A stretch of 30,820 nt of DNA from a virus: the IMG/VR virus record IMGVR_UViG_3300003885_000855, positions 1-30,820 of that record; one strand, given 5' to 3'. The first letter of the stretch is position 1. The number at the start of each line of letters is the position of its first letter. Shown piece by piece: positions 1-30,820 of this stretch. The notes under the pieces are model-generated. The model ran no database searches and was not told the origin of the DNA. It saw only the letters and a program-made list of their open reading frames with translations. A program made the position numbers and the translations under genes.

Positions 1-209
1 ATTTCATTTAACTGTTCCTGTAAGTGTTCTACTACTTCATTATAGCATTTCTCTTTCCAAAATTCAATCTCCCCTTCTAGCACGGCGATGGTGTGGGAGA
101 TGAGGTGGGATTTGACTTGCTGGCATTCAAAGCAATTAGGCAATGAGCAATTAGATATTTTCTCATCAAACTCCTCCAAACTATTTTTTGTTATTTGTGA
201 TGTGGTCAT
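1..209 (-). CDS. Hypothetical protein, 3' end outside the window
   Basis: An open frame starts at the ATG at 209-207 and runs off the left edge after 69 codons. The protein begins MTTSQITKNSLEEFDEK and carries a cluster of cysteines (CSLPNCFEC, residues about 21-29), followed by a helical, acidic stretch. The spacing could suit metal binding, but no family is recognised. The ATG overlaps the TGA of an upstream open frame (ATGA), as elsewhere in this leftward operon, which supports the start. The function is unknown; early phage genes of this size are often host-interaction or anti-defence factors, but nothing in the sequence shows that. Confidence 0.55.
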   Translation of the reverse strand, partial: MTTSQITKNSLEEFDEKISNCSLPNCFECQQVKSHLISHTIAVLEGEIEFWKEKCYNEVVEHLQEQLNE

Positions 210-337
210 AAAAATGTTTTATATTTCTTCTTAAATTTTTTAACTTCAAACATTTCGTTAATTCCTTTTGCTCTATCTTGCCAAGAAAAAAACTTGCGTT
301 GTAAATCAGCTATTGCTTCCTCAAGCTTTGTTAGTTT
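206..337 (-). pseudogene. Open frame without a clear start, possible gene remnant
   Basis: This frame of 43 codons reads KLEEAIADLQRKFFSWQD and then GINEMFEVKKFKKKYKTFL before TGA. It looks coding (amphipathic, Lys-rich) and its stop overlaps the next ATG as ATGA. There is no ATG, GTG or TTG at its beginning, and its 5' end overlaps the end of the 68-residue gene at 321-527 in another frame. It could be the broken tail of a gene, the product of a frameshift from its neighbour, or a 15-residue peptide from the internal ATG. A sequencing error cannot be excluded. Confidence 0.3.
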
Positions 338-527
338 TTAATTTAAAATATTTTCTTTTTGCATTATTACTTACAGCTATTCTTTCCTTAATATCTGAAA
401 TTACATAAAAGTAGGAAAAATCATTATCTTTGGTAATTTCATAAATTCTATTTTTCGTAAAACTGTGATATAAATGTCCTTTACTTTTGACATCATCAAA
501 TTTTAATCCAGTAAAAAAGTATTTCAT
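321..527 (-). CDS. Hypothetical small protein, 68 residues
   Basis: Starts MKYFFTGLKFDDVKSKGHLY and ends in the basic tail KRKYFKLKTNKA. It is rich in Lys, Phe and Tyr, with no transmembrane segment and no cysteine. It resembles the small beta-rich proteins common in phage early regions but matches no family I can name. It lies 34 bases downstream of the 103-residue gene in the same leftward operon. No Shine-Dalgarno sequence is obvious. Confidence 0.55.
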   Translation of the reverse strand: MKYFFTGLKFDDVKSKGHLYHSFTKNRIYEITKDNDFSYFYVISDIKERIAVSNNAKRKYFKLKTNKA

Positions 528-561
528 AAAATTCCCATTTGGTAAGCCGTGGAGGCTTTGG

Positions 562-873
562 TTAGGTTGATAAATCTACATACCCTAAGTATAGAATTTT
601 TTTAACAATATCGTAAAATTCTTTTCCGAATTGTATTTTTGAACTTGCTCCTCCTGTCAAATATCCTTTATCTTTCCATTTACTCAAAATTTCTCTCTCT
701 TCTTGATTTATTTTAATCGGTTGCAATTTTTCGTTATTCGTATTTAAATAATCTAAATATGGAATAAATCTTAATTCCACTTGCGAAATTTCATATCCAA
801 GCAATTCTTTTGATTTGTTTTTAATTCGTTGAGTTAATTGACCTCTTTTTTGAATTTCTTTTAATTTTTTCAT
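562..873 (-). CDS. Hypothetical protein, 103 residues
   Basis: Begins MKKLKEIQKRGQLTQRIKNK and is predicted to be mostly helical and basic at the N-terminus, with a mixed C-terminal half ending LGYVDLST. No domain is recognised. The start codon overlaps the TGA of the membrane peptide gene upstream (870-1010) as ATGA, so the two are probably translationally coupled. A cytoplasmic early phage protein is the best guess; the function is unknown. Confidence 0.6.
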   Translation of the reverse strand: MKKLKEIQKRGQLTQRIKNKSKELLGYEISQVELRFIPYLDYLNTNNEKLQPIKINQEEREILSKWKDKGYLTGGASSKIQFGKEFYDIVKKILYLGYVDLST

Positions 874-1010
874 ATAATTCCTAACTCATAAGCCGTCAAA
901 AACAGCTTTGTTAATTTATAAATAAACACCCCGCCCAATAAGATTAAACTTATCTTTCCTACACAGTAATAAAACTGTATTTGCCTGTTATGTTTTGTGT
1001 TGTAAATCAT
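870..1010 (-). CDS. Small membrane protein, 46 residues
   Basis: A short gene reading MIYNTKHNRQIQFYYCVGKI followed by a hydrophobic segment (about residues 16-33, SLILLGGVFIYKL) and ending YELGII. The single membrane-spanning stretch with basic residues before it predicts an inner-membrane peptide with its N-terminus inside. The TGA overlaps the ATG of the next gene (ATGA), which argues that it is a real coupled gene. Its role is unknown; single-span early phage peptides include superinfection-exclusion and inhibitor proteins, but this one cannot be assigned. Confidence 0.5.
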   Translation of the reverse strand: MIYNTKHNRQIQFYYCVGKISLILLGGVFIYKLTKLFLTAYELGII

Positions 1011-1023
1011 TTTGTTTTTAGAA

Positions 1024-1272
1024 TTAAAATTTTACCCAAATATCGTTTGCGTCGCAATAATCATATAAACTATTAAGAACACGATTAAATTGACTTAAAG
1101 TTTTAACTTTTAAAAATCTATTACCAAATCTTTTTGGGATAAATTTATATATGTCTAATCTTTTTTTCATTTTCTTCCCGCAAATAGGAATTTCTTTTAG
1201 TTCTTTACCTTCATCATAATTAGGGTCTTCTGAAATATCTCGTATTTTTATTTTGTATGTCCAATTTTTCAT
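1024..1272 (-). CDS. Hypothetical protein, 82 residues
   Basis: The start chosen is the ATG at 1272-1270 (MKNWTYKIKIRDISEDPNY), because it overlaps the TGA of the preceding gene as ATGA. An in-frame ATG 18 bases upstream lies inside that gene and is less likely. The protein has an acidic N-terminal part, a basic middle (GKKMKKRLDIYKFIPKRFG) and the end SLYDYCDANDIWVKF. No family is recognised. The alternation of beta-like and basic segments could suit nucleic-acid or protein contact, but that is speculation. Confidence 0.6.
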   Translation of the reverse strand: MKNWTYKIKIRDISEDPNYDEGKELKEIPICGKKMKKRLDIYKFIPKRFGNRFLKVKTLSQFNRVLNSLYDYCDANDIWVKF

Positions 1273-1475
1273 TTCTTTAAAACAACCCACCCGTTGCTAA
1301 TGGTTTTGGTTTCAACATTAAATTCTTTTAATAGGTATTTCTGAAAAGAGGAAACGCTTAATCCCGCTTTCTCTACTTCTTTTCGGGTGATTTTAAGAAC
1401 CTGCCGACCTTTTAATTTGTCTACTTTTGTCCATAAAGGATTTCTCCCAATTTTTTTAAATTCTTTTTTGTTCAT
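1269..1475 (-). CDS. Small basic protein, 68 residues
   Basis: Reads MNKKEFKKIGRNPLWTKVDK and ends ETKTISNGWVVLKK. The middle (RKEVEKAGLSVSSFQKYLLK) resembles a helix-turn-helix or other short DNA-contact fold, so a small regulator is possible. No strict motif match can be claimed. It is joined to both neighbours by ATGA overlaps (1475-1472 upstream, 1272-1269 downstream), placing it firmly in the leftward operon. Confidence 0.6.
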   Translation of the reverse strand: MNKKEFKKIGRNPLWTKVDKLKGRQVLKITRKEVEKAGLSVSSFQKYLLKEFNVETKTISNGWVVLKK

Positions 1476-1765
1476 TTATTTTTTAAATATTCATAATAAG
1501 ATTTTGGAATTTTATACCAAGCGTGTTCTTCCATTTCGTTATTTCTTATATAATATCCTCTCCTGTGTTTTTCCACGATCGGGTTTTTTATATCTTTAAA
1601 TCGTTCTTTTGCATTTTCAAAAGAAAGATATTGCCGTTTGTATTCTTCAACTGTGCAAAAATTTAATTCTTTATCTTTTCCTAGAAATTTTGCCGCTTCT
1701 TGGTCTAAAATATATCCTTGCTCTTTCATTTTTTGAAATACAAATTGTTTTAAAGTTTTTTTCAT
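1472..1765 (-). CDS. Hypothetical protein, 97 residues
   Basis: Begins MKKTLKQFVFQKMKEQGYIL and ends KIPKSYYEYLKNK. It is highly charged, with many aromatic residues (Tyr, Phe, Trp) and one cysteine. There is no transmembrane segment or recognisable catalytic motif. Both ends overlap the neighbouring genes by ATGA. It may be a small cytoplasmic early protein; no function can be given. Confidence 0.6.
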   Translation of the reverse strand: MKKTLKQFVFQKMKEQGYILDQEAAKFLGKDKELNFCTVEEYKRQYLSFENAKERFKDIKNPIVEKHRRGYYIRNNEMEEHAWYKIPKSYYEYLKNK

Positions 1766-1953
1766 AAATCTTTTTGATACTTTAAATCTTTTGCGCTTCC
1801 AACTTCTATATCACTAACGAAATAATTATCTGTATCAATTCTTGTTAATCCTGCCATTACTCTTTTCTCCGCGCGTTCTTCACTTAATTCTCTTCCAATA
1901 ATTTGCTGTGCTTTGCCCCCTTGGTTTTTTACGATATAGATATTATATTTCAT
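1762..1953 (-). CDS. Hypothetical protein, 63 residues
   Basis: Reads MKYNIYIVKNQGGKAQQIIG, then ELSEERAEKRVMAGLTRID, and ends AKDLKYQKDL. The beta-hairpin-then-helix pattern (a strand, a polar turn, then an amphipathic helix of Glu/Arg) is typical of small phage proteins that report or alter host enzymes, but no family is recognised. The stop overlaps the next start (ATGA). There is a 47-base gap upstream. Confidence 0.55.
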   Translation of the reverse strand: MKYNIYIVKNQGGKAQQIIGRELSEERAEKRVMAGLTRIDTDNYFVSDIEVGSAKDLKYQKDL

Positions 1954-2000
1954 TCCATTACACGCTTATAGCCCGCTCGGCTTAATTTAGGGTTTGATAA

Positions 2001-2225
2001 TTAAATACATTCATCACATTCAATACCATTTAATTCACCATCGCCAAAACATTTCTCACAAACTTTTGGTTTTGGCTGGATTATAATTATTTCTCCACTT
2101 TCAACTCCATTTCTTATATCTTTGGAAATTTGCTTTGATTGTTCTTCGGTCAATTCATCTTTTTCGCAATCCCAGCCTCCCCATTTTTCAATTTCTAATC
2201 TCCAATAAATTGTTTTGTCTTCCAT
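2001..2225 (-). CDS. Small zinc-finger-like protein, 74 residues
   Basis: The preferred start is the ATG at 2225 (MEDKTIYWRLEIEKWGGWDC), with AGGA just upstream. An in-frame ATG at 2279 would add 18 residues but overlaps the preceding gene by 20 bases. The C-terminus holds two CxxC pairs, CEKCFGDGELNGIECDECI, the pattern of a DnaJ-type or treble-clef zinc knuckle. The N-terminal two thirds are charged and helical. A zinc-binding protein that contacts nucleic acid or protein is likely; the exact role is unknown. It is early in the leftward operon. Confidence 0.6.
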   Translation of the reverse strand: MEDKTIYWRLEIEKWGGWDCEKDELTEEQSKQISKDIRNGVESGEIIIIQPKPKVCEKCFGDGELNGIECDECI

Positions 2226-2259
2226 AATCCTAAAAAACTTATTGGCTGATAATTGCGAC

Positions 2260-2427
2260 CTAAATTGTGCATATTTCATCATTTTCCGCATCATAGTAAG
2301 TTTCATCGTCAAGCAGATAATTGACTTGACCCAAATTGATGTCATTGTAATAAGGGTCTTTTTCCCATTCGCCACTATTCAATAATTCTTGCAATTTGTT
2401 TGGGTTTTTGATTTTAAAATTTTCCAT
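2260..2427 (-). CDS. Small acidic protein, 55 residues, first gene of the leftward operon
   Basis: Starts at the ATG at 2427 and reads MENFKIKNPNKLQELLNSGE, then an acidic C-terminal half (LLDDETYYDAENDEICTI). The net charge is strongly negative, as in some DNA-mimic inhibitors encoded by phages, but that comparison is only by composition. It is the first gene after the leftward promoter near 2563-2590, separated from it by about 130 bases of leader that carries crossing inverted repeats. The next gene may start inside its last codons. Confidence 0.5.
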   Translation of the reverse strand: MENFKIKNPNKLQELLNSGEWEKDPYYNDINLGQVNYLLDDETYYDAENDEICTI

Positions 2428-2471
2428 AATAATTGTGTATAAACTAATTGACTAATAAAACGACTTTTGAT

Positions 2472-2555
2472 AAGATAGAGATTGGCGGAGTAGAGAGCAT
2501 TTTATATAAATTGATTAAGGTCTGCTTTGCTCCGCCGTTCTATCTTTCCTTAATC
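2472..2555 (-). promoter_or_regulatory. Crossing inverted repeats in the leader of the leftward operon
   Basis: Two inverted repeats cross each other (order A-B-A'-B'). A is AAGATAGA..GGCGGAG at 2472-2490 with its complement CTCCGCC..TCTATCTT at 2530-2546 (15 pairs with a small internal loop). B is GATTAAGG at 2513-2520 with CCTTAATC at 2548-2555 (8 perfect pairs). The two cannot both form simple hairpins, so the RNA must choose or form a pseudoknot. With the predicted start of transcription near 2556, the block begins almost at the 5' end of the leftward transcript. A two-state leader is the inference. Confidence 0.55.
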
Positions 2556-2562
2556 TGTTTTT

Positions 2563-2590
2563 ATTATATTCTAATGCGAAGATAATGCAA
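2563..2590 (-). promoter_or_regulatory. Leftward sigma70-type promoter candidate
   Basis: On the minus strand, TTGCAT (2590-2585) and TATAAT (2568-2563) are spaced by 16 bases. The -10 box is perfect. It would start a transcript near 2556 and feed the small-gene operon that begins at 2427. GTTATACACA lies further upstream. Confidence 0.5.
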
Positions 2591-2674
2591 ACAAAATATG
2601 AACTGAATGTGTATAACTTTTTAACCTCCTCGCACAGGGCTAAGAATAAGGGCGGAATAACAGGAGAAAAAAGT

Positions 2675-2703
2675 TTGCAAATTAAGAAAGATTAGGATAT
2701 TAT
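2675..2703 (+). promoter_or_regulatory. Rightward sigma70-type promoter candidate
   Basis: TTGCAA at 2675-2680 and TATTAT at 2698-2703 with a 17-base spacer. A perfect TATAAT follows at about 2716 and could be an alternative -10. Either would feed the small membrane protein and the chaperonin. Confidence 0.45.
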
Positions 2704-2783
2704 TAAGGAGTGAGATATAATTGTATCAACAGTCAGAATATAATCGCTCACAACTTATTCTAGGGCTTCGTTTTTTGAGAAAT

Positions 2784-3029
2784 ATGAAGAAACTTGTAAT
2801 TATCGCAATAATAGCAATTCTCTCATTCTGGGCTTTTTCAATGTATAGAAACCACAGAAAATCAGAAACCACAAAACCAATAATTCAAGAAATAAAAACC
2901 AACCAACAAATTAAGGAAGATTTAGAAAAACCATTTTGCTCAGAATGCGGAAAATTTAAAATAGAGAGCGACTGGGAATATTGCAGAAATATTTGCAAAG
3001 CGGACAGCCCAGCGGGGTTATTTAAATAA
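2784..3029 (+). CDS. Membrane-anchored protein with a zinc-ribbon-like Cys motif, 81 residues
   Basis: The start chosen is the ATG at 2784, which opens directly with a signal-anchor (MKKLVIIAIIAILSFWAFSM). A TTG 63 bases upstream would put polar residues before it and is less likely. After the membrane span comes a charged linker, then CSECGKFKIESDWEYCRNIC (residues about 52-71), a Cys4 pattern that could hold zinc or form disulfides. The first gene of the rightward operon, 34 bases before the chaperonin. The function is not known; a membrane protein with a small cytoplasmic or exposed metal knuckle is all the sequence supports. Confidence 0.55.
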   Translation: MKKLVIIAIIAILSFWAFSMYRNHRKSETTKPIIQEIKTNQQIKEDLEKPFCSECGKFKIESDWEYCRNICKADSPAGLFK

Positions 3030-3063
3030 AAGTTATTAAAAATTAAAAGAGTAAAAAATAAAA

Positions 3064-4842
3064 ATGAGACCCACAAAAACGATAATCGGAAAAAAATCAT
3101 TGGAAGCTATTACCAAAGGCGTAAATGCAATTTATATTCCTGTTTCAAAAACTCTCGGTCCGAACGGGAAAAACGCTCTCCTCTACCGAAGTTATAATCG
3201 CGGGAGCCGTATCACCAATGACGGCTATACTGTTGCCGAAGTGCAGGAACCAAAAAATCCTTTTGTTCGGCTTGTCGCTTTAACTTTCAAAGAAATGTGT
3301 AAAAAGACAAACGAGAAAATCGGAGACGGCACAACCGGCACGGCGGTAATCGGCGGGATATTGTGGAATAAAGTTTATAAACTTCTTAGCGAGGGGCAAA
3401 GCGAATTTACAGCCAAAAAATCAGGTCAAGTTTCCGTAATTGCCATTAAAAGAAAAATACTTGAAACCGCTAAAATCGTAAAAAAGAAAATTAGGGAAGT
3501 TGCTAAAAAGATTGAAACCTTAGAAGATTTGGAAAAAATCGCCGTTGTTTCTGTTGAAGACGAGAAGTTAGGAAAGGTAGTCGCGAAAATGGCTTGGGAT
3601 GTCGGAATGGACGGATATATTGATGTCGTTGAGGGATATAAGGGAGAAATTGAAACCGAAGTTATCAAAGGAATGAGATTTCCCGCGAAAATCGCTGACA
3701 AAGCGTTTCTCACAAATAAAGAAAAGTTTGAAATGATTGCTCAAGACAGCCACATACTTATAACTAATTACGCTCTTGATAATACTGGAATGATATCAGC
3801 GCCGTTTCAAGAAATAAGTAAGAAAACAACAAAACTAATCGTGGTTGCTCCGTCTTTTTCCGAAAATGTTTTGGTAAATATGATTAAAGCGATAAAGAAT
3901 GGATTTTTCATTTATCCAGTTTTTGCTCCTTCTATGCGGACAGAACAGATGGAAGATTTAGCTGTTTATTGCAAAGCTAATTTAATTGATAAACACAAAG
4001 GCAAACTTTTTAAAAATATCACATTTGAAGATTTGGGCTGGCTGGAAAAACTTGTTGTAAAAGACACCGAAGCCAAAGAGGAAGCAGTGGCTCTTGGAGG
4101 ACGGGGAGCGATTGAAGAAAAACAAATGTCTTACGGAAAAATTGATGTGGAAGAAAACGGACAAACAAAAAAGAAAAATGTAATGGCGGAAACAATCACT
4201 TCTCCCGTTCAGGAAAGAATAGAAATTCTTAAAGGACAGTTAGCGGAAACCCGTCAAGACCAGTATAAAAAGTTAATGCAAAGAAGAATAGCGAGTATGG
4301 CTTCCGCAGTCGGAGTTATTCGGGTCGGCGATTCAACGCAAGCATCCGCTCTTTACTTGAAACTTAAACTTGATGACGCTGTTTACGCTTGCAAGGCGGC
4401 GTTAAAAGGCGGTTATGTAAAAGGAGGCGGACTTTGCTTAAAAGAAATTGCCGATAAACTTGAAGACGATATTCTAAAACCAGCCCTACTCGCTCCTTAC
4501 GAACAGATACAAGCCAGCGCCGAAGACGGAGTTGAGATTACAGATAATATTATAGACCCTGCTGACGCGGTATATTACGCGGTGGAACACGCAACACAGG
4601 TTGTTGCTAATTTGATAACTGTTGATGTTATTACTCCCGAAGTTGATGATATTCCTCCGGGCGACGGCTACCTCGCAATGGCAAGAGCATTGGGCGAGAT
4701 GTCTATTTCTCTCCGCAGGCATTTCGGGCAGTTAAAAGAAAACGAAGAAGAAATGGCAAGAGATAAAATGGAAAGGTTTATATTAACAGGCGAACTTGAA
4801 ACCGATGAATTGGTTGAAGTGTCGGGTCATAGTGATTGGTAA
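3064..4842 (+). CDS. groEL: Phage-encoded group I chaperonin (GroEL-like)
   Basis: An ATP-driven folding chamber subunit. The 592-residue protein is slightly longer than the usual ~545. The equatorial ATP site is present: LGPNGKN (31-37), TNDG (51-54), GDGTT (87-91, with the catalytic-loop Asp88), the catalytic Asp in LDDAVYACKAAL before a GGG turn, and a late DPADAV segment. The middle (apical) part is divergent, the GGM-repeat tail is absent and the protein ends in an acidic, non-repetitive segment. No groES is visible nearby, so it may use the host cochaperonin or act without one, as has been described for some phage chaperonins. It sits just before the terminase genes, so a role in folding capsid or tail proteins is likely. 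Family assignment is firm; role is inference. Confidence 0.93.
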   Translation: MRPTKTIIGKKSLEAITKGVNAIYIPVSKTLGPNGKNALLYRSYNRGSRITNDGYTVAEVQEPKNPFVRLVALTFKEMCKKTNEKIGDGTTGTAVIGGILWNKVYKLLSEGQSEFTAKKSGQVSVIAIKRKILETAKIVKKKIREVAKKIETLEDLEKIAVVSVEDEKLGKVVAKMAWDVGMDGYIDVVEGYKGEIETEVIKGMRFPAKIADKAFLTNKEKFEMIAQDSHILITNYALDNTGMISAPFQEISKKTTKLIVVAPSFSENVLVNMIKAIKNGFFIYPVFAPSMRTEQMEDLAVYCKANLIDKHKGKLFKNITFEDLGWLEKLVVKDTEAKEEAVALGGRGAIEEKQMSYGKIDVEENGQTKKKNVMAETITSPVQERIEILKGQLAETRQDQYKKLMQRRIASMASAVGVIRVGDSTQASALYLKLKLDDAVYACKAALKGGYVKGGGLCLKEIADKLEDDILKPALLAPYEQIQASAEDGVEITDNIIDPADAVYYAVEHATQVVANLITVDVITPEVDDIPPGDGYLAMARALGEMSISLRRHFGQLKENEEEMARDKMERFILTGELETDELVEVSGHSDW

Positions 4843-4846
4843 AATT

Positions 4847-5044
4847 ATGTCAATAGAAATCGCATTAAGCAAAAGAGAAATAAAAGCCAAGATTGATAAA
4901 GTTTTGGAAATTTACTTTTCCGATATGAAAAACGAAGGAGTTGTCCGCCCCGAAAGTATTGATACTTACGCCGAGCAAATCAAGTTTATGCAAAAGAGAA
5001 TGAAAAAGGATTTTATTAAAGATTTTAACAAGAAGATTAAATAA
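4847..5044 (+). CDS. Small charged helical protein, 65 residues
   Basis: Starts at the ATG at 4847 (MSIEIALSKREIKAKIDKVL), four bases after the chaperonin stop, and ends KKDFIKDFNKKIK. It is predicted to be almost wholly helical and rich in Lys. A longer frame reaching back into the chaperonin gene is not credible. No family is recognised. Position next to the chaperonin raises the idea of a partner, but it lacks any GroES-like mobile loop or beta-barrel pattern and is too short. Confidence 0.6.
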   Translation: MSIEIALSKREIKAKIDKVLEIYFSDMKNEGVVRPESIDTYAEQIKFMQKRMKKDFIKDFNKKIK

Positions 5045-5045
5045 A

Positions 5046-5132
5046 ATGCCAATAAAACAAAAAAAAAGAAAAGCAATGGGCAAGAAAAAGGTCAAAGAAG
5101 TTAAAAAGCGTTCTAAGAGAGCGTATAAGTAA
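5046..5132 (+). CDS. Very small, extremely basic peptide, 28 residues
   Basis: A 28-codon gene (MPIKQKKRKAMGKKKVKEV, then KKRSKRAYK) starting one base after the previous stop. More than half of the residues are Lys or Arg. Tight packing between two genes in an operon supports its being translated. Such peptides may bind nucleic acid; some phages carry short basic DNA-condensing or virion peptides. No homology claim is possible at this length. Confidence 0.4.
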   Translation: MPIKQKKRKAMGKKKVKEVKKRSKRAYK

Positions 5133-5134
5133 TT

Positions 5135-5230
5135 ATGTGGGAAGGAAACTTAGATAATAGTATTATATTAGATGTAGTTATTATAATTTTTGGGATATTT
5201 TTAATTTCAATTTCATTATTATTACAGTAA
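5135..5230 (+). CDS. Single-span membrane peptide, 31 residues
   Basis: A short gene reading MWEGNLDNSIILDVVI followed by an uninterrupted hydrophobic stretch to LLLQ. It has a short polar, acidic N-terminus and one membrane span with no charge inside. It starts two bases after the basic peptide gene. By size and shape it could be a pinholin-like or accessory membrane peptide, but no lysis genes lie next to it and the assignment is open. Confidence 0.4.
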   Translation: MWEGNLDNSIILDVVIIIFGIFLISISLLLQ

Positions 5231-5254
5231 AATAATGTGAAGAGTTTAAATAAA

Positions 5255-5608
5255 ATGGCAACACCAAAACAACAAAAATTGATTAAACTGCTCTTGGAGA
5301 ATCTTGGGAAACAGGGAAAAACAAAATCTCTTGGTAAATTGATATTAGAAGCGGGATATACAAAAGCAATGGCTAAAAATCCTCAAATGATTTTAGAGAG
5401 CCAAACAATAAAAGAAGGGTTAAGTGATTTTGTAAAAGATATGATAGAAAGAAGAAAGAAAGCGTTGTCTGAAATAACCGACAGTAAATTAAAATCATCC
5501 CAAGCAAGAGATTTATCAAACATTGTTGATACATTAACAAAAAACATTCAACTCTTATCAGGAGGAAATACTGAAAAGAGCGAGATGAAAATATCGTGGA
5601 AGAAATAA
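5255..5608 (+). CDS. terS: Terminase small subunit (probable)
   Basis: DNA-recognition component of the packaging motor. Starts at the ATG at 5255 (MATPKQQKLIKLLLENLGKQ); a GTG 18 bases upstream is an alternative. The segment LGKLILEAGYTKAMAKNPQM looks like the helix-turn-helix seen in small terminases (AGYT in place of AGYS), followed by a long helical, Lys-rich region suited to ring assembly. The length (117 residues) is usual to short for the family. It overlaps the large subunit gene by 13 bases, which is the strongest argument for the call. Confidence 0.75.
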   Translation: MATPKQQKLIKLLLENLGKQGKTKSLGKLILEAGYTKAMAKNPQMILESQTIKEGLSDFVKDMIERRKKALSEITDSKLKSSQARDLSNIVDTLTKNIQLLSGGNTEKSEMKISWKK

Positions 5609-6855
5609 TTCAAATTCCATATAAACCAAGAGAATGGACAAAATCTTTGCACGAAGATAAAGAAAGGTGGAAAGTAGTTGTCGCACACCGGAGGGCTGGA
5701 AAAACAGTCGCAACACTTAACCATTTACAAAGAGATGCTTTGACAATTCCAAATTCCCGTTTTGCTTACATTGCTCCAACTTACAAACAGAGCAAGAACA
5801 TTGCTTGGGATTTACTCAAATATTATGCAAGACCAATTCCCGGTGTTAAGTTTAATGAGGCGGAGTTAAGAGTTGATTATCCCAATGGTTCAAGAATAAC
5901 TTTATATGGAGCAGACAATCCCGACAGTTTAAGAGGATTAGGATTATGGGGAGTTGGTTTTGACGAATACAGCCAACAGCCGTCTAACATATTTACGGAA
6001 ATTATCCGTCCGGCATTGGCAGATCATAAAGGATATGCAATATGGATTGGAACTCCCAAAGGCAAAAATGAGTTTTACCGGCTTTACGAACTCGGTAAAA
6101 AAGAAGAAAACTGGCTTGCTCTTTTCTTAACGGTTGATGATACCAAACTAATCAGCGAAGAAGAATTAAAAGACGCGCGTAAGTTAATGAGCGAGGATGA
6201 ATATCAGCAAGAATGGTTTTGTAGTTTTGAGGCAAGTATTCAAGGGGCTTACTACGCCAAAGAGATAGCCAAAGCAAGAGAAGAAGGAAGGATTTGTTCA
6301 GTCCCTTATGATGAATTTGCGGAAGTCCACACTTGGTGGGATATAGGAATAGGCGACAGCACGGCGATTGGTTTTTTTCAAAGGGTTGGCAGAGAATGGC
6401 ATTGGATTGATTATTATGAAGCAAGCGGTGAGGGACTAGAATTTTATGTTAAGATGTTAAAGGATAAGGATTATAATTACGGAAAACATTATGTTCCGCA
6501 CGATGCCAAAGCAAGAGAAAAAGGAAGCGGTAAAAGTTATGTTGAAGTAGGAAAGGAATTAGGCATTAACTTTGAGATAGTCCCTAAACTTTCAATCTTT
6601 CAAGGAATAAACACAGTAAGGATGAAGTTTAATACTTTGTGGATTGACGAGAAGAAATGTGAAAAAGGGCTTGATGCTCTCTCTCAGTATCGCAAAGAGT
6701 GGAATGATAAAATGGGCTGTTTCAAAACAAATCCATTGCACGATTGGACTTCCCACGCCGCGGATATGATTAGATATTGGGGAACAACTAATTTTACTTC
6801 AGGACAGCAGGTAAAAATAATCCGCCCCCAATGGAAAGGATTTAACAGATTATGA
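5596..6855 (+). CDS. terL: Terminase large subunit (packaging ATPase and nuclease)
   Basis: The motor that pumps DNA into the prohead and cuts it. Starts at the GTG at 5596 inside the small subunit gene. The ATPase half has Walker A AHRRAGKT (30-37), Walker B LWGVGFDEY (117-125, D123/E124) and a coupling motif WIGTPKGKN (150-158). The RNase H-like nuclease half has acidic residues in WWDIGIGDST (D249, D254), VPHDAK (D303) and HDWTSHAADM (D383, D390). The 419-residue length is normal. It ends in TGA overlapping the next ATG. Assignment is firm. Confidence 0.95.
   Translation: MEEIIQIPYKPREWTKSLHEDKERWKVVVAHRRAGKTVATLNHLQRDALTIPNSRFAYIAPTYKQSKNIAWDLLKYYARPIPGVKFNEAELRVDYPNGSRITLYGADNPDSLRGLGLWGVGFDEYSQQPSNIFTEIIRPALADHKGYAIWIGTPKGKNEFYRLYELGKKEENWLALFLTVDDTKLISEEELKDARKLMSEDEYQQEWFCSFEASIQGAYYAKEIAKAREEGRICSVPYDEFAEVHTWWDIGIGDSTAIGFFQRVGREWHWIDYYEASGEGLEFYVKMLKDKDYNYGKHYVPHDAKAREKGSGKSYVEVGKELGINFEIVPKLSIFQGINTVRMKFNTLWIDEKKCEKGLDALSQYRKEWNDKMGCFKTNPLHDWTSHAADMIRYWGTTNFTSGQQVKIIRPQWKGFNRL
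6841..6853 (+). repeat. 13-base direct repeat at the ends of terL and the next gene
   Basis: TTTAACAGATTAT occurs at 6841-6853 (end of terL, followed by GA) and again at 7128-7140 (end of the 96-residue gene, followed by AA). Both copies encode the C-terminus FNRL in the same frame and are preceded by purine-rich sequence. A footprint of insertion is possible. Confidence 0.5.
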
Positions 6856-7142
6856 AAGAAATAAAAAAAGAAACATGGAAAGAAGCAGTTAAGTCTTTCA
6901 ATAAGGCTATTTATCGTATTACAGACAAAAAATATGAAAATACAGTAAAACGGCAGAGAGGATTTAAGTATCAATTAAGAACGGTTTTTTGCGATGGAAC
7001 TTATGATGATGGATATTCTAAATGGGCGAGTTATTGTAATCTTCATCCTTGTAGTGGGAAATTCCTTGACGAATTAAATTATAAACTGCTGATTTTTTTA
7101 AGACATTTATTTATGGACATAAAGAGGTTTAACAGATTATAA
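6852..7142 (+). CDS. Hypothetical basic protein, 96 residues
   Basis: Starts at the ATG overlapping the terminase stop (ATGA) and begins MKEIKKETWKEAVKSFNKAI. It contains RQRGFKYQLRTVFCDG and ends HLFMDIKRFNRL. No domain is recognised. The last four residues (FNRL) and the 13 bases encoding them repeat the end of the terminase gene exactly, so this gene may have arrived by a recombination event that copied the terminase tail. It is not part of the usual terminase-portal order. Confidence 0.55.
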   Translation: MKEIKKETWKEAVKSFNKAIYRITDKKYENTVKRQRGFKYQLRTVFCDGTYDDGYSKWASYCNLHPCSGKFLDELNYKLLIFLRHLFMDIKRFNRL

Positions 7143-7143
7143 T
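7114..7143 (+). promoter_or_regulatory. Rightward promoter candidate before the portal gene
   Basis: TGGACA at 7114-7119 and a perfect TATAAT at 7138-7143, 18 bases apart, with the portal ATG 22 bases further on. The -10 overlaps the repeated TTTAACAGATTAT, so it may have been created by that duplication. Confidence 0.4.
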
Positions 7144-7165
7144 TATTGTGGTAGAATAAAATTAA

Positions 7166-9103
7166 ATGATAGGAGAAATCTTAAACAATTCAGCAATTTC
7201 CGCGTATCAACCAACAAGTCAAGAGGTTGTGGATTTTACTAGTTATGTAAAAAAAGATTATGACGAGGGTATCAAAATCCTTAACACTCCTTATCTTGAA
7301 CTTAACTATCGTTCCGTGATTGAAGATGAGAACAGGGGACAACTAATGTTCAACGCTTTTGTTAATGAAAGCGGTGAAGACCCGAACCAAGTTTGGAGAT
7401 GGCGCGATACTCGCTCATCCGCAAGAAACAAAGGAATAGCAATGCACGCACAGCTCACGGCTAACTATCTTCTGCCCCTTTTTGTAGCCCAAAATGAAGA
7501 TGACGAAATAGACCAAGACTTCTCGGAGATTATGCGGGATATTGTGGAGTGGATGGCGGAACCTACCAACTCCAATTACCAAGAGTCGTTTTTGCAAATA
7601 GTATTTGGGACACTAACCAACCCTGCCACTTTCTTAGGAGCTGAGTTCTTTGAGATTTATCAAAAGATACGGGAAAAGAAAGGACAGGGATATACAACAA
7701 AATATATTCTTGATGAAGTCGCATCCGGCTTTAAGTGTCCGATATGGTCATCATCTCAAATACTTATAACCAACGCTTACGAGAGGAACATTCAGAAACA
7801 GAGAAGAATAATTAAGAGAAGATATGTTGAGAGGTCAGAACTGGAAGCAAAATATAAAGACCATCCTAATTGGGGCTTTGTGCAGTCCGGTATTAAGTCA
7901 ATATACAGCGAAGAAGACGGACTATTTTATGATATTAAAGACGACAACCATCCCAACTTGGTGGCAGAAGAAATCGCTTTGTCCCGTAAGGATGACAACG
8001 AAGTTCCTTTTGTTAATGGAATTTATCTCGGAAATGACGGAATAGAAAACAATCCAATCAAGCATCGAGACAACAGAAACGCCCCGAAATATAATGTAAT
8101 ACCTTTTGGATATAATAGAATAGGCGAACACTTTTTTTACTACAAGTCAATGATGAATGTTGTTGGCTGGGATAACCAACTGTATGACGCAATGAGCGAA
8201 GTAATAATGAATAACGCTTTTCTTGAACAAGACCCTCCTGTTGGAGTGTATGGAACGAACCAAATTGACAGCCAAATTAATTTCCCCGGAGCTGTTATTG
8301 CGTTTGAACAGAAGGATGTTGAAGTCAAGCCGATTTTTCCTTCCAAGAATTTTGTGGCTGGTTTTCAGGCATTAAGGGAAACCGAGAAATCAATGGAAGA
8401 AAGCTCTATCAGTAAAACAATGTCAGGGCAACTCCCAGAGGCATCGCAGAAGGCTTACAGCGTGGCTCAAGCCCAAGCAAACGCTAAGAGAATACTGGGA
8501 GGAACAGCCAAGTCAATCGCCCAGTCAATTCTTCAATATGGGGATTTGATGAAAGACATTGCAATCACTAAAATAACAATTCCGCAGGTTGAAGAACTTA
8601 TCGGCGGAGCAATGAAACTCAAATATCGCTCGTTCTTCTTGCAGAATAAAACAGAGGGTGGTAAAATGATAGGCAGGAAGATTAAATTTGATGAAAGTTT
8701 GCTTGGCAAGGAAATGACCGAGAAAGAAAAAGAGCAAATGTCGTTAAAACTTTTGACTGAAACAGGCTATCCCGAAAGCAAATATCAGTTATCTCTTGTT
8801 AATCCTTCTTTGTTTGCCAAGTTCAGATATTTAAGCAAAGTTGATATTGAGGAAATGTTTGTCAAAAATGCTGAATACTTACAGCCATTGCTCACTAACC
8901 TTTACCAAATGCTTGCCAACGATCCGATGATAGACCGAGAGGGATTGTTAAGAAAACTCTTGCATTCATATTTCCAAAGTGAAGGGGATAAACTGATATT
9001 GTCGCAGGAATTTAATCCACAGGCACAAATCCCTCAGTCAATGGTAGGGCAAATGGCGCAAAATAAAGAATTAAGTAAAAGCGTAGCTGGTATGGTTGCG
9101 TAA
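7166..9103 (+). CDS. Portal protein (head-tail connector)
   Basis: Forms the dodecameric ring through which DNA enters and leaves the head. The 645-residue size and position right after the terminase fit a podovirus portal. The order is a helical N-terminus, a mixed wing region with TLTNPATFLGAEFFEIY (about 150-166), a stem/clip region around YYKSMMNVVGWDNQLYDAM, then SGQLPEASQKAYSVAQAQA and a long helical C-terminus ending in a Gln/Met-rich tail (QIPQSMVGQMAQN). The start is the ATG at 7166; no Shine-Dalgarno sequence precedes it. The call rests on length, layout and position rather than on a strict motif. Confidence 0.82.
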   Translation: MIGEILNNSAISAYQPTSQEVVDFTSYVKKDYDEGIKILNTPYLELNYRSVIEDENRGQLMFNAFVNESGEDPNQVWRWRDTRSSARNKGIAMHAQLTANYLLPLFVAQNEDDEIDQDFSEIMRDIVEWMAEPTNSNYQESFLQIVFGTLTNPATFLGAEFFEIYQKIREKKGQGYTTKYILDEVASGFKCPIWSSSQILITNAYERNIQKQRRIIKRRYVERSELEAKYKDHPNWGFVQSGIKSIYSEEDGLFYDIKDDNHPNLVAEEIALSRKDDNEVPFVNGIYLGNDGIENNPIKHRDNRNAPKYNVIPFGYNRIGEHFFYYKSMMNVVGWDNQLYDAMSEVIMNNAFLEQDPPVGVYGTNQIDSQINFPGAVIAFEQKDVEVKPIFPSKNFVAGFQALRETEKSMEESSISKTMSGQLPEASQKAYSVAQAQANAKRILGGTAKSIAQSILQYGDLMKDIAITKITIPQVEELIGGAMKLKYRSFFLQNKTEGGKMIGRKIKFDESLLGKEMTEKEKEQMSLKLLTETGYPESKYQLSLVNPSLFAKFRYLSKVDIEEMFVKNAEYLQPLLTNLYQMLANDPMIDREGLLRKLLHSYFQSEGDKLILSQEFNPQAQIPQSMVGQMAQNKELSKSVAGMVA

Positions 9104-9153
9104 AGGTCGTTAATCAATTAAAATGGTTCAATAAATTCACCATAAATAAAAAA

Positions 9154-9579
9154 ATGTCAGAAACAATAAAAGGATACACACTTGTTAATAGTGAAAAGTT
9201 AGACAGAGCCGTTAATGGAACTGTCGGCAGGGAAGGTCGGCTTTACGGCGGAATTGGCGAAAAAGCTTCAGATGAAGCAAAACTAGCCGCTTATGACAAG
9301 CTCGGCGGACTTATTAAGAAAGGAAAAAACAAAGTTAAAATCGGCTCTTTTTATGATTTTGAAAAGAGAAAGCCAAGAGAAAAACCCGATGTGAAACTTG
9401 TTTTCCGAGGACTGGAAGGAGAAGAAATTGTGCTTGACGAAGGAGAAGAAAAGCCGATTGAAGTAATCGCCGCTGAAAAGATACAGGAGAAAAAGAACAA
9501 GAAAAAGAACAAGAAAGAGGCGGATAAACGAGTAGCCAAAGCCAAAGCCAAAAAGGTAAAGAAAGCAGATGATGATTAA
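9154..9579 (+). CDS. Hypothetical protein with a Lys-rich tail, 141 residues
   Basis: The N-terminal half (MSETIKGYTLVNSEKLDRAV to FYDFEKRKPRE) contains glycine-rich stretches (GREGRLYGGIGEKA). The C-terminal third is a low-complexity Lys/Ala/Glu segment (EKKNKKKNKKEADKR) ending KKADDD. Located between portal and scaffold, where phages often encode head maturation or minor head proteins. The basic tail could touch packaged DNA. No protease triad or known fold is recognised. Confidence 0.65.
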   Translation: MSETIKGYTLVNSEKLDRAVNGTVGREGRLYGGIGEKASDEAKLAAYDKLGGLIKKGKNKVKIGSFYDFEKRKPREKPDVKLVFRGLEGEEIVLDEGEEKPIEVIAAEKIQEKKNKKKNKKEADKRVAKAKAKKVKKADDD

Positions 9580-10003
9580 AAAATTTATAATTGAAAAACT
9601 TGGAGGTTATGTTAGTATTGAAACAGCCATTGATGCAATTAGAGAAGAAGACACCAAAACAAAATACCGCATACTTTCACTTGCTGTCAAAAAATTGTAT
9701 AATACAATTTCAGAAGACGACATTTTGAAAGAGAACGAGTATAAACAATGGACAATCGCGGGGAAACCTATCAATCAAGGTGAAAAGAATTTACTGATAG
9801 CCGAAGCAAAACAATTCCTTAATACGAAATTATGGAAAGTTTTGCAAAAAGACATTCAATATCAGGCAAACCGCAAAATGTTTATTCTCGGGAAATCTGA
9901 AATAGATATGATAGCGGGAAAGTTGTTTCTTTATACTCTTGACTGCATTAAAACAAGATTAGAGAGTTTTAAGAAAAATAGCGGACAATTTAACAGCAAA
10001 TAG
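9569..10003 (+). CDS. Hypothetical protein, 144 residues
   Basis: Overlaps the previous gene by 11 bases and starts at one of two adjacent ATGs (MMIKKFIIEKLGGYVSIETA). It is predicted to be helical, with AIDAIREEDTKTKYRILSLA in the first third and an Arg/Lys-rich end (KTRLESFKKNSGQFNSK). No family is recognised. Its place between portal and scaffold makes a head-associated role likely. About 155 bases of structured non-coding DNA follow it. Confidence 0.65.
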   Translation: MMIKKFIIEKLGGYVSIETAIDAIREEDTKTKYRILSLAVKKLYNTISEDDILKENEYKQWTIAGKPINQGEKNLLIAEAKQFLNTKLWKVLQKDIQYQANRKMFILGKSEIDMIAGKLFLYTLDCIKTRLESFKKNSGQFNSK

Positions 10004-10158
10004 CTCAAATCCCGCTTTAAGCGGAAGACGAGAGCTACTTAATTCTGTATATCAAGTATTCAGAATTAAGTAGCTCTCAACGGGCTTCTACCCCGATAAT
10101 GGGGATGTCCGAAAGGGCTTAAGAACTGCTCACCGTCAGCATTAAGGCGGATGTTATT
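10004..10158 (+). promoter_or_regulatory. Structured leader upstream of the scaffold gene
   Basis: It holds an 18-pair perfect hairpin (10030-10047 with 10061-10078, GAGAGCTACTTAATTCTG and its complement, 13-base loop), then CCCCGATAATGGGG, then GTCC-GAAA-GGGC with a GNRA-type tetraloop, then TGCT-CACCGTC-AGCA. AAGGCGGA precedes the scaffold ATG by about ten bases as a likely ribosome site. There is no T-run after the long hairpin, so it is not a plain terminator. A processed or regulatory mRNA leader is likely; protection from nucleases or separation of early-late from capsid expression are possible jobs. Confidence 0.55.
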
Positions 10159-10944
10159 ATGACTAAAGAACAAGCCGAACTTGAGGCTAAAGCTGAGGAA
10201 GAGGCAACAGCCGAAACCGAAGCAAAAGATGCGGAATTTGAGGCAAGTTTAGAGGGTCTATCCGAAGAGGAAATAACCCAAAAACGAGCCGAAAAAGAAG
10301 CTAATTCAGAACATTCACAAGATGAAGAGTTTTACAAAACCGAACTTGAAAAGGAAAAGGAAGGAAGGAAAAAAGCGGAGAAAGCAGCCGCTGATAAGGC
10401 TTTTAAACTCCGTGAAGCCAACAGAAAGAAAGATGATGATGAAGTAGAAATTGACGAAGATAAACCCCTTACTGCAAAAGGATTGCAAACAATTCTAGCG
10501 CAGGAAAGGCAGGTTAATCAAAAGGAAATCAGAATGTCCCAAGCAGAGGATAAAATCCGAAAGCTCACGACTTCTGCTCCTGAAGCTGATTTAATTACTG
10601 AAATCTTCAAAAACCGTTCTTTTCCAGAGTATCTTTCTCTTGATGAGCAGATTGAAGAGGCGTATGTTATTGCAAACCGCAAAAAACTTATCTCTGAAAG
10701 AAATGAAGCTTTAAGGGGATTAAAGGGCAAAACGGAAACTGAAACTACGGATGCTCCAACGCACCATGACCAGCAATATGACCAACAGACTGATTCTCAA
10801 TTCAAGATTGCCCCTGACGAAAAACTCGTTATGTCCCAAAGTGGATTTACTTACAACAATCAAATTCGCCGATGGGAAAAGAAACTCAAAAATGGCAAAA
10901 TTCTCGCAAGAGACCCTAAGACTAAAGAAGTTCGGATAATGTAA
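10159..10944 (+). CDS. Capsid scaffolding protein (probable)
   Basis: Guides assembly of the major capsid protein and leaves or is degraded before packaging. The 261 residues are very acidic and helical in the first half (MTKEQAELEAKAEEEATAET; SLEGLSEEEITQKRAEKEA), then coiled-coil-like (TELEKEKEGRKKAEKAAAD), with a proline-poor middle, a Gln/Asp-rich linker (THHDQQYDQQTDSQ) and a basic C-terminus (NNQIRRWEKKLKNGKILARD). A basic C-terminal capsid-binding end after an acidic helical body is the classic scaffold pattern. Position directly before the head genes agrees. Confidence 0.78.
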   Translation: MTKEQAELEAKAEEEATAETEAKDAEFEASLEGLSEEEITQKRAEKEANSEHSQDEEFYKTELEKEKEGRKKAEKAAADKAFKLREANRKKDDDEVEIDEDKPLTAKGLQTILAQERQVNQKEIRMSQAEDKIRKLTTSAPEADLITEIFKNRSFPEYLSLDEQIEEAYVIANRKKLISERNEALRGLKGKTETETTDAPTHHDQQYDQQTDSQFKIAPDEKLVMSQSGFTYNNQIRRWEKKLKNGKILARDPKTKEVRIM

Positions 10945-10952
10945 TTTACATT

Positions 10953-10980
10953 TTTGTAATTCTCGTATTACAAAGTTTTT
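10953..10980 (+). terminator. Weak intrinsic terminator candidate after the scaffold gene
   Basis: TTTGTAAT (10953-10960) pairs with ATTACAAA (10967-10974) around a 6-base loop and is followed by GTTTTT. The stem is AT-rich, so termination would be partial at best. It could set the scaffold-to-capsid ratio. Confidence 0.35.
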
Positions 10981-11088
10981 AACAAAGCAGGTTAAGCTGT
11001 TAGGCTTTTATCTGCGAAGTAAATCAATCAATACTTGAAGTTGAACTTTGAAAGGGGTGATGCGAAAGTATTGATAAAAATTTTGAGA

Positions 11089-11616
11089 ATGGATTTAGAA
11101 ACCGTGGGATTCGCTCAAACGCTCCCACGAAGGATTGCGGCTTCCGCCACTCGTTTTGAGTCAGGCGAGCCGTGCTATCTTGACGGCGCTACATTAAGCA
11201 GCGGTGTCGCTTCATCAAACACTTATGAGTTGATGGATGCGGACGGCATTGTGATTGGAACAGACACTTGGGGCGGAATCTTTATGAAAGAATCGCGCCC
11301 AGTAACCACAGGAACGCTTGTAGCTCAGACCGCTATGTGCGCTTGCCCTATTCCCAACTTGGGAAGGATAAGAGGCAGAGCCGAAACTGTTGCTTCCGTT
11401 GATACTGACGCTGAAATTCTTTTGTTAATCAATGATGTAACGCTTATTGATTACAACAGCACGGGAGGTTCAGACGGCGGAGAGCTTTACACTATCAAAG
11501 AAACCGCTTCAGCCGATACTTCCGCCTTTACGATTGTTGAAGGCAACCCAGCAAAGCAAACTCTTGATGTAGTAGTTGATGGAAGGGCATACCGAATTGC
11601 CAATGACATCACTTAA
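11089..11616 (+). CDS. Probable head decoration (cement) protein
   Basis: A beta-rich protein of 175 residues (MDLETVGFAQTLPRRIAASA) with GVASSNTYELMDADGIVIG, TDTWGGIFMKESRPVTTGTL and a C-terminal DVVVDGRAYRIANDIT. Small all-beta proteins with repeated Gly/Thr turns, placed between scaffold and capsid genes, are usually decoration proteins that bind the outside of the capsid. The start is uncertain: ATG at 11089, or TTG at 11071 (preceded by AAAGGGGTGA, close to a full Shine-Dalgarno), or TTG at 11035. A 4-residue open frame from ATG 11060 ends across the TTG at 11071. Confidence 0.6.
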   Translation: MDLETVGFAQTLPRRIAASATRFESGEPCYLDGATLSSGVASSNTYELMDADGIVIGTDTWGGIFMKESRPVTTGTLVAQTAMCACPIPNLGRIRGRAETVASVDTDAEILLLINDVTLIDYNSTGGSDGGELYTIKETASADTSAFTIVEGNPAKQTLDVVVDGRAYRIANDIT

Positions 11617-11663
11617 TTATCAATTTAATTAGGTATTACCTTATGCCTACTCGGAAAGTTAAA

Positions 11664-11688
11664 CAATTAATCCTTATGGGTTTAATTG
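11664..11688 (+). promoter_or_regulatory. Hairpin upstream of the capsid gene
   Basis: CAATTAA (11664-11670) pairs with TTAATTG (11682-11688), with an inner CC/GG pair. There is no following T-run. It lies about 20 bases before the capsid start and could influence its translation. Confidence 0.35.
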
Positions 11689-11710
11689 AGACAAAGGCAA
11701 TAATTTGAGC

Positions 11711-11754
11711 ATGCCAATTGGAGGATTTACAGGAGAACTCAGTCCTGATGCGGT
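11711..11754 (+). CDS. Major capsid protein, exon 1
   Basis: The capsid gene is interrupted by a group I intron. Exon 1 starts at the ATG at 11711 and codes MPIGGFTGELSPDA plus two bases of the next codon. Read straight on, the frame meets TAA after two more codons, so it only makes sense when spliced. The 5' splice site after T11754 is set by a predicted P1 helix: GCGGT/TAG pairs with the internal guide CTTAGCCGC at 11763-11771, giving the U.G pair at the cut that group I introns require. Joined to exon 2 it restores the expected N-terminus. The exact junction is a prediction. Confidence 0.6.
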
Positions 11755-12680
11755 TAGTTAATCTTAGCCGCTATCCACAGTAATGTGGACGAAAATAATC
11801 TCTTCTAATCAATTGGGAAAGTCCTGAAGAGGATAACCCACAGCAAGTTTAAAGACAGCTGCAGAGACTAAGTGAAGAGACCCCTAAAAATTAGGGTGAT
11901 GCGATAGTTAAATAGTGATTAACAATTAAATATCTAACGCCTTTGGCGAGAATATGAAAATAAACAAACAAATTAGTTCTTTGGAAATTTTAATACCAAT
12001 GATTTTAGGAGATGGATATATTCGGAAAAAGAAAAATGCTTATTTTGAATTTTGTCATTCTTATAAACAGAAAGAATATGCTTTATGGAAGCTTGAATTA
12101 TTAAAAAGATATTGTAGTGTGCGAAAATTTAAGTTTGGAGACAAAAAACACAATCCACCACAAGTCTTTGTAAGAACTTCAGTTCACCATAAAATAAATT
12201 CTGCTTACAGGAAAACCTACGAAAATGGCAAAAAAGTAGTAAAAAATGAAGCATTAAAACGAATAACACCATTAAGTCTTGCTATTTGGTATATGGATGA
12301 TGGAACAGCTCTTAAGAAATACAAAACAAGAAAAGGACTGCCAAAAAAAAATCCATATATTGCCCAAATTAGACTTTGCACCCATTCTTTTTCTTTTGAA
12401 GAAAATAATTTGATTAAAAATTATTTTAGGCAAAAATTTGGATTAAATTTCCGAATTTACAGAGACAGAAAATTTTTTTATTTGTCTTGTGTAGGAAAGA
12501 ATGAAGTTAATAAATTTATTGGTATTGTTCAAAAATATATGGCATTGTGTCCTTCAATGTTATATAAAATCACTATTTAAACCGAACCCCATATAACAAA
12601 AAGAAAATGGGGAACTACACAGAAATGATGTAGTCCCAACAAAAGTTGGAGTAACAAAGTCGTAAGACCGCTATAGACAG
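11755..12680 (+). ncRNA. Group I self-splicing intron in the capsid gene
   Basis: About 926 bases. The core boxes appear in order: P-like ATTGGGAAAGTCC (11813-11825), Q-like GATAACCCACAGCAAG (11832-11847), R-like GCAGAGACTAAGTG (11861-11874) and S-like GATGTAGTCCC (12627-12637). GACTA of R pairs with TAGTC of S to form P7. A P2-like hairpin TCCAC-AGTAAT-GTGGA sits at about 11775-11790. The homing endonuclease gene lies between R and S, that is in the P8 region. The 3' end is placed at G12680 because this is the G that keeps the spliced frame open. Subclass is not assigned. Confidence 0.82.
11954..12580 (+). CDS. LAGLIDADG homing endonuclease inside the intron
   Basis: A double-motif homing endonuclease of 208 residues that would cut intron-less capsid alleles and spread the intron. 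Motif 1 is LIPMILGDGYI (13-23, with the catalytic acid D20) and motif 2 is LSLAIWYMDDGTAL (107-120, D115/D116). The two halves with basic linkers (KNAYFEFCHSYKQKEYALWK; YIAQIRLCTHSFSFEENN) are typical of the LAGLIDADG DNA-endonuclease fold. Base composition is AT-richer than the capsid exons, in keeping with separate origin. It is intact, so the element is probably still mobile. Confidence 0.92.
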   Translation: MKINKQISSLEILIPMILGDGYIRKKKNAYFEFCHSYKQKEYALWKLELLKRYCSVRKFKFGDKKHNPPQVFVRTSVHHKINSAYRKTYENGKKVVKNEALKRITPLSLAIWYMDDGTALKKYKTRKGLPKKNPYIAQIRLCTHSFSFEENNLIKNYFRQKFGLNFRIYRDRKFFYLSCVGKNEVNKFIGIVQKYMALCPSMLYKITI

Positions 12681-13584
12681 CGTTATGTTCGAGGAATACA
12701 GCCGCGAACAACAGCCGCAGTATTTACGCGCTTCGGATGAGTTTTTCTACAAACAGAGTTCAATGGAAGGCAAAACCTCTTTTATTTGGGATGAAGATTC
12801 CAATGTAGGAGAGTTCCAGAAAACGGATGAACAGGAAGAAATCTTGAATACTGATACTCGCATCGGAAACCAAACGACCAAAGCTTCCCAGAAATACACC
12901 AAGCAGGTGCCTATTTCCGATGAAGCGTTTAGAGCAGACCAAGTCGGAAAACGAGCGAAAATCGGACAACAGGTCGGAGACAGAGCAAGAATGACACAGG
13001 ATAAACGGGCAGTTCTTGACACTTACGGAGACGCTTTTGCCGGTTCCGTGAACACCACACCTGACGGGCAGCCGTTAGCAGACAACTCCCATGTTCTTTT
13101 GGGGACAGGCGGAACGCTTGATAACCTTGAGACAGGAGCATTAAACGCGGATAACGCTTGGACTTCCGTAACGAGTTTAGCTAACCAGAAAGGACAGGAT
13201 GGAGACGCGGGTTCTCATGTATTTGAGGGGCTTCTTGTTCCTTTCACTCTTTACAAGACTGCGAAAGAGACATTGAACTCTACTCTTGTGCCGTTTAGCG
13301 GGGAGAACCAAATCAACATCTTTGATACGGATTACGGTTCAGTAAGGATTTACGCTTCCATTTTCCTTGGTTCAACCTATAACTCGGCATCCAACGCTAA
13401 CACTTCCCACCACTTTGTTTCAAGGAACCATATGATTCAAAGAAAGGTTTTCTACGGACTTTACACCAAACTTCTCATGCCTGAAAGCTCGGAAAATGAT
13501 TCTTACCGCTTGCGTTCAAAGTTCCACGAGACAGCCTTTCCGGGTTCTTGGACAGGGTATTTGGGAAATAATGGCACTACTTGA
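12681..13584 (+). CDS. Major capsid protein, exon 2 (HK97-type fold probable)
   Basis: Exon 2 supplies nearly all of the capsid subunit: with exon 1 the product is about 315 residues. The ATG at 12685 looks like a start (MFEEYSREQQPQYLRASDEF) but is internal once the intron is removed. It contains a charged helical N-arm, VPISDEAFRADQVGKRAKIG, AFAGSVNTTPDGQPLADNSH, and a C-terminal axial-type segment (GSVRIYASIFLGSTYNSASN) ending GSWTGYLGNNGTT. The TPDGQPLADNSHVLL loop is the kind of sequence seen in capsid proteins of Mu gpT-like or HK97-like phages. Position after scaffold and decoration genes agrees. Confidence 0.8.
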
Positions 13585-13595
13585 TTACCACTTTG

Positions 13596-13612
13596 TCAAG
13601 AGATATTCTTGA
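13596..13612 (+). other. Short hairpin after the capsid gene
   Basis: TCAAGA (13596-13601) pairs with TCTTGA (13607-13612) around GATAT. It has no T-run. It may protect the 3' end of a processed capsid mRNA. Confidence 0.3.
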
Positions 13613-13648
13613 TAGACTAAATTATTAGTTAATCACTAACCCACTATT

Positions 13649-14269
13649 ATGAAAAAATATATTTCAATAGTTGTTGCGGCGGTAGTTTCCGGCTTAATTG
13701 CTGGGTTTATTGTCGCGGCGGTGGTTGGTGGAAATCAACCACAAAGTGTAAGAACAGGAACACGCTATCCCAACGGGCTAAGCACAGACAGCACTTCGCC
13801 GTCATCAGGTCAAGTTAGAACGACTACATTGACAGTAACTGGAGCATCCACTTTGTCGGGAACATTATCAGTTGCAGGGGCGGCTACCTTGGACGAACTT
13901 ACACAGGGAGGCAGTATTCTTGCAACTTCAACAACCAATACTTCTGAAACATTTGTCCAAGCAGACCTTTTGACTTATTCAATAATTGACCTTACTCCGA
14001 ATACCGGAAACACAACTTATACATTCGGCGCGACTTCAACTTGGACTTCTTTAATTCCATCAGCGGGCGATATGAGAACTTGGATTTTCAGAAATGCGAC
14101 AACTTCCGCGATTAACGCAACACTTGCGGCGGGAACAGGAATGGACTTACAAGAATCTGACGGACAAAATGTTGTAATAGGACAGAATAATTTCGCGATT
14201 GTTGATTGTTATAGAAAAACCGATACGGATGTGGTATGTTTCGTTGATGAAACAATACCAGCTGACTAG
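13649..14269 (+). CDS. Membrane-anchored or exported virion-associated protein, 206 residues
   Basis: Begins MKKYISIVVAAVVSGLIAGF, a positively charged start and a long hydrophobic span (about 5-27) that ends VVGGNQPQS. This is a signal peptide or anchor. The rest is Ser/Thr/Gly-rich beta structure with TLTVTGASTLSGTLSVAGAA, the stacked-strand pattern common in fibre shafts, and an end with two cysteines (VDCYRKTDTDVVCFVDE). It lies between the capsid and connector genes, where decoration or head-fibre proteins are common. A head fibre or surface adhesin that passes through the membrane is the best reading. Confidence 0.65.
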   Translation: MKKYISIVVAAVVSGLIAGFIVAAVVGGNQPQSVRTGTRYPNGLSTDSTSPSSGQVRTTTLTVTGASTLSGTLSVAGAATLDELTQGGSILATSTTNTSETFVQADLLTYSIIDLTPNTGNTTYTFGATSTWTSLIPSAGDMRTWIFRNATTSAINATLAAGTGMDLQESDGQNVVIGQNNFAIVDCYRKTDTDVVCFVDETIPAD

Positions 14270-14272
14270 CAA

Positions 14273-14318
14273 TTCCACTCTGTCTCATTTCCTGCTTGTG
14301 ATTGGAAATGAGATGGAA
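14273..14318 (+). other. Long hairpin between two exported protein genes
   Basis: TCTCATTTCC (14283-14292) pairs perfectly with GGAAATGAGA (14304-14313), and the outer TTCCA/TGGAA (14273-14277, 14314-14318) extends it. No T-run follows. It could be a processing or stability element in the late mRNA. Confidence 0.45.
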
Positions 14319-14354
14319 CTGGGGTTGTTAGATTATAAATTAACTTAAAATACT

Positions 14355-14753
14355 ATGAAAAAATATCTTATAGCAATACTCATAATTCAAACTTTGTTTT
14401 TAGGCGGGATTTGGCTCAGAGTTTCGCCGTCTAGTCCAATGGGAGGTCCCAGCTCCAGAACAACAAGGATTTCTACTACCGCGACTTCGGGACCGATGAC
14501 AATAACAAGTGATGTTCAACTGCTCTCTACCACAACAAATAGAACATTCGCGGAGGTAGTTAATGATTGCAGTTCGGTTGTTTATCTAACCACTAGTGGC
14601 GATGAACAAGCTTCTCAAGCGACCGGCTTTAGACTAAACGCGAATGGCGGATCGTGGAATACCGATACCGGTAATGTATTTATTTACACGGGAGCAGTCA
14701 GAGCCAGTTCAACTGATGAAACATCTTGTTTATTAAATGTAAAAGAATACTAA
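14355..14753 (+). CDS. Exported protein with signal anchor, 132 residues
   Basis: Starts MKKYLIAILIIQTLFLGGIW, a signal anchor, then a Ser/Thr-rich linker (SPMGGPSSRTTRISTTATSG) and a compact beta region (VVNDCSSVVYLTTSGDEQAS) with a late cysteine, ending LLNVKEY. The architecture matches its neighbour at 13649-14269 and suggests two related surface or fibre proteins. In the same frame right after the stop lies a Cys-rich tail that is almost the same as the end of the large fibre at 28072-30423, so this gene may once have been longer. Confidence 0.6.
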   Translation: MKKYLIAILIIQTLFLGGIWLRVSPSSPMGGPSSRTTRISTTATSGPMTITSDVQLLSTTTNRTFAEVVNDCSSVVYLTTSGDEQASQATGFRLNANGGSWNTDTGNVFIYTGAVRASSTDETSCLLNVKEY

Positions 14754-14807
14754 TATTGTTATGTAAACGGCGGGGCAATGACTTGTTCCACAACGAGTTG
14801 TGAATAA
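14754..14807 (+). pseudogene. Detached fibre C-terminal tail after an in-frame stop
   Basis: Directly after the TAA of the 132-residue gene the same frame reads YCYVNGGAMTCSTTSCE and then TAA. The large fibre ends YCYTLNGAMTCSQTSCE. The match (13 of 17, with all four cysteines) is too close for chance. Either the stop codon truncated a formerly longer gene, or a tail cassette was left by recombination, or the stop is read through at low level. Confidence 0.65.
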
Positions 14808-14855
14808 GTAAAATGATTGAATTTATCAAAAAAATAACACCTGCAATTAAATATT

Positions 14856-16055
14856 ATGGCAACTATTTCCACAATTAAAGATAACCTTACGGGAATGGGG
14901 GGAACGGCTTCCATTGATGATGTAGTGGGTATTTATTCGCTGATGGAAAGGTCGGCTAATACTATGCTTGCCAAAATTGACCCGATAGACACCTTGCGGA
15001 CAGCCGCTCTTTCAGGTCTTGTTTATGATGATATTTACAATTACAACCTGCCTTCGGATTATAAGAAGATAATTGACTTATATCCCCAAGAAGACAGGAA
15101 TTACGGCGACAGGGCGGGCAGAAGATATGCCGAGCCGTTTGACGCTCTTAAAGCCCTGCACAATAAGGAACTCGCCATTGAATCAAGCGAAGGAACCAAA
15201 TTTATCCGCATTTCGTGGAGAGAGGGCGGAGCCAACCAGCCCAAGACCTTGCACTCAATGAACTCTCTTACAGCCAATGGAACTTGGTCTGTTGTTGGTT
15301 CTGCCGTTGGATTAAAAGCCCAAACTTTATATAAAATAAACGGCAATGCCTCAATAGAATTTGATTTAGTTGCTACCGGAGACGGCATCCAAAACACAAC
15401 AATGGACGCTTTGGATTTAGAAACAGAAGACGAAGTGGCGGATTGCTTTGTATGGGTTTATCTTCCGTCCGTTCCCACTTCAATTACCGCAATTTGGGGA
15501 AATGACCTCACGACAAATTACTGGACTGCTGTAGCCCAAACAGCCCAAGCAGACGGCACGGCGTTTAAAGTCGGCTGGAACCTTTTGAAATTCCCTTGGA
15601 GCGCCGCGACAGAAACAGGGACAGTTGCTCCCGCTACGATTGACTCGTTCAAACTCACAATCGCAAACGGGTCTGCTTTAACAAATGTCCGAGTAGACCA
15701 AATAAGATTTATCGTAGGCAGGGACTATGACATAAAATACTATTCCCAATACGCTTTTAAAAATGCGAGTGGAACTTGGATTAACATTCCAACAACAGAT
15801 GATGACACTGTCATCTTTACGGGCACCGCCTTGCAGATATTTATTCTTGAATGCCGTATAGCGGTAGCCCAGCAGTTGATACAAGACCCCAAACAATCAT
15901 TAGCGGCGACAGCGTGGGAAAGAGTTCAGTTAAACGGCGACCCGCAGTCCACCGACAGAATAGGCAGGATAGGATTATACGCCCATTACAGGAGCGAATA
16001 TCCTTCAATGTCTAAAAAAGCCATCACTTCTTACGCTCCAAAACCAAGATTATGA
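14856..16055 (+). CDS. Virion connector or tail protein with an inserted beta domain, 399 residues
   Basis: The ends look like a podovirus head-tail adaptor: an N-terminal helical part (MATISTIKDNLTGMGGTASI; YDDIYNYNLPSDYKKIIDLY) and a C-terminal helical part (LECRIAVAQQLIQDPKQSLA). Between them, about residues 130-300, lies a jelly-roll-like region with GWNLLKFPW and ASIEFDLVATGDG, resembling carbohydrate-binding or fibre domains. It starts the connector block and overlaps the next gene by ATGA. The call is by layout and position; no exact family is claimed. Confidence 0.6.
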   Translation: MATISTIKDNLTGMGGTASIDDVVGIYSLMERSANTMLAKIDPIDTLRTAALSGLVYDDIYNYNLPSDYKKIIDLYPQEDRNYGDRAGRRYAEPFDALKALHNKELAIESSEGTKFIRISWREGGANQPKTLHSMNSLTANGTWSVVGSAVGLKAQTLYKINGNASIEFDLVATGDGIQNTTMDALDLETEDEVADCFVWVYLPSVPTSITAIWGNDLTTNYWTAVAQTAQADGTAFKVGWNLLKFPWSAATETGTVAPATIDSFKLTIANGSALTNVRVDQIRFIVGRDYDIKYYSQYAFKNASGTWINIPTTDDDTVIFTGTALQIFILECRIAVAQQLIQDPKQSLAATAWERVQLNGDPQSTDRIGRIGLYAHYRSEYPSMSKKAITSYAPKPRL

Positions 16056-17938
16056 TTAAGAAATATAAAAAAATAATAGTTGGCATTTTAGCCGCTCTTG
16101 GAATTGGCGGAGCCGCTCTTGGCGGAGCGGTGGGGGGAGTTTCAAGCAATTACCAAGTCATCACCGGCATAAAAGGATACATAACAAAAACAGACCCTAC
16201 TGCTACGGCTCCCAATTACCTTGTGGCAGGTTCGCAAAATGTGATAGTTAATGACCAAGAAAAAATAGAAACCCGCGCCGGTTATACTTTATTCGGAGTA
16301 GCAAGCACAACAGCGGAAGCCATTACCTCTGATTTTGTATGGCGGAACTCAGGAGCCACTTCAACAGTCCCTTCAGAAATCTTTTTAAGGACAAACGGAA
16401 CTGTTTTGCAGTTTTACGCCACTTCAACTTGGGAAGATTTATTTACAATGGTTTCAACCACCACTCCCGCGAGATTTGCCACAGTTTGGAGCGATACGGA
16501 AGTAATGGATATACTTCTTTTTGCAAACGCTTCTTCCACTCTTTCTGAATGGTCTGGGGGACAGGGAATATTATCAGCCACTACTTCTAACACGATTACA
16601 GTTGATGATCCGCTGGACGAGTCCCGTTTTCTGGCTCTTGGAACCCGCCAGTTAAGAATAAAAGATGATGTTGGAGATTGGCAGTCATTCACTTACACAG
16701 GGGTATCAGGAAGCCAATTTACCGGCGTTAGTCCCGATCCTAACAGTTTTTCATTATCAGTAGACGCTTTTATAGTTCAAGAAGTGCGAAGAAACGAAAA
16801 CACTCCCGCGGCGGGTTTTGTTTCTCATTTTATAGAAGTTTTGAATAATCAGGTCTTTCTCGGCTCACGAAATTCAAGGAATGTTTATGTATCCAAAAAT
16901 GACAGTTATACGGATTACACTTTTTCATCTCCCCGCGTAGCGGGAGAAGGCGAACTTTTAACTTTGGACGATGCCACAGTAGGATTTAAAGCCCCAGACA
17001 ATGACAAGATGTTGATTTTCTCCGGCAAAGACAGGGTCTATCAGGTTTCTTTTGAGATTTCATCCGGTTCAACGGGAGACAGGGAATACGCGAAAGTTGA
17101 ACCCTTGCTTGTGTCCTCGGGGCAGGGAGCGTTATCACAGGAACTAATAGCCAAAATCAAGCAGGCGGTAGTTTGGGTTTCCAATAATAAGGAATTGGTT
17201 GAACTGGGACAGGTTGAGAACCTGCCAAGCCCGCAGGCAACCGCCATTTCAGACCCTATCAAACCCGATTTTGCTAACGCTGTTTTTACAAACGGGGACA
17301 TTGAATTTTGGAGAAACCAAATTTTTATCACCGCTCCGAATGACGGCAAAATGTTTATCTATGACCTCTCTAAAAGATTTTGGCAGCCGCCGCAAATTAT
17401 GGGGATTAGAAGATTGAGCCAATACGGAGATGTGTTATACGGACATGGAGAGTCGGTTCCTGAAAGTTATAAACTCTTTGACGGATTGAATGACAACGAC
17501 AATCCTATCCAAGCCAAAGCCCACTTTGGATATATCAATAACGGCAACAGGGCGGGACTGAAAAACTTTAACAGATTTTTTACCGAGATGTATCTTGCCT
17601 CCAACACGAAAGTAAATGTGTCAATTCTTTATGACTGGCTCGGCTCAAAAGGAATAATCACTTACGAACTAGACGGCTCCTCGCAGGATTTCCTTTTTAA
17701 TCCCGTTGAGGACGCTTCTTTGGGGGTTAATTCTCTTGGAGTTAATCCATTGGGTGGCTTTACTTCCGCTTCTGATGACCTTCCAAAGTATAGACGCTTT
17801 CGCCCAATAGCCCTTAAGGATTATTTTGAAATCCAAGTCCGTGTCGAATCAGATGGAACTGACTATGCGTGGCAATTATTATCTTATGGCTCAAATGCTA
17901 AAATGTCTTCCAATCTTCCTTCAAAGTTAATAAAGTGA
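16052..17938 (+). CDS. Tail nozzle/stabilisation-like protein with an N-terminal membrane segment
   Basis: After the first 35 residues the protein reads TDPTATAPNYLVAGSQNVIV and KIETRAGYTLFG, the characteristic opening of podovirus tail nozzle proteins of the P22 gp10/T7 gp12 type, followed by a long beta-propeller-like body (SRNVYVSKNDSYTDYTFSS; LTLDDATVGFKAPDNDKMLI). The 628-residue length fits. The odd part is the start, MIKKYKKIIVGILAALGIGG and a Gly/Ala-rich hydrophobic run, which looks like a membrane anchor or signal peptide and is not part of the known family. No better internal start exists. Confidence 0.7.
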   Translation: MIKKYKKIIVGILAALGIGGAALGGAVGGVSSNYQVITGIKGYITKTDPTATAPNYLVAGSQNVIVNDQEKIETRAGYTLFGVASTTAEAITSDFVWRNSGATSTVPSEIFLRTNGTVLQFYATSTWEDLFTMVSTTTPARFATVWSDTEVMDILLFANASSTLSEWSGGQGILSATTSNTITVDDPLDESRFLALGTRQLRIKDDVGDWQSFTYTGVSGSQFTGVSPDPNSFSLSVDAFIVQEVRRNENTPAAGFVSHFIEVLNNQVFLGSRNSRNVYVSKNDSYTDYTFSSPRVAGEGELLTLDDATVGFKAPDNDKMLIFSGKDRVYQVSFEISSGSTGDREYAKVEPLLVSSGQGALSQELIAKIKQAVVWVSNNKELVELGQVENLPSPQATAISDPIKPDFANAVFTNGDIEFWRNQIFITAPNDGKMFIYDLSKRFWQPPQIMGIRRLSQYGDVLYGHGESVPESYKLFDGLNDNDNPIQAKAHFGYINNGNRAGLKNFNRFFTEMYLASNTKVNVSILYDWLGSKGIITYELDGSSQDFLFNPVEDASLGVNSLGVNPLGGFTSASDDLPKYRRFRPIALKDYFEIQVRVESDGTDYAWQLLSYGSNAKMSSNLPSKLIK

Positions 17939-17973
17939 TATAATTAAATTATCAATTAAAATACTATAAAATT

Positions 17974-19461
17974 ATGAAAACACAAAAAGGATTTTTTACA
18001 CTATCGGCTCTCATAATAATCGCTATTATAAGCGGAGTTATCGGGTATCACTCTTTAAAACAAATAAAAACAGAAATTTCAGAAGTTAGGTTGGGAAAAC
18101 AACTCGCAGTTGCTGGCGAAACATATTTTTTGGGAGGGTCTGGCATTAACTCCTCGCAGACAACTGTTGATTTAACAAAATTCGGCTACACAAAACCTAA
18201 CGGAACTTACCAGACTTTTACAATGACTAATTTTGGGGACTTGGGGTGTGGAACTCTCCAGCCCGGAAACTCGTCCGGAAAACAGGAATTTGTATCATTC
18301 ACGGGCATAACCCAAAACTCCAACGGCACAGCCCAGCTCACAGGAGCAAGCAGAGGGCTTGAAAGGTTTGATCCTTACGCGGCTTCAACAACTTTAAGAA
18401 CATCCCACGCCGGAGGAACTAAATTTGTTGTCGCAAACTCTCCGCCCTGCTTTTACGAAAACTATATGACCCTGAAAAATGACGAGGCGGTTGTCGGGCT
18501 TAAAACATTTAATACGATATTACCCACTTCTTCTATAACCGCCACCGCTACCGACCAATTCACAATTAAAGGTTATGTTGATGATGTCGCCAATCAAGGA
18601 GCGGCGACCTCAACCGAAACAAACGGCGGTATTGTTGAGTTAGCCACACGGACGGAAGTTGCAAGCTCAACCGCAAGCACCAGCGACAAACCCCTTGTAG
18701 TCCAAGCCCAGCACGCCTCATCAACTCCTATGACATTTACAGGAAGCGGAAACACTTATGTGATAGTTTCGGAAGATGACGGCAAAATGTCTCAATCTTG
18801 GTTAGACCTTACGGAAAATTACACTTGGACGGGCGACCAGATTTTTACCAATTCAACGACTACGAATGCCACGACAACAACTCTTAATGTTTCAGGTCAA
18901 ACCACCTTAAATACTGTTGTTTATTCTTTTCCCGCCTCGCAAGAAGCGTCCAGCACCGTTCTGACAGGAGATGGTTCAGGCAATCTTGTATGGACAGATA
19001 CTGACTGGTCGCAGTTAGGCGAAACAATAAGCGCGGAGCAAGTGGCGACAACCACAGTATCAGGACTAGCCACTCGCAAAGATTTAAAAATTGTTATTGA
19101 TATGGCAAGTTCCACAGCGCAAGAAGTTATCTATTTGCAATTTAATGGAAATGATGTTGGGTATGGTTGGGAAGCTGAAAGATACGGCGTAATAATTAAC
19201 GGAACTGGCAATGGAATAGGATTAGGACATGGAACAACCACTCAAAGATTTTTCACAATTTTTATTACGAATACGGCAACAGACGCAAAACTGGTTCGGT
19301 GGACAGGCGTCCACAAAACATCAGGAAATAATCCGCCTGCGTTTATTACCGGCGCAGGAATTTGGGACAACACCGCTCAAATCAATCAAGTAGATATTTA
19401 CTTCAATGATAATAAAATGGGGGAACATACAAGATTAACAGTTTATGGTAAAAGAGATTAA
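17974..19461 (+). CDS. Tail fibre/adhesin with a prepilin-like N-terminus, 495 residues
   Basis: Starts MKTQKGFFTLSALIIIAIIS. A basic leader, KG-F junction and hydrophobic helix are the layout of a type IV prepilin, but the Glu normally at mature position 5 is missing. Then comes a Ser/Thr/Gly-rich shaft with repeated short strands (LTGASRGLERFDPYAASTTL; TTTNATTTTLNVSGQTTLNT) and a globular beta C-terminus (EAERYGVIINGTGNGIGLGH) ending LTVYGKRD. Host-binding fibre is the likely role. Two cysteines near the start of the ectodomain could form a disulfide, as in exported proteins. Confidence 0.7.
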   Translation: MKTQKGFFTLSALIIIAIISGVIGYHSLKQIKTEISEVRLGKQLAVAGETYFLGGSGINSSQTTVDLTKFGYTKPNGTYQTFTMTNFGDLGCGTLQPGNSSGKQEFVSFTGITQNSNGTAQLTGASRGLERFDPYAASTTLRTSHAGGTKFVVANSPPCFYENYMTLKNDEAVVGLKTFNTILPTSSITATATDQFTIKGYVDDVANQGAATSTETNGGIVELATRTEVASSTASTSDKPLVVQAQHASSTPMTFTGSGNTYVIVSEDDGKMSQSWLDLTENYTWTGDQIFTNSTTTNATTTTLNVSGQTTLNTVVYSFPASQEASSTVLTGDGSGNLVWTDTDWSQLGETISAEQVATTTVSGLATRKDLKIVIDMASSTAQEVIYLQFNGNDVGYGWEAERYGVIINGTGNGIGLGHGTTTQRFFTIFITNTATDAKLVRWTGVHKTSGNNPPAFITGAGIWDNTAQINQVDIYFNDNKMGEHTRLTVYGKRD

Positions 19462-19466
19462 ATATT

Positions 19467-19565
19467 ATGTTAATTATATTTTCAATATTTTTATTTACCG
19501 GAATTTTAATTGCGGGAATAATGCGGAAAATTAACAGCGACCAAGAACGGCTGGGAATATTTTAA
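19467..19565 (+). CDS. Single-span membrane peptide, 32 residues
   Basis: Five bases after the fibre gene an ATG opens MLIIFSIFLFTGILIAGIMR and the peptide ends KINSDQERLGIF. It has one hydrophobic span and a short charged tail. Its tight fit between two late genes supports it. It might be a holin-like or assembly peptide; no function is assigned. Confidence 0.45.
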   Translation: MLIIFSIFLFTGILIAGIMRKINSDQERLGIF

Positions 19566-19579
19566 ATATAAACAATATC

Positions 19580-21160
19580 GTGCCATTAACACCACAACAA
19601 AGAGAAAAGAGAATTGACGAAATGTCGCAAGGCAAGGGCTTTGCTTCTTTGACTGCCGCCCAGAAAGCCAGCATATATGACACGGACACAAAACCCGTTG
19701 CCTTTGTATCTGCCAAACAAGGAGAAAGGGCGGTAAAGAAAAGAGAGAATGAAGTAATGCCTAGAATTGCTCCTGTTGTTGAACCTTCCAAAGAACCCGC
19801 AAAATCTGTTGTTGGACCAACGAAAGAACCTGCAAAAGAGCCAGCAGGACTTACCGCCGCGGATATTTCCGCCACAGGAGAAAACATTTCTGACTACGAA
19901 AGGCAAGCAGACGGCTCTTATGTTTTAAAAACTCCCAAAACCGAATTAGACATAGAACTGGAAAAAGCGAGGACGGAAGCGGAACAAGCCAAAACAGAAG
20001 TGGACACCGCTGTCAATCAATTAAAATCCTTTGACATCTCAAAAGACCCCGAATTACAGGGAATTATTTCCAGTATTACAGGACAATGGGACACCCGCAT
20101 AAGGCAAATGGAGCAGATAAACAAGAGCAGAGAGGCAAGTTTAAGGCAGAGGGGATTGAGAACGGGAGCCGCGAGATACACGGCGGGTTTTGGTGGGATT
20201 ATGTCTGCGACCGAGCAAGAGGGGCTGGCGAGAATTTCAGAGTTGGAAAGTAAAAAACAGTCAGCAATTACGCAAGCCCGCTCGGCTTTTAGAGCAAGAA
20301 AGTGGGACGAATACGCTAAGTTTGTAGACATCGCAGAGGGCAATTATAATCAGGAAATTAAGGAACTTAATGAATTGGGGAAGAGGGCGGTAGAGGAGAA
20401 TAAAAAGAGAGCGGAAAAAGAAAGAGTTTCAAGAAACGAGGATGCTGTTGCCAGTTTAATGGAAGATGGATTTACAGACCCGTTGGATATTTTTATCACA
20501 GCCAAAGAAGCGGGACTGGATATTTCGCCGGATGATATTGCTGACATAATAAAGGACTTAACTGGCGAGGAAGTGGAAAAAGAAGAAAAATGGCAGGATA
20601 AATTACTGACACCGAGCCAATGGACAACTTACCAAGTCCCGCCCGGAACTTCTTGGGGCAAACTCGCTGATATGCTTGAAAAGGGCGAGATTAAAATGCC
20701 GAGCAGGTATAGACCTAGAAAACCTGAAGCGGCTGAAACTTTGGAAACTGCCAGTAATACAGAAGTGCAAAGTATGGTAAATGATACTTTTAATTCTGAA
20801 TTTAGGAATGAATTGTTTAATACCCTTTCTGACGACCAGCTTCGTTGGTTTATGGTTGATTTCCGAGATACGATAAATGATGCACAAGGAAAAATGAGCA
20901 TTGACCCTGTTATATTTCCAAGCCAATTTTGGAAAGCGTGGAAAAAGCAAGCGGGGATTGGGGAAGAGGAAGTTAAAAAACAAAATATTGGAGACATCAA
21001 AAAAGATATATTAATTCAAGTCCAAGAAGATAAAGAATTTTACAGTAAAAAAGAATCTAAAAATCTAATGGTTTCCGACCTTGAAGAAACTTTTGGTTCT
21101 CCTTTGCCCCAAATAATAGAAGACGCCGTAAATGAAGCATTAGATGAAGTTTATAAATAA
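19580..21160 (+). CDS. Probable internal virion/ejection protein, 526 residues
   Basis: Starts at the GTG at 19580 (MPLTPQQREKRIDEMSQGKG). It has a Pro/Lys linker with KEPAK repeats (about 70-92), a long coiled-coil (ELEKARTEAEQAKTEVDTAV), a Gly/Ala-rich helix-breaking stretch with RQRGLRTGAARYTAGFGGIM (about 190-209), another coiled-coil and an acidic C-terminus (EDAVNEALDEVYK). The gene directly precedes, and overlaps by one base, the giant J-domain protein, an arrangement typical of podovirus internal proteins that are ejected into the host. No enzymatic motif is seen. Confidence 0.55.
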   Translation: MPLTPQQREKRIDEMSQGKGFASLTAAQKASIYDTDTKPVAFVSAKQGERAVKKRENEVMPRIAPVVEPSKEPAKSVVGPTKEPAKEPAGLTAADISATGENISDYERQADGSYVLKTPKTELDIELEKARTEAEQAKTEVDTAVNQLKSFDISKDPELQGIISSITGQWDTRIRQMEQINKSREASLRQRGLRTGAARYTAGFGGIMSATEQEGLARISELESKKQSAITQARSAFRARKWDEYAKFVDIAEGNYNQEIKELNELGKRAVEENKKRAEKERVSRNEDAVASLMEDGFTDPLDIFITAKEAGLDISPDDIADIIKDLTGEEVEKEEKWQDKLLTPSQWTTYQVPPGTSWGKLADMLEKGEIKMPSRYRPRKPEAAETLETASNTEVQSMVNDTFNSEFRNELFNTLSDDQLRWFMVDFRDTINDAQGKMSIDPVIFPSQFWKAWKKQAGIGEEEVKKQNIGDIKKDILIQVQEDKEFYSKKESKNLMVSDLEETFGSPLPQIIEDAVNEALDEVYK

Positions 21161-24100
21161 TGTCATTCTTATCAGACATAATCAGAAAAGTTCGGGAAAG
21201 GCGACTTACTCCCATTACTGATACTTTACGCCGTGTCCGCGAACGCAGATTTTCCAAACAAAGTATGTTCGGCGATTTTCAAGCGCCTCAAATTCCCACT
21301 GTTGATACTTCTATTCCTAGATTTCAAACTCCCGTTCCAAGTTTGCGAGATACGATAAAAAAAGTGAGGGAAAGGAGATTAAAGGGAATGTTTGGTGATT
21401 TCAAACCGATAAAATTTCCAACTCCTGAAAAGATATTTGAAACAGGAGCGAAACCTTTTGAGGGATTATCAGAAACCCGATTGGCACAGCAAGTCCAAAG
21501 AGTTAGTAAAGAAATTGAAGAAAAAATCGGCAAACCATTGAGCGCTTTTTTTGAAAGGCGGGTTAAAGCAGCCCCTGAATTGCCTAAGGGTATTTTTGTA
21601 AAATTCCCAATAAAAACTAAAAGAGCTTTTGAGGAAATTCTCGGGAAGAAACCAACAGAGGAAATAATTAAAACTAAAGAGGGAGGATTTTTACAAAAAA
21701 TAGGAATAAAAGAAATTACTCCTTATAGCAAACAAGTTATTGATTTGCAAGCACAAGGATTAACTCCTTTTAACGCCGCTTTGAGAGTTGGCAGTTTAGG
21801 AATTTTAGATGCCGCGATTGCCGGCAGTTGGTTAGACGGAGCGACTAAGTTTTTCTTACGAGGAACAAATCAAATAGCAGTTAAAAAACTAGCTTGGGAT
21901 ACATTAGGAAAGCACGAAACTTTGGAGGCGGCGAAAAAAGAATATAGAAGATTAGCTCACATTTACCACCCTGATAAAATGACTGGAAATGAAGAAATGT
22001 TTAAGAGAATAAACCAAGCGTGGGAAGTTCTTAATAAATATGGAATGCCGACTTTATTGGAACAGAAAGCCATATTGCCAGCTAGAACTTTTGCTAAGCG
22101 TTTGATAACTCCGATTACAGAAGCAGTATCGCCAGAAGCCGCAGAATTTGTTGGATTAAAGGGATTATTGCCAAGAGAAGCGGGAACAATACCAGAGAAG
22201 CCATTTCAACCTAAACTTAAAGTAAAATTTGGACTTGGCATTGAAGAAGTGCCAGCCAGAAGAATTTCGGATTTGAAAGAAACAGCAAAGAATATAACCA
22301 AAGAAATTGCTAAACAAGGCGGTGATGTTGCTCAAGCAAAAAACATTGCGAACCAAATAGCAATTTCTACATCAGCGAGAGAGGCGGGAAAATTCCTAAC
22401 CCAATTAAAAGATTTGGCAAAGCCAGAAATCCCCAAAGAAGAAGCAACAATTGAAACGCGGATAAAAGAGGATTTTGACCGCGCCGAATCAGAAGTTTTG
22501 ACAGAACTTGAATTATCTAAGCCGGGCAGAAGAGTTTTAACAGAAACAGGAGAATTTATTGTCGAAAAATCAACTTTTCCGGATTATGTGCCATCGGAAT
22601 TGAGAAACAGTAAGTTGTTTGCCGAGGTTTCAAAACTCACTCTTGATAAAGAAGCACCCAAAACAAAAAGACAAAAAGCTCTTGTAAATGTAATTTCACA
22701 AGAAATCGTAAATAGAATGGATATAGCTCTTGCCGATGAAAAAGCCACGAATGAATTTCTTATAAGTTTAGATGCAAAACAGGAAGCCGAAACAAATAAA
22801 TTTCTCAAAGATATTAAACAAGAAATCATTAAGAAAATAAAAGAAAAACGATTTACTGTTAAACAGGTTGTTCGTATCAAGGAAGTTGCCGCGAAAAAAC
22901 TTCTAGCCGAGAAAATAAAAAGCGTAGAAAGATTAGCAATTTCAAAAGCTGATAAACAAGCCAAAATACAGCAATTGGAAAGTGAATTTAAAATAAGACA
23001 AGAAAAAGCCGTTCGTAAAGAACAATTAAAAACATTAAAAGTTGGAATTACAGAAAGGATAAAAGGAATTGAAAAAGGATTGAGGGAGGGAAAAATAATA
23101 ACAAAGGAAGAGATTAAGGAATTTCAAACTACGGCTTTGGAAACCATAGAAAAATCAAATTTAGATGCAAATGACAGAGATAAATTTAGCCGAAAGGTCA
23201 AAAACATCCAAACACAAGAACAACTACAGAAAGCTCTCCCTGATATAAAAGAAAGAATTATCCAACTTGAACACGCCGAAATCAAAAGAGGTTTAGTTTC
23301 TCAAATAGACAAAGAATTGAAAAATATCAAACCCGTAAAAAAGGGGACTATTAAGGTTGCGAGATACGACTACGAAACAAACAAATTTTTACAGGAGATA
23401 AAAGACATCAACAAAATTACGCAAGAGGATGCTGAAAAAACCTTAGCAAACATTTTGAAAAAGGACAATTTGAGCAGAGCCGATATTATTAAAAACAGGC
23501 TTCTTTCATACAAAATGAATGGAGCTAAAAGCTCGCTTGCTTTGGTTGATAAAATACTTGCCGACATACAGGAATTAAAAGACATTGGATTGACTGCCAA
23601 AGATGAACTGGATTTTCAGAAAAAGCTTGAAAAGCAAGATAAAATAACCGAAGTTTTAGAGGGAATTAAAAATCAAAAAGAAACAATAATTGGATTAAAA
23701 ACACTTAAAAAAGTGTTTGGAAGCGGTATTGCTGATTTGTATTCATCTCTTAATTTAGTGGCTGGCAAAGACATAGCGGATAAATATAATTACGCTAGAT
23801 TTATTACTAAAAGTAATAACGATTACGGCATTCAATCAGACAATGCTGTTGAGAAAAGCAAGGAAATTTATAAACTTGAAAGCAATAGACAATTAGATAA
23901 AATTTTTATTGAAAGATTGGCTCCTCAAGATTTTGAGATTGAAGGACAGGACGGCTTCGTGGAAAAGATTAGCCGTTTTGACATAATGAATATATACAAT
24001 GGATTAAAAAATGATTTAAGAAAAGAACAATTTTATAACGCTTTTGGCGAAGACCAAACAAACGACTTAATAAGCAAATTATCTTCCGAAGACAAAACTT

Positions 24101-25647
24101 TGGCAGACTTTAGAATGGAGCAAGTCCAAGAATATAGAGATATATTAAACCAAAGGAGCATTGAACTTACCGGTATGGATATGGGGCAGGTGGAGAATTA
24201 CTGGCCGTCAACATCTGAACATCTAATAGAATTTTTTGATGATATAAAAAAACAAAGCGAAATTCCGGGCGCCATTAAAGCAAGAATACAAAGTAAAAAC
24301 ATCGTTCCTAAAATGACAAATGGCTGGTTATTGGCGGACAGGCACATTGCTCAAGCGGAACATATAAAATCAGTAAGCGGAAAATACGAAGAATTAAAAA
24401 ATCTTTTTAGCGACAGAACAGTTGAAAAAAATATTAGACAAAAATACGGAGATGCTATTTACAATACTTTAATGCACCACATTGAAACTTTTTCTCTTAA
24501 TCAAAGAACTGAATTACTTGATATTTTCCAAAAAGGATATAACAAAGTTATCAATAATTGGGTGCAAGCGAAAATATTCACGCCTACAATTATGGCAAGA
24601 CAAACAATTTCTTCCGTTTATTCTATCGGAGAAGTAGGCGCGAAAAACTTTTTCAAATATCAAAAAGAAGCTTTGAGCAATCCTAAAGAAGCTTTTAACC
24701 TTATTTGGAACAATGCCCCTTTTGTTAAGGCTCGTTTTAAAAGAGGTTATTCAGAAGCTTTGCACGATGTTATCAGAGGAACAAAAAAGATTGACTTGGG
24801 AATGAAGAGCTTGACTAAATATATTACACTTCCAGCTCGCAGTAGTGATATTGCAGGGTTGATTATAAATGGTTATCCTATTATAAAAACAAACTTAGCG
24901 AAAGGTAAAACAATGGAGCAAGCTATCGCTGAATTTGAAAAGTTTAGCGAAAGAACACAAGGTTCGCCAACTCTGGCAAATTTATCCGTTGCTCAAAGAA
25001 GTAAAAACCCGTTCGTTAGAACATTTTTTAGATTTAAAAATACTCTTAACCAATTATTAAGACTTCAAGTTGATGCCAATATACAGCTAGCCAACAAACA
25101 AATATCACCGCAAGAATGGGGGACCAAGACATTTTTATATTCAATATATACGCCAATGATGTATGTTTTATTAGGATATGCTGTTAGACAGGGATGGAAA
25201 AAAATATTTGGCACAGATGATGAAGAAGAAAGTAAAAGTTTGTTAGGAGATATATTAGAAAATATAATAATCCAACCATTTAAAGCTGTACCATTATTAG
25301 GAGATGTATTTGAAAATCTTTATCAAGAAACAAGAAAAAAGATAACTGGCAAAAAAACTTATGGTAATTTAATTAGTCTCCCAATAATTGACGACTTAGA
25401 TAGAGCTAAGAATATAATATTTAAAAAAGAACTGACAACAGAAGATTTCTTAAAAGTATTAAGTATTGTACAAGAGCTATTTACAGGCTTTCCGACTGAA
25501 TCGGGATTAAGATATTATGGATATGCTACGAAAAAACAAAAAGTAAAACTTCCCACGAAAGGGAAGGGAAGAATTGACTTCTCAAAATACGGAAGGAAGA
25601 AAGACAAAAAAAGAATAAGGATTGATTTTTCTAAGTATAAACGGTAA
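21160..25647 (+). CDS. Giant virion/ejection protein with an embedded DnaJ domain, 1495 residues
   Basis: The largest gene of the window. The N-terminus has three KVRERR-type repeats (about 7-13, 23-30, 65-72) and two MFGDF motifs. Residues about 246-295 form a J domain: EYRRLAHIYHPDKMTGNEE with the diagnostic HPD at 270-272 and a fourth-helix end INQAWEVLNKYG. Long coiled-coil regions follow (about 380-830). The C-terminal third has FSERTQGSPTLANLSVAQR, a pattern I associate with large phage internal proteins, then a hydrophobic stretch (FLYSIYTPMMYVLLGYAVR, about 1324-1342) and a twice-repeated basic RIDFSKY at the end. Likely packaged and ejected; the J domain would recruit host DnaK at the entry site. 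Role is inference. Confidence 0.7.
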   Translation: MSFLSDIIRKVRERRLTPITDTLRRVRERRFSKQSMFGDFQAPQIPTVDTSIPRFQTPVPSLRDTIKKVRERRLKGMFGDFKPIKFPTPEKIFETGAKPFEGLSETRLAQQVQRVSKEIEEKIGKPLSAFFERRVKAAPELPKGIFVKFPIKTKRAFEEILGKKPTEEIIKTKEGGFLQKIGIKEITPYSKQVIDLQAQGLTPFNAALRVGSLGILDAAIAGSWLDGATKFFLRGTNQIAVKKLAWDTLGKHETLEAAKKEYRRLAHIYHPDKMTGNEEMFKRINQAWEVLNKYGMPTLLEQKAILPARTFAKRLITPITEAVSPEAAEFVGLKGLLPREAGTIPEKPFQPKLKVKFGLGIEEVPARRISDLKETAKNITKEIAKQGGDVAQAKNIANQIAISTSAREAGKFLTQLKDLAKPEIPKEEATIETRIKEDFDRAESEVLTELELSKPGRRVLTETGEFIVEKSTFPDYVPSELRNSKLFAEVSKLTLDKEAPKTKRQKALVNVISQEIVNRMDIALADEKATNEFLISLDAKQEAETNKFLKDIKQEIIKKIKEKRFTVKQVVRIKEVAAKKLLAEKIKSVERLAISKADKQAKIQQLESEFKIRQEKAVRKEQLKTLKVGITERIKGIEKGLREGKIITKEEIKEFQTTALETIEKSNLDANDRDKFSRKVKNIQTQEQLQKALPDIKERIIQLEHAEIKRGLVSQIDKELKNIKPVKKGTIKVARYDYETNKFLQEIKDINKITQEDAEKTLANILKKDNLSRADIIKNRLLSYKMNGAKSSLALVDKILADIQELKDIGLTAKDELDFQKKLEKQDKITEVLEGIKNQKETIIGLKTLKKVFGSGIADLYSSLNLVAGKDIADKYNYARFITKSNNDYGIQSDNAVEKSKEIYKLESNRQLDKIFIERLAPQDFEIEGQDGFVEKISRFDIMNIYNGLKNDLRKEQFYNAFGEDQTNDLISKLSSEDKTLADFRMEQVQEYRDILNQRSIELTGMDMGQVENYWPSTSEHLIEFFDDIKKQSEIPGAIKARIQSKNIVPKMTNGWLLADRHIAQAEHIKSVSGKYEELKNLFSDRTVEKNIRQKYGDAIYNTLMHHIETFSLNQRTELLDIFQKGYNKVINNWVQAKIFTPTIMARQTISSVYSIGEVGAKNFFKYQKEALSNPKEAFNLIWNNAPFVKARFKRGYSEALHDVIRGTKKIDLGMKSLTKYITLPARSSDIAGLIINGYPIIKTNLAKGKTMEQAIAEFEKFSERTQGSPTLANLSVAQRSKNPFVRTFFRFKNTLNQLLRLQVDANIQLANKQISPQEWGTKTFLYSIYTPMMYVLLGYAVRQGWKKIFGTDDEEESKSLLGDILENIIIQPFKAVPLLGDVFENLYQETRKKITGKKTYGNLISLPIIDDLDRAKNIIFKKELTTEDFLKVLSIVQELFTGFPTESGLRYYGYATKKQKVKLPTKGKGRIDFSKYGRKKDKKRIRIDFSKYKR

Positions 25648-25764
25648 TTATCAACAGTCTGAAAACATATCAATTATAAATTTTCCAGAAAACCCCACAA
25701 TAAATACAATAAATATAATTTGAAAAAATGTAATCATAGTTCTTTTAAAACCTATTACCGACTT

Positions 25765-25980
25765 TTAAAGTTTCCGATAACTCTTGTATTTTTTAAAACT
25801 CTCTTTTGAAAAGATTGCCACTTGATAGAAATTAGAAGTTCCATTCCAACTCTTAACAAGCCAAAATCCGTTAACCTCTTTCTCGTCATATTCAGGAGCG
25901 ACATCCCCAAACTTATCTTTGAAGAAAGTTAAAAGAAATTCCCTTTTGGTTTTAGTTAATTCTTGTTTAGTTTTACTCAT
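25765..25980 (-). CDS. Hypothetical small protein, 71 residues
   Basis: Reads MSKTKQELTKTKREFLLTFF, then a central FGDVAPEYDEKEVNGFWLVK and ends YKSYRKL. It has a basic helical N-terminus and a beta-like C-terminal half (SWNGTSNFYQVAIFS). It is the last gene of the leftward island and lies downstream of the structured non-coding region, so it may be controlled by it. No family is recognised; a small cytoplasmic moron-type protein is the likeliest class. Confidence 0.55.
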   Translation of the reverse strand: MSKTKQELTKTKREFLLTFFKDKFGDVAPEYDEKEVNGFWLVKSWNGTSNFYQVAIFSKESFKKYKSYRKL

Positions 25981-26112
25981 TGTATTTATTCTTTCTTAGT
26001 TGGTATTAATAAAGGGTTTTTATGCAACTTTAATAAAAAAGAACCATAAAAAGTTTTTTTATGAAATATCTTGAATTATTAAAGATGATTGTGAAAAGCA
26101 AAAAGTATTTTT

Positions 26113-26380
26113 ATCTCCCGTTTATAAACTCAAGGTTTATACGGCGAGATTACCAAAAATCTTTTCGGTTGAATGTTAGAGCTACTTCCTGCCCAGGTGG
26201 CAATCCCAGGATGAGATAGATATAATATCTCGTTTCACTCCGTCTATGCTCTACAAATGTAGAAAGCCTCACGCTTTAAGTTTTCCAACTCACATTCCGA
26301 TTGGAAACTCAAGGAACGGCTAGACAAACCCTAAAGTCCGTCCGTATCTGGGGTCATCTTTAATAATTGCATTTTGTAAA
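26113..26380 (-). ncRNA. Candidate structured non-coding RNA, family unknown
   Basis: The block is richer in GC than its surroundings and is full of inverted repeats: a 15-pair imperfect hairpin at 26113-26150; GAGATA/TATCTC at 26213-26231; TCTAC-AAAT-GTAGA at 26250-26263; GTTTTCCAA with TTGGAAAC at about 26280-26307; TAGAGC near 26177 with GCTCTA near 26248 as a long-range closing pair. The ten bases AAACTCAAGG occur twice (26126-26135, 26305-26314), each followed by ACGGC(G/T)AGA. The leftward promoter upstream favours the minus strand. I see no conserved core of RNase P, tmRNA, SRP or 6S RNA. Confidence 0.45.
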
Positions 26381-26387
26381 AAGCAAA

Positions 26388-26432
26388 ATCCCCATTAACC
26401 CTTGGCAGGAAAAATGGGGATAATGCCAAGGG
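26388..26432 (-). promoter_or_regulatory. Two perfect crossing 9-base inverted repeats
   Basis: A is ATCCCCATT (26388-26396) with AATGGGGAT (26413-26421); B is CCCTTGGCA (26399-26407) with TGCCAAGGG (26424-26432). All 18 pairs are perfect and the order is A-B-A'-B'. The linkers are only 2, 5 and 2 bases, too short for both 9-pair helices to form in one H-type pseudoknot, so they should be alternatives. Read leftward, hairpin B can form first and hairpin A second, and A is followed by TTTGCTTTTT, as in a transcription attenuator. Confidence 0.6.
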
Positions 26433-26478
26433 TTTGTTTGCAATAAACAAAGTAATAAGAAAATCCTATTACATTACT

Positions 26479-26506
26479 ATCCTAGCATACTGAAACACCT
26501 TGTCAA
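26479..26506 (-). promoter_or_regulatory. Leftward promoter candidate for the non-coding RNA
   Basis: On the minus strand a perfect TTGACA (26506-26501), a 16-base spacer and TAGGAT (26484-26479), with TGC before the -10 as an extended -10. TTATCCACA lies seven bases upstream of the -35. Transcription would begin near 26472 and run through the crossing repeats. Confidence 0.55.
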
Positions 26507-26513
26507 GAAGAAG

Positions 26514-26522
26514 TGTGGATAA
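26514..26522 (-). promoter_or_regulatory. DnaA-box-like site upstream of a leftward promoter
   Basis: TTATCCACA on the minus strand matches the consensus DnaA box exactly. It sits seven bases upstream of the -35 box of the promoter at 26479-26506. Confidence 0.45.
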
Positions 26523-26532
26523 CTTTTAGTAA

Positions 26533-26551
26533 GGGGCGGAGAGCCCGCCCC
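26533..26551 (-). terminator. GC-rich hairpin after the secreted protein gene
   Basis: GGGGCGG (26533-26539) pairs with CCGCCCC (26545-26551) around a 5-base loop, beginning 5 bases beyond the stop codon of the leftward gene. In the leftward direction it is followed by TTACTAAAAGTT, only partly T-rich. It probably ends that transcript. Confidence 0.6.
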
Positions 26552-26556
26552 AAACA

Positions 26557-27153
26557 TTATCTGACTAATTCAATCCACCCGTTGTAGATAGGGAAATACT
26601 TGGCAAAGCCGTTAGCGATTAACATCCGAGCAAGAGTTTTCATTCTGTTCTTGTAGTAATTCGTGTTAGAGATATTGAAACATCCGCGGGGATACCATTT
26701 AGGGCAAGTGTCTTTAACTCCCATTTCGTCATAGATTACAGTTCCGCTTTTGACCTTTGGAGTATCAAATCCGTTAAGTCCCCAAACTTGGACAACCGCG
26801 TTAGGATCGCCATTGCCGCATCCCAATGTAAATGTTCTTACAGCAGAAGCGACAGTATTTCCGTAAGAAGGATGTGTTGATGAAGCATTGATAATTTCCG
26901 CCAATACAGTATGCTGTCCGCAATTTATTGTCCTGCTAACACTCCAAGAACTGCCTCCGCTCGCAGATGAATAAATTTGGCTTCCGTCCAATTTTACCTT
27001 TAACTGTTCAGGAGTGGTTGTGGAATAATTGGAGTTTCCCGAGAGAGTTAAGTTTCTTTGCGGAGAAATCGGGCTGATTGAAACAGAAGCGGCATAAGCG
27101 GTTCCCGTAAACAGAAACGAGAATACTAGACCTAGAATAATTATTTTTTTCAT
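26557..27153 (-). CDS. Secreted protein with signal peptide, 198 residues
   Basis: Starts MKKIIILGLVFSFLFTGTAY with a clear signal peptide and a likely cut after AYA (residue 21). The mature protein begins ASVSISPISPQRNLTLSG and has an immunoglobulin-like beta pattern (PEQLKVKLDGSQIYSSASGG; SVSRTINCGQHTVLAEIINA), then a C-terminal region with DTCPKWYPRGCFNI and YYKNRMKTLARMLIANGFA. Cysteines (INCGQ, TLGCGN, DTC, RGC) could make two disulfides. It lies opposite to the late genes with its own promoter and terminator, the layout of a lysogenic-conversion (moron) gene. A cell-surface or secreted host-altering protein is likely; its target is unknown. Confidence 0.68.
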   Translation of the reverse strand: MKKIIILGLVFSFLFTGTAYAASVSISPISPQRNLTLSGNSNYSTTTPEQLKVKLDGSQIYSSASGGSSWSVSRTINCGQHTVLAEIINASSTHPSYGNTVASAVRTFTLGCGNGDPNAVVQVWGLNGFDTPKVKSGTVIYDEMGVKDTCPKWYPRGCFNISNTNYYKNRMKTLARMLIANGFAKYFPIYNGWIELVR

Positions 27154-27179
27154 AGTAGTTTTAAAAATTGATTTCCGAC

Positions 27180-27258
27180 CTTTCCTTAGACCAAAATCCG
27201 CTCAACATCCTAACCCTTACGAGGAAAGACATTAAGCGGACTTTGGTCGTAAGGGTTA
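27180..27258 (-). promoter_or_regulatory. Three mutually crossing inverted repeats in the leader of the secreted protein gene
   Basis: A is GACCAAAATCCGCT (27189-27202) with AGCGGACTTTGGTC (27235-27248). B is TAACCCTTACGA (27211-27222) with TCGTAAGGGTTA (27247-27258), 12 perfect pairs. C is CTTTCCT (27180-27186) with AGGAAAG (27222-27228). The order is C-A-B-C'-A'-B'. The single odd pair in A is a G.U wobble in leftward RNA but an A.C mismatch in rightward RNA, which points to a function in the leftward transcript. With a predicted start near 27262 the block covers most of the 5' leader. Confidence 0.62.
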
Positions 27259-27268
27259 TAATATTGAT

Positions 27269-27296
27269 AGTATATATCATTTAAATAAAAAGTCAA
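27269..27296 (-). promoter_or_regulatory. Leftward promoter candidate for the secreted protein gene
   Basis: On the minus strand TTGACT (27296-27291), a 16-base spacer and TATACT (27274-27269). A TATCCACA site lies three bases upstream of the -35 box. The start would be near 27262, leaving a leader of about 110 bases before the ATG at 27153. Confidence 0.55.
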
Positions 27297-27299
27297 GAG

Positions 27300-27322
27300 T
27301 GTGGATAGCAAAGTGTGGATAA
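27300..27322 (-). promoter_or_regulatory. Two DnaA-box-like sites between divergent promoters
   Basis: On the minus strand TTATCCACA (27322-27314, exact consensus) and CTATCCACA (27308-27300, one mismatch), five bases apart. They lie upstream of the leftward -35 box and next to the rightward -10 box, so a bound protein could affect both. Confidence 0.45.
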
Positions 27323-27328
27323 GTATAG

Positions 27329-27341
27329 TATAATAAATATA
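27329..27341 (+). promoter_or_regulatory. Rightward -10 box giving a likely leaderless mRNA
   Basis: A perfect TATAAT at 27329-27334 lies six bases before the ATG at 27341. Transcription would start at or beside the A of the ATG. No good -35 hexamer is visible; the DnaA-box-like sites occupy that place. Confidence 0.45.
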
Positions 27342-28072
27342 TGTCCAAAGAAAAACTAAAACAACTTCACCAGCTGAAAAAGAACCCAGACCTTTTTATG
27401 TTTAAAGCATTTGAAGAACAAAATAAACTTATAGAAAAGCTGGAAGAAAAACTTGAAACCTTATCAGAGGTCGTTAAAAAAAAAGAGATTAAAGGATTTG
27501 AGATTGACCCCAAAGACATAAGAGGAAAGAAAGGCGATAAGGGAGACAAAGGAGATTTTGTTAAGGGCGAAGATTATGTCTTAACCGCAAAAGATAAAAA
27601 AGAAATCGCCTCTTCAATCAAAGTTCCGGTTGTTGAGAAAATTGTTGAAAAAACAGAAGTAATAAAAGAGCAGCCGATAGAAAAAATAACAAACGAAATA
27701 AAAGAAGTTGCCAAATATGAAAAACCCGAAGAACTTGCCAAAAAACTAAACACCCTTGAAGAAAAAGTTGATTTATCAGTAATTAGAGGATTGAAAAATG
27801 TTTTAGATATTTTGCGGAGGAATATACACTCTAAGCAAAGCGGAGGGGGTGGAATGGGATTGCCAGTATCATTTTCATTTAATGGAAATGGTTCAACGAC
27901 AGAATTTACACTTCCAAACAATGTAGCGGCGGGAGGAAATGCAATTTGGGTTTATTATCAGGGTCAGTATTTAGTTCCAGCGACACATTTTACAGTTTCC
28001 GGAATGACACTTTCGCTTACTTTTACGCCGGATGATGGAGCAAATATAGATGGTTTATTAATAAGAACATAA
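27341..28072 (+). CDS. Fibre-associated protein with coiled coils and a collagen-like segment, 243 residues
   Basis: Order of parts: an N-terminal coiled coil (EEQNKLIEKLEEKLETLSEV, about 25-44), a short collagen-like GKKGDKGDKGDF (about 62-73), a Glu/Lys/Val-rich region, a second coiled coil (KKLNTLEEKVDLSVIRGLKN), a Gly-rich hinge (SGGGGMGLP) and a compact beta C-terminus (FNGNGSTTEFTLPNNVAAGG). Trimeric phage fibres are often built in this way. It has no signal peptide, unlike the fibre gene that it overlaps by TAATG. It is probably the fibre base or an adaptor. Confidence 0.68.
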   Translation: MSKEKLKQLHQLKKNPDLFMFKAFEEQNKLIEKLEEKLETLSEVVKKKEIKGFEIDPKDIRGKKGDKGDKGDFVKGEDYVLTAKDKKEIASSIKVPVVEKIVEKTEVIKEQPIEKITNEIKEVAKYEKPEELAKKLNTLEEKVDLSVIRGLKNVLDILRRNIHSKQSGGGGMGLPVSFSFNGNGSTTEFTLPNNVAAGGNAIWVYYQGQYLVPATHFTVSGMTLSLTFTPDDGANIDGLLIRT

Positions 28073-30423
28073 TGAAAAAATTATTTACATTCATCGCAAT
28101 ACTATTTTTACTAACCGGCACAGCCAACGCTTGGTTCTTTAGCGATATATTTAAAGAACAGAGTTTCAGCGTGGCTCCTCGTATTTTCAGGTCTTCACAA
28201 GTAGGCACATCCGCTACAACTGATTATGTTTTACAAACAGACGGCTCTGCTTCTACTTGGGTTAATGCTTCCACCCTTTCCACAAACCAAAACTGGGAAC
28301 TCAATTCTTCAGGAAACTTAACCTCTTCAACCTCTCCTCTCACAATAGAAATAAGTGATTTACAAGCCACTTCCACCACCGCCACCTCAACCTTTCCGCA
28401 ACTCTGGGCTTCCCAATTTCAAGCAGGTTCGTATATTGAAACACCTTATATCTATGCCACTTCAACTACCCTTGCTTCCATTATTGATTATCGTCTTGGA
28501 ATTGGAATTTCTTCTCCGGCAACTTTGCTTCACTTGCAAGCAGGCAGTAATGTATTCCGCATATCTGATTCTACTGATACAGACAGATTAAACTTCACAG
28601 CCAATACAATACTAAGCGGATTTACAGGGGATAATATAAGACTTGGAGCTGGGAATGAATTATCATTACAAACTTATTCAGGCGGCTGGCAGACAAGAAT
28701 ACAAATTCAAAATGACGGACTTATTGGCATAGGCACAACATCCCCCTATGCAAAACTCTCCGTAGTAGGAGAAACAGTGGCGGAGTATTTTACGGCAACA
28801 AGCACCACCGCTTCTTTATTCACAGGCGGGGCTTCTTTTGGCGACAACAACATCACAAATATAGGGCAGATAGACATTGACCTCATCCGAGCAGACGCCG
28901 CCAATGGTTCAATAACCATAGAACTGGATAATGCGGCTGGGGCAGATTTAATCATAGGCAACAACAACGCTTTAGTGGTTGAAGGAGATGATGACCAAGT
29001 AGGAATAAGAACTGCGACTCCGTCAGAAGCATTAGATATAGGATATGGACATCTTAATCTTCAGAATACTCTATCTCCTGCCGCCCCTACTATCGCCATA
29101 AACGCAACAGCCGGAAATCTTAACGGAGCTTATAAGTATGAAGTAACTTATGTTACCTCAGAAGGCGAGTCTTCCAGTAAATTCTTGGAGTCTAATTCTG
29201 TTTCTCCCGTTAATCAGCAAATTGATATTTCAGGTATTGCGACCGGCGGCGCGGAAGTTACAGCAAGGAAACTTTATCGGACACTTGGCGGGGCAGGTTA
29301 TCCCCGTATTAAATACTTGGTAACTACAATCAATGATAATGTAACTACCACATATACGGATAATCTTGTTGACGGTTCTTTGGGAGCGGCAATACCGTTT
29401 ACTAATACGACGGGGGGAATAATTAAACTCAATGGAAACAGGGTTTTTGAATTAACGCCGTCCATAACAGCTGTTGGCGACTCGGCAGGAGCTAACGCCG
29501 CAGGAGTATTTAATGTATTTATTGGAGCGCAATCGGGTTTTAATGTTACGACAGGATACTCAAATAATTACATCGGCTATCAAACAGGATTTCAAACAAC
29601 AACCGGAAATAACAATACCGCGTTTGGCGCTCAAGCATTAAACAAAAATACTGTTGGATTTTATCTCGTCGCAATAGGGACTAATGCTGGGTATTTTACC
29701 ACGGGAGATAGAGTAACTTCCGTCGGAGCGTACGCTGGATATAAAGCTAGTTCAGGAGTTAGAAACACGAACCTGGGGTATGCCGCTGGGTATAATCACA
29801 CCACTCCAACAGGCAATACGAACCTCGGAGCTTATACTGGATTTAACAATATAACTGGGGGTGGGAATGTCCACCTTGGTATTTATGCCGGATACAATAA
29901 TACTACCTCGAATAAACTTTACATTGATAACAGTACTACGGCAACACCTCTTATTTATGGAGATTTTGGAACAGATGATTTAACTTTTAACGCCGCAACA
30001 TTGGTTCAAGGTATAGCAACAACCGATATAGTTTTAACAGCTAAAGGGGTAGCTTCGCAATCAGGTTCACTTTTTAATTTAGTGGACAGCTCAGATAATA
30101 TTTACATAACTTCGGGAGATGGTTTGACAGGAAGTGAGTTTAGAGGGAATGACCAAAATGTGGATATTGATTTTATATGGGAGGGGAATACTGATGACAG
30201 CTTATTTTATTTAGATGCCGGAAATGATAGAATAGGAATAGGCACAGGCACGCCGGCAGCTCTTCTGGATGTTTTTTCAACGGCAACAACGACAACAATA
30301 TTTGACAGTAATTCCGCAAGTAAAGGTTGGTGCGGAAAATATAAAGATGTGGATGCCGGCGGATACACTTATTGCTACACTTTGAACGGAGCAATGACTT
30401 GTTCGCAGACATCTTGTGAATAA
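28072..30423 (+). CDS. Large exported fibre/adhesin, 783 residues
   Basis: Starts MKKLFTFIAILFLLTGTANA with a signal peptide cut after residue 20. The shaft has GIGTTSPYAKLSVVGETVAE and TST-rich strands, phrases I associate with Parcubacteria surface proteins. A middle domain is Ig-like (AYKYEVTYV-type strands near residue 350, DGSLGAAIPFTNTTGGIIKL). Residues about 475-620 are a beta-roll of repeats such as NNYIGYQTGFQTTTGNNNTA and NTNLGYAAGYNHTTPTGNTN, like the head of trimeric adhesins. The end is a Cys-rich tail, GYTYCYTLNGAMTCSQTSCE. It is a receptor-binding fibre or a surface adhesin; the signal peptide is unusual for a fibre. Confidence 0.75.
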   Translation: MKKLFTFIAILFLLTGTANAWFFSDIFKEQSFSVAPRIFRSSQVGTSATTDYVLQTDGSASTWVNASTLSTNQNWELNSSGNLTSSTSPLTIEISDLQATSTTATSTFPQLWASQFQAGSYIETPYIYATSTTLASIIDYRLGIGISSPATLLHLQAGSNVFRISDSTDTDRLNFTANTILSGFTGDNIRLGAGNELSLQTYSGGWQTRIQIQNDGLIGIGTTSPYAKLSVVGETVAEYFTATSTTASLFTGGASFGDNNITNIGQIDIDLIRADAANGSITIELDNAAGADLIIGNNNALVVEGDDDQVGIRTATPSEALDIGYGHLNLQNTLSPAAPTIAINATAGNLNGAYKYEVTYVTSEGESSSKFLESNSVSPVNQQIDISGIATGGAEVTARKLYRTLGGAGYPRIKYLVTTINDNVTTTYTDNLVDGSLGAAIPFTNTTGGIIKLNGNRVFELTPSITAVGDSAGANAAGVFNVFIGAQSGFNVTTGYSNNYIGYQTGFQTTTGNNNTAFGAQALNKNTVGFYLVAIGTNAGYFTTGDRVTSVGAYAGYKASSGVRNTNLGYAAGYNHTTPTGNTNLGAYTGFNNITGGGNVHLGIYAGYNNTTSNKLYIDNSTTATPLIYGDFGTDDLTFNAATLVQGIATTDIVLTAKGVASQSGSLFNLVDSSDNIYITSGDGLTGSEFRGNDQNVDIDFIWEGNTDDSLFYLDAGNDRIGIGTGTPAALLDVFSTATTTTIFDSNSASKGWCGKYKDVDAGGYTYCYTLNGAMTCSQTSCE

Positions 30424-30758
30424 TGAAAAAATACATTTTATTAGGTTTAATTCTAGGAATATCGTTTAGCGTAATGGCAATGCCTAAAACTTTTGTTAAC
30501 GAAACAGTGATTGATCTTGCCGTTGATGATTTAGAAGTTATTGAAGCGTTTGCGGTTTACTTTAATTATCACGATAAAATTATTTCAACAACCGGCGAGG
30601 AAATGATAACCAACCCCCAAACCAAAAAAGAATTTTTCAAAATGCAGGTGGCGAAATTTATTGATGATGTGGTGGAAGCCGCGATTTATAAACAAGGGCA
30701 GGAACAAGCAAAGGTTGAAATTGATGCAGAGATTAAAATTAGGGGGAAAGTGAAATGA
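30423..30758 (+). CDS. Exported protein with signal peptide, 111 residues
   Basis: Starts MKKYILLGLILGISFSVMAM; a cut after VMA (residue 19) is likely. The mature part is acidic and helical (ETVIDLAVDDLEVIEAFAVY; EFFKMQVAKFIDDVVEAAIY) with a Lys/Glu-rich end. No cysteines or known domain are seen. It overlaps the fibre stop at its start (TAATG) and the next gene at its end (ATGA), so it belongs to the fibre operon. Perhaps a fibre chaperone or periplasmic-side partner; unproven. Confidence 0.6.
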   Translation: MKKYILLGLILGISFSVMAMPKTFVNETVIDLAVDDLEVIEAFAVYFNYHDKIISTTGEEMITNPQTKKEFFKMQVAKFIDDVVEAAIYKQGQEQAKVEIDAEIKIRGKVK

Positions 30759-30820
30759 GAAATAAAGGATTTTCACAAATTTTTGCGGTTCTAGGAATAT
30801 CGGCGACAATACTGATGGGT
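30755..30820 (+). CDS. Start of a protein with a prepilin-like N-terminus, cut by the window edge
   Basis: Only 22 codons are present: MRNKGFSQIFAVLGISATIL and two more. The basic leader, KGF junction and hydrophobic run recall a type IV prepilin, as in the fibre at 17974-19461. The ATG overlaps the previous stop (ATGA). Nothing can be said of the rest. Confidence 0.5.
   Translation, partial: MRNKGFSQIFAVLGISATILMG

Follow-up and report, generated by a model that had tools for sequence, protein, structure and literature searches.

The major capsid gene of an uncultivated tailed phage is, with high confidence, interrupted by a predicted self-splicing group I intron (positions 11755-12662), whose endonuclease would direct homing into the site between SPDA and xTAID. 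The gene lies in a virus sequence of 30,820 bases (IMG/VR record IMGVR_UViG_3300003885_000855), referred to as the window. Comparison with relatives provides the exon structure, the splice sites, the RNA fold, the presence or absence of the intron in relatives, and the family and intact motifs of the endonuclease (Table 1).

Table 1. Parts of the split capsid gene, with positions in the window.
Feature	Position	Strand	Basis
Capsid exon 1, MPIGGFTGELSPDA + GT (14 codons + 2 bases)	11711-11754	+	sequence; in-frame N-terminus conserved in intron-less relatives
Group I intron, 908 nt, starts UAGUUA, ends ...AAAGUCG	11755-12662	+	covariance models, splice-pair enumeration
UAA stop in the exon-1 frame; its last base is intron nucleotide 7	11759-11761	+	sequence
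Exon-2 guide UCUUA, forming P10 with UAAGA 12663-12667	11762-11766	+	pairing
Internal guide sequence GCCGC, forming P1 with exon-1 GCGGU 11750-11754, U.G at the splice site	11767-11771	+	pairing
Catalytic core P3-P4-P5-P6-P7(5')-P3(3')-P8-P7(3'; ends AUAGUU)	11794-11909	+	leave-window-out model, 107.1 bits; covariation
LAGLIDADG_2 homing endonuclease ORF, 208 aa, between P7 and P9	11954-12580	+	Pfam, PHROG, structure-sequence match
P9, P9.1, short ORF-free P9.2-like hairpin (12636-12649), conserved AGUAACAA 3' end	12582-12662	+	covariation, family model
Capsid exon 2, first residues (V)-KTAIDSVMFEEY; protein of 321 aa after splicing	12663-13584	+	profile match, alignment of relatives

The capsid gene and its setting

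The ORF at 12685-13584, whose start is set at ATG 12685 by a mechanical ORF finder, matches the Pfam family Phage_capsid_4 (PF25209, 7.1e-9), PF10124 (Mu gpT-like, 1.3e-4) and PHROG 371 (1e-6). Since a profile search also places a terminase gene at 5596-6855 of the same window, these matches identify a head gene of a tailed phage. Judged by sequence, the ORF together with exon 1 is the major capsid gene, of the Phage_capsid_4/Mu gpT-like type. No relatives of the capsid were found among named phages or in 84,980 GTDB genomes; the approximately 70 relatives compared here were drawn from IMG/VR. Two further genes of the window encode chaperone-related proteins: a phage-encoded GroEL-like chaperonin at 3064-4842, shortly upstream of the terminase (PHROG 5725, 2.9e-65; Pfam Cpn60, 3.7e-18), and a protein of 1,495 aa at 21160-25647, in which residues 251-292 match a DnaJ domain (Pfam, 1.7e-9), unusual for a phage structural region.

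The endonuclease of the intron

The ORF within the intron encodes a full-length LAGLIDADG_2 domain (PF03161, 4.1e-37; residues 11-182 on model positions 2-163 of 168) and matches I-SceI structures nearly end to end (2.7e-10). With these it shares the paired LAGLIDADG motifs and their acidic residues, present here as ILGDGYI and WYMDDGT; however, the protein is approximately 36% identical to its nearest relatives, which are environmental, and its target site is a prediction. Some LAGLIDADG proteins are maturases, and the window protein could likewise be a splicing helper, or an inactive passenger, in an intron that still splices and no longer homes. The ORF directly adjoins P7, and it is the only LAGLIDADG example at this capsid site. 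We nevertheless consider a non-homing protein unlikely, as the ORF is full length and retains both catalytic acidic motifs, and as sibling introns at the same site do without a LAGLIDADG ORF. The preferred reading is that of an active homing endonuclease.

Exon boundaries and splice sites

Approximately 60 distinct intron-less capsids among the IMG/VR relatives read in frame through ...GG.T..LSPDA[VCT]xTAIDxV[ML][YF]EE[YF]... or close variants, such as an uninterrupted LSPDAVxTAIDxVMYEEY. Because these relatives read through, the exon-1 peptide MPIGGFTGELSPDA is the true N-terminus and the residues KTAIDSV preceding ATG 12685 are coding. A first-pass annotation of the window had named homologues that begin at MFEEY and lack the exon-1 stretch as evidence that would speak against a split gene; the intron-less homologues keep this stretch in frame. 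It had also anticipated that automated annotation would miss exon 1 and call a false start at 12685, as the mechanical ORF finder indeed does.

To locate the splice sites, every in-frame pair with a U before the 5' site and a G before the 3' site was enumerated, and the resulting 19 pairs were scored by P1 and P10. The pair 11754/12663 scores highest, with 5 bp in each helix (runner-up: 5 and 1), and also restores the family sequence, SPDAV-K-TAIDSVMFEEY. P1 contains the pair U11754.G11767, the last base of the intron is G12662 (omega-G), and P10 pairs UAAGA with UCUUA. The first-pass annotation had correctly described exon 1 from ATG 11711 through 14 codons and GT, the 5' splice site after U11754, and the P1 helix GCGGU/GCCGC with its U.G pair. 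Its 3' site at 12681 does not hold: by sequence, the 3' splice site is 12662/12663, 18 nt upstream. Splicing of the same intron to 12681 would likewise preserve the frame and give an intron with a terminal G, but P10 is absent there, and the junction SPDA-V-V-MFEEY is wrong for this family, since it loses KTAIDS, six codons that the relatives carry and whose I4 and D5 are invariant in their alignment (A1). This alternative is very improbable.

RNA fold

The Rfam group I model RF00028 matches the window with 33.1 bits (E 2.2e-6 in a 1.2-kb search) in an alignment that spans the whole model. An Infernal search of this kind had been proposed as a check. The gathering score of 50, which is a detection cut-off and not a structural requirement, is missed by the window as well as by all same-site relatives, including those without an ORF. 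A covariance model built from the same-site introns without the window recovers its intron in two pieces around the ORF, with 107.1 and 53.2 bits (E 2e-24 and 1.5e-11). As the model matches both flanks, the window harbors the same intron lineage, interrupted by an endonuclease gene.

The core alignment consists of eight same-site introns with their ORFs removed (approximately 190 nt), onto which a structure derived from the window sequence (P3-P8, P7, P9, P9.1) is imposed. Of its cells, 87% are paired; 30 of the 45 pairs are changed on both sides, with 58 double-change cells. This level of covariation is reached by none of 500 shuffles, and sliding the 3' strands reduces pairing to 31-48%. The G-binding helix P7 within the P3-P8 core itself covaries (C-G/U-A, U-A/C-G, A-U/G-C). 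The P9 register of the window is unlike that of the other introns (46% of cells paired), and its last P7 pair, at the edge of the ORF insertion, is G.U (GACUA/UAGUU) and was counted against the fold. J7/3 is too short for P7.1/P7.2, which speaks against subgroup IA.

The covariation bears on the possibility that no splicing takes place, the capsid being translated from ATG 12685 and exon 1 being a leader peptide or a relic. A start codon is indeed present, and the unspliced frame from 11711 ends at 11761; yet in relatives that lack the intron the N-terminal stretch is part of the capsid frame, and the fold, P1 and P10 are maintained through compensatory changes across eight introns. We regard this possibility as most unlikely. 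Fold, covariation and endonuclease profile agree with the original proposal that a group I intron encoding an intact homing endonuclease splits the major capsid gene close to its start.

Introns at the same site

Introns at this site are found in eleven loci that represent eight distinct introns. The window intron (locus L109) carries the LAGLIDADG ORF. Two introns are without an ORF: one of 242 nt (L117, identical in L173 and near-identical in L027) and one of 231 nt (L149, identical in L150). The remaining five (L131, L154, L127, L159 and L180) carry HNH-type ORFs, those of L131 and L154 belonging to PHROG 8446; the HNH proteins are 38-57% identical to each other (BLASTP). All eight introns ligate to a family-like junction, [LM]SxDA[VCT][KQE]T[AE]I, with P10 weak or absent in L131 and L127. 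The first-pass annotation considered the short first exon notable; a first exon of this kind is common to all eight introns and follows from a homing site that is fixed. Scanning for further introns at the site with a DNA pattern gave 37 matches and no additional case. That the split gene is an assembly artefact fusing unrelated DNA is scarcely credible: the contig is metagenomic, but a second IMG/VR record, possibly of the same population, is identical over 8,897 nt with 0 mismatches, and seven other distinct introns occupy the same nucleotide or one next to it.

The hairpin that comes last before AGUAACAA holds the HNH ORFs in its loop. Its counterpart in the window is short and ORF-free, and the LAGLIDADG ORF is situated between the 3' strand of P7 and P9. 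The core of the window intron is 54-77% identical to those of the other same-site introns, whose mutual identities range from 50 to 79%. The simplest reading of these sequences is one intron lineage at one site, with endonuclease genes acquired separately. We also considered that the window intron arrived as a package from other LAGLIDADG introns; this is not supported, since its core identity lies within the same-site range, and since, by eye, the LAGLIDADG relatives L030, L037 and L050 have their ORF before P7 or P8 and not after P7.

Several relatives contain further candidate introns. In locus L268 (2646-4300) another capsid gene is interrupted near residue 135 (between TPDGQAL and ASSSH) by a second member of this intron family (97.7 bits), with a possible opposite-strand ORF (by eye); the N-terminal site of this gene is empty. 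The head gene that immediately precedes the capsid gene contains group I intron-like cores in L149 (1691-2322, with a LAGLIDADG_1 ORF) and L128 (2882-3572, with an HNH-like ORF). Locus L050 (2500-5170) has four group I intron-like matches within approximately 2.5 kb of one phage contig, one of them beside a LAGLIDADG_2 ORF.

The splice pair also varies with the target codon. At Val codons (GUN) the exon ends in GU and the U.G pair is formed. In three cases with a Cys codon (UGU) the predicted 5' site lies 1 nt upstream, after GCAU and before GU, which again yields U.G, and the 3' site is shifted by the same nucleotide. In L180, with a Thr codon (ACU), exon-end C and guide A would form a C.A pair, the rest of P1 and a 4-bp P10 being intact. 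The last exon base of group I introns is virtually always U and exceptionally C (PMC4227781). Finally, exon 1 runs into an in-frame stop codon in all eight introns; the stop lies within 2-13 nt of the 5' splice site, and its exact position differs between introns. Many group I introns of coding genes are known to have stops of this kind (PMC3984707). An exon of 14 codons may permit initiation without covering P1.

Distribution and free-standing HNH genes

Mapped onto a tree of 68 distinct capsids, the eight that bear the intron show maximal scatter: intron presence requires 8 changes, 8 of them forced by well-supported branches, and shows no clustering relative to shuffles. Filled and empty sites occur in close sisters, namely L131 (filled) and L129 (empty), with 84% and 89% DNA identity on the two sides, and L159 (filled) and L157 (empty), with 91% identity downstream. 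Scatter and filled/empty sister pairs are what homing predicts, and the sporadic distribution is consistent with an endonuclease that would cut the intron-less allele.

Several intron-less capsid loci (L005, L138, L152, L157 [= L158, L181], L161, L174 and L175) harbor a free-standing HNH gene whose end abuts the capsid start or overlaps it, approximately 40 nt from the intron site. With 28-38% identity (E 1e-16 to 1e-8), the HNH protein of L152 is distantly related to those of the introns, and L157, with a free-standing HNH, and L159, with an HNH intron, are close sisters by capsid sequence. None of the approximately 69 compared has both an intron and a free-standing HNH gene, with approximately 0.8 expected; mutual exclusion is not significant. 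The end of the free-standing HNH gene in L152 (AAGTAACAAA) was considered as a leftover intron 3' end; this idea was dropped because at that point in L157, which shares the HNH gene but lacks the intron, AAGTGAACTAA is part of the coding sequence. In L152 (3077-3130) the capsid frame also seems approximately 8 nt short at the homing-site region, between CAAACAGAG and TAGCATACGAG, immediately downstream of the free-standing HNH gene; the resulting frameshift may stem from faulty assembly or be a scar left by repair. The position of the free-standing HNH genes, abutting several intron-less capsids, resembles collaborative homing systems, where a free-standing endonuclease targets the intron insertion site (PMC3984707, PMC2988022).

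Proposed mechanism and relation to known systems

From these comparisons we infer splicing, cleavage of empty sites, homing and the role of the stop codon as follows. The late transcript would carry the intron 14 codons into the major capsid gene. A ribosome on exon 1 would halt at the in-frame UAA and leave the core untouched, so that the RNA can fold, its guide pairing with exon 1 (P1, with U.G) and exon 2 (P10). An exogenous G would then attack after U11754, and the second step would join U11754 to U12663 and bring the capsid codons back into frame (...SPDAVKTAIDSVMFEEY...). The intron would also give rise to the I-SceI-like LAGLIDADG_2 protein; in co-infecting relatives this enzyme would cut capsid alleles that lack the intron, between SPDA and xTAID, and repair of the cut allele would copy the intron in.

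That capsid genes are intron targets, as the first-pass annotation stated, is documented. The major capsid gene of the mycobacteriophage LittleE (Cluster J) contains a probable group I intron that carries a homing endonuclease ORF, and splicing of this intron was demonstrated by RT-PCR and N-terminal sequencing (PMC3706429). The arrangement is similar to the window in that an endonuclease ORF resides within a capsid intron. LittleE, however, belongs to another phage group, set apart by description; its ORF is on the opposite strand, and its 819-bp insertion lies towards the end of a long delta domain at the N-terminus, whereas the window site follows the first 14 codons of the gene and holds introns in eight lineages. 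A group I intron in the capsid gene of the lactococcal phage Tuc2009, again of another phage group by description, is cited in the same source (PMC3706429). Capsid introns with endonucleases are therefore already known; new are the hot spot with endonuclease exchange and the predicted site slide and C.A pair.

On balance, we favour the view that the first 20 capsid codons of this clade are a homing battleground: one intron lineage would have entered at least eight capsid lineages, with its endonuclease exchanged (HNH in P9.2, LAGLIDADG between P7 and P9, or none), free-standing HNH genes in some intron-less phages, a slide by 1 nt at Cys codons, and C.A in place of U.G at the Thr codon of L180. 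For the window phage and its siblings, the analysis corrects the capsid start where automatic annotation would err. One site with one intron lineage offers natural cases of endonuclease gain, loss and exchange, as well as three ways of preserving the pair at the 5' splice site as the target codon varies. Given these cases, a small natural set may serve to test how composite mobile introns originate and how much deviation the U.G rule tolerates.
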